Assembly (NCBI GenBank): GCA_947492905.1
Contig: CANLOL010000001.1
Span: 2,148,578-2,212,577, forward strand
Reading direction: 5' to 3'
Source of the DNA: an uncultured Sphingorhabdus sp.
Lineage (GTDB): Bacteria; Pseudomonadota; Alphaproteobacteria; Sphingomonadales; Sphingomonadaceae
DNA: 64,000 nt
The position numbers were made by a program, and so were the translations under genes. The notes beneath the pieces were generated by a model. The model was not told the DNA's origin. It was given only the letters and a program-made list of their open reading frames with translations, and did no database searches. Below are positions 1-64,000 of this stretch, piece after piece (the first letter of the stretch is position 1; each line of letters begins with the position of its first letter).

Positions 1-1129
1 ACGGTCCAGGAATATCAATATAAGCTGAATTAGCGCGGTTATAAGGAGGCGATTCCTCTACCAATGCCTCTTCGGTTCCTGGAATGGAAACCAAATCTTT
101 ATCCTGCAAAAATGCTTTTGTCGGCGGCAATTGACGGCGCGCCTCTGCAACAGGGCCATCGCTAGCTTTATTCGCATTCATTTTATCCATACATTGCTGC
201 GCCGTTTGTCCGGGTGCATAGCGGGCGCATACTTCGGCTAAAGCATCTTGATTGCGTTTTAAATCTGCCTTTCCAATCGCTTCTAATTCAGCCAGAGATA
301 TATCTACACCTTCGGTTTTTTTGACCATATTGGAAAATTTTTCAGCGCCCAATTCAAAACCCGTCGCACTGCCCGCTTGTGAACCAACATGCGCTGCTAA
401 TTGCTTCATAGCCACAGATGCTGCATCAGCCGCTTCTTTCAGCTCATTTTGCAATGCTTCATCTTCGACTTCTGCAAAAGCGGCAATGGCATCCCCTACA
501 TAAAAGGCACCGAAACCGCCAAAACCGCCTTGACCACGTTTCACAAAGGTTGCCGGCAACGGTAATTTCAAATTGGTTTGAATTTGTGATGCCGCCGTTG
601 GAATATTTTTGAGATATTTGATAAAAGCTTTTAAGCGCGTTTCGGCATCTGCATAAGGGCGCGCGATATAGACGCTTGGGTCCAATGCTCCAATATAATA
701 AGCGGGATTTTTATGCGGTTGATCGGCTTCTTCAAGCCAGAATAATTCGCCCTCCATCGTATTGATGAGATATTGGCGTTCAAATTTTTGCGCATCGGTT
801 AAATCGGCTTCATCAACAGCCTGTGCATCTAATATCGCTTTTTTACGATAATCAATTGCCGCCTTTAATCCTTCTGGTGAAAAATCGATCAACTGCCCAT
901 CAAATTCATGGCGTCCTTGGCTAATTGCAAAAGTGGGATTAATCTCGAAATAGCCATTTAAGAAACTCTCCATATAGTCTCCCCAAGCGCTACCATCGCT
1001 TTTTACTTCGGCCGCAGCAATTGTATCGCTGCTATTTTCGCTATTCTTTTCGCTACTCTTTTCGTTACAGGCCCCTGTAATTGCTATTGCAGCCAATGAT
1101 GCTGCCAACATAAATTTGCGCATATCCAT
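1..1129 (-). CDS. DUF885 family predicted hydrolase, lipoprotein-like, C-terminus cut by window edge
   Basis: The reverse strand is open from an ATG at 1129 to the window edge, giving the first 376 residues. The N-terminus is a signal peptide ending in an ITGAC lipobox, followed by a Ser/Glu/Asn-rich linker, so the protein is probably a periplasm-facing lipoprotein. The body, with FELGAEKFSNMVK and a YARPYADAETR stretch, reads as DUF885, a family of about 600 residues whose HExxPGH-type zinc motif lies in the C-terminal part outside this window. An AAGAGG Shine-Dalgarno sits 5 bases before the chosen ATG; an in-frame ATG at 1123 is the alternative. The family is thought to be peptidase-like, but the substrate is unknown. 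Confidence 0.75.
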   Translation of the reverse strand, partial: MDMRKFMLAASLAAIAITGACNEKSSEKNSENSSDTIAAAEVKSDGSAWGDYMESFLNGYFEINPTFAISQGRHEFDGQLIDFSPEGLKAAIDYRKKAILDAQAVDEADLTDAQKFERQYLINTMEGELFWLEEADQPHKNPAYYIGALDPSVYIARPYADAETRLKAFIKYLKNIPTAASQIQTNLKLPLPATFVKRGQGGFGGFGAFYVGDAIAAFAEVEDEALQNELKEAADAASVAMKQLAAHVGSQAGSATGFELGAEKFSNMVKKTEGVDISLAELEAIGKADLKRNQDALAEVCARYAPGQTAQQCMDKMNANKASDGPVAEARRQLPPTKAFLQDKDLVSIPGTEEALVEESPPYNRANSAYIDIPGP

Positions 1130-1258
1130 ACCATCCTCTTACAAAAATATTTATGCGTAATAACTACACAGATTATCATTTGATACCAGTGTTACTTTCC
1201 TCTCTTCGCTTCATTAATTGCTTTCTAGCAATAGAATATGTCGCTAAGAGATTTCTCA

Positions 1259-2509
1259 ATGTCAGATGCTCAACATCCCTTTGCCTATGCAAATTTTCGT
1301 TATCTATGGATATCGCGATTTTCATCCATGCTATCGCTCTATGGATTATCCCTAATCATCGGCTGGCAGGCCTATAATCTAGCACGGCAAGATCTCGATA
1401 TTTCTGCTGCTGCTGGTATTTTGGGACTATTAGGATTACTCCAATTCATACCATTATTCATATTAACGCCGCTTGTTGGTTGGGTCGCCGACAGATTAGA
1501 CAGGCGATGGATTGCGCGCATAGTCGCAGCGGCTCAAGCTATAATCGCTCTTATTTTAGCATTACTAACCTATGCCGATCAAATAACGCTCTGGACATTT
1601 TATATTATTGCACTGCTTTTAGGGATTTGCCGTGCTTTTTTAGGGCCTGCGATAAGCGCTCTAGCGCCCAATACCGTTCCTAAAGAATCCTTACCAAGGG
1701 CCATCGCCCTATCCACTATTGCATGGCAAGTGGGCGTAATAATAGGCCCAGCTTTTGCAGGACCGCTCTATAGCATTGCTGATTATTTACCCTATTTTGT
1801 CTGCGCAGCCCTTTATTGCATAGCATTTGGGTCATTAATGATGATTGGTCCAATAGAACAGGGCCGCCCCGACAATAGCAAAGGTCCGCTGAAACAAGTA
1901 TCGGATGGCATGTCCTATGTTTGGACCAATAAATTGGTGTTGGGCGCCATAACATTGGATTTATTCGTTATGTTTTTAGCGGGGGCTCAGGCCATGATCC
2001 CTGTTTTTGCGCGCGATATATTAGACGTAGGCGAATATGGGCTTTCCTTACTCGCAATCTCCCCTGCAATAGGCGCTTTATTGGTTGCGGGATGGTTCTC
2101 ATTCAAGCCATTGGCAAATAATGTGGGGCGCAAAATGCTGATTGCTATGGCTGTATTTGGACTATGTACAATTGGTTTTGGCCTATCATCCCTATTACCG
2201 CTCTCTATGGCTTTTTTAGCATTGTGCGGGGCTGCTGATATGTTTGGTGTATTTGTCAGATCGACCTTAATTCAAATCAACACCCCCGATGAAAAACGCG
2301 GGCGCGTAGGGGCTGTTAGCCAAATGACCATTAGCGCCTCTAATGAATTAGGCGATGCTTTTACAGGCGGCTTAGCCATATTAATTGGCCCAATAGCGGC
2401 TATTGTCGTTGGCGGCAGCGGGGCAATTGTGATAACAGCTTTTTGGTATAAATTATTTCCAGAATTAAATGCAGCCAAGACATTTGACCCACCGGAAAAT
2501 GATAATTAG
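1259..2509 (+). CDS. MFS transporter, EntS/MFS_3-like exporter
   Basis: A protein of about 416 residues with some 12 hydrophobic segments. The first cytoplasmic loop carries VGWVADRLDRRWIAR, matching the MFS motif G-x-x-x-D-R-x-x-R-R. The overall shape, with the pattern PNTVPKESLPRAIAL after TM4, is that of the MFS_3 group, which includes enterobactin exporter EntS and macrolide exporters. I prefer the ATG at 1259 because AAGAG lies upstream of it; an in-frame ATG at 1238 has no ribosome site. It stands divergent from the DUF885 gene and 39 bases before cysK. The substrate cannot be told from sequence. Confidence 0.85.
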   Translation: MSDAQHPFAYANFRYLWISRFSSMLSLYGLSLIIGWQAYNLARQDLDISAAAGILGLLGLLQFIPLFILTPLVGWVADRLDRRWIARIVAAAQAIIALILALLTYADQITLWTFYIIALLLGICRAFLGPAISALAPNTVPKESLPRAIALSTIAWQVGVIIGPAFAGPLYSIADYLPYFVCAALYCIAFGSLMMIGPIEQGRPDNSKGPLKQVSDGMSYVWTNKLVLGAITLDLFVMFLAGAQAMIPVFARDILDVGEYGLSLLAISPAIGALLVAGWFSFKPLANNVGRKMLIAMAVFGLCTIGFGLSSLLPLSMAFLALCGAADMFGVFVRSTLIQINTPDEKRGRVGAVSQMTISASNELGDAFTGGLAILIGPIAAIVVGGSGAIVITAFWYKLFPELNAAKTFDPPENDN

Positions 2510-2548
2510 AAATATAATGATAAATGATGCACCCCAAGGAGAATTCTC

Positions 2549-3466
2549 ATGATTAATAACACCATTTTAGAAACCATTGGTAATACGCCGCATATCAAAA
2601 TGCAGCGCCTTTTTGGTGATCATAATGTTTGGATTAAATCAGAACGTTCTAATCCCGGTGGTTCAATCAAAGACCGTATCGCGCTGGCAATGATAGAAGA
2701 TGCAGAAAAATCAGGAGCCTTAAAAGCAGGCGGTACAATTATCGAGCCCACATCGGGAAATACAGGCGTAGGCCTTGCTATGGTGGCGGCTGTAAAGGGC
2801 TATAAATTAATATTGGTGATGCCAGAATCCATGTCATTGGAGCGCCGACGTTTGATGCTAGCTTATGGTGCAACATTTGATTTAACTCCAAAAGAAAAAG
2901 GCATGAAAGGCGCTATTGAAAGGGCTACAGAATTAATCGGTCAAACCCCAAACAGCTGGATGCCACAACAGTTTGAAAACCCAGCTAATGTTGATGTTCA
3001 TGTGCGCACCACAGCGCAGGAAATATTGAATGATTTTGCCGATAACCCCTTAGATGCAATTATCACTGGTGTTGGCACTGGCGGTCATATCAGCGGCGTT
3101 GCGCAAGTTTTAAAAGAAAAATGGAGCGGCTTAAAAGTCTATGCTGTTGAGCCAACTGCATCCCCTGTTATTAGCGGTGGGCAGCCCGGCCCGCATCCTA
3201 TCCAAGGCATTGGCGCAGGCTTTATTCCCGGCAATTTGCATACACAAATCATTGATGGCGCTATCCAAGTTGATCCAGCCGATGCCAAAGAAATGGCGCG
3301 GCGTAGCGCAAGCGAAGAAGGCATGTTAGTTGGTATATCCTCTGGCGCAACATTAGCCGCTATTGCGCAAAAATTACCTGATTTAAGTAAAGATGCGAAT
3401 ATTCTTGGCTTTAATTATGATACTGGCGAGCGTTATTTATCTGTGCCAGATTTCTTACCTGAATGA
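2549..3466 (+). CDS. cysK: Cysteine synthase A (O-acetylserine sulfhydrylase)
   Basis: A PLP enzyme that makes L-cysteine from O-acetylserine and sulfide in the cytoplasm. At 305 residues it has normal family length. The PLP lysine is K41 in PGGSIKDR, the substrate loop TSGNTG is at about residues 68-73, and the glycine-rich phosphate loop GTGGHISG is near residue 172. The C-terminal GISSGA matches the family serine that holds the PLP ring. AAGGAG precedes the start by 8 bases. It follows the MFS gene closely and may be co-transcribed with it. CysM is possible but the loop sequences favour CysK. Confidence 0.93.
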
Positions 3467-3514
3467 TTTGACAATATTTAGATTTATTATAAGCTCTATT
3501 TGAAGGGGATTATA

Positions 3515-4621
3515 ATGCAAAAATTTATTATTGCTTCACTATTATGCGCCGGATTATTGTCCGCGCCTGCCATTGCACAGGAAAATGAAGAAGAAGAGAA
3601 ACCAATTGAGACAGGTTGGTTCACAACTCAGGGCGGCGTTTCCGTTCATCACAGCGGGATAATTTTACCCTTAATTTTGAACAATCAACAAGTTGTAACT
3701 AGCCCCGTTCCCCAAAGCGGCAGCAATGGGATGGACAATATCATTCAATATCGAGATAAAAATAGCGATATTTTTGCCTCTATATATATTTACAAACCAT
3801 CCTTTGCCGATGCAGAGCTTACTGCTGCTATGACCGACAGAGCCATTCGGCAATCATTTGGCATTAATGCGGAACCAAATTTATTTACTACTGCATCAAT
3901 AGCAGGAAAAGAAAATTCAGCATTGATATTGGCTTATGAAGATTCACCGAAAAATTTAGCAACAGCAGGTGCTTTCGCTAAAGTGAATGACTGGATATTA
4001 AAGATCAGAGTAAGTGGTCCAAAAAATGAATATGATGGCGTCATCAATCTTCTCAATACCGCATTAGAAGACATCAAATTTGATGCAGCCCCAGAACAAC
4101 TCTCTAGCGTACAACCAAAAAATTGTGTGAACAAGCTAGAAGGAAAAGCTAAGTTTAGCAAGAAGAGTAGCTCTGATAATCCACTCCTTTCTGGCTTATT
4201 GTCAGGGTTGGCTGGCGGCCTATTTAGTGAAAAGGATGAAGATGGAGAAGAGAGTGAAGATGGTGGAGAGAGAATCAAAAGGCCATCATTTAGCAATTGG
4301 TGCATAGCCGATAGCTTCGTTCTTGATACTATTTCTTATAATATTTACCGAACGACAGATGAAAAAGATAGCACCATCATAATGCCAACTTCTGATACTG
4401 GAAGTGTAATCCTTACGGGAAATGCTTTATTATCAAAGGATAGGTCTTTGAGTATTTATAATATTGGCTCAATAGATAATTATGGTGAGATGAAAGGCGA
4501 TCTATCAGCCAAACAATATCAACAAATGTTGACAGGTAAAAATAAATTTAGGCTGATAAAAAATTCGAGCAATATTATTAAAGCCAATGGAGATACAACC
4601 ATAACTCTGTTTACTGGCTAA
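3515..4621 (+). CDS. Secreted protein of unknown function with acidic central segment
   Basis: I do not recognise the family. The ATG at 3515 has AAGGGG nearby and opens a signal peptide (hydrophobic core IIASLLCAGLLSAPA, cleavage after AIA), so the 368-residue product is probably periplasmic or exported. The mature N-terminus is Glu-rich. A glycine/leucine stretch LLSGLLSGLAGGLF near residues 215-235 is followed directly by an acidic run rich in Glu, Asp and Gly. Two cysteines (NCVNK and WCIAD) could form a disulfide. It lies 49 bases after cysK and converges on the acyl-CoA dehydrogenase gene. Confidence 0.7.
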   Translation: MQKFIIASLLCAGLLSAPAIAQENEEEEKPIETGWFTTQGGVSVHHSGIILPLILNNQQVVTSPVPQSGSNGMDNIIQYRDKNSDIFASIYIYKPSFADAELTAAMTDRAIRQSFGINAEPNLFTTASIAGKENSALILAYEDSPKNLATAGAFAKVNDWILKIRVSGPKNEYDGVINLLNTALEDIKFDAAPEQLSSVQPKNCVNKLEGKAKFSKKSSSDNPLLSGLLSGLAGGLFSEKDEDGEESEDGGERIKRPSFSNWCIADSFVLDTISYNIYRTTDEKDSTIIMPTSDTGSVILTGNALLSKDRSLSIYNIGSIDNYGEMKGDLSAKQYQQMLTGKNKFRLIKNSSNIIKANGDTTITLFTG

Positions 4622-4652
4622 AAAAACGCAGGCTTCTGAATCGAGACCTGCG
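4621..4652 (-). terminator. Intrinsic terminator of the acyl-CoA dehydrogenase transcript
   Basis: On the reverse strand CGCAGG pairs with CCTGCG around a 14-base loop (arms at 4647-4652 and 4627-4632), followed by a run of T residues at 4626-4621. It starts 38 bases past the end of the acyl-CoA dehydrogenase gene. The T run overlaps the stop codon of the convergent secreted-protein gene. In the forward direction no T run follows the stem. Confidence 0.75.
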
Positions 4653-4689
4653 CATTTATTTCCATTTTATTGCTATTTAAGCGTTTATA

Positions 4690-6492
4690 TTAGGCGACTT
4701 CAAACATTTCTGGGTCAAGCGCCATAATGCTCTCACCGCCTGTTTCAATCTTGCGGCGCAGCGCACCTGCATCGGGCATGATACGCTCGGCAAAATAACG
4801 CGCTGTTACCAATTTCGTTTCATAAAATGCCGCATTGCCCTCGCCACTTTCTAGCGCTTCACGCGCTGCTACGCTCATACGCAACCACTGAAGGCCGAGT
4901 GCAACAATACCCATGATGTGCATATAATGATGTGCCCCTGCCCCAACATTATCGGGGTTAGCCATACCATTTTGCATGAACCACATAGTCGCTGCTTTTA
5001 ACTCGCCATTGGCTTTTTCAAGGCGCTCGGCAAAATCACTACTATCAGCGCCCGCTTTGACTGCTGCGCATTCATCATCCACAACTTTGAAGAAAGCTTG
5101 AACAGCACGACCACCATTTTGGGCCAATTTACGGCCAACAAGATCCATAGCTTGTATGCCATTTGTGCCTTCGTAAATCATTGTGATACGAGCATCGCGC
5201 ACATATTGCTCCATGCCCCATTCGCCAATATAACCATGGCCGCCGTAAACTTGCTGCGCATTGGTGGCAATGTCATAGCCTTTATCGGTACCATATCCCT
5301 TAATTACAGGAGTTAGCAGCGATAATAGATCATCAGCCATTTCACGATCTTCCTCGGTCGCTCCTTTGTGGATGAGATCGGCTTGCAGAGCACCCCATAA
5401 GCAAAGAGCGCGCATACCTTCGGTAATTGCTTTGGCATCCATCAACATGCGGCGCACATCGGGGTGAACGAACAATGTATCGGCTTTTTCTTCCAAATCT
5501 TTCGGGCCCGTCAATGCGCGGCCTTGGCGACGATCGGCTGCATAAGCCACAGCATTTTGATAGGATATTTCCGCAATACCAAGCCCTTGCTGGCCAACGC
5601 CGAGACGCGCCACATTCATCATGATGAACATAGCGGCAAGACCTTTATTCTCTTCGCCTACCAAATAGCCAGTAGCGCCGTCATAATTCATGACGCACGT
5701 AGAATTTCCGTGTATACCCATTTTATGTTCAATCGATCCACAGGATAATGTGTTGCGATCTCCCAATGATCCATCATCATTGACGATGAATTTAGGAACA
5801 ATGAATAATGAAATCCCTTTTACGCTGTCCGGTGCATCGGGCGTTTTAGCCAATACCAAGTGAATGATATTTTCGGTCATATCATGCTCGCCAGAGGATA
5901 TGAAGATTTTGGTGCCGCTAATTGCAAAGCTGCCGTCGTCATTTGGTACCGCTTTTGTGCGAATTAGTCCCAAATCTGTGCCACAATGTGGTTCGGTCAA
6001 ATTCATAGTGCCGCCCCATTTTCCAGAGACCATATTTGGCACATATTTTTCTTTTTGCTCTTGGCTGCCTTTTGCCAAGATAGAAGACACGGCGCCATGC
6101 GTAAGTCCAGGGTACATAGCAAATGCCATATTAGAGCTTGCCATAAATTCTTCAAAAGCCATGCTGACGACATGCGGTAATTCTTGCCCGCCAAATTCTT
6201 CGGGCGCAGATAAAGTACCCCACCCAGCTTCGCAATATTGTGCATAGGCTTCTTTGAAACCTGCGGGTGTAGTTACGCTGCCATCTTCATGACGAGTGCA
6301 GCCTTCTAAATCACCCGATTGGTTGAGCGGGAACAAAACATTTTCAACAAATTTAGAACCTTCACCCAAAATTGCTTCAACCATATCGGGCGTAGCATTT
6401 TCAAATCCTGGTAAATTTGAATATTTTTCTAATTTCAAAACATTGTTAAGGTTGAATAATGTGTCGTTTACAGGGGCTTTATACTGAGGCAT
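4690..6492 (-). CDS. Acyl-CoA dehydrogenase, long DmdC-like type with C-terminal extension
   Basis: A FAD-dependent acyl-CoA dehydrogenase of 600 residues, longer than the usual 380-400. The core holds [15 protein letters not shown] and the FAD-binding [21 protein letters not shown]; the catalytic glutamate is expected in [10 protein letters not shown] near residue 425. The last 150 residues form the acyl-CoA dehydrogenase C-terminal extension seen in DmdC (3-methylmercaptopropionyl-CoA dehydrogenase) and related FadE-like proteins. It lies 43 bases after a MerR-type regulator on the same strand and most likely forms an operon with it. The true acyl substrate is open: DMSP-derived, branched-chain or fatty acyl-CoA are all possible. 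Confidence 0.88.
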
Positions 6493-6535
6493 ATTTTTAT
6501 CCTATAGAAAGATGAAGTAATTATTTGATATAGTC

Positions 6536-6979
6536 TTATTTTTGGTCGCTTATTTCTGCTTCTTCGACAACAGCAACAAATTCGGTCAATTCTGATATTG
6601 CACTATCAATATCTTCTTTTTGTTTTTTGAGCAATTCTATGCGCGCAACGCATTTTTCTAACGTCACTTTTCGCTGCAAATTACGCCCATCACCAACATC
6701 ATAAAGATCAATCATCTCGCGAATTTCAGCAAGACTAAATCCCACACGCTTTGCTCTTAATATCCATGCAAGTCTAGCGCGGTCGCGTTTAGAATAAACG
6801 CGCGATAGACCATTTCTCTCTGGTGCTATTAATCCTTGATCTTCATAAAAACGCAATGCACGCGCCGTAACATCAAATTCGCTCGATAAATCTGAAATAG
6901 TGAAAGATTCACGATTGAGATGATCGGGCATATCGAGCGTTGCATCGGCCCTAGGTTTTTCTGATACGCTATTGTTCAT
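6536..6979 (-). CDS. MerR-family transcriptional regulator (LiuR/PsrA-like)
   Basis: A 147-residue DNA-binding protein. The winged helix spans about residues 25-95, with FTISDLSSEFDVTARALRFY and the hallmark RALRFYEDQGLI; a coiled-coil helix follows (VARIELLKKQKEDIDSAIS). It lacks the Cys/His clusters of metal-sensing MerR proteins, which fits the acyl-CoA and branched-chain catabolism regulators of the LiuR type. It is the first gene before an acyl-CoA dehydrogenase, and a palindrome lies in its own promoter, so autoregulation plus control of the dehydrogenase is the likely arrangement. Confidence 0.85.
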   Translation of the reverse strand: MNNSVSEKPRADATLDMPDHLNRESFTISDLSSEFDVTARALRFYEDQGLIAPERNGLSRVYSKRDRARLAWILRAKRVGFSLAEIREMIDLYDVGDGRNLQRKVTLEKCVARIELLKKQKEDIDSAISELTEFVAVVEEAEISDQK

Positions 6980-7012
6980 GTTCGAATCTCACAGCTTAGT
7001 TCATATGACTTT

Positions 7013-7041
7013 CTTATACTTAACGTTTACGCTAACGTCAA
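7013..7041 (-). promoter_or_regulatory. Promoter with embedded MerR-type operator
   Basis: Reading the reverse strand, TTGACG (7041-7036) and TATAAG (7018-7013) are separated by 17 bases that contain the imperfect palindrome GACGTTAGCGTAAACGTT. An operator between -35 and -10 is the MerR pattern, and the ACGTTnnCGTAAACGT core resembles published LiuR-type sites. It lies 34-62 bases upstream of the merR start codon. Confidence 0.65.
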
Positions 7042-7063
7042 GCAAAAATAGGAGTGTGACTTT

Positions 7064-7177
7064 ATGCCTGCCTATGACTTAGTTGCCAGAACATTTTATG
7101 ACTCCCAGAACCTTTATAACTCACAGAACTTTCTACAATCAGTTCACCCAAGATTTGCGCGATATGCCTTGTGCTGA
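7064..7177 (+). CDS. Possible 37-residue small ORF with repeated SQN motif
   Basis: An ATG at 7064 is preceded by AGGAG at 9 bases spacing and opens a 37-codon frame ending in TGA at 7177. The peptide contains FYDSQNLYNSQNF, which comes from an imperfect tandem repeat of about 20 bases at 7084-7134. The last 39 bases overlap the 3' end of serB in antisense. It is divergent from the MerR gene and would share its operator region. No homologue is known to me; it may be noise around a small repeat. Confidence 0.2.
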   Translation: MPAYDLVARTFYDSQNLYNSQNFLQSVHPRFARYALC

Positions 7178-8017
7178 TAATAAGGCTGTTAAATCACCAT
7201 GGACGATATGCATGTCGGCTGCCTTTTGCGCCGCTGGTTTCGCTTTATAAGCCACCCCCAAGCCCGCAGCTTCAATCATAGGTATATCATTCGCGCCATC
7301 ACCAACGGCCAATGTTTGGGACTTCTGCCAATCATTACGTGCAATGATAGCGTTTAAAATATTCTGCTTTGTTTGAGCATCAACGATTTCACCGTCAATT
7401 TCGCCGCTTAATATGCCATTATCAATCTTCAATTCATTAGCGTGGAAATGATGAAAGCCTAATGTTTGGGCTACGCTGCGGGCAAATTGATTAAAACCGC
7501 CTGATACCAAAACACATTGTGCGCCGCGCGATGCCATTGTTTTGACCAATGTTTCAGCACCCTTGCTCATCACCACACGTTCTTTCAGACATGTTTCAAT
7601 AGCTTCTTGGTTCAATCCTTTTAACAATGCAACACGGGCCCGCAATGCTTCCTCAAAGTCCATTTCGCCCTGCATAGCGCGCTCGGTTACAGCAGCAATT
7701 TCGTCTTTAATACCAGCATAATCAGCAAGTTCGTCAATGCACTCGACAGTAATCATGGTGCTGTCCATGTCAGATATCAGCAGTTTTTTTTGGCGATTGC
7801 TCTCATCTTGCACTGCTATATCCATTGCATCCATCAAGGGTATAAGCGCGGTTTTGGCAGTATCAATTTCGCCATCAAAATATATATCCACAACTTGACC
7901 TTCATCAATCCAATCTATTTTGCCCAGCGATAACTCTGATTTCTTGAGCAAATCTTGGGCGGCTGATAAGTGTCCGCTTGCAAGCATCTCACTTGCTATT
8001 AAGGTTGCTATTGGCAT
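7139..8017 (-). CDS. serB: Phosphoserine phosphatase
   Basis: The last step of serine synthesis, removing phosphate from L-phosphoserine in the cytoplasm. The HAD phosphatase core starts with ISDMDSTMITVE, giving nucleophile D83 and acid D85; SGGFNQF is motif II and VGDGANDIPMIEAAGLGVAYKAKP is motif III/IV. The N-terminal 75 residues form the ACT-like extension typical of 290-residue proteobacterial SerB. The start ATG at 8017 has AGGA upstream and overlaps the ATG of divergent miaA by two bases. Confidence 0.93.
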   Translation of the reverse strand: MPIATLIASEMLASGHLSAAQDLLKKSELSLGKIDWIDEGQVVDIYFDGEIDTAKTALIPLMDAMDIAVQDESNRQKKLLISDMDSTMITVECIDELADYAGIKDEIAAVTERAMQGEMDFEEALRARVALLKGLNQEAIETCLKERVVMSKGAETLVKTMASRGAQCVLVSGGFNQFARSVAQTLGFHHFHANELKIDNGILSGEIDGEIVDAQTKQNILNAIIARNDWQKSQTLAVGDGANDIPMIEAAGLGVAYKAKPAAQKAADMHIVHGDLTALLSAQGISRKSWVN

Positions 8018-8951
8018 GACGAATCCTATTCATAATAAAACTGTAGCGCTTATCGCTGGTCCAACCGCTAGCGGCAAGACTGGATTAGCAATTGCACTAG
8101 CTAATCATAATCCCGATCAAAAATATATCATTATTAATGCCGATAGTGCGCAAATATATGATCATCTGCCTATTTTAAGCGCGCAGCCCGATGCCGAAGA
8201 AATGACGCAAGCAGAACATAGATTATTTGGCTATAAATATGGCAGCATAACATGCAGTGCCGTGAGCTGGGCCAATGATGCAAAGTCAGAGATTGATAAA
8301 GCACATAGCGAGAATGCTATCCCTATATTAGTTGGCGGAACAGGCATGTATATCCGCACATTATTGGACGGCATTGCCCCAATCCCAGATATTGATCCCG
8401 ATATCCGGCAATCTGTTCGGACGATGGAAACGCATCAAGCTTATGAACAATTATCAGCGCTTGATGCACCCATGGCCGATATTCTTAATCCCAATGACAC
8501 GACCAGAATAGCGCGAGCATTAGAAGTGATAATGTCCACAGGAACTAGCATTGCGACATGGCGCAAGAAAAAAGAAGGTGGAATTGCCGAGGCTATAAAT
8601 TTAAAACCACTAATCTTGCTGCCCCCACGCGAATGGCTCTATGAAAAATGTGATAAGCGTTTTGTTCAAATGATGGATATAGGAGCAATAGAAGAGGTTG
8701 AGGCTCTTATAAAGCGCAATCCGCCAGCAGATAGCCCCTTGTGGCGCGCAATCGGTGTTAAGGAGATATCCGCCTATATCAATGGTGACATTGATAAAGA
8801 AAAAGCCATAGAATTGGGGCAAATAGCAACGCGCCAATATGCAAAACGCCAATATACGTGGTTCCGCAATCAAGCACCTAGTAGGTGGCAACGTGCAGAT
8901 GGCGAGATAAATTATAAAAATATAAATGATTTTGTAACTTTATTTCATTAA
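8016..8951 (+). CDS. miaA: tRNA dimethylallyltransferase
   Basis: Transfers a dimethylallyl group to A37 of tRNAs that read codons starting with U. The product of 311 residues begins with the P-loop GPTASGKT at about residue 14, followed by the family block DSAQIYDHLPI and VGGTGMYIRTLLDG. RQYAKRQYTWFRNQ is the usual C-terminal signature. A longer frame opens at 7920, but the family N-terminus fits the ATG at 8016; the ribosome site there is weak (AAGG at 11 bases). Its promoter must lie inside serB. Confidence 0.93.
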   Translation: MTNPIHNKTVALIAGPTASGKTGLAIALANHNPDQKYIIINADSAQIYDHLPILSAQPDAEEMTQAEHRLFGYKYGSITCSAVSWANDAKSEIDKAHSENAIPILVGGTGMYIRTLLDGIAPIPDIDPDIRQSVRTMETHQAYEQLSALDAPMADILNPNDTTRIARALEVIMSTGTSIATWRKKKEGGIAEAINLKPLILLPPREWLYEKCDKRFVQMMDIGAIEEVEALIKRNPPADSPLWRAIGVKEISAYINGDIDKEKAIELGQIATRQYAKRQYTWFRNQAPSRWQRADGEINYKNINDFVTLFH

Positions 8952-9087
8952 TTATAGTTGACATGATAGTTTTATATCATTAGCCAGCCACTTCTTGCCT
9001 AATTTTTATCTTAATATAGAGAATGGGCGATGATCTAAATTAACCCCCGCTTATAATATAGCGTATTAAAATGTATTGGAATTGATT

Positions 9088-10833
9088 GTGACCGCAAAAT
9101 CCGGCGCAGATATATTATTAAACAGCCTGATTGAACAAGGCGTTGATACTATTTTTGGCTATCCAGGCGGCGCTGTGCTTCCTATTTATGATGCTTTATT
9201 CAAACATCCTAAAATTAAGCATATATTGGTGCGCCATGAAGCTGGCGCTGCGCACGCAGCAGAGGGATATGCGCGATCAACTGGCAAACCAGGCGTTGTT
9301 TTAGTAACCTCTGGGCCGGGTGCAACAAACGCAGTTACCGGAATTGCCGATGCATTTATGGATAGCATCCCTCTTGTAATTATTACTGGCCAAGTACCCT
9401 CTACGCTTATTGGTTCAGATGCCTTTCAAGAGGCGGATACAGTTGGTATCACGCGCCATTGCACCAAACATAATTATCTGGTGAAAGATCCAGACGATCT
9501 TGCCAATGTCATGAAAGAAGCATTTTACCTTGCGACCAATGGTCGCCCTGGCCCCGTTTTGGTTGATATTCCCAAAGATGTGCAAGTCGCAGATGGAGCC
9601 AATTGCGATAGCAGTAAAAACCAAAAGATGCGCTGTGATATTCCATTTGAAGCAGATTTTAATGATATTACTAAAGCGATGGAATTATTGGCTAATGCAA
9701 AAGCCCCTATTCTCTATACAGGCGGCGGTATTATCAATTCTGGGCCACATGCCAGTAAAGCTCTGCAAGAATTAGCGCAACTCAGCAATGCTCCCGTAAC
9801 ATCAACTTTAATGGGACTAGGTTCATTACCAGCTGAAGATGACAAATGGCTTGGGATGCTTGGCATGCATGGCACTTATGAAGCCAATATGGCGATGAAT
9901 CAATGCGATGTAATGCTCTGTTTAGGGGCTAGATTTGATGATCGCGTCACGGGAAGATTGGATGCTTTTTCTCCCAATAGTTATAAAATCCATGTTGATA
10001 TTGATAGAAGCTCCATCAACAAAACCGTTAGAGTTGATCTTCCTATTGTAGCGGATGTTGGCAAAGCCATCGATCAAATGATTAAAATATGGAAAAGCCG
10101 CAAATTCACTGCGGCAAATCTTGATGATTGGTGGGCTAGAATCAAAGGATGGCGCGCAGTTGAGTGCCTGAACTATCCTGCCAATAAAGACGAAATTATG
10201 CCGCAATATGCTATTGAGCGTTTATATGAGGCCACCAAAGATAAAAGCCCCATTATTACGACCGAAGTAGGCCAGCATCAAATGTGGGCTGCGCAGCATT
10301 TTCATTTTCAAGAACCCAATAAATGGCTAACCAGCGGCGGGCTTGGCACTATGGGCTATGGGATGCCAGCAGCTATTGGCGCGCAAATAGGCAATCCAGA
10401 TGCCTTGGTGATTGATATTGCTGGCGAAGCGTCAATTCAAATGAACATACAAGAATTGGGCACCGCATCACAATATAGGCTGCCTATTAAGATTTTCATT
10501 TTGAACAATCAATGGATGGGTATGGTTCGCCAATGGCAAGAGCTCACATTCAAAAGCCGTTACTCAGAGAGTTATTCTGATAGCTTGCCCGATTTCGTGG
10601 CCCTTGCAAAAGCCTATGGCTGGGAAGGCATTGTCATTGATCATCCCGATAATTTGGATGAAGGAATTGCGCAAATGCTCGATTATGATGGCCCTGTAAT
10701 CGTTGATTGCCGCGTCACCCAATCCGCCAATTGCTTTCCCATGATTCCATCGGGAGCAGCCCATACAGAAATGCTATTAGACAATAGCACTGTCTCGGGT
10801 GAAATGGATGATGAAGCAAAGGCTCTAGTATAA
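9088..10833 (+). CDS. ilvB: Acetolactate synthase large subunit
   Basis: A ThDP- and FAD-dependent enzyme that makes acetolactate or acetohydroxybutyrate, the first common step to valine, leucine and isoleucine. About 581 residues. The ThDP glutamate lies in RHEAGAAHAAEGYAR; the Mg-ThDP motif reads AGEASIQMN, with Glu where many families have Asp. I prefer the GTG at 9088 (GGA at 7 bases, product starts MTAKSGADILL); an in-frame TTG at 9076 is possible. The 136 bases after miaA hold a TATAAT at 9052-9057 that may be the -10. Its stop overlaps the ilvH start (TAATG). Confidence 0.93.
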   Translation: MTAKSGADILLNSLIEQGVDTIFGYPGGAVLPIYDALFKHPKIKHILVRHEAGAAHAAEGYARSTGKPGVVLVTSGPGATNAVTGIADAFMDSIPLVIITGQVPSTLIGSDAFQEADTVGITRHCTKHNYLVKDPDDLANVMKEAFYLATNGRPGPVLVDIPKDVQVADGANCDSSKNQKMRCDIPFEADFNDITKAMELLANAKAPILYTGGGIINSGPHASKALQELAQLSNAPVTSTLMGLGSLPAEDDKWLGMLGMHGTYEANMAMNQCDVMLCLGARFDDRVTGRLDAFSPNSYKIHVDIDRSSINKTVRVDLPIVADVGKAIDQMIKIWKSRKFTAANLDDWWARIKGWRAVECLNYPANKDEIMPQYAIERLYEATKDKSPIITTEVGQHQMWAAQHFHFQEPNKWLTSGGLGTMGYGMPAAIGAQIGNPDALVIDIAGEASIQMNIQELGTASQYRLPIKIFILNNQWMGMVRQWQELTFKSRYSESYSDSLPDFVALAKAYGWEGIVIDHPDNLDEGIAQMLDYDGPVIVDCRVTQSANCFPMIPSGAAHTEMLLDNSTVSGEMDDEAKALV

Positions 10834-11348
10834 TGTATATTCATAAAGAAAAATCAGAGAGGCATGTCCTAACCCTTACCGTTGATAATGAAGCGGGTAC
10901 TTTGGCACGAATAGCAGGAATGTTTACCGCGCGCGGTTATAATATTGATAGCTTAACAGTGGCTGATGTTACCGAGGATCGTTCTACGAGCCGCATAACA
11001 ATTGTTACAAATGGCCCGCCAGCGACGATTGAACAAATCATTGCGCAATGCGAGCGATTAGTGCCCGTTCACAAGGTTACTGATTTAACCGAAGAAGGAC
11101 CGCATGTTGAGCGTGAACTTGCTCTGGTTAAGGTCACTGGCACTGGTGATAATCGCATAGAAGCTATTCGATTGGCCGACATTTACCGTGCGCGGGTTAT
11201 TGATGCTACAACCAAAAGCTTCATATTTGAGATTACGGGTAGCCCAGAGAAAATTGATACATTTTTGACATTAATGCGTGAGGTCGGCTTTGTAGAAGTT
11301 GGCCGCACAGGTGTTGCCGCCTTAATGCGCGGCCATATGCCATCATAA
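10833..11348 (+). CDS. ilvH: Acetolactate synthase small (regulatory) subunit
   Basis: Regulatory partner of IlvB; binds branched-chain amino acids for feedback control. At 171 residues it has an N-terminal ACT domain (about 8-85), with LTVDNEAGTLARIAGMFTARGYNIDSL, and a second ACT-like half with VKVTG and FEITG. The start codon shares an A with the ilvB stop (TAATG), so translation is coupled and gives the 1:1 subunit ratio. ilvC follows 34 bases later. Confidence 0.93.
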   Translation: MYIHKEKSERHVLTLTVDNEAGTLARIAGMFTARGYNIDSLTVADVTEDRSTSRITIVTNGPPATIEQIIAQCERLVPVHKVTDLTEEGPHVERELALVKVTGTGDNRIEAIRLADIYRARVIDATTKSFIFEITGSPEKIDTFLTLMREVGFVEVGRTGVAALMRGHMPS

Positions 11349-11373
11349 TTATAAATTAAATATACGAACTTAA

Positions 11374-12417
<1,044 letters not shown>

Positions 12418-12418
12418 T

Positions 12419-12451
12419 AAAAAAAGGTGGCTCTCATCGGTTAGAGCCACC
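12419..12451 (-). terminator. Terminator of the Cys-repeat cluster
   Basis: A perfect 9 bp stem, GGTGGCTCT with AGAGCCACC (12443-12451 and 12426-12434), 8-base loop. On the reverse strand it is followed by seven T residues (12425-12419), closing the cysteine-repeat cluster. The hairpin also starts just after the ilvC stop codon and may slow forward transcription, although no T run follows on that strand. Confidence 0.85.
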
Positions 12452-12480
12452 TAATTCAACAGCTAAAAGCTATTAACTCG

Positions 12481-12759
12481 TTATGCACTCGGTGCACATT
12501 TAGCAGCACAAGCCGCTCCACACGCAGCGCAAGCTGCTGCACAGGCTGCGCCACAAGCTGCTGCACAAGCGCCGCAAGCTGCTGCACATGCACCACAAGC
12601 ACCGCAGGCGCCACAAGCACCACATGCACCGCACGCTGCACAAGCACTACATGCTGAACAAGCACTGCAAGGACCTGAAGATGCACTTGCAGGTGCAGTT
12701 GCTAATGCTAAACCGCCAGCTACTGCTAATAATGTCGCTAATTTTGTTGTCTTAGTCAT
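12481..12759 (-). CDS. Exported Cys-Ala-Gly repeat protein without further domains
   Basis: A 92-residue protein. Residues 1-28 form a signal peptide (KLATLLAVAGGLALATAPASA). The mature part is almost only Ala, Cys and Gly, with 18 cysteines in residues 31-88 spaced as C-x2-C in the first half and mixed C-x2/x3-C later; it ends KCAPSA. GGAG at 8 bases supports the ATG at 12759. Its signal peptide is nearly identical to that of the next gene upstream (12847-13479), which has the same repeat fused to a YHS domain. Dense CxxC spacing suggests metal or thiol chemistry in the periplasm; this is inference. I know no named family for it. Confidence 0.8.
   Translation of the reverse strand: MTKTTKLATLLAVAGGLALATAPASASSGPCSACSACSACAACGACGACGACGACGACAAACGACAAACGAACAAACAACGAACAAKCAPSA
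12496..12669 (-). repeat. Coding repeat: Cys-x2/x3-Cys units
   Basis: Short tandem codon repeat encoding runs of CGA, CSA and CAA triplets, with 18 cysteine codons in 58. All spacings are multiples of one residue, with two- or three-residue gaps, so the array can grow or shrink without losing the frame. A related array lies at 13270-13389. Confidence 0.85.
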
Positions 12760-12805
12760 AATAAACTCCACTTTCAAATTTTGAACCAAAATGGCTCGAT
12801 TAAAC

Positions 12806-12840
12806 ATAAATAAAGAGCCGCCCCCTCACGAGCCGGCTCT
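12806..12840 (-). terminator. Weak terminator or processing hairpin between two Cys-repeat genes
   Basis: On the reverse strand AGAGCCG and CGGCTCT (12840-12834 and 12820-12814) form a 7 bp stem with a 13-base loop, followed by TTTATTTATG. It lies just after the stop codon of the YHS-Cys protein and before the Cys-only gene. The broken T run suggests partial read-through or a stability element that sets the ratio of the two products. Confidence 0.55.
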
Positions 12841-12846
12841 ATTATT

Positions 12847-13479
12847 TTATTGATTACCAATGCTTGCGCCATTGGGAATTTTTGGCCATGCGGCTTCTGA
12901 TTTTGCTAAGAAACCAGGGATATCTTTCAACCAATTTACTTGAACATTAGGGTTGAAATTTAGGTATAATTTACCATCAACAATTTTTGATAGCTTTGGA
13001 TCTCCTGGTGCCAAACGACCGCGAGCCATAGCCCAAGCACAGTGACCACCATATTGAGGGGCGTAATTGGCTGGGTTTTGTTTAAAGGCTGCTAGATTAG
13101 CTTTGCTAGAGAAATGATATGTTGCACCAGCATATTCAGTTGAGAAGTTCGCGTTACCGATAACTGGTGTTCCGTCACCTTGGAAATAGCTAACTACATC
13201 GTAACCGCTAACCGCTGGTTTATCTCCATCGATACCCGTGAACACAGGACGATAAGAGGCACTTGCTGCACAAGCTCCGCATGAAGCCGCGCATGCTCCA
13301 CAAGCTGCACCGCAAGCTGCTGCACATGCACCGCAGGCGCCACAAGCTGAACAGGCACCACATGCTGAACAGGCACTACATGCACCGCATGGCGCAGCAG
13401 AGATAGTTGCAGGAGCTGTGGCGATGACCAAGCCACCGGCTACAGCCAACATTGTTGCTAATTTAACAGATTTAGACAT
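12847..13479 (-). CDS. Exported Cys-repeat protein fused to a YHS domain
   Basis: A 210-residue protein with three parts: signal peptide (1-28), a cysteine repeat (31-70) with 13 cysteines as CGAC/CSAC/CAAAC units, and a YHS-type domain (about 77-195) with SGYDVVSYFQGDGTP, YHFSSKANLAAFKQNP and the cysteine-bearing YGGHCAWAMARG. YHS domains are linked to metal handling, for instance near copper ATPases. The domain is closely similar to the lipoprotein encoded upstream, and the N-terminus to the Cys-only protein encoded downstream, so it is a mosaic of its two neighbours. Reading order is lipoprotein, this gene, Cys-only protein. Confidence 0.85.
   Translation of the reverse strand: MSKSVKLATMLAVAGGLVIATAPATISAAPCGACSACSACGACSACGACGACAAACGAACGACAASCGACAASASYRPVFTGIDGDKPAVSGYDVVSYFQGDGTPVIGNANFSTEYAGATYHFSSKANLAAFKQNPANYAPQYGGHCAWAMARGRLAPGDPKLSKIVDGKLYLNFNPNVQVNWLKDIPGFLAKSEAAWPKIPNGASIGNQ
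13270..13389 (-). repeat. Coding repeat: Cys-x2/x3-Cys units in the YHS fusion
   Basis: Forty codons with 13 cysteines, of the same CGAC/CSAC/CAAAC kind as the array at 12496-12669 but shorter and in a different order, so it is a related, not identical, expansion. Confidence 0.85.
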
Positions 13480-13540
13480 ATTTTTTTCCTAACTAATCTA
13501 ACTAAAATTTATTCGAGGGGGATTTAAAAGATTATTTATC

Positions 13541-14092
13541 TTATGCGCCAAATACGGCATCATCAGGGACGGTTGGCCATGCAGCTTCTGATTTTTCAAT
13601 ATAACCAGGAATATCGCTCAACCAATCTTTTTGGACTTCTGTGTTGAAGTTCAAATATAATTTTCCATCAACAACTTTTGCTAATGTAGCATCACCAGGT
13701 GCCAAATTACCTTTTGACATAGCCCATGCACAATGGCCGCCATATTGAGGAACAAATGCTGCTGGATCAGCAACAAATTTTTCTTTATTTTCTGCAGAGG
13801 CAAAATGATAAACAGCGTCGCCATATTGAACTGAATAATCTTCACTGCCAAGAACAGGAGTGCCTTCATCCGTAAAATAGCTTGTTACATCATAGCCTGA
13901 TACAGCTACATTGCCGCCATCAACACCCAAAAACACAGGGCGTTTTTCAGCTTCGATTACTACTAGCTCATCAGCGCTAGCTTCTGCAACGCTGGTTTCT
14001 TCGGCGTTATTAGCGGTTTCGCCGCCTGTTCCACATGCTGCAAGACCAAAAATAATGGTCGCTGCTGCTGATGATAATAATGTCTTCTTCAT
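13541..14092 (-). CDS. YHS-domain lipoprotein
   Basis: A 183-residue protein with a lipoprotein signal peptide ending in GLAAC (Cys20), an acidic Asn/Glu linker, and a YHS-type domain (about 50-170) with SGYDVTSYFTDEGTP and YGGHCAWAMSKGNLAPGD. It is a clear paralogue of the YHS half of the next gene but has no cysteine repeat; apart from the lipid cysteine, the one cysteine is in GGHC. It is first in the three-gene cluster, with an ECF-type promoter candidate upstream. Probable location is the periplasmic face of a membrane. Confidence 0.85.
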   Translation of the reverse strand: MKKTLLSSAAATIIFGLAACGTGGETANNAEETSVAEASADELVVIEAEKRPVFLGVDGGNVAVSGYDVTSYFTDEGTPVLGSEDYSVQYGDAVYHFASAENKEKFVADPAAFVPQYGGHCAWAMSKGNLAPGDATLAKVVDGKLYLNFNTEVQKDWLSDIPGYIEKSEAAWPTVPDDAVFGA

Positions 14093-14155
14093 TTCAATTA
14101 TCCTTCTAAAACATCTAAATGTCTGATCTCGTAATATCTACGCTACAGACTAAGT

Positions 14156-14181
14156 TTCGTTGAACAATTGATATGGTTACA
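14156..14181 (-). promoter_or_regulatory. ECF-sigma type promoter candidate for the YHS/Cys-repeat cluster
   Basis: Reading the reverse strand, TGTAACC (14181-14175), 15 bases, then CGAA (14159-14156), 64 bases before the lipoprotein start. ECF sigma factors typically use an AAC-containing -35 and a CGxx -10. As I recall, Caulobacter SigF promoters have GTAACC-N16-CGAA and control a DUF2282/DUF692 operon; the match here is close but one base shorter in spacing. No ECF sigma gene is in the window. Confidence 0.45.
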
Positions 14182-14237
14182 AATTTATGGAATTAATTCT
14201 AAAATCTTATTTGCATGAATGTTATAGCACAGATCAA

Positions 14238-15209
14238 TTAATATGTAATTGATTGTAATCGCTCTGATGCGATACGATATTCTTCAGCCAATTTATCAAC
14301 CATTTGGCCAGCAGTTTGCACATCATCAATATTGCCAATACCCTGTCCGCAACCCCAAATATCTTTCCATGCTTTTGCATCGGTATTGCCGCCAGAACCG
14401 AAATTCATCTTGCTTGGATCGCTCTCAGGCAGATTTTCAGGATCAAGACCTGCGTTCTCAATAGACTCGCGTAGATAATTGCCATGAACACCGGTAAATA
14501 GGTTTGAATAGATAATATCCTCGGCCTTGCCCTTCACGATACCTTGTTTATATCCATCATCAGCACGCGCTTCTTGAGCGGCAATAAATGCGCTTCCTAT
14601 ATAGGCAAAATCCGCGCCCATCGCTTGGGCACTCAATATTGCAGAACCAGAAGCAATAGAGCCAGAGAGCGCTACAGGGCCATCAAACCAAGCTCGAATT
14701 TCTTGCATCAAGGCAAATGGAGACGTCACACCAGCATGACCGCCAGCACCAGCTGCAACAGGTATCAAGCCATCTGCGCCTTTTTCAATTGCTTTGCGCG
14801 CAAAACGATCGCTAATAACATCATGCATGGTAATGCCGCCCCATTCATGCGCAGCCTTATTAAGGTCTTCACGCGCACCCAATGAGGTTATGAGCATCGG
14901 TACTTTCCATTTCGCACAAGTGACCATATCTTCTTCAAGACGATTATTCGTGCGATGCACAATCTGATTAACAGCATAAGGCGCTGCGGGACTATCAGGA
15001 TTGTCACGATTATGTGCGGCCAATTCTTCTGTAATTTGGTGAAGCCATTCGTCCAATTGTGATTGAGGGCGCGCATTAAGCGCGGGAAAAGAACCAACAA
15101 TACCGGCCTTACATTGTGCGATAACAAGCTCTGGACCAGAAATAATAAATAATGGAGAGCCAATGACGGGAAGGCGCAAATTATCAAATAAGGGTGAAGG
15201 CATTGCCAT
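14238..15209 (-). CDS. Nitronate monooxygenase-like FMN enzyme
   Basis: A TIM-barrel flavoprotein of 323 residues in the nitronate monooxygenase (2-nitropropane dioxygenase) family. LRLPVIGSPLFIISGPELVIAQCKAGIVGSFP is the family N-terminus; AAGAGGHAG carries the conserved His expected to act as base, and LSGSIASGSAILSAQAMGADFAYIGSAFIA forms the phosphate-binding end of the barrel. AGGA at 8 bases supports the start. It stands alone between the Cys-repeat cluster and leuA. Family members also include enoyl reductases, so the substrate is open. Confidence 0.85.
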   Translation of the reverse strand: MAMPSPLFDNLRLPVIGSPLFIISGPELVIAQCKAGIVGSFPALNARPQSQLDEWLHQITEELAAHNRDNPDSPAAPYAVNQIVHRTNNRLEEDMVTCAKWKVPMLITSLGAREDLNKAAHEWGGITMHDVISDRFARKAIEKGADGLIPVAAGAGGHAGVTSPFALMQEIRAWFDGPVALSGSIASGSAILSAQAMGADFAYIGSAFIAAQEARADDGYKQGIVKGKAEDIIYSNLFTGVHGNYLRESIENAGLDPENLPESDPSKMNFGSGGNTDAKAWKDIWGCGQGIGNIDDVQTAGQMVDKLAEEYRIASERLQSITY

Positions 15210-15301
15210 ATAAATATTCCTATCTTTAATCGAACGTTTAAAAGATCACAAAGCGGTTTACCCCTTGTTTGTCAATCAATTAATGAGAGAATAGCCAAGG
15301 C

Positions 15302-16966
15302 CTAGCTCAGACTATTTACCGCACTTAAGATCGCTCTAATGGATGCCGTAGCGACATCTTGGCTTATCCCAACGCCAAATATTTTATCCTGTCCATTGAC
15401 GCTACATTCTACATAGGCCGCAGCAGTGGCGTGGCTCCCCGTTCCTATTGCATGCTCTGAATAATCAACAATATCGATGTTCATATTAAGCGCATCCGAT
15501 AAAGCATTGGTCATCGCAGAAATCAGACCATTGCCGCTGCCTTGAATGGAAATTTCCGCATCACCATCGCTGATACGGCCAGCGAATAAGCGTTTTCCGC
15601 TGCCATCCTTCATTAATTTTTCTTGATGCTGAACTAATTTATATTTGCCATCCACCGATATAAAATATCGTTTTTGAAACGCACTCCAAATATCATCACT
15701 GGCCAATTCTCGCCCTAAATCATCGGACATTGATTGAACAGTTTGTGAAAAATTCGCTTGTAATTTCTTTGGTAGTTTCAAACCATGATCTTTATCTAAG
15801 ACCCAAGCAACTCCACCTTTTCCGCTCTGTGAATTGACACGGATAACGGCTTCATAATCGCGGCCTAAATCTGCTGGATCAATGGGCAGATATGGTACAT
15901 TCCAATAATCATCATTGCGCGCTGCTTGTGCTTCAAATCCTTTTTTAATGGCGTCTTGGTGACTGCCTGAAAATGCCGTAAATACTAATTCACCCGCATA
16001 TGGATGACGCGGATGTACCGGCAAATCATTACAATATTTAACGGTTTCAATAATATCATCAATATTTGAAAAATCTAAATTCGGGGCAACCCCTTGCGTG
16101 TAAAGGTTCAAGCCCAATGTCACCAAATCCACATTGCCAGTGCGCTCACCATTACCAAATAAACAGCCTTCTATGCGGTCCGCCCCAGCCATTAACCCAA
16201 GCTCCGCAGCAGCAATACCCGATCCGCGATCATTATGCGGATGCAATGATATGATGACTTTTTCACGCGCAGAAATATTATCGCAAAACCATTCGATTTG
16301 ATCCGCATAAATATTAGGAGTTGAGGCCTCTACTGTGGCGGGCAAGTTCAATATTAATCTTTTGTCTTTGCTCGGTTTTAAAACCTCCATAACAGCTTCG
16401 CAGACCTCTAGGCTAAAATCCAATTCAGCCGTAGAGAAAGTCTCTGGAGAATATTCAAAATGCCAATCCGTTTGCGGATATTTGGCAGCTTGTTCGGCCA
16501 AAATTTCAGCACCATTAATGGCAATCTGTTTCACTTCTTGCTTATCAAGTTTAAACACAACATCACGCCAAGCAGGCGATACAGCATTATAAAGATGCAC
16601 AATCGCTTTTTTCGCACCGGCCATGCTTTCAAAAGTTTTCTCTATCAAATCACGCCGCGACTGGGTTAGAGCCTGAATGACAACATCATCGGGTATTTTA
16701 TTATCATCGACTAGAGAGCGGACATAATTAAAATCGGTGCTACTAGCGGATGGAAATCCTACCTCTATTTCTTTGACACCTATGGAAACCAACAAATCAA
16801 AGAAACGTTGTTTTTTAGCGCTATCCATAGGGTCAACAAGCGCTTGATTCCCATCTCTTAAATCAGTGGAAAGCCATATTGGGGCTTTGTTAATTTGATT
16901 ATTTGGCCATTGACGATTGGGCAAATCTATCTTTGGAAATGGTCTATATTTATTAATCGGATTCAT
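15302..16966 (-). CDS. leuA: 2-isopropylmalate synthase, long type-2 form
   Basis: First committed step of leucine synthesis: condenses 2-ketoisovalerate with acetyl-CoA. The 554-residue length and N-terminus (YRPFPKIDLPNRQWPN) match the LeuA type-2 group. The barrel holds STDLRDGNQALVDPM with metal and substrate residues, SLHPHNDRGSG gives the HxH metal pair, and GNGERTGNVDL is the conserved loop. The C-terminal domain (from about 420) is the allosteric leucine-binding region. AGGA lies 9 bases before the ATG. A leucine-rich leader peptide and strong hairpin lie upstream. Confidence 0.93.
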   Translation of the reverse strand: MNPINKYRPFPKIDLPNRQWPNNQINKAPIWLSTDLRDGNQALVDPMDSAKKQRFFDLLVSIGVKEIEVGFPSASSTDFNYVRSLVDDNKIPDDVVIQALTQSRRDLIEKTFESMAGAKKAIVHLYNAVSPAWRDVVFKLDKQEVKQIAINGAEILAEQAAKYPQTDWHFEYSPETFSTAELDFSLEVCEAVMEVLKPSKDKRLILNLPATVEASTPNIYADQIEWFCDNISAREKVIISLHPHNDRGSGIAAAELGLMAGADRIEGCLFGNGERTGNVDLVTLGLNLYTQGVAPNLDFSNIDDIIETVKYCNDLPVHPRHPYAGELVFTAFSGSHQDAIKKGFEAQAARNDDYWNVPYLPIDPADLGRDYEAVIRVNSQSGKGGVAWVLDKDHGLKLPKKLQANFSQTVQSMSDDLGRELASDDIWSAFQKRYFISVDGKYKLVQHQEKLMKDGSGKRLFAGRISDGDAEISIQGSGNGLISAMTNALSDALNMNIDIVDYSEHAIGTGSHATAAAYVECSVNGQDKIFGVGISQDVATASIRAILSAVNSLS

Positions 16967-17017
16967 GATGATCTTTCCTGCACACTGATGCTGATTCGTT
17001 AATTTTGTGGAATTTAT

Positions 17018-17072
17018 CGACTTCCCCTTAGGCTATCATCAAAGATGAGCACACCTAAGGGCGCATAAGTCG
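17018..17072 (-). promoter_or_regulatory. Leader hairpin upstream of leuA, candidate leucine attenuator
   Basis: On the reverse strand CGACTT...CCCTTAGG pairs with CCTAAGGG...AAGTCG (arms 17072-17054 and 17032-17018, small internal loop), with a CATC-TTT-GATG mini-hairpin inside. The 5' arm lies in the last leucine codons and stop of the leader peptide, so ribosome position would decide whether it forms. No T run follows the 3' arm, so control may act on translation or Rho access, not on a classical terminator. CTGCAC in the leader could also pair with GTGCAG beside the leuA ribosome site. Confidence 0.55.
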
Positions 17073-17102
17073 CAGGGTAATGTGGTGCAGTTTAAAAAGC
17101 AT
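17055..17102 (-). CDS. Putative leucine leader peptide
   Basis: A 15-codon frame, MLFKLHHITLRLMRP, ending in TAG 88 bases before leuA. Four of the 15 codons are leucine (CTT, CTG, CTG, CTT). The last two leucine codons sit at the start of the leader hairpin, the arrangement expected for amino-acid attenuation. The ribosome site is weak (AGAAG close to the ATG), so expression needs proof. Confidence 0.55.
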   Translation of the reverse strand: MLFKLHHITLRLMRP

Positions 17103-17159
17103 ATCTTCTATAAAAATGTTTAGAGGCTTTCGTCTAGTGAAAAGATCATAATAGGAAAA

Positions 17160-17675
17160 TTAATTTATGGAATTTTGTTTCTCATAATGCACAAGCGTTG
17201 ACCATATATTGTCGACATCATTATCCAAACTTCTAAAATCTATATTCCTGCTCATAGGGTCGCGTTTATTTAATGTGATAGTCCTTGGTTTTTTGAGCAA
17301 GGTCCGCCGCAAACCTCGTTGTAAATAAGATAGCCGAAATGCAATGCTGGCGGCATCTGGAACATCATGCTTTTTATAAAGAGAGGCCTCTATCATGCCT
17401 AATCTCTGTCCTACCAATGCATTATATTGAGGGTGCGGCCCACGGTGCAATAGTCGCCCGCTTTCAATTGCTAATTTCTCATACGCGGGCAGATATATAC
17501 CATTGCTCTTAAAATCTCTTGCATCAAAACCTGCTTGCTCCGCCCTTTCAAACAATTTTACAAAGGCATTCATTTTCAACAATTGCACAGGAATCAAATG
17601 ATGTTTCTGAAAACCCGACTTTTTGGGTATAGCCAGACTATTTTTAGAAAATCCGCTGATCGAAACTGACGTCAT
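17160..17675 (-). CDS. AHH-domain predicted nuclease-fold protein
   Basis: About 171 residues. FQKHHLIPVQLL (H25, H26), the block FDARDFKSNGIYLPAYE and LHRGPHPQYNALV (H77, H81) match the AHH group of the HNH/EndoVII nuclease superfamily. In toxins this domain is a C-terminal DNase; here it stands alone, with a basic C-terminal helical tail and no immunity gene next to it. I chose ATG 17675; a TTG start at 17732 would add a hydrophobic N-terminal segment (FIIITAFAILWIIYCYGV). Similar stand-alone proteins occur, as I recall, in sphingomonads. It follows the cytochrome b561-YceI gene on the same strand. Confidence 0.7.
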   Translation of the reverse strand: MTSVSISGFSKNSLAIPKKSGFQKHHLIPVQLLKMNAFVKLFERAEQAGFDARDFKSNGIYLPAYEKLAIESGRLLHRGPHPQYNALVGQRLGMIEASLYKKHDVPDAASIAFRLSYLQRGLRRTLLKKPRTITLNKRDPMSRNIDFRSLDNDVDNIWSTLVHYEKQNSIN

Positions 17676-17739
17676 GACGCCATAACAGTATATTATCCAT
17701 AAAATGGCAAATGCAGTAATGATTATGAACAAAGATTAT

Positions 17740-19101
17740 TTATTTTTGAGCCATAAATTCAAAAACAACACGTACATCATTCGCTATCTCATCTTGGCCA
17801 ACACCAATTTGATGCGCTACTCTATTGATATTCGCACTTCCTTTTGCTTCAGCACTGTTCCCATCTTCATCCAAGGTGAAAATTATGCGCAGCGGTTGCT
17901 CAATATTTTTCAATCGCAACACCCCATCCATTTGATAGCGATTGCCGCCAAGGCTTTTTATATTATTAGAGATATATTGCGCCTGAGGTGATGCAGAGGA
18001 ATTGAAAAAATCGACATTACCAATCGCGCTATTCACTGTTGAATCAGAAGTGGTAACAGATGTTAAATCTATCAGTACTTTGATGGATGATTGTTCCAAA
18101 GCTGCTGAGTCAAATTTTATATCAGCGCTCCAATCACTAAAACTTCCCGTGACAATATCATCATTCCATTTGACCGAAAAACTTAGCGATTTTGGGCCAA
18201 TGACTATCCAATTTGATGGCTTAATAGGTTCGACTTTCGGTGCTACTTCCGCTGAAACATCATCCGCTTCATCTTCTTTTTCAGACTCTATTATTTCCTC
18301 ATTCTCTTCTATCTCTTCTACTTCGGAAGGTTGAGTTTCTATTGCCGATAAATCTTGATCTTTGGCAGGAGGTAATAGTTTTTCATTTTTAGTTGAGGGA
18401 ATATACTCAATTTCAGTCGGTTTTGCGGCATCCGCATTATATTGTGCATATGCAAACAAACCAATCAATGCGGCGATGATGAACAACAAGCAAAGCGTAG
18501 CATTAATTTTTCTAAGTGGTTTTATTAGGGGTAATATCCGCCATAAAATATCTTCACCTTTGAAAAATTGATGCCGTAATGCGCCAGCTACATGCATGAA
18601 AAATAGTATAATTCCTGCCCAACTTAAAATTTCATGCGCATATAAAGATGCTATATTAAGGATTGTGCGCGAGGCCTCTGATAAGCTCTCAACACCCGGA
18701 ATATGCGGCCAATAAAGCGTATCAAAAATATAAGTATCTATATTAAGGTTAGAGGATGAAACAATCAACCAACCGCTAATCGGCGTGCCAATCATAAAAA
18801 TATAGAGGGCAATATGCGCATATTTAGATAATTTATGCGCCCATTCATCATCATGAAGAGCCGCCGGAGGTTTTTTATATAGACGCAATATTAAGCGCGC
18901 TATTGATGCCAATAAAATCAATATACCTATTGATTTGTGCAATTGCGTAACTGCGAATAGCCCCAACCCGCTATTATTGGAGTCTTGAAGTCCAGACATG
19001 TGCCATCCCAAGCCCATTTGAAACGCAAGAGCAAAGGCCAATGTCCAATGCAAAATGACCGCCAAGATTGAATAATGAGAAGGATATAAATCACGCTGCA
19101 T
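17740..19101 (-). CDS. Cytochrome b561 fused to a YceI lipocalin-like domain
   Basis: A 453-residue fusion. Residues 1 to about 210 form a four-helix cytochrome b561 with probable haem histidines in HYSILAVILHW, LHKSIGIL and MHVAGALRH; a single TM then a Glu-rich linker (EVEEIEENEEIIESEKED) leads to a YceI domain from about 285 to the end (WNDDIVTGSFSDWSADIKFD, DGVLRLKNIEQPL). YceI domains bind isoprenoid lipids such as ubiquinone, so the periplasmic domain may deliver quinone or a similar lipid to the membrane haem protein; that is inference. Confidence 0.88.
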   Translation of the reverse strand: MQRDLYPSHYSILAVILHWTLAFALAFQMGLGWHMSGLQDSNNSGLGLFAVTQLHKSIGILILLASIARLILRLYKKPPAALHDDEWAHKLSKYAHIALYIFMIGTPISGWLIVSSSNLNIDTYIFDTLYWPHIPGVESLSEASRTILNIASLYAHEILSWAGIILFFMHVAGALRHQFFKGEDILWRILPLIKPLRKINATLCLLFIIAALIGLFAYAQYNADAAKPTEIEYIPSTKNEKLLPPAKDQDLSAIETQPSEVEEIEENEEIIESEKEDEADDVSAEVAPKVEPIKPSNWIVIGPKSLSFSVKWNDDIVTGSFSDWSADIKFDSAALEQSSIKVLIDLTSVTTSDSTVNSAIGNVDFFNSSASPQAQYISNNIKSLGGNRYQMDGVLRLKNIEQPLRIIFTLDEDGNSAEAKGSANINRVAHQIGVGQDEIANDVRVVFEFMAQK

Positions 19102-19176
19102 AGTGCGACATTATATTCTGCATTGGAAATAACAATCTATTTCAGATCAATGGCGGCTATCTGATATTATTAATTC

Positions 19177-19950
19177 CTATCTAAGAATAGCAGAGGAAGC
19201 GGTTCTAAAAACGCTCCTAACCTTTGCTATTGAATCATCTGCGCCGATCGTGATGAAAATTCTCTCTTCCTCATCCAATCCATCCACTTCCATACTATTT
19301 GAATAAGCCCCATTCACAGCGATATCATGCGCAATCCGCGTCATACGCTTCATTGACTCTGCTTCATTCAAATGACGGCATTCATAATGAATTTCTTGAT
19401 TGGAAAAATAAGATAATCCATTTGTCCTCAATATCCCCTCGCTATCATATATAAAATCAATAGTTGATAATATGGGGAAAGCCCCACCCTTTTCATATTG
19501 ATTAATCACCTCAACAAAATATTGAGAATCCGATATGATAGAGCTTATATTCCAAGCCACTGCTATGCTTTTGCTATTCTCTATCAGCATTCGAATATAT
19601 CTGAATAAACTCGATATGATAGCGGCATTTTTACTCCCATCTCTAATGTGAGAACCAAAAGATATGGCTATTCCTGATTGAAAAGATGTTTCGCCAATAT
19701 TGCAAAATAATTGCTTATAAGATTCGATATCCAAATTATCTTCAAACCAATGTATATCCAATTCCAAACCTTCATATTGGATATTCCAAGATAGATTATG
19801 GTGCATTGCAGTGCCATTTTTGCCAAGGCTTTTCGGTTTTGAGCGCAAAATTATATCATCATTATTGGATAATAGGCGGGTGAAATCATCTATTGAAAAT
19901 TCAGAGAATAATAATAGCAGAGGTTTTTCAAGTTGTGAGTTAGCACTCAT
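19177..19950 (-). CDS. Protein of unknown function
   Basis: A 257-residue protein I do not recognise. It has no signal peptide or membrane helix and reads as a mixed alpha/beta cytoplasmic protein. Notable segments are AISFGSHIRDGSKNAAIISSLFRYIRMLIEN and AVAWNISSIISDSQYFVEVINQYEKGGAFP, which look like a regular fold. It overlaps neither neighbour, lying 75 bases after the b561-YceI start region and 88 bases beyond the end of the ccm operon. Confidence 0.65.
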   Translation of the reverse strand: MSANSQLEKPLLLLFSEFSIDDFTRLLSNNDDIILRSKPKSLGKNGTAMHHNLSWNIQYEGLELDIHWFEDNLDIESYKQLFCNIGETSFQSGIAISFGSHIRDGSKNAAIISSLFRYIRMLIENSKSIAVAWNISSIISDSQYFVEVINQYEKGGAFPILSTIDFIYDSEGILRTNGLSYFSNQEIHYECRHLNEAESMKRMTRIAHDIAVNGAYSNSMEVDGLDEEERIFITIGADDSIAKVRSVFRTASSAILR

Positions 19951-20037
19951 ATATGTTTCAATTCGCCCAAAGTTCTTATTTTGTTCTTAAAGGCAAATAC
20001 ATTCATAATCAATAGATAATAACCATTACGGATTAAC

Positions 20038-20664
20038 CTATGGTTCAACTTGTTTTAATCGCTGTAATTGTAATAATTGTCGCTCAACTCTTGGCCGCCA
20101 TTTGGCTTTTTCAGAGCCATTTTTCAGCATATTTTCCCAATATTTTTCAGCATCATCTACCCTACCGTCAAACAGGGCCGCTAAACCTTCAAAATAATCT
20201 GGCACAGGAGCATTGGGCCATGTCTTGCGTGATTTTTCAAATGCTAATTTAGCAGGCTCCGTCAATTCTCCATTGCTCGCTAGCATAAGCTGCAATCCAA
20301 GTGCGCTCCATAATTGAGCATTATCCGGATATTTGATCAGACCATTTTGCAATACAGCAGAAGCAAATTTATAATTACCATTATTTGCCGAGGAATCAGA
20401 TAATATCAAATAACGTTTAGCAGCCCCAAATTCATAATCCATCTCTTGCCTAATCGAAATAAGTTCCTTTGCAACGCCCGTACTATCCGTAATTTCCTTA
20501 GCATGAGATGCTGGTAGCTGCGGATTTCCTTGATGTGCATAACCGGCAAGTGCTAACGCCCCCGCTGCAAAAGGCATAGTCCACATTTGGCGCGGCAAAC
20601 GCCCTAATGCAATAATCAAAACGCACACAATAATCGTAAAAATAACAGCTATTATCCACCCCAT
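20038..20664 (-). CDS. ccmI: CcmI/CycH-like TPR protein of cytochrome c maturation
   Basis: The last gene of the ccm operon. It has 208 residues: two N-terminal membrane segments (IIAVIFTIIVCVLIIALG and MPFAAGALALAGYA) and a TPR region (about 85-200), with GNYKFASAVLQNGLIKYPDNAQLWSALG typical of CcmI. The family delivers apocytochrome c to the haem ligation complex in the periplasm. It is shorter than classic CcmI, resembling the C-terminal half of E. coli CcmH or short CycH forms. It starts 2 bases after ccmH ends. Confidence 0.75.
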   Translation of the reverse strand: MGWIIAVIFTIIVCVLIIALGRLPRQMWTMPFAAGALALAGYAHQGNPQLPASHAKEITDSTGVAKELISIRQEMDYEFGAAKRYLILSDSSANNGNYKFASAVLQNGLIKYPDNAQLWSALGLQLMLASNGELTEPAKLAFEKSRKTWPNAPVPDYFEGLAALFDGRVDDAEKYWENMLKNGSEKAKWRPRVERQLLQLQRLKQVEP

Positions 20665-20666
20665 TA

Positions 20667-21134
20667 TTATATGACCTCTTCATCCTGAGTATCTGTTTGC
20701 GTCTCTATTTTCTGGTCTTTTGTCTTTCTGAACAATGGAATGACCAAATATAATGCCAATAGAAAAATCAATATTGGAGCAAGCCATAATGCTAATGACA
20801 CACCCGTGGCTGATGGATCAAAGCTAACATAATCGCCATATCGTGCGATCATCCAATCTTTAATCTCATCCTGCTGCTTTCCCTGCTCTATTTGCAGACG
20901 CACTTGATGGCGCATAGCTTCTGCTATTGGAGCATCGCTATCAGCAATAGATTGCCCCTGACACTGAATACAGCGTAATTCTAGCATGAGGTCAAAAGCG
21001 GCCTGTTCATCGCGAGCATCCGCCAATTGCTCATTAGCATAGAATAAGCCTGTTTCTTGCGCCTTGTTAGCAGTTTGCGCAAAAGCGCCACTGGCTATCA
21101 TAAGAAATAAGCTGAGGATGCATAAACGGATCAT
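20667..21134 (-). CDS. ccmH: Cytochrome c maturation thiol oxidoreductase CcmH/CycL
   Basis: A 155-residue protein with a cleavable signal peptide (LSLFLMIASGAFA), a periplasmic three-helix domain holding the redox motif LRCIQCQGQS (CxxC), and a C-terminal membrane helix (LALWLAPILIFLLALYLVIPLF). It reduces the disulfide of apocytochrome c before haem attachment. Start overlaps the end of ccmG by 4 bases (ATGA), so the two are translationally coupled. Confidence 0.92.
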   Translation of the reverse strand: MIRLCILSLFLMIASGAFAQTANKAQETGLFYANEQLADARDEQAAFDLMLELRCIQCQGQSIADSDAPIAEAMRHQVRLQIEQGKQQDEIKDWMIARYGDYVSFDPSATGVSLALWLAPILIFLLALYLVIPLFRKTKDQKIETQTDTQDEEVI

Positions 21135-21655
21135 TGAACAGACTTTATATCCGCCAATATAGTCGCAACATTATCTTCTCTAATGTCGCCAATATATTGT
21201 TTTTGAATAATCCCTTGTCCGTCGATTAAGTAAGTCTCTGGAACGCCCGAAGAGCCCAATAATAATTGAATTTGCAAATCGGGATCGCTGCCTATTTTTA
21301 CAAAGGGATTGCCATAATCTCTAAGAAATTGAGCAACATCATCGGGTTTATCGCGAACAGCAATGGCGTGAATTTCTACACCTGCTTCTTTAAGTGCTTC
21401 TAGCTGTGGTGCTTCTGCACGGCAGGGTATGCACCAACTGCCAAATATATTGAGCAATCTTACTTTTCCATCGGCAAAATCTGTGTTGGCTAAACCCTCA
21501 ATTCCAGATGTAGCAGGCTCTAAGGAAAATTCGGGCAATGCCCCTCCCACTAGTTGCGAGCGGACAAAACCATCTTTTGGTTGGTTGAGCTGATAGAGCA
21601 AAAAGCCCGCCAAAAAGCTAAATAATATTAGGGGAACCCATAATTTTAATGACAT
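21131..21655 (-). CDS. ccmG: Thiol:disulfide interchange protein CcmG/DsbE
   Basis: A 174-residue membrane-anchored thioredoxin. The N-terminal helix (VPLILFSFLAGFLLYQL) is followed by a thioredoxin fold with NIFGSWCIPCRAEAP (CxxC) and the cis-proline region GVPETYLID. It passes electrons to CcmH and apocytochrome c. It lies 19 bases after ccmF. Confidence 0.93.
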   Translation of the reverse strand: MSLKLWVPLILFSFLAGFLLYQLNQPKDGFVRSQLVGGALPEFSLEPATSGIEGLANTDFADGKVRLLNIFGSWCIPCRAEAPQLEALKEAGVEIHAIAVRDKPDDVAQFLRDYGNPFVKIGSDPDLQIQLLLGSSGVPETYLIDGQGIIQKQYIGDIREDNVATILADIKSVQ

Positions 21656-21674
21656 AGCTGACCTCGATTCATAC

Positions 21675-23612
21675 TTAAGCCCATGGATTAACCTCCTCGC
21701 GCTTTTTCTTGCGTCGTTTCGTGCGGCCTAAAAGGGAAATTAATCCCCCCAATGATATGATGATTGCTCCATACCATATCCACGTCACAAAGGGTTTCCA
21801 CCATATACGCAATTGCCATTTTCCATCTTCGTTCTTCTTACCCAAAACAGCATATAATTGTCCATTCCAACGCGTCATTAATGCCGCTTCACTTGTTTCT
21901 TGGTTAGGATTAAAAAACAATCTTTGTTCAGGCTTTAATGTCTCAAACTCTATGCTGCGGCTATCGCTATCACGAACCTCTATAATGGCCTGCGTTGCTA
22001 CCCAATTATCACCAATTACAGGAATTACATTTTTCAACTTCACATCAAAATTCGCAAGCTGCTCAGTATCTCCGATTTCAACCGATTTGAGCAATTGCTT
22101 ACTAAAGCCGCTCTCAGATGCCATACCAAATGCGCATATTGCTATCCCAAAATGCGCAATTACCATGCCATAAATAGGCAGTGGAGTGCGCCTTAAATTA
22201 CGGCCCATAAGCGGCAGAAAACTCGCAACGGCTAAACCCAAAGATAGAGCAATCGCAATCATTGATAAAATGGGGGTGTCTGGCAAAGTCACGACCAAAA
22301 TGAGCAATAAAATTATGGCGCAGATAGCTGAAATCAATAATTTCTTGCTAATGCGTTCTGCATTATCTTGGCGCCAGCGCAGCAATGGGCCTGCCCATAA
22401 CAATATCATCAGCAAGAATATGAATGGAATAGTTGCTTTGTTAAAATAAGGCGGTCCCACAGATATTTTCTGATCGGCAAAGCCCTCTGCAAATAGCGGA
22501 AATAATGTTCCGACAAACACTATCGCCAATATTGAAACCAATATTATATTATTTCCGACAATAGCCCCTTCTCGGCTCATAAGATTGAATATCTTGCCTT
22601 GGCGCACCTGATTGATACGAAGCGCATATAGAAGCAATGCCCCTGCTACATTGATAATCATTAGGGCCAATATGAATGCACCGCGTTCAGGGTCTACAGC
22701 AAAAGCATGAACACTGGTCAAAATACCAGAGCGCACCAAAAATGTGCCCGCCATTGACATAGCAAAACCGACCAAAGCCAATATGATCGTCCAAGATCGT
22801 AAAGCATCGCGCGTTGCCATAACGGCTATGGAATGCAGTAATGCAGTGGCGGCTATCCAAGGCATTAGCGAAGCATTTTCAACTGGATCCCAAAACCACC
22901 AGCCGCCCCATCCTAATTCATAATAAGCCCAATAGCTGCCAGCGGCGATACCGAGTGTCAGGAATATCCATGCTAGCAAAGCCCATGGCCGCATTGCACG
23001 GGCAAGAGCCGAATTTATTTTACCGCTTATAAGTCCGCCAACCGCCACCGAAAAAGCAATAGAAAGACCAACATAACCAATATAAAGCGTTGGCGGATGA
23101 AAGGCCAAGCCAATATCTTGCAGCAATGGGTTTAACCCCGCACCTTCTTTTGGCGCAGGATTAAGACGCGCAAATGGGTTTGAAGAAAATAGCAAAAATG
23201 CATAAAAGCCAAAAGATACGAAAGCTTGCACCATCAATGTTGCAGCAAAAGTTTTTTGATCTAAGCGCTTTTCAAACAATGCAATGGCCGCTCCAGAGAG
23301 AGCCAAAACGCTAACCCAGAGCAGCATAGACCCTTCATGATTACCCCAAGTTCCCGCTAATTTGAATATCCAAGGCTTATCAATATGACTATTTTGTGCG
23401 ACCAAAAGTACCGATAAATCTGTGTCTAAAAACAAAAATATTAACATCGTAAAAGATAATAGACATAAAAGCCCCTGCACAATCGCAATGGGGTTTATAA
23501 TTTTGAGCAAATTATCATCTTCGGTTTTAATATATAAAAAAGACACCGCAAATTGAAGCAATGCTAAAGCAGCCGCAAGCCATAATGCAATCAGCCCTGC
23601 CTCGGCCGTCAT
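21675..23612 (-). CDS. ccmF: Haem lyase subunit CcmF
   Basis: A 645-residue membrane protein with about 14-15 helices. The tryptophan-rich WWD region reads GSYWAYYELGWGGWWFWDPVENASLMPW, and flanking histidines (for instance WGNHEGSM, AFHPPTLY) are the expected haem ligands. A large periplasmic loop lies near the C-terminus (about 520-600). Start overlaps the end of ccmE by 4 bases. It ligates haem to apocytochrome c with CcmH and CcmI. Confidence 0.95.
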   Translation of the reverse strand: MTAEAGLIALWLAAALALLQFAVSFLYIKTEDDNLLKIINPIAIVQGLLCLLSFTMLIFLFLDTDLSVLLVAQNSHIDKPWIFKLAGTWGNHEGSMLLWVSVLALSGAAIALFEKRLDQKTFAATLMVQAFVSFGFYAFLLFSSNPFARLNPAPKEGAGLNPLLQDIGLAFHPPTLYIGYVGLSIAFSVAVGGLISGKINSALARAMRPWALLAWIFLTLGIAAGSYWAYYELGWGGWWFWDPVENASLMPWIAATALLHSIAVMATRDALRSWTIILALVGFAMSMAGTFLVRSGILTSVHAFAVDPERGAFILALMIINVAGALLLYALRINQVRQGKIFNLMSREGAIVGNNIILVSILAIVFVGTLFPLFAEGFADQKISVGPPYFNKATIPFIFLLMILLWAGPLLRWRQDNAERISKKLLISAICAIILLLILVVTLPDTPILSMIAIALSLGLAVASFLPLMGRNLRRTPLPIYGMVIAHFGIAICAFGMASESGFSKQLLKSVEIGDTEQLANFDVKLKNVIPVIGDNWVATQAIIEVRDSDSRSIEFETLKPEQRLFFNPNQETSEAALMTRWNGQLYAVLGKKNEDGKWQLRIWWKPFVTWIWYGAIIISLGGLISLLGRTKRRKKKREEVNPWA

Positions 23613-24058
23613 TGAACCACAGACTTTTCTAATTTTTGCGTATTGCTCATATCAATATCTTGCAGCTCACGCGGGACGTAATTTTCGTCATGCTTAGCGA
23701 GCAAATTATCGGCAATAAAAATACCATCTTTATCAAGCCGGCCATCAGCCACAACGCCGCTACCTTCTACAAATAGATTGGGCGTAACGCCCGTATATCG
23801 CACTATTTGCTCTTGGTCCTTATCTTGGACGATAAAATTAATCGTCACACCATCGCTAGCTGATTGGATTGATCCTTGTTTGACCATGCCGCCCAAACGT
23901 ATCGCTTTGCCTATTTCAACATTTTGGTCGTTCAATGTTGCTGGCGTATAGAAATAAGACGCCTCATCGCTCAACGCATTAATAGCGATTAAACTGGCCA
24001 CTAATAATCCAATCACTGCTATAATCGCTAATATCAGTCTTTGATGCTTAGGCTTCAT
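23609..24058 (-). CDS. ccmE: Haem chaperone CcmE
   Basis: A 149-residue periplasmic haem chaperone with one N-terminal helix and an OB-fold. The haem-binding histidine is H123 in LLAKHDENYVPRE, with Y127 beside it. GKAIRLGGMVKQGSI marks the start of the beta barrel. It receives haem from CcmC and hands it to CcmF. It starts 39 bases after the small ccmD gene. Confidence 0.95.
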   Translation of the reverse strand: MKPKHQRLILAIIAVIGLLVASLIAINALSDEASYFYTPATLNDQNVEIGKAIRLGGMVKQGSIQSASDGVTINFIVQDKDQEQIVRYTGVTPNLFVEGSGVVADGRLDKDGIFIADNLLAKHDENYVPRELQDIDMSNTQKLEKSVVQ

Positions 24059-24097
24059 AGCGATACCATTGCCAATCTATGTGCTCCATAAATCATA

Positions 24098-24229
24098 TCA
24101 GTGGTTATCTCTTAAATCATCCAAGAGAGCCTCTGCACGGCGCATGGCATTATAGCTGTTAAATGCAATGCCACCGACCAAAATTACCGATATGATATAG
24201 CTAGCGAAGATGAGATTTTCTGTTGTCAT
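24098..24229 (-). CDS. ccmD: Haem exporter accessory protein CcmD
   Basis: A short 43-residue frame between ccmC and ccmE. It has one membrane helix (FASYIISVILVGGIAF) followed by a charged tail with NAMRRAEALLDDLRDNH; short size, one TM and a charged C-terminus are the CcmD hallmarks. The ATG is one base after the ccmC stop codon. Position in the ccmC-D-E order supports the call. Confidence 0.85.
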   Translation of the reverse strand: MTTENLIFASYIISVILVGGIAFNSYNAMRRAEALLDDLRDNH

Positions 24230-24230
24230 T

Positions 24231-24968
24231 TTATGATCCAATCTCGTGCGTATCTTCGGCCATACGGCGCATACGGGCTTCGATTTTAATATTGGCTAAA
24301 GCAGCCCGCATTCGCATAAATACTATAGCTGTAAAAATCAGGGTAAAACCAAGCACAGAAATAAATAATGGCAGCAAATAAGTAGAATCAATGCTCGATC
24401 CAGTCAGAGTGATGCTGGCTTTTTGATGCAGACTCTCCCACCAAACAACTGAGCGATTGATAATCGGTATATTCACTGCACCAATTACGCCATATACTGC
24501 GGTAACACGGCTAATCTGTCCTTTTTCACTGCTGGCATTAGCCAGAGCAATATATCCTAAATATAGAAAAAATAGAACCAATACAGATGTCAAACGACCA
24601 TCCCATACCCACCATGTCCCCCATGTGGGTTTAGCCCATAAAGAGCCTGTTATAATGCATAATGCCGCAAATATAGCACCAATAGGTGCGATAGCTCTTG
24701 CGGCAACGCTGGCTAATGGATGCCGCCATACCAATTGCGCTATACTGGCAATCGCAATGCCAGTCCAACCGCCAATCGCAAGCCAAGCAAATGGCACATG
24801 AATGTAGATAAATTTAACAGTATTGCCCAATAATTTCTCATCAGGAGAAAATAATATGCCCCATCCGCAAGCACCCAATACCAATATTAATCCGCAATAG
24901 AATAATATAGGCGTCAATGGCCTAGCAAGTTTCAAGAAACGCGTGGGATTTGCTAATTGGTGAATCAT
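24231..24968 (-). CDS. ccmC: Haem transporter/chaperone subunit CcmC
   Basis: A 245-residue protein with six helices. The WWD motif is KPTWGTWWVWDGRLTS, and flanking haem-ligand histidines appear in YIHVPFAWLA and WESLHQKAS. It loads haem on CcmE. It opens the ccm operon here; ccmA and ccmB, the ABC part of the system, are not in the window. Confidence 0.95.
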   Translation of the reverse strand: MIHQLANPTRFLKLARPLTPILFYCGLILVLGACGWGILFSPDEKLLGNTVKFIYIHVPFAWLAIGGWTGIAIASIAQLVWRHPLASVAARAIAPIGAIFAALCIITGSLWAKPTWGTWWVWDGRLTSVLVLFFLYLGYIALANASSEKGQISRVTAVYGVIGAVNIPIINRSVVWWESLHQKASITLTGSSIDSTYLLPLFISVLGFTLIFTAIVFMRMRAALANIKIEARMRRMAEDTHEIGS

Positions 24969-25077
24969 TTAATTCTTTCTGGCCTGTGCATAGCACCCAT
25001 GACCAATTTGGCCAATGGCAGAATATATTTATCTCACTATTTTCAAACACATTAATAGAGTGATTTCACAATTATGA

Positions 25078-26124
25078 TTACCGACCAATTAAGCGCCGCG
25101 CCATTTTATTAGCAATTTGCGCAGAAGGCATTTTCTCTGATTGGCTCTCATCCCAAATTTCACCTAAGCGCAGTGGGATATTATCAATCTTTTCATAAAC
25201 CTGGTCAACTGTCTTATCGCCCAATATTTCCATACCTACGTTAATAATTCCGCCAGAATTAATCACATAATCAGGAGCATATAATATACCGCGCTCAAAT
25301 AATGTTTGTGCATCTGCTTCGCTAGCAAATTGATTATTAGCGCCGCCAGCAACGGCTGAAACTTGCAAATCAGCGATGGTCTGAGCATTTAATATGCCGC
25401 CAAGCGCGTTGGGGCTAAATATATCCGCCTTAACATTCATAATTTCATCAAGGCCACAAGTTTGCGCTCCCAATTGCGCCGCAACTTCATCTAATCTCTC
25501 TTGATTGACATCTGCTATGGTCAGTTTAGCGCCATCCGCAGCTAATAGCTCTGCTAAACCACCGCCGACACTGCCAACGCCTTGTATCGCAACATGTACA
25601 CCGTCCATAGTATCGCTGCCCAATCTATATTCAGCCGCTGCTTTAACGCCCAAATAGACGCCTCTTGCTGTATAAGGGCCAGGATCACCGCCAACTTGAC
25701 CATTGGTAACGGGCAGACCTGCGACATATTGGGTTTCTTTTGACAAAGCGAGCATATCTTGATCGCTCATCCCTACATCTTCTGCGGTGTAATATTGCCC
25801 GCCTAGCATATCGATAGAGCGGCCAAATTGGGCTAACATTTCAGGGGTTTTATTGCGCGCACTATCTGCCATTATAACCGCCTTACCGCCGCCAAGCGGA
25901 AGTCCTGCGAGAGCATTTTTATAGCTCATGCCTCGCGATAGGCGCAGCGCATCTTTTACCGCAGCATGATTATCAGCATAATGCCAGAAGCGTGTCCCGC
26001 CAGCAGCAGGGCCTAAATGCGTAGAATGGAGTGCAATAATTGCCTTGAGACCCGTTTTTGGATCATCAAAATAATGAACAGATTCATGTGCGTCAAAATC
26101 TGATATTTCCCACATTGTGGACAT
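25078..26124 (-). CDS. Leucine dehydrogenase-type (Glu/Leu/Phe/Val) amino acid dehydrogenase
   Basis: A 348-residue NAD-dependent enzyme that interconverts branched-chain amino acids and 2-oxo acids with ammonia. GPAAGGTRFW is the substrate pocket, LPLGGGKAVI holds the catalytic lysine, TAEDVGMSDQDM the catalytic aspartate region, and IQGVGSVGGGLAELL the NAD-binding loop. GGGAG at 7 bases supports the ATG. Leucine is the best guess for substrate, since length and motifs fit LeuDH, but Val or Phe are possible. Confidence 0.85.
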   Translation of the reverse strand: MSTMWEISDFDAHESVHYFDDPKTGLKAIIALHSTHLGPAAGGTRFWHYADNHAAVKDALRLSRGMSYKNALAGLPLGGGKAVIMADSARNKTPEMLAQFGRSIDMLGGQYYTAEDVGMSDQDMLALSKETQYVAGLPVTNGQVGGDPGPYTARGVYLGVKAAAEYRLGSDTMDGVHVAIQGVGSVGGGLAELLAADGAKLTIADVNQERLDEVAAQLGAQTCGLDEIMNVKADIFSPNALGGILNAQTIADLQVSAVAGGANNQFASEADAQTLFERGILYAPDYVINSGGIINVGMEILGDKTVDQVYEKIDNIPLRLGEIWDESQSEKMPSAQIANKMARRLIGR

Positions 26125-26257
26125 TAGGCTCTCCCACGAGACAATATATTTTATGAAGAATCAAAATTACTGAAATGGGTAATAATATTACAATGCTAAT
26201 TTGTCAGCAATTATATCCAAAGACCATTATTTTTTAAGAGGTGATAGCAATCCATAA

Positions 26258-26335
26258 TGGGGCGACCGAGGGGGTTCGAACCCCCGACCTCCGGTACCAC
26301 AAACCGGCGCTCTAACCAACTGAGCTACGATCGCC
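26258..26335 (-). tRNA. tRNA-His (anticodon GTG)
   Basis: Folds as a full cloverleaf on the reverse strand. The acceptor GCGATCG pairs with CGGTCGC (one T-G pair), with the extra G(-1) opposite C73 that identifies tRNA-His, and CCA is encoded. The anticodon stem CCGGT/ACCGG encloses TTGTGGT, anticodon GTG. The T arm has TTCGAAC. It lies alone between the leucine dehydrogenase gene and the pxp operon. Confidence 0.97.
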
Positions 26336-26451
26336 ATCATGATCACTAAGATCGGCCTCTTAATAGTAGTATATACTCTAGGTCAAGAGAATTGAATCAG
26401 CATTGCAAAAATGCTGCTTTCAATCGAAAATCACCGTGCTACTCTGATGAT

Positions 26452-27693
26452 ATGAATTTATCGAAAATCACATCTTATCGTCCAGGGCCCGGTATGTTGG
26501 TCAGCGCGGCCTTTATCGGCCCCGGTACTGTTGCAACGGCCTCTATAGCTGGGGCTAGCTATGGCTATGCGCTTTTATGGGCTTTGGTGTTTGCAACAAT
26601 AGCAACCATTATATTACAATCATTTGTGACCCGCATTACCATAGTTTCTGGCCAAACATTGGTAAGTGCAATATTATCTTCTTTTTCCACTAAACCCGCC
26701 AAAATAGCAGTCATACTATTATTATTCTCTGCATTATTAATCGGCAATGCGGCTTATGAAGCAGGCAATATTGGCGGTGCTGCTCTGGGATTAGAGGAAT
26801 TACTTCCCATTGCATTGGCTAACAGCTCTTTATCAATATTGTCAGAAACAAATCTGATTGCACTATTTTTGATAATTTTATTATGGGTTGGGAAAATTGA
26901 GCGTATTACGCAATTTCTTATAGCTTTGGTTGTGATTATGAGCATCTCATTCTTAATCATATTCTTTATAACCAAGCCCAATATTCTTAGCTTATTTGGC
27001 GGATTAGTCCCATCTATCCCCGATGATGCGATTTTCACAGCAATAGCATTAATAGGAACAACCATCGTTCCTTATAATTTATTCTTACACGCATCCAATG
27101 TTCACAAAAAATGGAACCATATTGATCAATTGGAAATCGCCAAAACGGAAAGTGCCATTTCTATTGGCATTGGCGGCTTAGTATCAATTGCGATATTGGC
27201 AAGTGCAGCCAATATATTTTTCACCAATAATATCAGCATGGATAATCTTGGTGAAATGGCAATTCAGATTGAACCATTATTCGGCAGCTTTGCGTCAAGC
27301 GCTCTTGCTATTGGCTTGCTAGCTGCTGGCTTGACTTCTGCACTGACGGCACCGCTTGCAACGGCCTATATAGTTACCGAGGTATGGAAAAGCGAAAATC
27401 AGAAACTGCAAGCAATACGTTTCAAATCTATCGCTATTGCTATTATATTGGTCGGAGCATCGGTGAATATTTTCAATATTGATACGATTCAAATCATATT
27501 TTTTGCACAAGTCGCCAATGGGATATTATTACCATTCGTTGCAGTCTTTTTGGTAAAATTATCCATGAATAAAAAAATCATGGGAGAATATGTAAATAGT
27601 AACATCCAGAATATAGCTGCATTTGCTATATTATTTGTCTCTATTGCTTTGGGATTGCGCACCATATTACGCGCTTTTGAGATAATGCCATGA
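26452..27693 (+). CDS. Nramp-fold transporter lacking the canonical metal ligands, in 5-oxoprolinase operon
   Basis: A 413-residue protein with about 11 helices that aligns with Nramp/MntH in TM1 and TM6, but the metal-binding TM1 motif DPGN reads GPGT (FIGPGTVATASIAGASYGYALLW) and the TM6 MPH reads VPY (GTTIVPYNLFLHAS). Loss of the Asp, Asn and Met ligands argues against Mn/Fe transport. Its stop overlaps the pxpA start by 4 bases (ATGA), so a role in 5-oxoproline or related amino acid uptake is likely, by inference from context. I prefer ATG 26452; a TTG at 26392 gives a longer frame. Confidence 0.8.
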   Translation: MNLSKITSYRPGPGMLVSAAFIGPGTVATASIAGASYGYALLWALVFATIATIILQSFVTRITIVSGQTLVSAILSSFSTKPAKIAVILLLFSALLIGNAAYEAGNIGGAALGLEELLPIALANSSLSILSETNLIALFLIILLWVGKIERITQFLIALVVIMSISFLIIFFITKPNILSLFGGLVPSIPDDAIFTAIALIGTTIVPYNLFLHASNVHKKWNHIDQLEIAKTESAISIGIGGLVSIAILASAANIFFTNNISMDNLGEMAIQIEPLFGSFASSALAIGLLAAGLTSALTAPLATAYIVTEVWKSENQKLQAIRFKSIAIAIILVGASVNIFNIDTIQIIFFAQVANGILLPFVAVFLVKLSMNKKIMGEYVNSNIQNIAAFAILFVSIALGLRTILRAFEIMP

Positions 27694-28451
27694 TTCAAAG
27701 CCTTTCTATCGACTTAAATGCTGACCTTGGTGAGATGCCAGATGCAGTCGATCGCGATATAGCGATATTATCAATGGTTAGCAGCGCGAATATAGCGTGC
27801 GGTGGACATGCGGGTGATGAAAGCTCCATGCGCTTAATGATAAGACATGCCAAAGAAAATGGAGTACGTATTGGCGCGCATCCCTCTTATCCAGATAGAG
27901 CAAATTTTGGTCGCGCGCCCTTGGCCATAGAAACAGAAGAATTGTCGCATTGCCTGAGCAATCAAATAACCACCATCATGCGCATAGCAGAGGAAGAAGA
28001 AGCCACATTATCCTATGTGAAACCACATGGTGCTCTTTATAATCAAGCAATGGATGATGAAGGCCTATCTTCTCTATTGGTATCTGTCGTTAAAAATATT
28101 GATCCATCGCTTGCCATTATGGGCATGGCCCAATCTGCTCTAGAAAAATCTGCGATAGGTTCAGATCTAAACTTTATAGCAGAAGCTTTCATAGACCGTG
28201 CCTATACCGCAGATGCTCGCCTGCAAAGCCGCTCTATCGAGGGAGCGGTCATCACTGATTATGAACTTCAATCTCAGCAAGCCCTATCCTTAGCAAGCGG
28301 CAAAGCCATTACAGCAGATGGCAAAAAACTCCATATTAAAGCACAAAGCCTATGTATTCACAGCGATAGCGATGGCGCATTAGATAATGTAATAAAATTA
28401 CGCGAAATGCTGTTACAAAATGACATAGTGATTGCAGCAAATCATGCCTGA
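27690..28451 (+). CDS. pxpA: 5-oxoprolinase subunit A (LamB/YcsF family)
   Basis: A 253-residue protein that starts with the family block IDLNADLGEMP followed by SSANIACGGHAGD and RIGAHPSYPDRANFGR. The Asp/His residues there line the active site. With PxpB and PxpC it cleaves 5-oxoproline (pyroglutamate) to glutamate using ATP. Start overlaps the transporter stop by 4 bases; the end overlaps pxpB by 8. Confidence 0.92.
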   Translation: MIQSLSIDLNADLGEMPDAVDRDIAILSMVSSANIACGGHAGDESSMRLMIRHAKENGVRIGAHPSYPDRANFGRAPLAIETEELSHCLSNQITTIMRIAEEEEATLSYVKPHGALYNQAMDDEGLSSLLVSVVKNIDPSLAIMGMAQSALEKSAIGSDLNFIAEAFIDRAYTADARLQSRSIEGAVITDYELQSQQALSLASGKAITADGKKLHIKAQSLCIHSDSDGALDNVIKLREMLLQNDIVIAANHA

Positions 28452-29052
28452 AATTCGCTTTTATGAAGACCATGTTCGTATCACTATAATGGACAATGTG
28501 AAGCGCAATATTATTCTAAACAATCTCTTGGCCGCACATATTTTTGAGGAAGTCGTTATTGGCATTAACGAATTATGCTTAAAGTTTGATCCATTGCAGC
28601 TTGGCGAGGAAGATGTCACTGCTATTATTTCTGCTCAAAAAGCGCATCCTGCTGGGGAAATAAGCACAAATAAGCAGCATAATTTCACTATCGATTTCAA
28701 CACAGCATTAGATATGACCATGGTTTCCAGTCATATGAATATGAATGAAGCGCAATTTCAGCATTGGTTTCTTAACCAAAAATTCAAAGTTGATATGATG
28801 GGATTCCAGCCAGGTTTTGCTTATTTATCGCATGATGGGGATGCACCATCACTATCACGTCTCGACAAACCACGTTCATCAATATCCGCTGGCAGTATAG
28901 GTTTTTTGGGAAAAACGGCCTGTATCTATGCACATAATGGCCCCGGTGGCTGGCCTATTATTGGATCTATCTCGACCCCCATATTTGATCACAAAAAAAA
29001 CCCGCCCAATATTCTGCAAGGCGGCGATGATATCATATTCGAGCCTTTATGA
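28444..29052 (+). CDS. pxpB: 5-oxoprolinase subunit B (KipI family)
   Basis: A 202-residue protein with the KipI/allophanate hydrolase subunit 1 fold. Its conserved block is VDMMGFQPGFAYLSHDG, followed by PRSSISAGSIGFLGKTACIYAHNGPGGWPIIG. I chose the ATG at 28444, which overlaps the end of pxpA; the longer TTG-initiated frame is not needed. Works as a complex with PxpC. Confidence 0.92.
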   Translation: MPEIRFYEDHVRITIMDNVKRNIILNNLLAAHIFEEVVIGINELCLKFDPLQLGEEDVTAIISAQKAHPAGEISTNKQHNFTIDFNTALDMTMVSSHMNMNEAQFQHWFLNQKFKVDMMGFQPGFAYLSHDGDAPSLSRLDKPRSSISAGSIGFLGKTACIYAHNGPGGWPIIGSISTPIFDHKKNPPNILQGGDDIIFEPL

Positions 29053-29999
29053 TAGAAATTATCAGCATTGGATTATTAGCGACATTGCAGGGTAAAGCTT
29101 ATCGCGGCAATCGCCATTTGGGTATGCCCCATTGCGGCCCTGCTGATCCAATTTCTATGGCCATCGCCAATAGATTAGCTGGCAATGCTTATGATGCAGT
29201 TTCTATAGAATTTTCAATATTGGGCGGAACTATAAAAGCACATTCAGACATTATCATTGGACTGGCTGGCCCCATTGAAAAAATAATCATTGATAGAGAT
29301 GGTATTGAGCTAAATTGCGATCATTATAGCAGTATCACTCTTATGAAAGGGGATATAATACTAATCAAGCCGCTGCGCGAAGGGGCGCATATTTACCTAT
29401 CTGTTCATGGTGGTTTTGTGGCCGATCATTATTGGGATGGAAATTCAACTTTCCTACCAGCACAAATTGGCGGTTATGGCGGCAAAGCATTGCAGCGCGG
29501 TGATTATTTAGAAAATAACAAAAACATGCAATCAATCGATACTGTCAGCGTTCCAGAGCGCTATCGACTATCCTATAGCAATCATCACGTCATGCGTATT
29601 TGCGGCGAAAATGATAGGATAGGAGATTATTTATCTCAAAATGATTGGTACATTGGCCGCCAAGGCAGCCGCATAGGCTATGAATTATTGAGCAATAGTC
29701 CGTCAGAATTAGATAAAAGCGTAATTACAGATTATGATGGATTGAGCCGTGCGGTATTTGCAGGAACCATTCAATATCCGCCTAGCGGTAATCCGTTTTT
29801 ATTGGGCGTAGATGCCCAAACCACTGGGGGTTATCCCATCATTGGTCATGTCATACGAGCTGATCGCCATATAATGGGGCAAATCAAAAGTGGGGATAGC
29901 CTGCGCTTTATAACACAAAAACCCCGCGAAGCTCGCAGGGTTTATGAGAATAAGTTAAATATGTGGCGAGCGTTTATTCCCGACTTATATTTAGATTAA
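29049..29999 (+). CDS. pxpC: 5-oxoprolinase subunit C (KipA, biotin-dependent carboxyltransferase-like fold)
   Basis: A 316-residue protein of the KipA/allophanate hydrolase subunit 2 family. HLGMPHCGPADPISMAIANRL is the usual N-terminal block, and QYPPSGNPFLLGVDAQTTGGYPIIGHV the C-terminal one. Start overlaps pxpB by 4 bases. A reverse-strand terminator hairpin for the convergent L31 gene lies in its last 85 coding bases. Confidence 0.92.
   Translation: MIEIISIGLLATLQGKAYRGNRHLGMPHCGPADPISMAIANRLAGNAYDAVSIEFSILGGTIKAHSDIIIGLAGPIEKIIIDRDGIELNCDHYSSITLMKGDIILIKPLREGAHIYLSVHGGFVADHYWDGNSTFLPAQIGGYGGKALQRGDYLENNKNMQSIDTVSVPERYRLSYSNHHVMRICGENDRIGDYLSQNDWYIGRQGSRIGYELLSNSPSELDKSVITDYDGLSRAVFAGTIQYPPSGNPFLLGVDAQTTGGYPIIGHVIRADRHIMGQIKSGDSLRFITQKPREARRVYENKLNMWRAFIPDLYLD
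29917..29943 (-). terminator. Terminator of the L31 transcript, embedded in the pxpC coding end
   Basis: On the reverse strand AAACCC-T-GCGA and TCGC-G-GGGTTT form a stem with one mismatch and a short AGCT-type loop, followed by more T residues. It lies 74 bases past the rpmE stop and inside the last codons of convergent pxpC. Confidence 0.6.
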
Positions 30000-30016
30000 T
30001 AGCAAAGCTAAATCCG

Positions 30017-30244
30017 TTATTTTTTGAGGCTAAGACCACCAAAACGCTTGTTAAAGCGTGCCACTTGGCCACCGCTATCCATCAAACGTGAATTGCTTCC
30101 TGTCCATGCAGGGTGCGATGTCGGATCGATATCAAGCTGTAACGTATCGCCTTCGCTGCCCCATGTCGAACGTGTTTCAAAAACTGTGCCGTCCGTCATT
30201 TGCACCTTAATCATGTGATAATCTGGGTGAATGTCTTTTTTCAT
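30017..30244 (-). CDS. rpmE: 50S ribosomal protein L31
   Basis: A 75-residue ribosomal protein starting [15 protein letters not shown], followed by [13 protein letters not shown] and [15 protein letters not shown]. It lacks the CxxC zinc residues, so it is the zinc-independent form found in alphaproteobacteria. The ATG at 30244 matches the family start; the longer frame upstream is not used. The hairpin at 29917-29943 probably ends the transcript. Confidence 0.93.
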
Positions 30245-30352
30245 TATATCTGCTCCAATATCGGCTGGTTCCAACCAGACCATAGCATAAAGTAAGAAGG
30301 GCCATTAGCCGCGATTGGACACGGTTGCAAGCCTTGATAGAATAATAATTAA

Positions 30353-30808
30353 TTATTGCGGCGGATCGGCTATCATGGCTGTGAATTTAACTTCAGCTGC
30401 CACTGCATCACCAAGCATTGCTTTCCCTGCAAATTTGCATACTTTTGAGCGTTTTTGAACAAACTCCACATGCAAATCTAATAAGCAACCAGGTTCAACT
30501 GGCGCGCGAAATTTAGCGCCTTCAATAGCCATAAAGTAAACCAATTTATTCGAATCAGCTAAGCCTAAGCTTTCAATGGCCATAATAGCCGCCGATTGCG
30601 CCAGCGCTTCGATAATCAAAACACCTGGCATAATTGGTCTGCCCGGGAAATGCCCCTGAAAGAAATCCTCATTAATGGTGACCGCTTTAATAGCGTGAAT
30701 ACGCTCATCAATCACCAATTCTTGCACACGATCAACCAATAATAGCGGATATCGATGCGGTAGCACCGACATCACGCGCTTTATGTCGTAATTATCAAAG
30801 TCTGACAT
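30353..30808 (-). CDS. fabZ: 3-hydroxyacyl-ACP dehydratase FabZ
   Basis: A 151-residue hot-dog enzyme of fatty acid synthesis. [13 protein letters not shown] leads to the active site [20 protein letters not shown], with catalytic H53 and E67. In most Gram-negatives fabZ lies between lpxD and lpxA; here it directly follows ompH and neither lpx gene is present. It starts 6 bases after ompH. Confidence 0.95.
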
Positions 30809-30814
30809 TAAAGA

Positions 30815-31528
30815 TTAACGTCCAGTAGGTTGCTGTGCTGGTGCAGCTGCGGGTTGTTGAGCAGCCTGAGCTTGCTGAGCGGCTTGAATGGCTGCTTGAC
30901 GGCTAATGGCTTGGATCTGCTGATGCAAAGATTGGGTGTTACGGTCTGGTCTCCAACCTTGTGGTACGTTAATATTCACAAATGGTACCAATGTATCCAA
31001 TTTATTAATTACGTCTTGGCTAATGTTGGTAATCTCTTTGTTCAAATCAACACTTGGTGCTGAATATAAAATAGACTGAGGTGCCAACAGCATATTAATT
31101 TGCTTTTCCGTTACAGTTTGTTGTTGCGCCGTTGGATATTGCGCAGCAACCTGTTGCACCGCAAACATTTGCGCTAAAGCGATTGGTACAGAAAGCTGGT
31201 CAATGGCTTCATTCTCAGCTCTTATCTGTTGAATGACAGTTGGGTTTGCTTGCTGCTCAGCAGCGGAAATTTGATTATCGTTATTTGTATCAAGCTGCCT
31301 CCTGAAATTATCAATATTTGTTTGACGCCCCGTAATTTCATCCAATTGCGCTTTATACTGTGTTTCGATTTGCTGATAAGCTGTATTAAGCGCTTTTGCA
31401 TTTGCTATAGATAATTCTGGGCTAACTAGGCCTATGTTGGAAACTTGAGCCTGTGCTGCGGTGTTGATTGCAGTTGATGATGCAAATATAGCCGAAGCCA
31501 TAATGAGAGGTTTAATATATTTATTCAT
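30815..31528 (-). CDS. OmpH/Skp-like periplasmic chaperone
   Basis: A 237-residue protein with a signal peptide (IMASAIFASSTAINTAAQA), a helical middle (AYQQIETQYKAQLDEITGRQTNIDNFRRQL) and a Gln/Ala/Pro-rich tail (QQAQAAQQPAAAPAQQPTGR). It fits the OmpH/Skp family of outer membrane protein chaperones by shape and by position straight after bamA, with which it shares a TAATG overlap. The sequence match is loose, and the protein is longer than Skp. Confidence 0.75.
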   Translation of the reverse strand: MNKYIKPLIMASAIFASSTAINTAAQAQVSNIGLVSPELSIANAKALNTAYQQIETQYKAQLDEITGRQTNIDNFRRQLDTNNDNQISAAEQQANPTVIQQIRAENEAIDQLSVPIALAQMFAVQQVAAQYPTAQQQTVTEKQINMLLAPQSILYSAPSVDLNKEITNISQDVINKLDTLVPFVNINVPQGWRPDRNTQSLHQQIQAISRQAAIQAAQQAQAAQQPAAAPAQQPTGR

Positions 31529-34215
31529 TAGAATTGAGTCCCTACATTGAATGAGAATGATTTAATATCGTCGCCTTCAACACTTGTGAGAACGCGCGCT
31601 AAATCGATACGAAATGGCCCAAATGGTGAATTCCAATTTACGCCTACACCTACTGCAACACGGGGGCTTGGTGAATCACCTAAGAATAATTCAGTAAAAT
31701 TCAACTGCGGAGCACCCAATGTTCCGTCGGCATTAAGATTGCTAGTGGATGTAATAATATCGCCATTAGCATCTTGAGTTCTAAATAAAGGTAGACCGGT
31801 TGCTATATCGGTTACTGGTGAGCTTTGCAAAATAGGCTGGGTAACACCAAAAACTGCGCCTACATCGGCAAAGATAGAAGGTCTGAGGCCTAAACCGGAA
31901 GCACCTGCGCCTAATGGGATCTCTAGCTCTGCTCTAGCTAGGTAAAAGGCACGCCCGCCGATAGCATTATCAATTCTATTATTAGTGGTTCCAGTATCAA
32001 TAATAGGGATATTGATAGGATTGCCATTACCATCAACATCAGCTGCTAAACCAACTCTTAATACGCGCGGCCCAACGCCGCGAATGTCAAATCCGCGAAT
32101 TTGGCCTTCACCAAGGAAGAAACGGTCCGTTAAACGAACATCATCTGTTCCAGGTCCCACATCAGAGCGGTCTTCCAAAGCTCTAATATAACCGCCTTCT
32201 GCTTTTACGGAGAAGATAAAGTTACTGCGGCCAAGGCGCCAATATTTATCCGCTTGGATACGGCTTTTAACAAATGCAACGCTACCACCTAAACCAGCAA
32301 AATCTTGACTTATCGTTACACTGTGACCGCGCGTTGGACGCTGCCTGTTATCGCGCGTATCATAAAGCAATGAATAACCAAGTGACGATGTGGTGCGTTT
32401 ACCGATGTTATCGCATAAAAACACACCAGCAAGCAATGGGTCACACTCTATGTCGCCATCACCATCGATATCAGCAAAGAATAGGTTTTCATCCAAAGTA
32501 ACATCATCAACATTCAGGCCATAGCGCAGTTGAAAGAATAAAAATTCATTCACTGGAACCCCTGTCGAAACTTGAAAACCAGTGGTTAACTGCTCAAATG
32601 TAGTATTACGCTCACTATTAAAAAAGTTGAAACTGTTCAAATCACGACGAAAAATATCTGCACTTAATGAAATTGAACGATCAAATAAGAATGGTTCAGT
32701 AAAACCAGCTTCAATTGAATTTGTGAATTGAGAAACCTGAACACTTGCTCTTAATTGCTGCCCCTTACCACGAAAGTTACGTTGCCGCACAGAACCTTGG
32801 AAAATAAAATTCTCAATAGATGAGAAACCTGCCGAGAGCGACAATTCACCCGTAGGGTTTTCTTCTACATTGGCCGATAAGATAATACGATCTGAATCGC
32901 TGCCTTGCTCTTGTGCAATATCAAAACCTTCTTGGAAGAAACCAAGTGAGCGAATACGATTTGTAGAACGCGTAAGGTTAAAGCTGTTAAACGCATCGCC
33001 TTCATTGAGTCTAAATTCGCGGCGAACAACTTTATCTTGGGTTAGAGTATTACCATTTATATCAATGCGCTCAACATAAACGCGCTGTGTTTCCGCAACA
33101 TCATAAGTGATATTCATGGTTTTGGTTTCACGATCAGGCGAGAAACGCGGATTTACTTCTGCAAAAGCATAGCCAAATAAACCTGCACCTTCGGTTAAGC
33201 TCTCAACAGTATCTTCTACTGTTTGCGCATTATACCAATCTCCGGATTTTGTTCTTAAATTACCTTGTAGCAATTCTGAACTAAAATCGCGAATTTTACT
33301 ATCGACTTTAATTTCACCAAATTTATAACGCTCCCCTTCTTCGACTACAAAGGTTATGATAAAATCTTGCTTGTCTGGGGTAAGCTCTGCAACCGCTGAA
33401 ACAATGCGAAAATCAGCATAGCCTTCTTGTAAATAGAAACGGCGTAATTGTTGTTGGTCAAAGGCCAAACGATCAGGATCATAAGTAGTATTAGAACTTA
33501 AGAAACGTCTAAACCTTGCTTGCTTGGTAATCAATTCGCCACGGATATCATTATCAGAAAAAACTTCGTTCCCGATAACATTGATTTGACGAACTTTAGA
33601 TTTAGGGCCTTCGACTATTTCAAAAACAACATCGACGCGGTTTTGCTCTAACTGCACTAATTTAGGTTCTACAGTCGCTGCAAAACGCCCTTTACGTTTA
33701 TATAGCTCTGTAATACGGGCAACATCGGCGCGTACTTTTGAGCGTGAATATATTTGACGCGGCGCAAGGCGAATTTCAGGTTGCAGATCATCATCTTTAA
33801 CCCGTTTATTGCCTTCGACGATAATCCGGTTAATGATCGGGTTTTCGCGCACCTCAACAACTACAGCACCATTGTTATTGCGGATGCTTGCATCAGCAAA
33901 TAATTCGGTTGCATATAAATCTTTTAGGGCATTATCAGCAGCTTCTTGCGACCATTGCTGTCCCTCACGCAGTTTAACATATGTTTTCACAGTAGTTGAT
34001 TCAAGTCTTTGAATGCCTACGACTGTAATTGATCTTATAGTGTTTTGTTCATTCTGTACTGGCGCAGGCACAGCTTCTTGGGCATATACTGGTGTCATAT
34101 ATGCGGCCGATATACCTGCTATAATAGTAGCAGCAGAAGATTTGATAGTGTTACGCCGCTTTGCCTGTAATGCGGTAGAAGCCATTAATATACTCTTGGC
34201 CAAATTATTCTTCAT
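31528..34215 (-). CDS. bamA: Outer membrane protein assembly factor BamA
   Basis: The core of the beta-barrel assembly machine, about 895 residues. A long signal peptide ends at YMTPVYAQ, five POTRA domains follow (about 60-410; for example IRSITVVGIQRLESTTVKTYV), and the C-terminal barrel (about 430-895) has the family block DRFFLGEGQIRGFDIRGVGPR and ends in a phenylalanine, KSFSFNVGTQF. The frame opens with a TTG at 34260 and also has an ATG at 34230; I chose ATG 34215, and the exact start is uncertain. The 215 bases up to rseP hold no visible gene. Confidence 0.92.
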   Translation of the reverse strand: MKNNLAKSILMASTALQAKRRNTIKSSAATIIAGISAAYMTPVYAQEAVPAPVQNEQNTIRSITVVGIQRLESTTVKTYVKLREGQQWSQEAADNALKDLYATELFADASIRNNNGAVVVEVRENPIINRIIVEGNKRVKDDDLQPEIRLAPRQIYSRSKVRADVARITELYKRKGRFAATVEPKLVQLEQNRVDVVFEIVEGPKSKVRQINVIGNEVFSDNDIRGELITKQARFRRFLSSNTTYDPDRLAFDQQQLRRFYLQEGYADFRIVSAVAELTPDKQDFIITFVVEEGERYKFGEIKVDSKIRDFSSELLQGNLRTKSGDWYNAQTVEDTVESLTEGAGLFGYAFAEVNPRFSPDRETKTMNITYDVAETQRVYVERIDINGNTLTQDKVVRREFRLNEGDAFNSFNLTRSTNRIRSLGFFQEGFDIAQEQGSDSDRIILSANVEENPTGELSLSAGFSSIENFIFQGSVRQRNFRGKGQQLRASVQVSQFTNSIEAGFTEPFLFDRSISLSADIFRRDLNSFNFFNSERNTTFEQLTTGFQVSTGVPVNEFLFFQLRYGLNVDDVTLDENLFFADIDGDGDIECDPLLAGVFLCDNIGKRTTSSLGYSLLYDTRDNRQRPTRGHSVTISQDFAGLGGSVAFVKSRIQADKYWRLGRSNFIFSVKAEGGYIRALEDRSDVGPGTDDVRLTDRFFLGEGQIRGFDIRGVGPRVLRVGLAADVDGNGNPINIPIIDTGTTNNRIDNAIGGRAFYLARAELEIPLGAGASGLGLRPSIFADVGAVFGVTQPILQSSPVTDIATGLPLFRTQDANGDIITSTSNLNADGTLGAPQLNFTELFLGDSPSPRVAVGVGVNWNSPFGPFRIDLARVLTSVEGDDIKSFSFNVGTQF

Positions 34216-34444
34216 AAACAAATCTTTCATCAAGTCTGTATCTACGCAAATATTTTGCAAATCACGATATTATTACCAGCAAATTTCATGATCAATAGCG
34301 CCATAAACGAACCAAAACACTATTTTCAATCCAACCACTTTCAAAACTATTATTCTGGCAACTCCCTGCCCTAACAACCGATAGCAATCAAGCAATCATT
34401 ATATATGCACTCTATAAAACCGATTCACTCTATCCTTTAAACAA

Positions 34445-35566
34445 TCAAAAAAGGCCAAATGATGACAAATCATTAAATGTAACCATAATCATAAATCCCA
34501 CAACTGTTATGAACCCAACCTTAAAGAACCATTCTTGAAATACAGGGCCAACAGCTTTGCCTCTAATTCCCTCAATTGCATACATCAGCAAATGACCCCC
34601 ATCAAGCATGGGGATTGGCAGCAAATTGATGAACCCTAAGTTAATCGAGATAAATGCTATCAGAGAAATATAGGATAATAATCCCAGAGCAAATTGTTCT
34701 CCTGAAATTTTAGCAATTTTTAATGGCCCGCCCAATTCTTTTACGGAACGCTTTCCTGTGATGATTTGCCCTAAGGATTTAAACGTTAAACGAATGATAT
34801 TACCTGTTTCAATCGTCGCCAATATCGGAGCTTTCCATATAGGCACTGGCGTCAGAGTGGAATCAAGCTTAGCCTCTATACCCAACGAACCTAAGCGCGA
34901 ATCATTGCCATATTGGTCTTCAAATATTCTCTCGCCCAATCGGCCAGACATGGAAATAGTCTGATCACCGCGCTCTACCTCAAGAGTGATATCTTCATTG
35001 GGCAACAAAGATATTTCACGGGCTAAATCACGAAAATCAGAAACTTCATCACCATTAAACCGAGAGATAACATCCCCTTGTTTCATGCCCATAGTCTGCG
35101 CAGTTTGCGAGGGAAGCACTTTATCAACAATAGCGGGCTGCACTAAATTACCATAAAATGTATAAAAACCAGCAATGATTAGAATAGCGAACAGAAAATT
35201 TATAGCAGGGCCAGCAAATACAATTGCCGCACGCTGCCAAAGTTTTTTGGATTGGAATGTCTGATTGCGCTCTTTTTCAGGCAGCTTCATCCATTCAGGA
35301 TCTTCTCCGCCAGCAGCGCTCATATCGCCCTTAAATTGGACATAGCCCCCCAATGGTAGAGCAGCAACACGCCACAAAGTGCCGCGCTTATCCACACGTC
35401 CATAAATTTGCGGGCCAAATCCTATTGAAAATCGCTCAGCCTTAACACCGCACCAACGACCGACCCAATAATGGCCCAATTCATGGATGATAACCAAAAT
35501 ACCAATCATGATGATGAAGGCAATTATATAGATTATTGGATGGGGGGCTGCTAATGGCATATTCAT
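34445..35566 (-). CDS. rseP: Site-2 metalloprotease RseP
   Basis: A 373-residue membrane zinc protease. The active site is IIHELGHYWVGRW (H28, E29, H32) in the first helix, with the third metal ligand in NLLPIPMLDGGHLL near the C-terminus. A PDZ domain lies between (about 125-205; VLPSQTAQTMGMKQGDVI). It cleaves anti-sigma factors and leftover signal peptides. It overlaps dxr by 4 bases. Confidence 0.95.
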   Translation of the reverse strand: MNMPLAAPHPIIYIIAFIIMIGILVIIHELGHYWVGRWCGVKAERFSIGFGPQIYGRVDKRGTLWRVAALPLGGYVQFKGDMSAAGGEDPEWMKLPEKERNQTFQSKKLWQRAAIVFAGPAINFLFAILIIAGFYTFYGNLVQPAIVDKVLPSQTAQTMGMKQGDVISRFNGDEVSDFRDLAREISLLPNEDITLEVERGDQTISMSGRLGERIFEDQYGNDSRLGSLGIEAKLDSTLTPVPIWKAPILATIETGNIIRLTFKSLGQIITGKRSVKELGGPLKIAKISGEQFALGLLSYISLIAFISINLGFINLLPIPMLDGGHLLMYAIEGIRGKAVGPVFQEWFFKVGFITVVGFMIMVTFNDLSSFGLF

Positions 35567-36747
35567 ACTATCCCTTCGATTGCTAAGGCCCTAGCCTTGC
35601 TATCAATCGCTAATAAATCATCCAAACCATGGGGTGTTTTTGGATGATAATCACTCAATATTTTTTCGCAAAGCTGCGCTATTTCTGTAAAGCCCAATCT
35701 TTCCTCTAAAAATGCACTCACTGCAACCTCATTAACTGCGTTTAATATCGCTGGACAAGCCCCGCCTTGTGCTATTGCGTCATGCGCCAAACGCAATGAC
35801 GGAAAACGATCATAATCAGGCGCTTCAAAATCCAATCGCGCAATATCCACCAAATTAAGCGGCGCGCAGTCTGTTACCATGCGTTTGGGCCATGCCAGAG
35901 CGCTGGCAATAGGGATGCACATATCTGGAGCACCAAGCTGAGCAATTGTTGATCGGTCTGTATATTCAACCATCGAATGAATGACCGATTGGGGGTGTAC
36001 CAATATTTCTATCTTGTCTAACCCAACAGGAAATAAGTGATAGGCTTCTATATATTCTAAACCCTTATTCATCATGGTTGCGCTGTCCACGCTAATTTTA
36101 GCGCCCATTGACCAATTGGGGTGCGCCACGGCTTGCGCAGGGGTAACATTTTGCATCTCTGCTGCGCTAAATTTGCGAAAAGGCCCACCGCTCGCGGTTA
36201 AAGTTAATCGCCTCACCTGATCTAAAGAAGCACCAGCCAAGCACTGAAACAATGCATTATGCTCACTATCGACGGGCAATAATGTAGCGCCAGATTTTTG
36301 CACAGCCGCCATCATAAGAGCCCCAGCAGAAACCAGAGATTCTTTATTGGCCAATGCAACTGTTTTCCCGCGCTCAATCGCTGTCAATATAGGCTCTAAC
36401 CCTGCGCAACCTACAATAGACGCCATCGTCCAATCGCTATCAATACGCGCTGCTTTTACCAAAGCATCTGCGCCGCCAGCTATGTTTATACCAGTTCCAG
36501 CTAGAGCAGCATCAAGCGCAGGCAAACATTGTGCATCCGCTATAACAGCCAAATCTGCTGAAAATTCTATCGCCAATTGCGCTAATTTTTCTGCATCACT
36601 ATTGGCGGTTAGCACCATGATATTATATTGTTCAGGCGCAAGACGGATTAAATCTAATGTGGAAGTACCAACAGACCCTGTTGCTCCAAAAATAGAGATT
36701 GATTTTATCGCCCCAGAAGCATCACCAATAATCTGCTCATCTTCCAT
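35563..36747 (-). CDS. dxr: 1-deoxy-D-xylulose 5-phosphate reductoisomerase
   Basis: The second step of the MEP isoprenoid pathway. It has 394 residues. SISIFGATGSVGTSTLDLI is the NADPH loop; VDSEHNALFQCL, TASGGPFR and ATMMNKGLEYIEA hold the metal and substrate residues. The gene is in the usual uppS-cdsA-dxr-rseP order and starts next to the cdsA stop. Confidence 0.95.
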   Translation of the reverse strand: MEDEQIIGDASGAIKSISIFGATGSVGTSTLDLIRLAPEQYNIMVLTANSDAEKLAQLAIEFSADLAVIADAQCLPALDAALAGTGINIAGGADALVKAARIDSDWTMASIVGCAGLEPILTAIERGKTVALANKESLVSAGALMMAAVQKSGATLLPVDSEHNALFQCLAGASLDQVRRLTLTASGGPFRKFSAAEMQNVTPAQAVAHPNWSMGAKISVDSATMMNKGLEYIEAYHLFPVGLDKIEILVHPQSVIHSMVEYTDRSTIAQLGAPDMCIPIASALAWPKRMVTDCAPLNLVDIARLDFEAPDYDRFPSLRLAHDAIAQGGACPAILNAVNEVAVSAFLEERLGFTEIAQLCEKILSDYHPKTPHGLDDLLAIDSKARALAIEGIV

Positions 36748-37445
36748 TAAAAATTAATCCAAAATAATGGAATATGGATAATACCCAAGACGAAGAAAAC
36801 GGCCAATATACCATCTGCTCGATCGAATAATCCACCATGTCCTGGCAAGATATTGCTGCTATCTTTCTTGCCCGCTTTACGCTTCATCCAGCTCTCGAAC
36901 AAATCCCCCATTTGCGCTAATATGGCCATCGCCATGCCTGATAAAAGAGCCTCGTACCATTCAGCGTTATTGATCATTACATTATAATAGCACCATAAAA
37001 TACCAGCTGCGATCATACCGCCCAAAAGCCCCTCCCAAGTTTTCCCAGGACTTATTTTGGGGGCTAATTTCCTTTTGCCAAATCTACGGCCAGCAAAATA
37101 GGCCCCTGCATCTGTGACAATAACCACAAGTAACATCATTAAAGTTGGAATATAGCTAACATCTTTGAGGCGAAAAAATACCAAGGTAAAAGCGGCATAC
37201 CCTATATACAATACACCAAGGGCTAGCCAAAAATATGTTACATTTTTTGAATAGCCAAAATTTTCTACTAATCCATACCATTCAAAAATTATGGCGGCCG
37301 CGATTAATATTACAAATATAGTAAAAAGCCAGCTTCCCACCCATAATGCAAAGCCAGCAACCAAAGCCATTATTGCGGCAGATATGAGCCTGATTTTTAA
37401 ATCAGATGATTTTTTCTCATTGCTAGAACTAGATCTATCGTTCAT
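36747..37445 (-). CDS. cdsA: Phosphatidate cytidylyltransferase
   Basis: Makes CDP-diacylglycerol for phospholipid synthesis. A 232-residue protein with about six helices; the family signature appears as ISPGKTWEGLLGG and GDLFESWMKRKAGKKDSSNILPGHGGLFDRADG. A short Ser/Lys-rich cytoplasmic N-terminus precedes the first helix. It starts 2 bases after uppS. Confidence 0.94.
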   Translation of the reverse strand: MNDRSSSSNEKKSSDLKIRLISAAIMALVAGFALWVGSWLFTIFVILIAAAIIFEWYGLVENFGYSKNVTYFWLALGVLYIGYAAFTLVFFRLKDVSYIPTLMMLLVVIVTDAGAYFAGRRFGKRKLAPKISPGKTWEGLLGGMIAAGILWCYYNVMINNAEWYEALLSGMAMAILAQMGDLFESWMKRKAGKKDSSNILPGHGGLFDRADGILAVFFVLGIIHIPLFWINF

Positions 37446-37447
37446 TT

Positions 37448-38167
37448 CTATCTCCCGCCAAAGCGGCGCTCTCTATTCGCAAAATCTTCTAGGGCTTGCT
37501 CCAGATGTTCCGGCCCAAAATCAGGCCATAATATATCTGTAAACCACATTTCAGCATAAGCGCATTGCCATAACATGAAATTAGACAATCTATGCTCTCC
37601 AGATGTCCTTATAAGTAGGTCAAGCGGCGGTAAATCGGCTGTATCAAGCATGCTAGCAAATAGCGTCTCATCAATCGCATCAGGCTGAATTGCGCCTGAT
37701 GATTGCATATCAGCAATTTTGCGTGTTACCCGCAACAACTCATCTTGCGATCCATAATTTAATGCAACTGCTAAAGTGGTATCTCCATGCGCTGTTTTTG
37801 CTATAGCATCGTCAATGAGAACAACAATATCAGGAGCCAATGCTTTATAATTACCTATGACTTTTAAGCGCACATTATTGGCGATAAATTCATCTAAATC
37901 GCTTTGAATATAATTGCGCAAAAGCATCATCAAATCATTGACTTCGCCCTCTGGTCGCTTCCAATTTTCCGATGAAAAAGCATAAATTGTAAGAGCTTCA
38001 AGACCCAATTCACCCGCAGCTCGCACGGTCCTACGTACTGCCTCTACGCCCTTTTTATGGCCCATAGCATGTGGCAGAAATCGTTTTTTTGCCCAACGTC
38101 CATTACCATCCATAATGATGGCAACATGACGCGCTCCATGCGAGTGTTTAGGATTAGCTTCGGACAT
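37448..38167 (-). CDS. uppS: Undecaprenyl diphosphate synthase
   Basis: A cis-prenyltransferase that makes the C55 carrier lipid for cell wall synthesis. 239 residues from the ATG at 38167 (a TTG frame extends 3 codons further). HVAIIMDGNGRWAKKR contains the catalytic Asp and phosphate-binding residues; YAFSSENWKRP and LIRTSGEHRLSNFMLWQ are canonical. It follows frr by 16 bases. Confidence 0.95.
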   Translation of the reverse strand: MSEANPKHSHGARHVAIIMDGNGRWAKKRFLPHAMGHKKGVEAVRRTVRAAGELGLEALTIYAFSSENWKRPEGEVNDLMMLLRNYIQSDLDEFIANNVRLKVIGNYKALAPDIVVLIDDAIAKTAHGDTTLAVALNYGSQDELLRVTRKIADMQSSGAIQPDAIDETLFASMLDTADLPPLDLLIRTSGEHRLSNFMLWQCAYAEMWFTDILWPDFGPEHLEQALEDFANRERRFGGR

Positions 38168-38183
38168 AATGGGCAATGACGCT

Positions 38184-38741
38184 TTATTGCGTCATAATCT
38201 CTTTCTCTTTAGAAGCAGATGCTTCATCGACTTGCGCGATATAATCATCGGTTAATTTTTGTACTTCAGCAGAAAAACGTTTCGCTTCATCTTCGCCAAT
38301 TTCTTTTTTATTTTCATCGGCTTTGATCGTATCCATGCCATCACGGCGCACATTGCGAATGGCGATACGTGCTTTTTCAGCATAGCTACTCGCAAGCTTC
38401 GCCAATTCTTTGCGGCGCTCTTCGGTTAAATCGGGGATGGGCAAACGAATTAGCTGTCCATCAGAGATTGGGTTAAGGCCAAGCCCTGCGCTGCCAATAG
38501 CTTTTTCAACAGGGGTCACATTTGATTTATCCCAAACTTGCACAGATAACATGCGTGGTTCAGGAGCAGATACAGTCGCCACTTGGCTAAGCGGCATATT
38601 GGCTCCATAGACTTCAACCATTACAGGATCGAGCAAAGTTACATTAGCACGCCCAGTGCGCAAACCACCTAAGTCACTTTTATAAGAGGTCACCGCACCT
38701 TGCATACGGCGTTCTAAATCGGCTTTATCATATTGCGGCAT
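38184..38741 (-). CDS. frr: Ribosome recycling factor
   Basis: A 185-residue two-domain factor that splits ribosomes after termination with [24 protein letters not shown] and the C-terminal [25 protein letters not shown] are family blocks. It lies 1 base after pyrH in the usual tsf-pyrH-frr order. Confidence 0.96.
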
Positions 38742-38742
38742 A

Positions 38743-39468
38743 TTAATTTCCCTCAGTTTCTACAATAGTGGACGTTCCCGTTCCCGCAAGCACAGATGCC
38801 AAATTACCTTGCTCACGAATGGAAAATACAACGATTGGAATATCATTATCACGGCACAGTGCAACAGCACTAGCATCCATAACGCGTAAATTATCAGCCA
38901 ATACTCTATCAAAGCTCAAACTGTCATAACGCACTGCATCAGGATTATTTTTTGGATCCGCATCATAAACACCATCTACACTAGTGCCTTTGAATAATGC
39001 ATCACATTTCATCTCTGCCGCGCGCAAAGCAGCGCCGCTATCAGTGGTGAAATAAGGACTGCCTACGCCAGCTGCAAAAATAACAACCCTACCCTTATCC
39101 AAATGACGCTCAGCACGGCGGCGAATGACGGGTTCGCACACAGTATCCATTTGAATAGCGGATTGCACGCGCGTTGTAACGCCCAGTTGCTCTAAGGCAT
39201 TTTGCATGGCCAAGGCATTCATCACAGTAGCAAGCATTCCCATATAATCAGCCTGCGCCCTATCCATGCCCTTAGCAGCGCCAGCCATTCCGCGGAAAAT
39301 ATTGCCGCCGCCAATCACTAAGCAAATCTCAAGACCAGTGTCTTTTGCTGCCTTAACCTCACCAGCCATTCGAGCAACTGTCTCAGGGTCAATTCCAAAT
39401 TGACCATCGCCCATCAACGCTTCACCCGAAAGTTTGAGCAAAATTCGCTTAAATTTGTTGGCGCTCAT
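38743..39468 (-). CDS. pyrH: Uridylate kinase
   Basis: Phosphorylates UMP to UDP. From ATG 39468 (AGGGG at 7 bases) the product has 241 residues and begins [30 protein letters not shown] and [22 protein letters not shown] are amino acid kinase motifs, and [15 protein letters not shown] is typical of bacterial UMP kinase. The longer frame to 39534 is not needed. Confidence 0.96.
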
Positions 39469-39601
39469 AACTTTTCCCCTCATAAGATTCGTACTATATT
39501 CATAAGCCATATGACAGATATGACAATGGCGCAAAGCTATAAAAACTCCGCGCCAATTATCTTGTGTAAAGCGATCAATATAATCGCCTCAAATCTATTA
39601 A

Positions 39602-40525
39602 TTAACTGCCTGCAACCGCAGCAACTTCAGCAGCAAAATCTTCTTCTTCTTTCTCAATGCCCTCACCCAATTGGAAACGAACATAATCGACAAGTTTAAT
39701 TTCTTTACCAGCATCTTTTGCTGCATTAGCAACAACATCCGCGATAGGGGTTTTATTATCAATCACAAACAGTTGTGATAATAGGGCATTTTCTTTCGCA
39801 AATTTCTTCATTGCGCCCTGCACCATTTTCTCAACAATCTCAGCTGGCTTTCCTGATTCAGCAGCTTTCTCAGTTGCAATTGCTTTTTCACGCTCTAGCA
39901 TTTCTTGATCTAGGCCATCAGCATCTAATGCCAATGGGAAAGCCGCAGCAATATGCATTGCCAATTGCTTCCCTAGTGCTGATAAAGTTGCTTCATCAGC
40001 ATCGCTCTCTAAAGCAACAAGAACACCAATACCGCCAAGGCCAGTAGCCGCAGCATTGTGAACATAGGATACTACTGCGCCGCTGTTAACATTCAATGTT
40101 TTCACGCGGCGAAGCGATTGGTTTTCACCGATGGTCGCAATATTGTTGGTCAATGTATCAGCAACGCTTGTGCCGCCTTCATATTCCGCAGCAGCCACTG
40201 CATCAATGTCATTGGCGCCAAGCGTTAGGGCAATGTCAGCACATTTTCTTACAAATCCTTGGAAGATATCATTTTTAGCAACAAAGTCGGTTTCGCTGTT
40301 AATCTCAATGGCTGTACCTTTGGTGCCATCAACGGCCACGCCAACCAATCCTTCAGCAGCAGTACGGCTAGATTTTTTCTGAGCCGCAGCTAGGCCTTGT
40401 GCCCGCAAATTATCTACCGCTGCTTCTATATCGCCATCGGTTTCAGCAAGCGCTTTTTTACAATCCATCATTCCAGCGCCGGTTTTCTCACGCAGTTCTT
40501 TTACTGCTGCAGCTGTAATAGCCAT
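39602..40525 (-). CDS. tsf: Elongation factor Ts
   Basis: Nucleotide exchange factor for EF-Tu, 307 residues. The UBA-like N-terminus [23 protein letters not shown] is a signature, followed by [13 protein letters not shown]. The C-terminal region [13 protein letters not shown] is also conserved. 133 bases separate it from pyrH and 98 from rpsB. Confidence 0.96.
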
Positions 40526-40561
40526 GGTAAAATTCCTTTATGTTAATGCTTTATCGAATTG

Positions 40562-40592
40562 GAGCGCAGGATAACCATTGGTCCCCGCGCTC
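40562..40592 (-). other. Hairpin between rpsB and tsf, possible attenuator
   Basis: GAGCGC and GCGCTC (40592-40587 and 40567-40562) form a stem, extended by weaker pairs, in the 98-base rpsB-tsf gap on the transcribed strand. There is no T run behind it. It may act as a partial terminator or an RNA processing site that adjusts S2 versus EF-Ts level. Confidence 0.35.
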
Positions 40593-40623
40593 TTAATAAT
40601 TTCAAAATAGCCTAAGTTATATA

Positions 40624-41424
40624 TTATGCTTTATCAGTTTCTGCCGCAGGAGCTTCTTCAGCTTTTGGTGCTTCAGCAACTGCTGCCTCAACAGGAGGCT
40701 CGCTCATTGCGCCCAAATCTTCGCCGCGTGCTTGCGCTGCGCCTTGATTGCCTTTGCTTGATGCTTCTGCAATTGCGTCACAATATAGACGAATAGCACG
40801 GCTAGCATCATCATTAGCAGGAACTGGGAATGCGATACCAGAAGGATCAACATTTGAATCCAAAATAGCAATGACAGGAATACCAAGAACATTGGCTTCT
40901 TTAATCGCTAATTCTTCTTTGTTCGCATCAATCACAAACATGACATCAGGAACGCCGCCCATATCGCGGATACCGCCCAATGAAAGCTCTAATTTATCGC
41001 GCTCACGAGTAAGCTGAAGAATTTCTTTCTTAGTAAGACCGGTTGTCTCACCAGACAATTTCTCTTCTAATTCTTTCATGCGCTTAATTGATTGTGAAAT
41101 TGTTTTCCAATTGGTGAGCATTCCGCCCAACCAACGGTGGTTCACAAAATGCTGTCCTGATGCACGCGCTGCTTCTGCTACGGCTTCTTGGGCTTGGCGC
41201 TTAGTGCCAACCATCAATACTTTGCCGCCGCCTGCAACTGTAGAGGCTACAAATTCGAGCGCACGCGCAAATAATGGAACAGTTTGTGATAAATCTAAAA
41301 TGTGGATTCCGTTACGAGCACCAAAAATATAGGGCTTCATACGGGGATTCCAACGATGTGTTTGGTGGCCGAAATGCGATCCGGCTTCTAGCAATTGCTG
41401 CATTGTAACGACAGGCGCCGCCAT
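40624..41424 (-). CDS. rpsB: 30S ribosomal protein S2
   Basis: From the ATG at 41424, with strong GGAAGGAG upstream, the product has 266 residues and begins [34 protein letters not shown]-like and [16 protein letters not shown] blocks identify S2. The tail (from about 230) is an Ala/Glu-rich extension ([18 protein letters not shown]), common in alphaproteobacterial S2. It heads the rpsB-tsf-pyrH-frr cluster. Confidence 0.96.
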
Positions 41425-41527
41425 AATAATTCTCCTTCCGGTTATACCTCTGGGATATGATGACCTGATATTTGGTTTCCCGTCCTTCTGGCACCGGTAT
41501 GTATATACCCCATGTGGAATGGGAATG

Positions 41528-41556
41528 CGGTTACAATTGGATAGTGAAAAGGTCAA
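41528..41556 (-). promoter_or_regulatory. Possible rpsB promoter
   Basis: On the reverse strand CTTGACC provides a good alphaproteobacterial -35 (TTGACC, 41556-41551); at 17 bases spacing the -10 reads TAACCG, which is poor. It lies about 105 bases upstream of the rpsB start. The rest of 41425-41768 (344 bases) shows no gene; the leader between promoter and start has short complementary segments that could fold. Confidence 0.35.
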
Positions 41557-41768
41557 GGCTTTTTGTGCAATAATAGTATGAATTAAGCACTTATATGATG
41601 TTACATATAGAATATGCAGTATAATCTTGTAAATATAGCAATAAAAACATTGGCTTAGGTGTATTTATTATTAAGAGAACATTTGGATGTTCAGATTCCG
41701 TTAAAAATAGCTTCCTTATTAAGAAGGTAGAAGAGGGTATTGAATGAATTGAGAATTAGGAGAATAAA

Positions 41769-42041
41769 ATGACTATTGTTGCTTCCTTAATATTCCTTTT
41801 TGCAATGACATTGTGCAGTCTTATCATAATTTCCACATTATCAACCTCTGCTCACAGGGTTTTAGATGTTATCCTAGATAGAGATCATAATTCACCCCCT
41901 CCAAAAATTCGCGTGGGTGAAATTAAGCATTCCCAAAATAGAATTGTGAAAAAATCAGCTCAAAATAATCTGGTAGCTATGCCCTTAATATTGTCAAAGA
42001 GGCAGGAAATATTGAGCGATAATTGGTCTGAAGCGGCATGA
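41769..42041 (+). CDS. Small membrane protein, paralogue of the one at 42373
   Basis: A 90-residue protein of unknown function with one N-terminal membrane helix (VASLIFLFAMTLCSLIIISTL), a short acidic/basic stretch, the motif PPKIRVGEIKHSQNR, and a tail with LVAMPLILSKRQEI. AGGAG lies 8 bases before the ATG. The arrangement helix, then PKIR[VI]GE-K, then hydrophobic VAMP/VIAFP segment is shared with the gene at 42373, so the two are tandem duplicates that have diverged. It stands downstream and divergent from rpsB. Confidence 0.65.
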   Translation: MTIVASLIFLFAMTLCSLIIISTLSTSAHRVLDVILDRDHNSPPPKIRVGEIKHSQNRIVKKSAQNNLVAMPLILSKRQEILSDNWSEAA

Positions 42042-42372
42042 TTTTAAGGCTGATTTCAATCTAATTTTCATAGTTATTCACAATTAATCACCAATTTATC
42101 CACAAACTTATCATTGATAATTTCGATGAAAGATAGTGATAAATTCGATATTAATTATCCAAAATAGTAATTTAAAAAATATTTAACAATGACTTATAAA
42201 AAATTCAATATATTAGTTGACATTGAATGCAATATAGAACAAAACATGAACATTAATAAACGGTAACTTTAAGGTTAACATTTTCGAATCAAGACTTATA
42301 TGCTCTTCACAACGAGAATATTAGCCCCCCAGCTAAGCTCATATTGAGACAGTTTAATATTTGGAGTCAGAC
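42042..42372. promoter_or_regulatory. AT-rich intergenic region with DnaA boxes, a CtrA-like site and GANTC sites
   Basis: This 331-base gap has no gene. It holds two exact DnaA boxes on the forward strand, TTATTCACA (42074-42082) and TTATCCACA (42096-42104), a near match TTATCCAAA (42155-42163), a CtrA-type site TTAA-N7-TTAAC (42172-42187), TTGACA (42217-42222), a half site GTTAAC (42274-42279) and GANTC methylation sites at 42286 and 42364. The combination suggests cell-cycle control of the small membrane protein downstream. It is short for a replication origin and origin-linked genes are absent. Confidence 0.5.
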
Positions 42373-42651
42373 ATGACATTTTTAATATCCATGCTTTTCA
42401 TAGCAGCAATTGCTTTTTCTATTATAACCATCAGCGGATCATTTGCCTCTTCTTGGTCTCGCATAGTGGAAGTAATCGAATTCGAAAACTCTCAAGGTAT
42501 AGCATCACCAAAAATTCGTATCGGTGAAGCGAAATATTATAGAGCTTCTCAAAACAAAACAGTCGTTCAGGACGATGTTGTAATTGCCTTCCCACGCCAA
42601 TTTAATTCTACAACCTCTGTTGAAAATATATTGCTACCAGAGGCTGCTTAA
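42373..42651 (+). CDS. Small membrane protein, second paralogue
   Basis: A 92-residue protein from ATG 42373 (GGAG at 7 bases). It has an N-terminal helix (FLISMLFIAAIAFSIITI), then ASPKIRIGEAKYYRASQNK and VVQDDVVIAFPRQF. It matches the layout and PKIR[VI]GE motif of the protein at 41769. The function is unknown; both end in EAA. It converges on rnhB with 20 bases between stops. Confidence 0.65.
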   Translation: MTFLISMLFIAAIAFSIITISGSFASSWSRIVEVIEFENSQGIASPKIRIGEAKYYRASQNKTVVQDDVVIAFPRQFNSTTSVENILLPEAA

Positions 42652-42671
42652 TTTCTCAAAAGCTGCTTGTT

Positions 42672-43235
42672 TCAAATATCTAATGCCATCTGAGATAAGG
42701 GTGCAAAACTTCTGCGGTGTAATGGCGTTGGCCCCAATTGTTTAATGGCTTCTCTATGTTGTTTTGAACCATATCCTTTATTGGATGCCCATCCATAACC
42801 AGGATATTGCGTATCCGCTTCAATCATCAACCTATCTCTATATTCTTTCGCAATGATAGAAGCTGCGGATATATTGGCATGAAGCGCATCACCGCCAATC
42901 ACAAATTCTGCACTATAATCCCATATCGGTAACCTGTTGCCATCGACCAAAATATGATCTGGTTTGCGTGATAAAGCTTCTACCGCGCGTTTCATAGATA
43001 GCATTGTCGCTTGCAATATATTGATAGTATCAATCTCGCCGGGTTCAGCCCAACCTATACCATAATCACATTTCTCTATGATTTGGCTCTCTAATTTGCT
43101 GCGTTGTTTAGCGGTTAATTTCTTACTATCATCTAATCCTATGATACCATGATTATCTGGCAATATAACAGCAGCAGCAACTACTGGCCCTGCTAATGGC
43201 CCCCTGCCCGCCTCGTCAACGCCAGCCAATATCAT
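42672..43235 (-). CDS. rnhB: Ribonuclease HII
   Basis: Removes RNA from RNA-DNA hybrids and single ribonucleotides from DNA. It has 187 residues. AGVDEAGRGPLAGPVVAAAVILP gives catalytic D7 and E8; ILVDGNRLPIW and ISAASIIAKEYRDRLM provide the other acidic residues. It overlaps thiD by 4 bases (ATGA). Confidence 0.95.
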   Translation of the reverse strand: MILAGVDEAGRGPLAGPVVAAAVILPDNHGIIGLDDSKKLTAKQRSKLESQIIEKCDYGIGWAEPGEIDTINILQATMLSMKRAVEALSRKPDHILVDGNRLPIWDYSAEFVIGGDALHANISAASIIAKEYRDRLMIEADTQYPGYGWASNKGYGSKQHREAIKQLGPTPLHRRSFAPLSQMALDI

Positions 43236-43975
43236 AGTTTGAACTCTTGCGGTATGCCCATTGGCCCATTACCATCGCCAATCTCTGGTGCGCTTAATAA
43301 ACTTGCTCTTACAAATTTCCGAGCATGAGCAATTGCATCATGCAACTCTATCCCCTGTCCCATAAAAGTCGCGATTGCAGCCGATAATGTACATCCTGTT
43401 CCATGGCTATGCACCGTATCAATGCGCTCATCTTGCCATTGCATTGGGTTTTTTGAGAGCAATTTATCAATCAATATAGCATCGTTGCCATGCCCACCTT
43501 TTAGCAAAATATCGCACGAAAAATCATTAATGGTTTCTTTCAATCTCTCAAATTCTGGAATATTGGGCGTCACCAAAGTCGAACAGCACATGATTTTACC
43601 AAAGGCTGCAATAGTTTCCTCATCGGCCAGCATATCTCCGCTAGTCGCAACCATCACTGGATCAAAAATTATGGGTATATCATCAAATTGCTCCAGAAAA
43701 TTCGCAACTGCATGGGCAATATCGGCACTACCCAACATACCGATTTTAATAGCATCAACACCAAAATCATCGCACACAGCGCGGGCCTGAGCGATTACAA
43801 GGTCAGCATCCATTATCACCGCTGCATGAACGCCAAGACTATTTTGCGCCGTAATCGACGTAATCGCCGTCATAGCATGACCACCAAGCGCGCTAATGAC
43901 CCGCACATCGGCCTGAATGCCAGCGCCGCCGCCACTATCTGATCCAGCTATCGTTAATATTCGCGATATCGTCAT
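43232..43975 (-). CDS. thiD: Hydroxymethylpyrimidine/phosphomethylpyrimidine kinase
   Basis: Phosphorylates the pyrimidine precursor of thiamine. The 247-residue ribokinase-fold protein starts with ILTIAGSDSGGGAGIQADVR, the substrate motif, and has VHSHGTGCTLSAAIAT, the anion hole with catalytic Asp region. It shares a TAATG junction with the DUF1272 gene upstream and overlaps rnhB downstream. Confidence 0.94.
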   Translation of the reverse strand: MTISRILTIAGSDSGGGAGIQADVRVISALGGHAMTAITSITAQNSLGVHAAVIMDADLVIAQARAVCDDFGVDAIKIGMLGSADIAHAVANFLEQFDDIPIIFDPVMVATSGDMLADEETIAAFGKIMCCSTLVTPNIPEFERLKETINDFSCDILLKGGHGNDAILIDKLLSKNPMQWQDERIDTVHSHGTGCTLSAAIATFMGQGIELHDAIAHARKFVRASLLSAPEIGDGNGPMGIPQEFKL

Positions 43976-44199
43976 TAGGCTTTATATCTGCGCACTTGGG
44001 ATGCTGGATAATCCATCAATGCAGAGCCTAAACGTGTAGGCCTTTTGCATAATTCTCCGCCGCAATTGGGGCAAATATAACCTGTGCGCGCGGCGCAATC
44101 ACTACAAAAACTGCATTCAAATGAGCATATCACGGCATCAAGACTATCCGGATGCAAATCCTTGCCACATGCTTCGCAATCCGGACGCATCTCTAGCAT
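43975..44199 (-). CDS. DUF1272 zinc-ribbon-like small protein
   Basis: A 74-residue protein starting MLEMRPDCEACGKDLHP, with SFECSFCSDCAA and YICPNCGGEL. Nine cysteines (8, 11, 25, 29, 32, 35, 43, 46, 51) suggest two zinc sites. The sequence matches DUF1272, whose function is unknown to me. It is 11 bases downstream of glmM and joined to thiD by TAATG. Confidence 0.85.
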   Translation of the reverse strand: MLEMRPDCEACGKDLHPDSLDAVICSFECSFCSDCAARTGYICPNCGGELCKRPTRLGSALMDYPASQVRRYKA

Positions 44200-44210
44200 A
44201 TTCTCAACCT

Positions 44211-45554
44211 TTATTGCGCGGCATTGGCAACCGCATCGCAAATATCATCAACCAATTTATGCACCAACGCTTCATCATCGCCTTCGGCCATCACGCGGAT
44301 AACAGGCTCTGTTCCCGATGGCCGAATAACCAATCGGCCGTTGCCCGCTAATTGCGACTCTGCATCAGCAATAACGGACTTCACATTGTCATCATCGAGC
44401 GGCGCTCCCCCCGAAAAACGAACATTTTTCAGTAATTGTGGGACTGGATCAAACATATGCAATACTTCGCTTGCTGGCTTTTGCATTTCTACCAAAGCGG
44501 CCAAAACCTGCATAGCGGCTATTGTGCCATCGCCTGTTGTCGCATGATCGAGCATGATCATATGCCCAGATTGCTCTCCGCCAACATTAATTTCTTCGTT
44601 ACGCATCATTTCCAAAACATGACGATCACCAACTTTAGCGCGGTGCAGTTTTAATCCTTGCGTTTCCAAATAACGCTCTAACCCTAAATTTGACATCACG
44701 GTCGCAACTATTCCATCGCCGGTAAGTTCGCCGCTATCCTTCATCCGTGTCGCAATAAGAGCCATTATTTGATCGCCATCGACAATCTGTCCTTTTTCAT
44801 CAACCACAATCAGCCTATCGGCATCACCGTCCAACGCTATACCAATATCGGCCCCTGATGCGACGACAGTTTCTTGCATTAATTCTAAATGTGTCGAACC
44901 ACATTTCAGATTAATATTTTTACCATTAGGCGAAACACCGATACTATTCACTTTAGCACCCAATTCCCATATCGCTGATGGAGCAACTTGATAGGCCGCA
45001 CCATTGGCACAATCGACCACAATATGCAGACCATCAAAGCGGATATGCTCTGGCAAACTTGCTTTTACTGCGTGAATATATCGGCCACGAGCATCTTCTA
45101 CGCGTCTTGCACGGCCAATTTCAGATGATTCAGCCAATTCAATTTCTGCTTCGATTAAGGCCTCAATCGCCAATTCATCTTCATCCGATAATTTAAAACC
45201 ATCGGGGCCGAATAATTTAATACCATTGTCTTCATAGGGGTTATGGCTAGCAGAAATCATAACACCTAAATCAGCTCGCATAGAGCGCGTTAACAGTGCA
45301 ACCGCAGGCGTAGGAATGGGACCAAATTGAATGACATCCATACCCACGCTGGTAAAACCAGCCACTAGAGCATTTTCAACCATATAACCCGATAGGCGCG
45401 TATCTTTGCCAATCACAACGCGGTGTTTATGCGATCCGCGTAAGAAATGCTTCCCCGCGGCTTGGCCAACTTTCATGGCAATTTCGGGCGTCATCGCCCC
45501 TGCGTTGGTACGGCCTCTAATCCCATCGGTTCCGAAAAAATTTCTTTTGCTCAC
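44211..45554 (-). CDS. glmM: Phosphoglucosamine mutase
   Basis: Converts glucosamine 6-phosphate to glucosamine 1-phosphate for cell wall precursors. 447 residues. [12 protein letters not shown] begins the protein; [13 protein letters not shown] holds the phosphorylated serine (S103), [13 protein letters not shown] the metal loop, [10 protein letters not shown] the sugar loop and [15 protein letters not shown] the phosphate-binding C-terminus. Confidence 0.95.
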
Positions 45555-45697
45555 TCAAACCCCCATTTAATATCGCATACTCTATAATAGTCAGATTAAT
45601 CTTGCTATAAAAAGATATAGATATAAAAATCACTTATGATTGCTTCTAACCGCAATCTCCTATCATCATACTATAAAAAAACAATAAAGAGGCCATA

Positions 45698-46918
45698 ATG
45701 AACAGAGCATATTTAATTTTATTGGCCCTGATTACCGGTCTTTTGCTCGGTATTTTTATAGAAGATGGCGCACCTGCTTGGTTAAATAGCGCTGATATTA
45801 TCGGCACGGCATGGCTAAATGCTCTGCGTATGACAGTCATTCCGCTGATTATATCCTTGCTCATCACAGGTGTATTGCAAGCTGCCGCTATGGCAAGAGC
45901 GGGCCGCATGACAGTGAAATCCTTAATCGTCATGATTGTTATTTTATGGTGTTCATCCATTATGGCTGCAATTGTGACACCGTCCTTGCTAGCATTTTTC
46001 CCATTGGGCGATGAATATGTGGTTGCTATGCAAGCCGCTCTGGGCAGTGCAGAACCCGTTGGAGAGGTCCCTCCATTTTCGGCTTTTCTACAAGCATTAA
46101 TCCCTACCAATATTGTCAATTCCGCTGGAAATGATGAAATTCTACCGCTTATCATTTTTACATTATTATTCGCTTTTGCGGTCTCAAAATTGGAAAATAA
46201 GCAACGCAATACTATCGCTGATTTCTTTGCAGCCATTAGCGAAGCCATGCTGATAATGATCAATTGGATCCTCTTTATCGCACCTATTGGTGTTTTTGCA
46301 TTAGCCATGAGCGTAGGCGCAAAAGCTGGTGCTGCTGCTTTTGGTGCCTTAATCCATTATGTATTAATCGTTACAGCCGTAGGCACTGTTGTTTGGATTG
46401 CAGCATTTTTCTTGGCCGTATTTGGCGCACGCAAAAATCCAATTACTTTTTTCAAAGCGGCCATTCCTTCACAAGTGCTAGCCATATCAACACAAAGCTC
46501 GCTTGCTTGCTTACCCGCCATGGTCAAAGGATCTCATAAATTGGGGGTCGGAAGCCGTTCAACCGATGTCGTACTGCCCATTGCAGTTGCTTTATTTCGG
46601 GCTACCGGCCCTTGTATGAACCTAGCGGTGGTTATTTACGTCGCTTATTTATTGGGGTTAGATTTATCAATCACCGCCCTTGCCATCGGCGTTGCCGTTG
46701 CCGCGACAACAACATTGGGCGCGGTAAGCTTGCCCGGATCCGTGAGCTTTATCGCCTCCATCGCCCCTATATGCATCGCAATGGGCGTGCCCATTGAGCC
46801 CTTAGTGATTTTGGTAGCGATAGAAGCCTTCCCAGATTTGATGCGCACGATAGGCAATGTCACCATGAATATGGCAGTGACAGCAACTATCGCACGATCA
46901 GAAGATGATATAAGCTAA
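45698..46918 (+). CDS. Dicarboxylate/amino acid:cation symporter (DAACS family)
   Basis: A 406-residue membrane protein of the GltP/DctA type. It begins with LLALITGLLLGIFI and has the motif TQSSLACLPAMV in place of the common serine-rich reentrant hairpin, then FRATGPCMNLAVVIYVAYLLG and VAIEAFPDLMRTIGNV. The NxxxD/T motif here reads DLMRTIGNVTMN. It moves glutamate, aspartate or C4-dicarboxylates with Na+ or H+. It converges on the amidohydrolase pair. Confidence 0.88.
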   Translation: MNRAYLILLALITGLLLGIFIEDGAPAWLNSADIIGTAWLNALRMTVIPLIISLLITGVLQAAAMARAGRMTVKSLIVMIVILWCSSIMAAIVTPSLLAFFPLGDEYVVAMQAALGSAEPVGEVPPFSAFLQALIPTNIVNSAGNDEILPLIIFTLLFAFAVSKLENKQRNTIADFFAAISEAMLIMINWILFIAPIGVFALAMSVGAKAGAAAFGALIHYVLIVTAVGTVVWIAAFFLAVFGARKNPITFFKAAIPSQVLAISTQSSLACLPAMVKGSHKLGVGSRSTDVVLPIAVALFRATGPCMNLAVVIYVAYLLGLDLSITALAIGVAVAATTTLGAVSLPGSVSFIASIAPICIAMGVPIEPLVILVAIEAFPDLMRTIGNVTMNMAVTATIARSEDDIS

Positions 46919-46922
46919 TGAC

Positions 46923-48221
46923 TTATCTATCATAGGCTTTTGGAAGCGAACCTTCGACAGGATTACGATAGCGCTCGCGCAATTTTGATTGGCGATTTGA
47001 CAGGCTTTGCTCCTTACCATCAATATATACACTCTCAACATTGGTTGATAGCTCAAGCGGATCACCATCCCAAATCACGACATCAGCAGCCCGATTAACC
47101 TGTAACGAACCATGTTTATTGGCAACGCCCATAATCTTTGCGGGCATATAGCTAATGGCTGCAAAGGCTTCGTCCCAGCTAATCCCTGATGCTCTGGGAA
47201 CTTTGTTCAAACTCACCAAATTACCAGCATATTGCGGCGTATAGCGCAATTGATGTGCGTCACGATCATCAATCATACCAATGGCAAGCTCTACTCCGGC
47301 GCGCTTCATGCGCCCATAATTAGATTGGGTCGCCGCTAGGGATTCAAAACCGCTTGGCAAATCATTTAGCGCAGAGGCAATTACAGGAACTTTTGCTGCG
47401 GCAATTTTATCTGCGACACGCCACCCTTCGCTTGCTCCGACTAAAACCAAGGATAATTTGGGAAATTCGCGTTTCAAATCGAGGACGCGTAAAATATCAT
47501 TGGCTCCTTCGACATGAACCAATAGCCTAGTCTTTCCATTAATTACGGGCAGCAAGGCCTTTGCATCTTGGATGGTCAATAAATCATCATCAAAGCTCTC
47601 ATTGCCCACTGCATAACGCTGTGCTTCTTGCAGGCTTGCTTTGAATAGCAAGTGGCTTGCGCTGCGGCTTCCGCCCGCAATGCCTGCACCCCGCTCGCCT
47701 AATTCGACAAATTGAAACGCACGTGCTTTGGTAATGGGATCAAAATCATCTCCCAAATCGGCAATAGCGCCCTGCCCTGCGAATATTTTTCCGCCCGAGG
47801 CTGGCGCGACCACAGCGCGCGTGACACCAGCTGCTCGGTTAACAGCAATAGGGCTGCGGAATGGATCAATAGATGTGCTCACATCCAAGCCAGCAGAAAA
47901 GTCGCTCCCGCCTGAACGGCTATCATTTGTTTGACGCACAGCGCCGATTTCGACCAAGCCTACGCGGCTAAATCCGGCAAAAATACCAGGTGTCACCCAT
48001 TTGCCTTTTGCATCAACGGTTTTGGCTCCCGCAGGAACCGCAACATTAGCGCCAACAGCAATGATTACGCCATCTTTCATAATGACATTAGCATTTTCCA
48101 TAGGTGCGCGCCCATCGCCAACGACCACTTTACCGCCGGTTATAGCAATGGTTTCCGCCATAGCAGCAGGCGATAGAATTAGAGCTACGCCTAATGATAA
48201 TGTTTTAATGATATTTCTCAT
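46923..48221 (-). CDS. Amidohydrolase-like secreted protein lacking the HxH metal motif
   Basis: A 432-residue protein with a signal peptide (LSLGVALILSPAAMA) and the amidohydrolase beta-sandwich plus barrel layout. At the place where active members have PGxxDxHxH, this one reads WVTPGIFAGFSRVGL, so the two first metal histidines are missing. The C-terminal MGVANKHGSLQVNRAADVVIWDGDPLE is conserved. It overlaps the active paralogue at 48218 by 4 bases, which suggests a paired complex with this one as non-catalytic or altered partner. Confidence 0.82.
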   Translation of the reverse strand: MRNIIKTLSLGVALILSPAAMAETIAITGGKVVVGDGRAPMENANVIMKDGVIIAVGANVAVPAGAKTVDAKGKWVTPGIFAGFSRVGLVEIGAVRQTNDSRSGGSDFSAGLDVSTSIDPFRSPIAVNRAAGVTRAVVAPASGGKIFAGQGAIADLGDDFDPITKARAFQFVELGERGAGIAGGSRSASHLLFKASLQEAQRYAVGNESFDDDLLTIQDAKALLPVINGKTRLLVHVEGANDILRVLDLKREFPKLSLVLVGASEGWRVADKIAAAKVPVIASALNDLPSGFESLAATQSNYGRMKRAGVELAIGMIDDRDAHQLRYTPQYAGNLVSLNKVPRASGISWDEAFAAISYMPAKIMGVANKHGSLQVNRAADVVIWDGDPLELSTNVESVYIDGKEQSLSNRQSKLRERYRNPVEGSLPKAYDR

Positions 48222-49645
48222 TTCACATCTCCTTCACCGGGTTGACCAAGCTCAAAATCGCTAACGGGCCTGCGAGCAGGATCGAAACTATCGAACATCA
48301 AAGCGCCATCAATCCATACTTTTTCAGGGCGCGAATATACGGAAAATGGATTACCATTCCACAATACTACGTCCGCCATCTTTCCAGATTTCAAACTACC
48401 GACTTTATCTTCTATTCCCAATGCTTTAGCGGCATTATATGTTATCCAACTCATCGCTTGAGCCTCTGTAATATCGAGCCCCATACGCTGTCCATCGGCT
48501 AGGGCTTTGCTCGCTTCTTGGTTCAATCGCTGAATTTGATTATCATCATCTGAGTGAATGATGGCGCAAGCTCCGCCATTGTGAATGAGTGCCGCATTTT
48601 CTGGAATGGCATCATAAGCTTCGATCTTAAAGCCCCACCAATCGGCCCATACGGCGCTGCATGCACCAGCCTCTTTTAGATAATCGGAGATTTTATAGCT
48701 TTCTACAGCATGGTGAAAAGCGGTGACTTTATAGCCAAATTCCTTTGCCATATCTAGGATTTGAACCATTTCATCCGCACGGTAACAATGGTTATGCACC
48801 AAAATCTCGCCATCCAAAACGCCAGCTAATGTTTCCATACCCAAATCACGCGTGAATTTCTCACCAGAGTCGCGCTTATCCTTATATTCTTGAGCCCTAA
48901 TCCATGTCTGACGATTAACCGCTAAGCTACCCATACGGGTTTGCGGCTTTTGATTGCGATTACCATAAACACGTTTCGGATTTTCACCGCAGGCCATTTT
49001 CATACCATAAGGCGCACCGGGGAATTTCATCTGTTGCACTGTTCGAGCGGCCACATTTTTAAGCGTGACAGAGCGGCCTCCAACAAGGTTTGCAGAGCCC
49101 GGTAATATTTGCATAGAAGTAATCCCGCCATTCGCCAAAGCGCGAGAAAAACCAGGGTCTTGAGGCCATACACCATGCTCTGCATAGACATCGGGCGTGG
49201 TTGGTGACGTAATTTCATTACCATCGCTGTGCGCGTCAACCGATGGGCTAGCATAGACCCCTAAATGGCTATGCACATCGATAATGCCGGGCGTAACAAA
49301 TTTACCTTTGCCATCAATCACTAATGTACCTTCGGGAATTGAAGCCGCACCAGAGGAGACTTCTGTGATAAAGCCATCGCGCATAAAAATCGTACCATTG
49401 TCGATCTTTTGTCCTTCGCCATCAAAGATTGTTACATTTGTGACCGCAGTTGGCGTTGAAGGATAGGCTTTATAGGTGGATGCAAAAGGATCAGATTTTT
49501 GAGACGCCGATTTTTGAACTTCTTCTTTATCGTCCTTTTTCTTTTTTGCATCAGCACTGTTTAATTCACCCAAGCCAATATTGAATGATAATCCTGCCAA
49601 CAATAGTGGCGCCCACATATATTTTGCTTTGATCGAACTCGACAT
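48218..49645 (-). CDS. Amidohydrolase, secreted, metal motif intact
   Basis: A 475-residue protein with an N-terminal hydrophobic segment (APLLLAGLSFNIGLG) and a Lys/Asp-rich linker. The metal site is intact: PGIIDVHSHLG (HxH), VHNHCYRADE, AFHHAVES and CAIIHSDDDNQ. It belongs to the imidazolonepropionase/prolidase-like group of amidohydrolases. Upstream lies a POT peptide transporter, so a role in hydrolysing a peptide-like or cyclic amide substrate is a reasonable inference. Confidence 0.87.
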   Translation of the reverse strand: MSSSIKAKYMWAPLLLAGLSFNIGLGELNSADAKKKKDDKEEVQKSASQKSDPFASTYKAYPSTPTAVTNVTIFDGEGQKIDNGTIFMRDGFITEVSSGAASIPEGTLVIDGKGKFVTPGIIDVHSHLGVYASPSVDAHSDGNEITSPTTPDVYAEHGVWPQDPGFSRALANGGITSMQILPGSANLVGGRSVTLKNVAARTVQQMKFPGAPYGMKMACGENPKRVYGNRNQKPQTRMGSLAVNRQTWIRAQEYKDKRDSGEKFTRDLGMETLAGVLDGEILVHNHCYRADEMVQILDMAKEFGYKVTAFHHAVESYKISDYLKEAGACSAVWADWWGFKIEAYDAIPENAALIHNGGACAIIHSDDDNQIQRLNQEASKALADGQRMGLDITEAQAMSWITYNAAKALGIEDKVGSLKSGKMADVVLWNGNPFSVYSRPEKVWIDGALMFDSFDPARRPVSDFELGQPGEGDVK

Positions 49646-49676
49646 GATTTTGTCCCTTAACTAGATTAATTTACGC

Positions 49677-49705
49677 AAAAAAAGGGGCAGTCAAAACCAC
49701 CCCTT
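49677..49705 (-). terminator. Terminator after the peptide transporter gene
   Basis: On the reverse strand AAGGGG and CCCCTT (49705-49700 and 49687-49682) form a 6 bp stem with a 12-base loop followed by a run of T. It lies 13 bases after the POT stop codon and 32 before the amidohydrolase start, so the two amidohydrolases probably have their own promoter or depend on read-through. Confidence 0.75.
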
Positions 49706-49717
49706 GATTTCTATTTT

Positions 49718-51469
49718 TTAAGCTTTTTGAGCTTCACCTTCAACTTCAACTATATCATCTTGAAGCGTATCCAAATGCATCAGCTTTTTGATGAGTGGTG
49801 ATATTATGACTACAGCTACACCAACACCAACAGCCACCCAGCCGATTTGAGAATAAACGCTCATTACAACTTCACGACCAACGTCTTCTCCGCCTGCTTT
49901 ATCAGAACCCGTAGCACCAGCGATAAGACCAGCAACAAAATTACCAGTAGCTGATGCAAAAAACCATGTTCCCATTATCAATGAAGCCATATGCGCAGGC
50001 GCTAATCTATTCATAGCTGATAAGCCCACAGGAGAGAGACATAGCTCGCCCGTTGTATGCAGTAAATAGATTAAGAATATAAATAACACAGGAATTAAAG
50101 CTTCGCTTCCAACAGATGCAGCCCCCCATACTAATACCAAGAAACCAATCCCTAACTGAATGATAGCAAGGCCAAATTTAGCCGGAGTTGATGGTTCAAT
50201 TCCTTTTCGCGCTAATGAAGTCCACAACCATGCAAATAATGGAGCAAGCAGCACAATATAAATGGCATTCAATGATTGGAATTGAGGCGCTGTTGGCTCC
50301 CACCCAAAAACAGTTCGATCTACATGTTTATCTGTCAGCAAATTCAAAGAAGAGCCAGCTTGCTCAAAAAGTGCCCAGAAAAGAATTGAACCAACAATCA
50401 AAAACATTGCAGCAAAGATACGGTCTCTATCTTCATTAGGCGTCCCAAAAGATTGCCAGATAACTACGATTAACGATAGGCCAAAACCAATAAGTGCAGT
50501 ATTTTGAGCTACAGTGTCAGTTAAAGCACCTAGATAAAGCCCAATAAAGCCAACAATTGCAATCAATCCACCCAATCCAAATAGATATACTGGCAATTTC
50601 GGTGCAGCCGCAAAAGAACCGTGCACAAATTTAAATGTTGCAATTCCCAAGACATATAAAACTAGAATAGTTCCGCCTATACCAAGCAATGTTCCTACTT
50701 CTTTTTGATTTTGTACAAGCCACCAGCAAAGCGCTACTGCTAATAGTCCAACAATATAAATAAGCCATTCGAACTTAATTCCAGCAACTTTTGAAGACAA
50801 TTTAGCAGGGTCAGAAGACTCGCCACGGCCAAGTAATAATGGCTTACCAAGGACAAAAACAATTAAACCCAGTAACATACCAACGCCAGCCGCACCAAAA
50901 CCATATGACCAACCATAATCTGGATGCACACCCAAATAACCACAAACAAGCGCTCCTAAAGCTGCGCCCAGATTAATGCCCATGTAGAAAATCGTGTAGG
51001 CGCCATCACGGCGAATATCAGTCCTTGGGTATAGCTGGCCTACAATAACTGAAATATTAGCTTTTAGGAATCCTGAACCCACGATAATAAATGCGAGTGC
51101 GAGCCAAAATATGTTAAGCCCAGCAAGATCTTGACCACCACTGCCTTCAAACCCCATCAGAAAGTGTCCAAATGTCAATAATACAGCACCATAAAGAACC
51201 GCCTTGCGTTGCCCGAGCCAGCGATCAGCCAGATATCCGCCTAGTACGGGTGTAATGTAAACAAGAGCAGTATAAGCCCCATAGATTACGCCTGAATCAC
51301 CCTCTGAAAATAACCAATGTTGTGTAAGATAGAATATTAGCAAAGCGCGCATACCATAATATGAAAAACGCTCCCACATTTCAGCAAAAAATAGTACAAA
51401 CAATCCTTTCGGATGTCCAAACATTGTACCTTTTGCGTCTCCGCTCTCGGTATATCCAGATGATGACAT
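49718..51469 (-). CDS. POT/PTR family proton-coupled oligopeptide transporter
   Basis: A 583-residue membrane protein of about 14 helices. The family motif ExxERFxYYG reads FFAEMWERFSYYGMRALL. FYMGINLGAALGALVCGYLG and TTGELCLSPVGLSAMNRLAP are further PTR signatures. It imports di- and tripeptides with protons. It precedes the amidohydrolase pair on the same strand. Confidence 0.93.
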   Translation of the reverse strand: MSSSGYTESGDAKGTMFGHPKGLFVLFFAEMWERFSYYGMRALLIFYLTQHWLFSEGDSGVIYGAYTALVYITPVLGGYLADRWLGQRKAVLYGAVLLTFGHFLMGFEGSGGQDLAGLNIFWLALAFIIVGSGFLKANISVIVGQLYPRTDIRRDGAYTIFYMGINLGAALGALVCGYLGVHPDYGWSYGFGAAGVGMLLGLIVFVLGKPLLLGRGESSDPAKLSSKVAGIKFEWLIYIVGLLAVALCWWLVQNQKEVGTLLGIGGTILVLYVLGIATFKFVHGSFAAAPKLPVYLFGLGGLIAIVGFIGLYLGALTDTVAQNTALIGFGLSLIVVIWQSFGTPNEDRDRIFAAMFLIVGSILFWALFEQAGSSLNLLTDKHVDRTVFGWEPTAPQFQSLNAIYIVLLAPLFAWLWTSLARKGIEPSTPAKFGLAIIQLGIGFLVLVWGAASVGSEALIPVLFIFLIYLLHTTGELCLSPVGLSAMNRLAPAHMASLIMGTWFFASATGNFVAGLIAGATGSDKAGGEDVGREVVMSVYSQIGWVAVGVGVAVVIISPLIKKLMHLDTLQDDIVEVEGEAQKA

Positions 51470-51639
51470 ATTTGAGTTCCTAATATCTATATAATAGTTT
51501 GCAGTCTTTTTCTGCGATTCTCACAACCTAATCAAAAAATCGCGGCTGTGAAGCGCAATAATTACAAATGCACCTAATTTTATTATAATTAGCCACCATT
51601 ATGACATTTCTATGGATTAAACATTGGATAATTTGCTAG

Positions 51640-52218
51640 ATGCTGCCCATGTTCAATGATCTCTCTCAAATTTCATCCTATTTTTTAACACGCCGTTCTG
51701 GACGCCCTGCTCATATGGTGGCCCCTACCCCCAATAAAGAAACATTGTATAAAATGATGGAAATGGCTCTGCGCACGCCAGATCATGGTAAATTAGCTCC
51801 ATGGCGTTTCATTGTGATTGATGATGAACGCCGCCAAGATTTCAAAACATTATTGACCCAAGCATTTTTGCAAGACCATCCATTGGCGAGCGATAATCAA
51901 ATAGAAACAGCCTGTAAAATGGCATCTTATGCGCCCAATCCGGTCATAATGATATATTCTCCTAAAGAGAGTAAAATCCCTATATTTGAGCAAATTCTAA
52001 GCACTGGTGCTGTTGGCATGAATTTCCTACATGCCGCCCATATCAATGGTTTTGTTGGTAGCTGGATTACGGGATGGCCCAGCTATCATGAAACTATTCG
52101 CCAAGCTTTTTGCGATACAAATGAGAAAATTGCAGGGTTTTTCTATGTTGGAACATCCGACACAGAATTAATCGAACGGCCAAGACCAATAGCAAGCGAG
52201 CATATATCTCATTGGTGA
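51640..52218 (+). CDS. Nitroreductase-family FMN oxidoreductase
   Basis: A 192-residue protein of the nitroreductase fold. FLTRRSGRP is the FMN phosphate contact (RRS), ALRTPDHGKLAPWRFIVI the substrate region, and INGFVGSWITGWPSYHETIRQAFC the second FMN contact. It resembles YdjA-like single-domain members. Two start codons are possible, at 51640 and 51649. It may form a pair with the GntR gene 76 bases downstream. Confidence 0.85.
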   Translation: MLPMFNDLSQISSYFLTRRSGRPAHMVAPTPNKETLYKMMEMALRTPDHGKLAPWRFIVIDDERRQDFKTLLTQAFLQDHPLASDNQIETACKMASYAPNPVIMIYSPKESKIPIFEQILSTGAVGMNFLHAAHINGFVGSWITGWPSYHETIRQAFCDTNEKIAGFFYVGTSDTELIERPRPIASEHISHW

Positions 52219-52294
52219 TATTATCTACTAACGGCCGCAAGATTACCATATTCAAAGCTTGACCCGCCCTACTGTATTATGGCACTGATGCAGC

Positions 52295-52639
52295 ATGAAC
52301 AATAAACAGCCTGTATATCTTAAACTGTTTGAAACCATTGCACATGCGATGTTGGATGGAAAATATAAGGATGGTGATTTATTACCATCGGTCCGCGCCT
52401 TTGCAAATGAGCAAGGTGCAAACCCGCTGACCGTTGCGAAAGCATATCAACTATTTCAAGAACGCGGATTGGTGACGGTAAAGCGCGGTGTAGGTTTATT
52501 TGTGGCCGATGGCGCAGTTCAAAAATTAAAAGCGGACGAGCGCCAAAATTTCATCAATAATATCTGGCCCGATATTGATAAACATATGCGCCGCATTGGG
52601 GTATCAGTAGCAGATTTAGTAAAAAGTGAAATGCATTGA
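52295..52639 (+). CDS. GntR family regulator, YtrA-like
   Basis: A 114-residue protein with a winged helix (about 8-78), DGDLLPSVRAFANEQGANPLTVAKAYQLFQERGLVTVKRGVGLFV, and only a short helical tail. The lack of a large ligand domain is the YtrA type, often beside ABC transporters it represses; none is next to it here. It could control the nitroreductase upstream or itself. Confidence 0.88.
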   Translation: MNNKQPVYLKLFETIAHAMLDGKYKDGDLLPSVRAFANEQGANPLTVAKAYQLFQERGLVTVKRGVGLFVADGAVQKLKADERQNFINNIWPDIDKHMRRIGVSVADLVKSEMH

Positions 52640-52664
52640 ATAGTAAGAAATTAGGGCAAAAAGC

Positions 52665-54719
52665 CTAACTATCTTGCTCTTCTTCATTATCTTTTTCTTC
52701 CAACATTTTTTGCAAATTAACAGCCTGCTCTAGCTCTTGGGCAATACCTTTATCATCGGGCAATAGTTTTTGCGCTTTTTCGAGCAGCTCAACCGCTGCT
52801 TGCCCGTTCACGCCTTGCTCTAATAATGTAAAGCCATAAACACGCGTCGTGTCTATATTGAGCGGATTTATATCATATGCAATTTTTGCAGTTGCTACAG
52901 CATCATCTATGCGACCAAAAGCAACATAGCTCCGTGCTAATTTCGTCAATATTATCGTGTCATTATAGCCAATACGATCTCTGATAGATTCTAACCAGAA
53001 TATAGCTTGGACTGCATCGCCCAATTCCATATAAGTATCCGCTATTAATTTTTGCGCCATAATATCGCGGGGATTGTTCGATAGATAAGATAATAATGTC
53101 TCTCTTGCTGCATCAAAATTACCTGCCCTACGATATGCATCGACTAAGCGCAGCATCAGAGATTGTTCAAACTTTATCGTTCGCGCGTCAGAGAAATGCT
53201 TGATAGCGGCGCTAATATTATTATTGCGTATTTGTATATCGCCTACCAAAATATGGGCATCGGCAACACCAGGGTTTTTGGCCAATAAAGAACGCGCAAA
53301 ATTTAGCGCACCAACATTATTATTCCGCTCTAGTAGCGCTCTAATGTATGGGATTATTAAATCTGCTCTATCAGGGTTTTCTAGAGCAACGCTCTGAATT
53401 TCAGCAAAATTTCTATCCTCTTTCACCAAAGATATACCAGCCGCTTGATTTTGCGTCACTCTATTAAGATAAGCCGCTGCATCGCTCCTATTATCCAGCG
53501 ATTCCAATGAACGGGCTGCGATAATATTGCTATAACTGTCTGCGCCATGCTTATTCATAAAACGCATTATATTTTTATAGGCCTCGTCAAATTCACCGGC
53601 CCTATAATGGCTAGCGGCCAATAGTTTTAGAGCCGTTCTATTATTGGGTTGCATTTCTAATAATCGGCGAAAGTTTTTGATTGCTAGATTATAATTTTGC
53701 AATTCATATTCTACGATTGATGATAATAGCAAACCTGCAGGAAGGTTATTTTGCCTCTCACCTGCTTTGTTCAATAATCGGCGCGCTAATGCATATTCTC
53801 TTGCTCTAGCAGCGATGGTTGCTTGCATAAAATATGCGATGCCGCTCTGCGGTTCTAATTCTAATATCTCGCGCGATACTTCTAACATATCAGTTGCGCG
53901 GCCCGCATCACCAAGCGTTGTTGCATATTCGGTTAAAATGGGAATATCATCAGGGCTAATTTCCAACGCTCTTTCAAACCAAGGTAAAGCCGCCAATAAT
54001 CCAAATTGAGAACGGACCATTCTCCCTCTGAATTCTAACGCTCTTATATTATTAGCATCTAATTCAACGGCATATTCAACAGCTTCTATAGCCGCTTTTT
54101 GATCGCCCAATACAAAACGGAAACGGGCAATATCAGTCCATAACATGCTATTTTCTGGTGCTTTTTCAACGGCTCTATCAAATGCTTGACGCGATGCATC
54201 AATATCGCCAATCTCCATCAAAACACGGCCCAAAATACGTTGAGAATCCGCATAAGACTCAGGGCCTATATTTTCACTGGTGAGCGCTATTTTTGCATCA
54301 TCATATTCGCCCAGTAACCAATGAGCTTTTCCAAGCAGATAATTAATACGGCCACTATCTACGTCCATATTTTTTACAGACAATAATTCATTCTTTGCTT
54401 CAACGGCATCAAATAATTTCAGATTCACATCGGCAAGTTCTATCTTTGCCTCTGGCCAGCTGGTGTCTGATTGCACAGATTTTTTCAATATAACCCTAGC
54501 GGCTCTATAATTATTTTTTTCTATTAAAGGCCTGGCTTCCTCAAAATATTCTTCCGCTTGTTCACGGTCATTACCGCCAGTATAGCCCCATAATTTCCAA
54601 CCCAGAAATAATATTAAAGCACCGGAAAACATCACAGCAAGAGTGGTTAATCCGGTTTTTTTAATTTCCCGAATGACACGCTTTCTAGAGGATTGACCAG
54701 TACGATAACGGCGCGGCAT
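52665..54719 (-). CDS. prsT: PrsT-like TPR protein of the PEP-CTERM/EPS system
   Basis: A 684-residue protein with a basic N-terminus, one membrane helix (LTTLAVMFSGALILFLGWKLWGY) and TPR repeats from about 70 to 670, for example NSMLWTDIARFRFVLGDQKAAIEA and DIMAQKLIADTYMELGDAVQAIFW. It ends in an acidic tail. Position directly after prsK and prsR marks it as the TPR component of the PEP-CTERM module. It is shorter than the roughly 900-residue PrsT I know of, so it may be a distinct subtype. Confidence 0.75.
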   Translation of the reverse strand: MPRRYRTGQSSRKRVIREIKKTGLTTLAVMFSGALILFLGWKLWGYTGGNDREQAEEYFEEARPLIEKNNYRAARVILKKSVQSDTSWPEAKIELADVNLKLFDAVEAKNELLSVKNMDVDSGRINYLLGKAHWLLGEYDDAKIALTSENIGPESYADSQRILGRVLMEIGDIDASRQAFDRAVEKAPENSMLWTDIARFRFVLGDQKAAIEAVEYAVELDANNIRALEFRGRMVRSQFGLLAALPWFERALEISPDDIPILTEYATTLGDAGRATDMLEVSREILELEPQSGIAYFMQATIAARAREYALARRLLNKAGERQNNLPAGLLLSSIVEYELQNYNLAIKNFRRLLEMQPNNRTALKLLAASHYRAGEFDEAYKNIMRFMNKHGADSYSNIIAARSLESLDNRSDAAAYLNRVTQNQAAGISLVKEDRNFAEIQSVALENPDRADLIIPYIRALLERNNNVGALNFARSLLAKNPGVADAHILVGDIQIRNNNISAAIKHFSDARTIKFEQSLMLRLVDAYRRAGNFDAARETLLSYLSNNPRDIMAQKLIADTYMELGDAVQAIFWLESIRDRIGYNDTIILTKLARSYVAFGRIDDAVATAKIAYDINPLNIDTTRVYGFTLLEQGVNGQAAVELLEKAQKLLPDDKGIAQELEQAVNLQKMLEEKDNEEEQDS

Positions 54720-54721
54720 GA

Positions 54722-56098
54722 TTATACCTGCATTTGATATTGCTTTAGCAAATCATAGAGGGTTGGTCTGCTTATCCCTAATAATTTAGCAGCATTAGAG
54801 ATATTACCTTCGGTTCTAGAAATTGCTCTTTTAATAGCGCGCCTATCAGCCAATTCTCTAGCAGCTTTAAGATTGATGAAATCATCCATCTCATCGCTAT
54901 CTTCTTCTAATTCCAAATCATCGACGGAAATCATATTATCATCAGCCATAATGACGGCCCGTTTTATTGTATTCTCTAGCTCACGCACATTGCCGGGCCA
55001 TTCCCACATATCAATTGCGCTGAGTGCATCGGGACGAAATCCTTTGACAGCTGGGTTCATCTCAGCAGCAAATTTCTTAAGGAAATGCTTTGCCAATAAA
55101 ATAGCATCGCCAGTTCGTTCGCTCAAACTTGGTATGTTTACAATAATTTCTGCCAAACGATAATAGAGATCATCGCGAAATGTTTTTTCGGTAATCATTT
55201 GGTTCAAATTACGGTGGGTTGCACATACTACGCGCACATCGACAGGAATTAATTTACGGCCACCAATGCGCTCTACTGTGCGCTCTTGCAAAAAGCGTAA
55301 TAATTTTACCTGCAACGGCAATGGAATATCGCCCACTTCATCCAAAAATAACGTGCCGCCATTGGCCTGTTCAATCTTACCCTCTGTGGTTTTAACTGCT
55401 CCTGTAAAAGCGCCTTTTTCATGGCCAAATAATTCAGATTCGAGCAAATTTTCTGGTATCGCACCGCAATTAATAGCAATGAATGGCTTATCATGCCTAT
55501 CGCTGCTATTGTGCAAACCATTGGCCAATAATTCTTTGCCCGTACCGCTAGATCCTAGCAGCATGACAGAAGCATTTGTTTTGGCCACGCGTTCAACGGT
55601 TCTAGCAACCTTTATCATCTCAGGAGAGGCGCTAATAATATTGCCCAACAATGTCTCCTTGCCGACATCTTGATTGAGCTGATTCTCATTTTTCTGTTCT
55701 AATTGATGCACATGTAATGCGCGGCTCACAATTAAATGCAGCTCGTCAATATCGACAGGTTTTTGATAAAAATCCCAAGCACCAGCGGCTACGGCTCGCA
55801 TAGCACTGTCAGGTTCAGCATGGCCAGAAGCCACAATGATCTTTAGCTGCGGCATTAATTTGAGCATTTCTTCTAAAGCAGCAAAACCCTCTGATGCGCC
55901 ATCGGGATCAGGCGGTAATCCTAAATCCAATGTGACAACATCAGGCTCTTGAGCACGCAAAATAGTCAGCGCTTCTTCTCTATTGCCTGCGGTAAAGACT
56001 TCAAAATCTTCATATGACCATTTCAATTGTTTCTGAAGGCCCAAGTCATCTTCTACAATTAATAATTTAGGCATCGCTTTCATTTTCTTATCAGGCAT
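54722..56098 (-). CDS. prsR: PEP-CTERM response regulator PrsR, sigma-54 activator
   Basis: A 458-residue three-domain regulator: receiver (about 10-130; phosphoacceptor D58 in VVTLDLGLPPD), sigma-54 AAA+ (about 155-385; GSSGTGKELLA Walker A, GHEKGAFTGA contact loop) and a Fis-type HTH at the end (NISNAAKLLGISRPTLYDLL). It would switch on sigma-54 promoters of exopolysaccharide and PEP-CTERM genes. It sits 2 bases after prsK. Confidence 0.92.
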   Translation of the reverse strand: MPDKKMKAMPKLLIVEDDLGLQKQLKWSYEDFEVFTAGNREEALTILRAQEPDVVTLDLGLPPDPDGASEGFAALEEMLKLMPQLKIIVASGHAEPDSAMRAVAAGAWDFYQKPVDIDELHLIVSRALHVHQLEQKNENQLNQDVGKETLLGNIISASPEMIKVARTVERVAKTNASVMLLGSSGTGKELLANGLHNSSDRHDKPFIAINCGAIPENLLESELFGHEKGAFTGAVKTTEGKIEQANGGTLFLDEVGDIPLPLQVKLLRFLQERTVERIGGRKLIPVDVRVVCATHRNLNQMITEKTFRDDLYYRLAEIIVNIPSLSERTGDAILLAKHFLKKFAAEMNPAVKGFRPDALSAIDMWEWPGNVRELENTIKRAVIMADDNMISVDDLELEEDSDEMDDFINLKAARELADRRAIKRAISRTEGNISNAAKLLGISRPTLYDLLKQYQMQV

Positions 56099-56100
56099 AA

Positions 56101-58224
56101 TTACGCACCTTCATTCGTAAAAGATTGGTTTTCATTTTCAGCAGAGAAATCTTCTTCGCTTTCCTTAACTGTAGCAGAAGCGGGTAAAGAGATAGTGAAT
56201 CGTGTCCCTCTTCCTAATGTGCTCTCAACGCGCAAATTTCCGCCCATAGTTTCTATTAAGGACATAGATTCATAAGCGCCTATACCAAAACCGCCACTCT
56301 TGCTGGATTCGAAAGGTTTGAAGAGTTCATCCGCAACAAAGCTCTCGCTCATTCCGCATCCATTATCTATGATTTGAATAGTGACTGCATCGCCTTGCTT
56401 CTTTCCAATGACCTTAATCGGTGCTTGGTTTTCAGTGGCTTCAATAGCATTTTGTACTAGATGAGTTATGGCCGTTTCTAATCGAACAGGATCAAACACC
56501 GCACACAGATCTGGTTCAAACTCGCTATTAATAGGATGAATTAATCTTTTGGGTTCCAGAGCTTTTACAACAACAGATTCAACTTCATAATATTTGGGCA
56601 GGCTGCGCTTAACTTTATTATGTTGAGATAATCGCGCCAAAAGCTCGTTCATCTTTCCAACAGAAGATTGCAAAGTATCAACCATATCATCTCTAAATTC
56701 TGGTTTATCTGCATGTTTTTCTGCATTGCGCGATAATATACTTAGCTGGCTAACCAAATTTTTAATGTCATGCATCACAAATGCAAAACGCCTATTGAAT
56801 TGATCAAATTGCTGCCCTTCGATCAATTTTTTCTGACTATCAGCTTCGGCCAAATAGCTACCAAGTTGGCGGCTGACCACGCGCAGCATGTCCATATCTT
56901 CCCAGTCTATAGTCCATGCAATTCTGGGTTTAGCCAAAACCATAATTCCAGTTAATTTTCCAAAATGAACCAATGGAACTATCAACCAAGCATTGGGTTC
57001 ATCAAACAACCATTGCGGCAGAGCGCGCGGATCGCAGCGATCATCTTTACCCACTCTGGCTTCATCCATTATGACAATATGATTGGTCGTTTCAAAAAAC
57101 TCGACCATATATTGCGTACCTGGATTGGATGGCACATCAGCAGAAGACCAATTCCAACGCGCTTGAAGCATCAATTGGCCGCTTGATGATGGCGTTAATA
57201 GTAAACCGCTAGGACATTCCAATATATCAGCCATAGATTTTATGACGCGCTCATGAAATGTTGTGTCATGCCCCGAAAAGCCAATCGTATCGGCAAAACG
57301 CATCCATTCAGAACGGTAATCATAGCGGTGTTGGAAAAAATTCTTGGCCAATTTCACTTTGAACCAAGCTCTAAACTGTCCCGATGGAAGCACTAATAAT
57401 GCAATGATAGTCATTGCAAAAATTACACTACTTTGGGCCAATCTAGCATAATCGCCGCCGATCAATTCTATCAATGTGTTGAGCAACACCATCGCGATTA
57501 AATACCCGCCAATCACAAACAGTGAAACCGATTGAAATGCTACTGTCCGAGATAATCGCAAACGTAATTCAGAGTTCCGCAGGGCTGCCGCTATGAAAAT
57601 AGGGGCCAATAGGGTCATAGCAAAACCGCGCATTTGAATCAGTTCAACCGATACCGTCTGCGTCAGATAATTAATCGTGTAGAGATTCAGATCATAGGTC
57701 CAAAGAGCAGCAAGAGCGGCCATAGGCAGGCTTATCCCCCACCGAGCGTTGGGAGCCGATACCGTATAAAGATTATGCACCGCAACAAGAGCGCCGGCAG
57801 CAAATAACATACGGAAAATATAAGATGAATAATTCATCAATATTGCAGCATCCGTAGTTAAATTTATATTGGCTATCAACAGATCTACTATGGTTTGAAA
57901 AACCAAAACAGCTGTAAGAGAAAAATATATATAGTTTAAGCTCTTAGGTTGCTCTCGTCCGTCACCGCTTCTCAGCAAAAAATATAAAAAGATTAGCCAG
58001 CCTAAATTACGGACAGATTCCGCCAAATAAGCGAATAGATTATTCACCCCCATCATGCTGACGACAAAGCCCCAAGCAGAAGTTAGCGATAGTCCGAGTA
58101 ATAGAAATAATTGCTGCTTATTGGATAAACCGTGGCGATGGAAAATCCAGACGGCCAATGCAGCATATAGAAAGGCAACTGCTATATGCCCCCAATAGCC
58201 AAGCATGATGAGTATCTCGATCAT
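56101..58224 (-). CDS. prsK: PEP-CTERM sensor histidine kinase PrsK
   Basis: A 707-residue membrane kinase. The first 300 residues have about nine helices, then a GAF-like domain (about 330-470), the phosphoacceptor region FAFVMHDIKNLVSQLSILS (His in HDIKN) and an ATPase domain with TITHLVQNAIEAT (N box) and QIIDNGCGMSESF and GGFGIGAYES (G boxes). The HDxKN form is typical of PrsK. It acts with PrsR encoded next to it. Confidence 0.92.
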   Translation of the reverse strand: MIEILIMLGYWGHIAVAFLYAALAVWIFHRHGLSNKQQLFLLLGLSLTSAWGFVVSMMGVNNLFAYLAESVRNLGWLIFLYFLLRSGDGREQPKSLNYIYFSLTAVLVFQTIVDLLIANINLTTDAAILMNYSSYIFRMLFAAGALVAVHNLYTVSAPNARWGISLPMAALAALWTYDLNLYTINYLTQTVSVELIQMRGFAMTLLAPIFIAAALRNSELRLRLSRTVAFQSVSLFVIGGYLIAMVLLNTLIELIGGDYARLAQSSVIFAMTIIALLVLPSGQFRAWFKVKLAKNFFQHRYDYRSEWMRFADTIGFSGHDTTFHERVIKSMADILECPSGLLLTPSSSGQLMLQARWNWSSADVPSNPGTQYMVEFFETTNHIVIMDEARVGKDDRCDPRALPQWLFDEPNAWLIVPLVHFGKLTGIMVLAKPRIAWTIDWEDMDMLRVVSRQLGSYLAEADSQKKLIEGQQFDQFNRRFAFVMHDIKNLVSQLSILSRNAEKHADKPEFRDDMVDTLQSSVGKMNELLARLSQHNKVKRSLPKYYEVESVVVKALEPKRLIHPINSEFEPDLCAVFDPVRLETAITHLVQNAIEATENQAPIKVIGKKQGDAVTIQIIDNGCGMSESFVADELFKPFESSKSGGFGIGAYESMSLIETMGGNLRVESTLGRGTRFTISLPASATVKESEEDFSAENENQSFTNEGA

Positions 58225-58227
58225 GGA

Positions 58228-59616
58228 TTATCTCACGCCCTCTGGCCACAATACAACGCGCACGGTTTGCAGCAATATTAGTAAATCCAAAAATGGCGTA
58301 TAATTTTTGGCATAATATAGATCATATTCCAGCTTTTGACGGCTATCATCTATGGAAGCACCATAGGGATAATTAATCTGAGCCCAACCCGTAATGCCTG
58401 GCTTCACCATATGACGCTCAGCATAATATTTAATTTTTTCTTCTAGTTCCGATACAAATTCAGGGCGTTCAGGGCGCGGGCCAACAAAGCTCATCTCACC
58501 TTTCAAAACGCTCCAAGTTTGCGGCAATTCATCTATACGTGTCATACGGATAAATTTACCAACCATTGTGATACGCGGATCATCTTCGCTGGCCCAAATG
58601 GCCTTGCCATCCACTTCAGCATCTTGGCGCATTGATCGTAATTTAATGATATTATAAGGCTGCCCAAATAGACCTATTCTAGTTTGCCTATAAAAAGCAG
58701 GCCCCTTGCTTTCTAGCTTCACCAATATACCAAATATAAAAATGATTGGAGCCGATAAAGTCAGCAATATTAGGCTGGCAAAAATATCAAAGATACGTTT
58801 TGTAAAACTCGAAATTCTGCGGCCTGCCGAAAAACCATCTGAAAAGATAAGCCAGCTAGGGTTCACACTATCCAGATCAACGCGCCCTGTTTCGCGCTCT
58901 AAAAATGTCGATAGATCATTCACATGAACACCAGTTGTTTTAATGCGCAGCAAATCGGACAAAGGCAGTGCATTTCTGCGCTCTTCCAAAGCCAGTACAA
59001 CTTCACTCGCTGCCATTTTCACAACAAAATCAGATAGATTATAAATAGCATCACGATTGATAGCCTCTGGCACAACTTTTTTGGCTTCGCTCATAGCCAC
59101 ATAGCCTGTTACGATAAAACCTGCGCCAGCTTTTGATTCCAAATCTTTAATGCGTTGCGCTCTTGAGCCAGCACCCAATATCAACAAACGTCTTTTAAAG
59201 CCTTCTGCACCCAGAGCAGAACCTAATATCATGCGATTAATGGATAAGAATAAAAAGGCAAAACCCATGGCATAAAGTAAATTTGAACGCCACAAAGTAG
59301 AGCCGGGCATAATGAAGGCCAAAACAGATTGGAAAATCACGCCCAATGAAATTGCTACAATTATGCGGGCTATTGCAAATCGTAACGATTGCAAAGATTG
59401 CGCGCTGTATACACCTGTTGAGAGGCTAGCAACCAGCACTGATACTGCGAATAGAGTAAGCGGTAATATACGGTTGCCAATAAAATCGACATCCATGCCA
59501 ATTTGATTAGCGCGCAACACCCAAGCAACTTCGCCCGCTACGAGCAAAAGTAGTAAATCAACTATCCCCAAGAAAATTACCGGATAGGGGATATAATGTT
59601 TGAATAATCTTACCAC
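58228..59616 (-). CDS. Exopolysaccharide polyprenyl-phosphate sugar transferase (exosortase-A system type)
   Basis: A protein of about 462 residues that starts EPS repeat-unit synthesis by placing a sugar phosphate on undecaprenyl phosphate. Four or five N-terminal helices, a Rossmann-like CoA-binding segment (LILGAGSRAQRIKDLE) and the C-terminal transferase with ESKGPAFYRQTRIGLFGQPYNIIKLRSMR and MTRIDELPQTWSVLKGEMSFVGPRPERPEF. I prefer the GTG at 59616 (product MVRLFKHYIPYPV), since family members begin with RLFKHYIP; a TTG at 59661 extends it. Leads prsK-prsR-prsT with 3-base gaps. Confidence 0.87.
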   Translation of the reverse strand: MVRLFKHYIPYPVIFLGIVDLLLLLVAGEVAWVLRANQIGMDVDFIGNRILPLTLFAVSVLVASLSTGVYSAQSLQSLRFAIARIIVAISLGVIFQSVLAFIMPGSTLWRSNLLYAMGFAFLFLSINRMILGSALGAEGFKRRLLILGAGSRAQRIKDLESKAGAGFIVTGYVAMSEAKKVVPEAINRDAIYNLSDFVVKMAASEVVLALEERRNALPLSDLLRIKTTGVHVNDLSTFLERETGRVDLDSVNPSWLIFSDGFSAGRRISSFTKRIFDIFASLILLTLSAPIIFIFGILVKLESKGPAFYRQTRIGLFGQPYNIIKLRSMRQDAEVDGKAIWASEDDPRITMVGKFIRMTRIDELPQTWSVLKGEMSFVGPRPERPEFVSELEEKIKYYAERHMVKPGITGWAQINYPYGASIDDSRQKLEYDLYYAKNYTPFLDLLILLQTVRVVLWPEGVR

Positions 59617-59741
59617 AAAAATAACCAATCTTATTTGTTTATTGCGGTATGATAGCGCCAAATAGTTTAGTGTCGATTAATTTTACAGTTTTGATTAAAA
59701 TTAATATAAATCAGTGTAATAGAAATGCTTCATAACTGCGC

Positions 59742-61145
59742 TTAATCGCGCACAAAAGAAAATGGAGATATTTCTCGCTCTCTTTCATTAAACACTAATA
59801 ATTTATCACTCGGGGCTTCTGATCGCTGCGCACAATCTTGAATCGTGCATAATTTACACCCCAATCCGATGGGTTTATAAACACCGCCATCCATATCTAA
59901 ACCCGTTGCAATGGACAATTTCTTGGCGAATTCTGCCTTCAGCCCCAAAACAATGGTAAATTCAGTTCTATCGTCATCGCGGCCGCTTGCCGTCATTAAA
60001 CGGTCATTTTTATAATGCGAAGATGCAATTGTGAACCATTGAGAACCATCCTCTAATGCTATCATCTGTGTAATTATTCTGCCCGGCATTTTTATGGCAT
60101 CGTGAATATTCCATAATGGACATCTTTGGTCGCCCTCTATCAACGGAGATTTGCTAGCCCCTGCATAACGTTTAGAAACCTGTCCCGCGCGATCAATCCT
60201 CATCATAAAAAATGGCAAGCCCCTGCTGCCGATGCGTTGCAAGGTTGTCAAACGATGAGCAACCATCTCAAAACTAGCGCCAAAGCGCTGCTGCAAAACA
60301 TTTACATCATATCCGCTTGATTCGCATGCCCTGAGAAACCTCTGATATGGCATGAGCACAGCAGCGGCAAAATAAGAAGTCAAATGACGGCGAAATAATC
60401 TTTGAGAAGCACGCTCATCAAATCCAGCGCCCTTGACCATATTATCTATCTGTTGATCAGCTTCTAATTGCGCCAATTGACTCGCAAGTGCAAATAATCG
60501 CCCCGAAGACGATAATGTTTCTGAAATTTGCAACTGGCGCGCATGCAAATCTAGCCGCCTAAGCAGATTGGGCATCACATCATAGGGTAATATGCGAACC
60601 ACTATTTGATGCTTGATGCGTAATCTCTCTGCAATGGCATTATATAAATCATTGGAGCTTTGCCGTAATTCATCCGCCAAACTCTCTGCAATAATATCTA
60701 AATCGGCAAAATATCCATTCCATCTTTCAATCTCTGTACGAACGGGTTCGGGTTTTGATTGCACATCTCCAGTTGATTTTGGCGCAGAAACATAAGCATC
60801 ATATAGCACCGCAAAAGCCTGCGCCGTATCAGGAGCAGCCGCCATCCATTCCTGCATCTGGCTTCTATCAATGGAAATATCATCGAATAAAGAATGAGAC
60901 AATCTGCGCCGTAATGCTTCTTCTCCACCGCCGGGCTCATCATGGGTTAAACTGCGTGGATCAAAATCATAAGCCGATACTAATTTCATGATTATGGCTG
61001 CTGTTAATGGTCTTTGATTACGCTCGATTAGGTTCAAATAGCTAGCCGATATATCCAAAGACTCCGCCATCGCTACTTGCGTTAAAGCCAGCGTTCGCCT
61101 TAACCGTCTTAGGCCATGCCCTGCGAAGATTTTCTGTTCTGCCAT
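59742..61145 (-). CDS. XRE-family short-chain acyl regulator, ScfR/RamB-like
   Basis: A 467-residue regulator. An N-terminal XRE HTH (about 10-65; LRRTLALTQVAMAESLDISASYLNLIERNQRPLT) is followed by an IrrE/ImmA-like peptidase-type region (about 165-320; FEMVAHRLTTLQR) and a C-terminal cysteine-bearing DUF2083 part (GLGCKLCTIQDCAQR). The layout is that of ScfR/RamB/PrpC-type regulators that sense acyl-CoA and control glyoxylate or methylcitrate genes. An inverted repeat at its own promoter suggests autorepression. Confidence 0.9.
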   Translation of the reverse strand: MAEQKIFAGHGLRRLRRTLALTQVAMAESLDISASYLNLIERNQRPLTAAIIMKLVSAYDFDPRSLTHDEPGGGEEALRRRLSHSLFDDISIDRSQMQEWMAAAPDTAQAFAVLYDAYVSAPKSTGDVQSKPEPVRTEIERWNGYFADLDIIAESLADELRQSSNDLYNAIAERLRIKHQIVVRILPYDVMPNLLRRLDLHARQLQISETLSSSGRLFALASQLAQLEADQQIDNMVKGAGFDERASQRLFRRHLTSYFAAAVLMPYQRFLRACESSGYDVNVLQQRFGASFEMVAHRLTTLQRIGSRGLPFFMMRIDRAGQVSKRYAGASKSPLIEGDQRCPLWNIHDAIKMPGRIITQMIALEDGSQWFTIASSHYKNDRLMTASGRDDDRTEFTIVLGLKAEFAKKLSIATGLDMDGGVYKPIGLGCKLCTIQDCAQRSEAPSDKLLVFNEREREISPFSFVRD

Positions 61146-61156
61146 GATAATCCTTA

Positions 61157-61215
61157 ATTCTGTAATAATTTTACAAAGTTACAGAATATAAATTAATATG
61201 TCCATGTTTTGACAA
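61157..61215 (-). promoter_or_regulatory. Promoter and operator of the XRE regulator
   Basis: On the reverse strand TTGTCA (61215-61210) and TTTATA (61192-61187) are 17 bases apart. Directly downstream an inverted repeat, ATTCTGTAA with TTACAGAAT (61187-61179 and 61165-61157, 13-base centre), covers the start region 12 bases before the ATG. This is a typical autorepressor position. The -35 overlaps a forward TTGACA (61209-61214). Confidence 0.55.
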
Positions 61216-61285
61216 TTATTATGATGAAATTAGCTGTAAAATTTCAGGTTTCTCATCTAGCCAACATGTCAGATCACCCTCTACT

Positions 61286-61376
61286 CGGTTCAACCCCTTG
61301 ACCGATTTACCCTTATACAAGTTTCCTGGGGAGGAAAATCCAACTCAAACGTCGGCAGCAATGTCGGCGTTTTTTT
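61286..61376 (+). ncRNA. Candidate structured small RNA or leader with intrinsic terminator
   Basis: Three hairpins in a row: CGGTTCAA-CCCC-TTGACCG (61286-61304, one bulged T), TTTCCT-GGGG-AGGAAA (61322-61337) and a 10 bp stem with GCAA tetraloop (61348-61371) running into seven T residues. The first two loops are complementary, CCCC and GGGG, and could kiss. The 5' end is not located and could lie as far up as 61240. Either a separate sRNA or a terminating leader of the gene at 61474. Confidence 0.5.
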
Positions 61377-61473
61377 ATGGGAATGGGCCATAAACTCTCA
61401 TTCATGAGCAATAATTATTTAACTTTCTCATAGTATGACCGATCTACTGATAGTAGATGTTGGGATTAATCAG

Positions 61474-61980
61474 ATGAATGACACAATGAAATTAGCTCTT
61501 GGAGTAACTGGCTTTGCTTCGCTGCTTGTATTAGCGGTACCCTCTAATTTTGATGTATCAAAAGAGGAAGAGCAAGTTAAGGAGAACCCTTCAACTGTTA
61601 CAGAAAAACCAGTGGCTGCCAAACCCAAACCTAAAATCATTGTAGAAGATGATGAGGATGAGGATTTCTCATTTGGTGATCCTATCGCCAGCACTGACCC
61701 TATTGATTTTGATGACTTTGATAGAGATAATAACAGTCAGAGCAATACAACTGCCAAGGTTAAAACAGCAGTAAGTAATAGGGTTATAAGCCAACCAAAT
61801 CAGAGCAATTCATTTGGTTCACCTGCTGGCTCTGTTCAAGCAGCCGAGGGTCAATCTATTTCCACTCCTATTAGCCAAGGTACGCCAAAGCCTCTGCCCC
61901 CACAGCCACCAAGAAAAACCATTGGAACTGGCGGCAGGCCTATTAACAGCGGTGGTGTGAGCATCTCAGAGGCGCGATAA
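61474..61980 (+). CDS. Unknown low-complexity protein with N-terminal membrane segment
   Basis: I do not recognise it. From ATG 61474 it has 168 residues: a hydrophobic N-terminus (LALGVTGFASLLVLAVP), Lys/Glu/Pro-rich segments (EKPVAAKPKPKIIVEDDEDEDF), a Ser/Asn/Gln-rich middle and a Pro-rich tail (PKPLPPQPPRKT). It may be an anchored, mostly disordered periplasmic protein. The reading frame also opens at ATG 61435; neither start has a clear ribosome site. A terminator-like hairpin lies 98 bases upstream. Confidence 0.5.
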   Translation: MNDTMKLALGVTGFASLLVLAVPSNFDVSKEEEQVKENPSTVTEKPVAAKPKPKIIVEDDEDEDFSFGDPIASTDPIDFDDFDRDNNSQSNTTAKVKTAVSNRVISQPNQSNSFGSPAGSVQAAEGQSISTPISQGTPKPLPPQPPRKTIGTGGRPINSGGVSISEAR

Positions 61981-61996
61981 ATTATCAGCTTTAGGA

Positions 61997-63316
61997 CTAT
62001 TTTTTCATAATATCCAAAGTTGCTGCTAATATAGCTTCCGTTCCGGTTGCCACTACTTTTTCAGCATCGGGCGCCCAAAAGGGTGAATGAAGCGAGGGCA
62101 AAGCATTACCGCTCTCTTTTGCCGCTTTATATTCATCATGCGGAACGCCGCCTACCCAAAATATAAAGCTTTTTATATTTTCAGGATCAGCGCGTCTGTA
62201 ACGGCTAAAATCTTCCCCGCCCATAACTGGCGGTGCACTAATAACGCGCTCGTCACCAAATCTTTCTGTGAATATTTTCACAACAGGTTCAACCAATTCT
62301 GGATTGTTAAATGTCGCGGGCGTATATTCATCTTCACGGTGAATGACGGTTGGCATCTTATCTTCTGGTAAACCAGCCGCTATCGCCTCTCCCTTTGCAA
62401 TACGCCGAATTCCAGAAATTAGAGCATCGCGTGTTTCGTCTGAATAGCTTCTTACGGTTAATAATAATTTGGCTTCATCGGATATGATATTATGCTTTGA
62501 CCCTGCATGAAAACTGCCTACCGTTACAACAGCGGGTTCTTGTGGGCTAATTTCACGGCTTACCAATGTTTGTAATGAAGTAACTATCCTGCTTGCCAAA
62601 ACAACAGGATCTTTGGTTGTATGCGGATATGCCCCATGGCCGCCAACACCTTTAACAATGATATCGACGCTATCCACATTGGCCAATGCAAAACCGCTTG
62701 AAAAACCAACGATACCAGCTGGAACACCTGCTGCATCATGAAATGCAAAGACATATTCAGGTTTCGGGAAACGTGTATATAGTCCATCTTCCAACATAGC
62801 GCGTGCGCCAGAGCCAATTTCCTCAGCAGGCTGCAAAATCATAACTAATGTACCAGACCATTTGTCTTTATTGGCCGAGAGGTAACGCGCAGCACCCACC
62901 CAACCCGTCATATGCGTATCATGGCCGCACGCATGCATCACGCCAGTCTCAATACCTTCTGGTGTCGTTGCTTTAACTTTAGAAGCATATGGTAATCCAG
63001 TCTGTTCCACAACAGGCAGAGCGTCCATGTCTGCGCGCAACATAACAGTAGGACCTTCGCCATTTTTCATAACAGCAACCACGCCAGTGCGACCAACTTT
63101 TTCGGTGACATCAAATCCTAATTTGCGAGCTTCATCTGCTAATTTTTTGGCTGTACGAAATTCCTGAAAGCTTAATTCAGGATTGCTATGCAAATCGCGA
63201 TATATTTCCATAAGCGACGGCATTTGCGCCGCCACAGCATCGCGCAATTCATCTGCATGAGCAGGTGTAGTTAATGACAAGAGAGCGGCAAAGGCCGTAG
63301 CATATTTAAGTTTCAT
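61997..63316 (-). CDS. M20D-family amidohydrolase (N-acyl-amino acid/hippurate hydrolase type), secreted
   Basis: A 439-residue metallopeptidase with a signal peptide (ATAFAALLSLTTPAHA). GVMHACGHDTHMTGWVGAARYL has the metal-binding Cys/His; ILQPAEEIGSGARAMLEDGL the catalytic and metal Glu pair; GGHGAYPHTTKDPV the dimerisation-domain His; PVMGGEDFSRY the last ligand region. It removes acyl groups from amino acids in the periplasm. Convergent with the unknown gene at 61474. Confidence 0.9.
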   Translation of the reverse strand: MKLKYATAFAALLSLTTPAHADELRDAVAAQMPSLMEIYRDLHSNPELSFQEFRTAKKLADEARKLGFDVTEKVGRTGVVAVMKNGEGPTVMLRADMDALPVVEQTGLPYASKVKATTPEGIETGVMHACGHDTHMTGWVGAARYLSANKDKWSGTLVMILQPAEEIGSGARAMLEDGLYTRFPKPEYVFAFHDAAGVPAGIVGFSSGFALANVDSVDIIVKGVGGHGAYPHTTKDPVVLASRIVTSLQTLVSREISPQEPAVVTVGSFHAGSKHNIISDEAKLLLTVRSYSDETRDALISGIRRIAKGEAIAAGLPEDKMPTVIHREDEYTPATFNNPELVEPVVKIFTERFGDERVISAPPVMGGEDFSRYRRADPENIKSFIFWVGGVPHDEYKAAKESGNALPSLHSPFWAPDAEKVVATGTEAILAATLDIMKK

Positions 63317-63388
63317 GATCTTTTATCCCCAAATGTAAATGCATCATGTCATTGCCTTATGGGATCGTCAAATCATTATTGGCCTTTA

Positions 63389-64000
63389 CTATTGCGCAGT
63401 CCAACCGCCATCTATTTTTATTTCGCTACCTGTAATAGCCGAAGCATCATCTCTGCATAAATATAGCGCCATTGAAGCCACTTGCTCAATAGTCACAAAT
63501 TTCTTACTCGGTTGATTGGCCAATAATACATCATTGATAACTTCATCATAACTCATATCACGCGTCTTCATCGTGTCGGGAATTTGCCCCTCTACCAATG
63601 GTGTCCAAACATATCCTGGGCAAATACTATTCACTGTAATGCCTTGCTGCGCTACTTCTAATGCAACGGTTTTGGTAAAGCCCGATATTCCATGTTTCGC
63701 AGCATTATAGGCTGACTTATAAGGGCTAGCGACTAAACTATGCATCGAACCTGTATTGATAATACGGCCCCATCCTTTTTCTTTCATCGCCGGTAAAGCG
63801 GCTTTGGTAACATGGAAAGTTGATGATAGGATAATCGCAATAATCGCATCCCATTTCTCTTCTGGGAATTCATCTATCGGGGCTACATGTTGTATCCCTG
63901 CATTATTGATAATAATATCTGGCGTACCTAACGTTGCCCCGCATTCTGCGACCATATCCCGAATTTCTTGGGGCTTGGTCAAATCAGCACCATTATAAGC
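63389..64000 (-). CDS. 3-hydroxybutyrate dehydrogenase (SDR family), N-terminus cut by window edge
   Basis: The reverse frame is open through the window edge, with an N-terminal AYNGADLTKPQEI, so the first 50-60 residues (NAD-binding TGxxxGIG) lie outside. 203 residues are visible: NNAGIQHVAPIDEFPEEKW, the catalytic serine region INTGSMHSLVASPYKSAYNAAKHG with Tyr and Lys, and SICPGYVWTPLVEGQIP. The block VASPYKSAYNAAKHG is typical of D-3-hydroxybutyrate dehydrogenase, which links PHB turnover to acetoacetate. Confidence 0.85.
   Translation of the reverse strand, partial: AYNGADLTKPQEIRDMVAECGATLGTPDIIINNAGIQHVAPIDEFPEEKWDAIIAIILSSTFHVTKAALPAMKEKGWGRIINTGSMHSLVASPYKSAYNAAKHGISGFTKTVALEVAQQGITVNSICPGYVWTPLVEGQIPDTMKTRDMSYDEVINDVLLANQPSKKFVTIEQVASMALYLCRDDASAITGSEIKIDGGWTAQ

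Follow-up and report, generated by a model that had tools for sequence, protein, structure and literature searches.

The locus described here raises the question of what three adjacent genes that combine exported cysteine repeats and YHS domains in different ways contribute to the bacterial envelope. The genes are located in a 64,000-nucleotide stretch, termed the window, of the genome of an uncultured Sphingorhabdus sp. (G000). All three are encoded on the minus strand, and consecutive genes are separated by gaps of 61 and 87 bp. Gene 1 (positions 13541 to 14092, 183 amino acids) codes for a lipoprotein signal with the lipobox GLAAC followed by a YHS domain, gene 2 (12847 to 13479, 210 amino acids) for a signal peptide with the leader LATMLAVAGGL, a Cys repeat containing 13 Cys within 40 residues, and a YHS domain, and gene 3 (12481 to 12759, 92 amino acids) for a signal peptide with the leader LATLLAVAGGL and an Ala/Cys/Gly repeat. 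The three architectures and their positions, as well as the 18 Cys in the 58-residue mature core of gene 3, agree with an earlier note on this DNA. Signal peptides were assigned by eye and by a simple hydrophobicity rule; those of genes 2 and 3 share about 68 to 75% identity when counted by hand, so that they are indeed similar, while their description in that note as almost identical was slightly too strong. The YHS domains of genes 1 and 2 show 60% mutual identity and belong to the YHS (seleno)protein family NF041384, with scores of 135.4 and 139 bits (curated cutoff, 70), in line with their proposed paralogy. The family name implies Sec in some members, and the two window proteins carry a Cys in the motif GGHCAW. 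A Pfam search of genes 1 and 2 gave YHS-type matches only, profile searches of gene 3 matched no Pfam or NCBIfam family, and an Rfam search of the cluster region returned no RNA element. The AlphaFold2 model of the YHS domain, built from two sequences, was of low confidence (pLDDT 45).

The Cys repeats behave as coding sequence. In gene 3, the third positions of the Ala codons are distributed as T12/A11/G3/C2 and those of the Cys codons as T13/C5, and 18/18 Cys codons remain Cys despite this variation, which argues for selection on the protein. A chance open frame or frame artifact was ruled out by the synonymous variation together with conservation. DNA-level tandem repeats are present, as neutral expansion of a functionless repeat that happens to be open would predict; yet the synonymous variation inside the repeats, the conserved operon partners, and the retention of signal peptide and Cys across genera already contradict this explanation, which we regard as hardly credible.

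The cluster is conserved outside the window genome, with Cys-repeat relatives occurring across genera. Its synteny anchors are ilvC, encoding ketol-acid reductoisomerase (11383 to 12417, plus strand), on one side and a gene for a nitronate monooxygenase-like protein, named by sequence resemblance (14238 to 15209, minus strand), on the other. Two genomes of the same genus, G011 and G023, possess the identical three-gene arrangement at the syntenic position beside ilvC, including gene 1, and their versions of the Cys repeats differ in length. At the ilvC locus of other relatives, G434 contains YHS, Cys, and YHS as separate genes, G013, G012, and G440 contain a YHS gene alone, and G005 contains an operon of YHS, Cys repeat, and DUF6969. 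An operon of the latter type, with NPCAA or similar repeat units, also adjoins ilvC in five genomes from genera other than that of the window, namely, Erythrobacter, Pontixanthobacter, and a Sphingomonadales bacterium (L088, L089, L091, L092, and L097). DUF6969 is placed between the Cys gene and ilvC in G005 and the Erythrobacter relatives, and it is absent in cis at the ilvC locus of G000, G011, and G023. The fusion of Cys repeat and YHS domain in gene 2 was found in the window lineage only (G000, G011, and G023). In a tree of YHS sequences, both window copies group with YHS genes neighboring Cys-repeat genes, the fork that joins the two copies directly being weakly supported; together with the separate parts in G434, this grouping fits the earlier suggestion that gene 2 is a mosaic. 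On the simplest reading of these arrangements, YHS-Cys-DUF6969 would be the older order, and the window lineage would have lost DUF6969 at the ilvC locus, duplicated YHS, and fused one copy to the Cys peptide.

The association of such peptides with DUF6969 extends far beyond this locus. In the window genome itself, DUF6969 (PF22308) is encoded at G000:C1:861563-862222 beside another Cys peptide with a window-type signal peptide, and Cys-repeat open reading frames with this signal peptide also lie beside DUF6969 in relatives. Scanning a DUF6969 alignment against genome contigs yielded 80 loci. A Cys-repeat stretch was found directly upstream of DUF6969 in 43/45 Sphingomonadales loci, compared with a background of roughly 3 to 25% per kb elsewhere in those loci, and within 1.5 kb upstream in 17/33 loci of other proteobacteria; the link is looser outside the Sphingomonadales. 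Within the genus (45 genomes, kinship ignored), a Cys peptide with the conserved leader was present in 9/9 genomes that encode DUF6969 and in 0/36 that do not. In many alphaproteobacteria, a gene for an exported FGE-sulfatase-like protein is inserted between peptide and DUF6969 or replaces the peptide. Such an exported FGE-sulfatase (SUMF1-like) gene lies directly upstream of DUF6969 in L183 (4588 to 6230) and also in L182, L188, L194, L198, and L199; these loci represent many non-Sphingomonadales alphaproteobacteria and often have CNPC-type repeats nearby. DUF6969 occurs in 90/385 sampled alphaproteobacterial genomes, and a plasmid search located it on Sinorhizobium, Burkholderia, and Azospirillum replicons, annotated, where at all, as hypothetical protein. 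In the class sample, co-occurrence with the NF041384 YHS family was 53/90, versus 64/295 in genomes lacking DUF6969 (odds ratio 5.2, p = 8e-11, class-wide and with kinship ignored), and the family is absent in the remaining 37/90 DUF6969 genomes.

What the Cys-repeat proteins share is the signal peptide, with the strongly conserved segment MLAVAGGLA. In related genomes, one leader precedes repeats as diverse as CGAC, CCAAEG, NPCAA, and CGAKP. Among 40 sequences, mostly from Sphingomonadales, GGL is invariant and mean pairwise identity over 16 leader positions is 72%, far above the conservation of the repeats, whose units vary (CAAEG, CCAAG, CAANP, CGAKP, CEATE, and CSAKANP). The window peptides conform to the same scheme, LAxMLAVAGGL or a close variant followed by a Cys repeat, as seen in the DUF6969-linked peptides. 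For bufferins, which are MNIO-modified RiPPs, there is preliminary evidence that the sequence recognized by the maturase includes the signal peptide (PMC12452194), and by analogy it may act as a recognition element for window-type peptides too.

DUF6969 has no N-terminal signal visible in its sequence and was on this ground taken to be cytosolic. An alignment of 46 sequences revealed the invariant residues H44, P46, D49, H62, H64, G75, H76, F77, H78, F80, G119, N128, R182, and D183. As a guess, DUF6969 may be a metal-dependent enzyme; it could be the maturation factor of the Cys peptides. The AlphaFold2 model is confident (pLDDT 94.1, pTM 0.91), but a comparison with PDB folds gave nothing significant (best E value, 0.63), and neither did a search of PDB sequences with the DUF6969 profile; the literature searched does not mention DUF6969. 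In its most specific form, which we put forward tentatively and with clearly less than even confidence, the proposal is that DUF6969 represents a new cytosolic metal-dependent peptide-modifying family with no PDB-known fold, which would act on Sec-exported Cys-repeat precursors via their signal peptide and thereby provide a second route to metal-binding peptides outside the cytoplasm that needs no MNIO; YHS proteins would be the metal partners common to both routes. Alternatively, the peptides might be unmodified exported thiol buffers, either metallothionein-like or redox sinks, and DUF6969 a nonmodifying protein, e.g., an escort or a metal-binding protein of the cytosol. Even without modification, plain CxxC/CxC repeats are able to bind metals, the window clusters lack DUF6969 in cis, and the repeats are so divergent that one specific site of modification is difficult to envisage; however, both the tight pairing with one cytosolic protein and a signal peptide better conserved than the mature part would be unusual for a plain buffer, and we consider this alternative rather unlikely.

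The YHS family provides a connection to bufferins. In the congeners G016, G022, and G426 (L024, L020, and L204), an NF041384 gene lies immediately 5′ of a bufferin precursor gene and MNIO, and in nine more alphaproteobacteria it is found on the same strand about 490 to 680 bp, i.e., one gene-length, upstream of MNIO, as judged from position and strand. Exported Cys-rich peptides of two different kinds thus have the same YHS family as companion, and the excess of YHS among DUF6969 genomes holds both with and without MNIO. The literature searched contains no report of a link between YHS and bufferins or MNIO. The earlier note had stated that no MNIO, DUF2063, or DoxX gene is nearby, which holds for the surroundings of the cluster; yet the window genome possesses a complete Buf1 operon, DUF2282-MNIO-DUF2063-DoxX-ECF sigma-NrsF, at a distance of about 0.9 Mb. 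This operon adjoins groEL (L174, G000:C1:1247000-1263000, about 5466 to 9232), and its MNIO, at G000:C1:1254926 outside the window, is the single copy in the genome.

This MNIO might modify the window peptides in trans and so generate additional bufferins. MNIO was found in 9/9 congeners with the peptide family, and a σF-type motif is common to the cluster and the Buf1 operon. Against this stand the lack of MNIO in 46/90 DUF6969 genomes of the class sample, the 14 congeners that have MNIO but no such peptides, and the Buf1 operon's own precursor, which does match DUF2282; modification in trans appears improbable. As the main maturase of the DUF6969-linked peptides, MNIO was disfavored since half of the DUF6969 genomes are without it.

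The motif in question, GTAACC-N15-CGAA, is matched strictly only once in the window, at positions 14156 to 14180 on the minus strand, where it forms a candidate σF-type promoter 88 bp upstream of gene 1. In Caulobacter, the σF motif of chromium- and cadmium-induced genes is GTAACC-N16-CGAA (PMC3511200), with a spacer of N16 rather than N15. G023 retains GTAACC-N15-CGAA and G011 has a GTAACT variant, with flanks that have otherwise diverged. The DUF2282 bufferin gene of the window genome is preceded by GTAACC-N16-CGAA, and the Buf1 operon encodes σF and NrsF homologues. The chance of finding the motif in the 145-bp stretch upstream of gene 1 is about 4e-4; genome-wide, there are 13 matches versus 40 for the reversed control, so that the motif is not enriched and is frequent enough to arise by chance. 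Several of the genome-wide matches lie just upstream of genes, for example those of exported proteins and of a radical SAM/methyltransferase pair. L285 (1230 to 3421) contains a radical SAM gene and a methyltransferase gene that are divergently oriented and, going by resemblance, may be related to arsenic, with a σF-type motif before each, L289 (1978 to 2415) encodes an exported protein with FSGRRG tandem repeats downstream of such a motif, and a second motif is located inside the DUF2063 gene of the Buf1 operon. σ70 promoter matches were as numerous as in shuffled sequences.

On the minus strand, a stable hairpin (12808 to 12847, z score of −3.1) is found just 3′ of gene 2; the pattern scan did not call it a terminator, and it may possibly attenuate or partly terminate transcription ahead of gene 3. 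The scan did detect an intrinsic terminator-like hairpin with a T run 3′ of gene 3 (12425 to 12452, minus strand). Given these two hairpins, the transcript level of gene 3 may differ from that of genes 1 and 2.

Promoter motif and YHS linkage also bear on a possible structural or adhesive function, in which the products would be low-complexity envelope proteins cross-linked by disulfides and unrelated to metal. Ala/Gly/Cys repeats of variable length could build cross-linked layers, and some relatives have a possible lipobox, but the linkage of the YHS family to bufferin-MNIO genes and the σF-type motif both point to metals, leaving a structural function with a low probability. The periplasmic metal or thiol buffering and the bufferin parallel proposed in the earlier note were in part supported, as the same two features fit them.

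Compared with known systems, the window cluster most resembles bufferins (Buf1/DUF2282 and Buf2), whose precursors are likewise small, rich in Cys, and provided with a Sec signal peptide; a putative ECF σF-NrsF setting is common to both, and in several genomes a YHS gene precedes the bufferin precursor and MNIO. It differs from them in having no DUF2282 match and no MNIO or DUF2063 in cis, in its partner DUF6969, about half of the sampled DUF6969 genomes being without MNIO, and in its simple, dense repeats of variable unit. The cluster is therefore not a bufferin by membership; it most likely functions like one. CefA, a RiPP peptide with Cys at every fifth position (NF038108), likewise contains regularly spaced Cys in a simple repeat, but the neighbor of the Cys-repeat peptides is DUF6969; DUF6969-linked relatives scored 19.7 bits at most with the NF038108 profile, below the cutoff of 30, and the window genes did not match it. 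Bacterial metallothioneins have a similarly high Cys content, with soft-metal binding expected, whereas the window peptides are exported, consist of simple repeats, and have YHS and DUF6969 partners; no window gene matched a Pfam metallothionein. As for the NF041384 family, of which genes 1 and 2 are members, the window differs in that a YHS domain is fused to an exported Cys repeat and in the linkage to Cys-repeat peptides; neither feature is reported in the literature searched.

Our preferred reading, to which we give an even chance, is that the cluster is the window version of a YHS/exported Cys-repeat peptide/DUF6969 system, a bufferin-like, MNIO-independent envelope metal or thiol buffer with DUF6969 as candidate maturation protein. 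Expression would probably start from a σF-NrsF-type promoter that is responsive to thiol-reactive metals and common to the bufferin operon. Cytosolic DUF6969, which has an invariant His cluster and is supplied in the window genome from another locus, would probably act on the precursor before export, maturing it, loading it with metal, or holding it, and would recognize it by the conserved signal peptide. The conserved Sec signal peptide would then direct the peptides to the periplasm, some relatives perhaps being lipoproteins, where their dense cysteine thiols would bind soft metal ions or electrophiles. The YHS proteins, one a lipoprotein and one a domain fused to the repeat, would work in the periplasm too and would probably pass metal on, in a direction that we infer, or anchor the buffer.

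The YHS/Cys peptide/DUF6969 gene set is widespread in bacteria and apparently undescribed, and it probably serves to hold toxic metals outside the cytoplasm. If this holds true, alphaproteobacteria and some beta- and gammaproteobacteria would possess a second, unnamed exported Cys-rich peptide system beside bufferins, whose conserved partner, DUF6969, has a fold without a match, and both DUF6969 and the YHS (seleno)protein family would gain their first functional setting.
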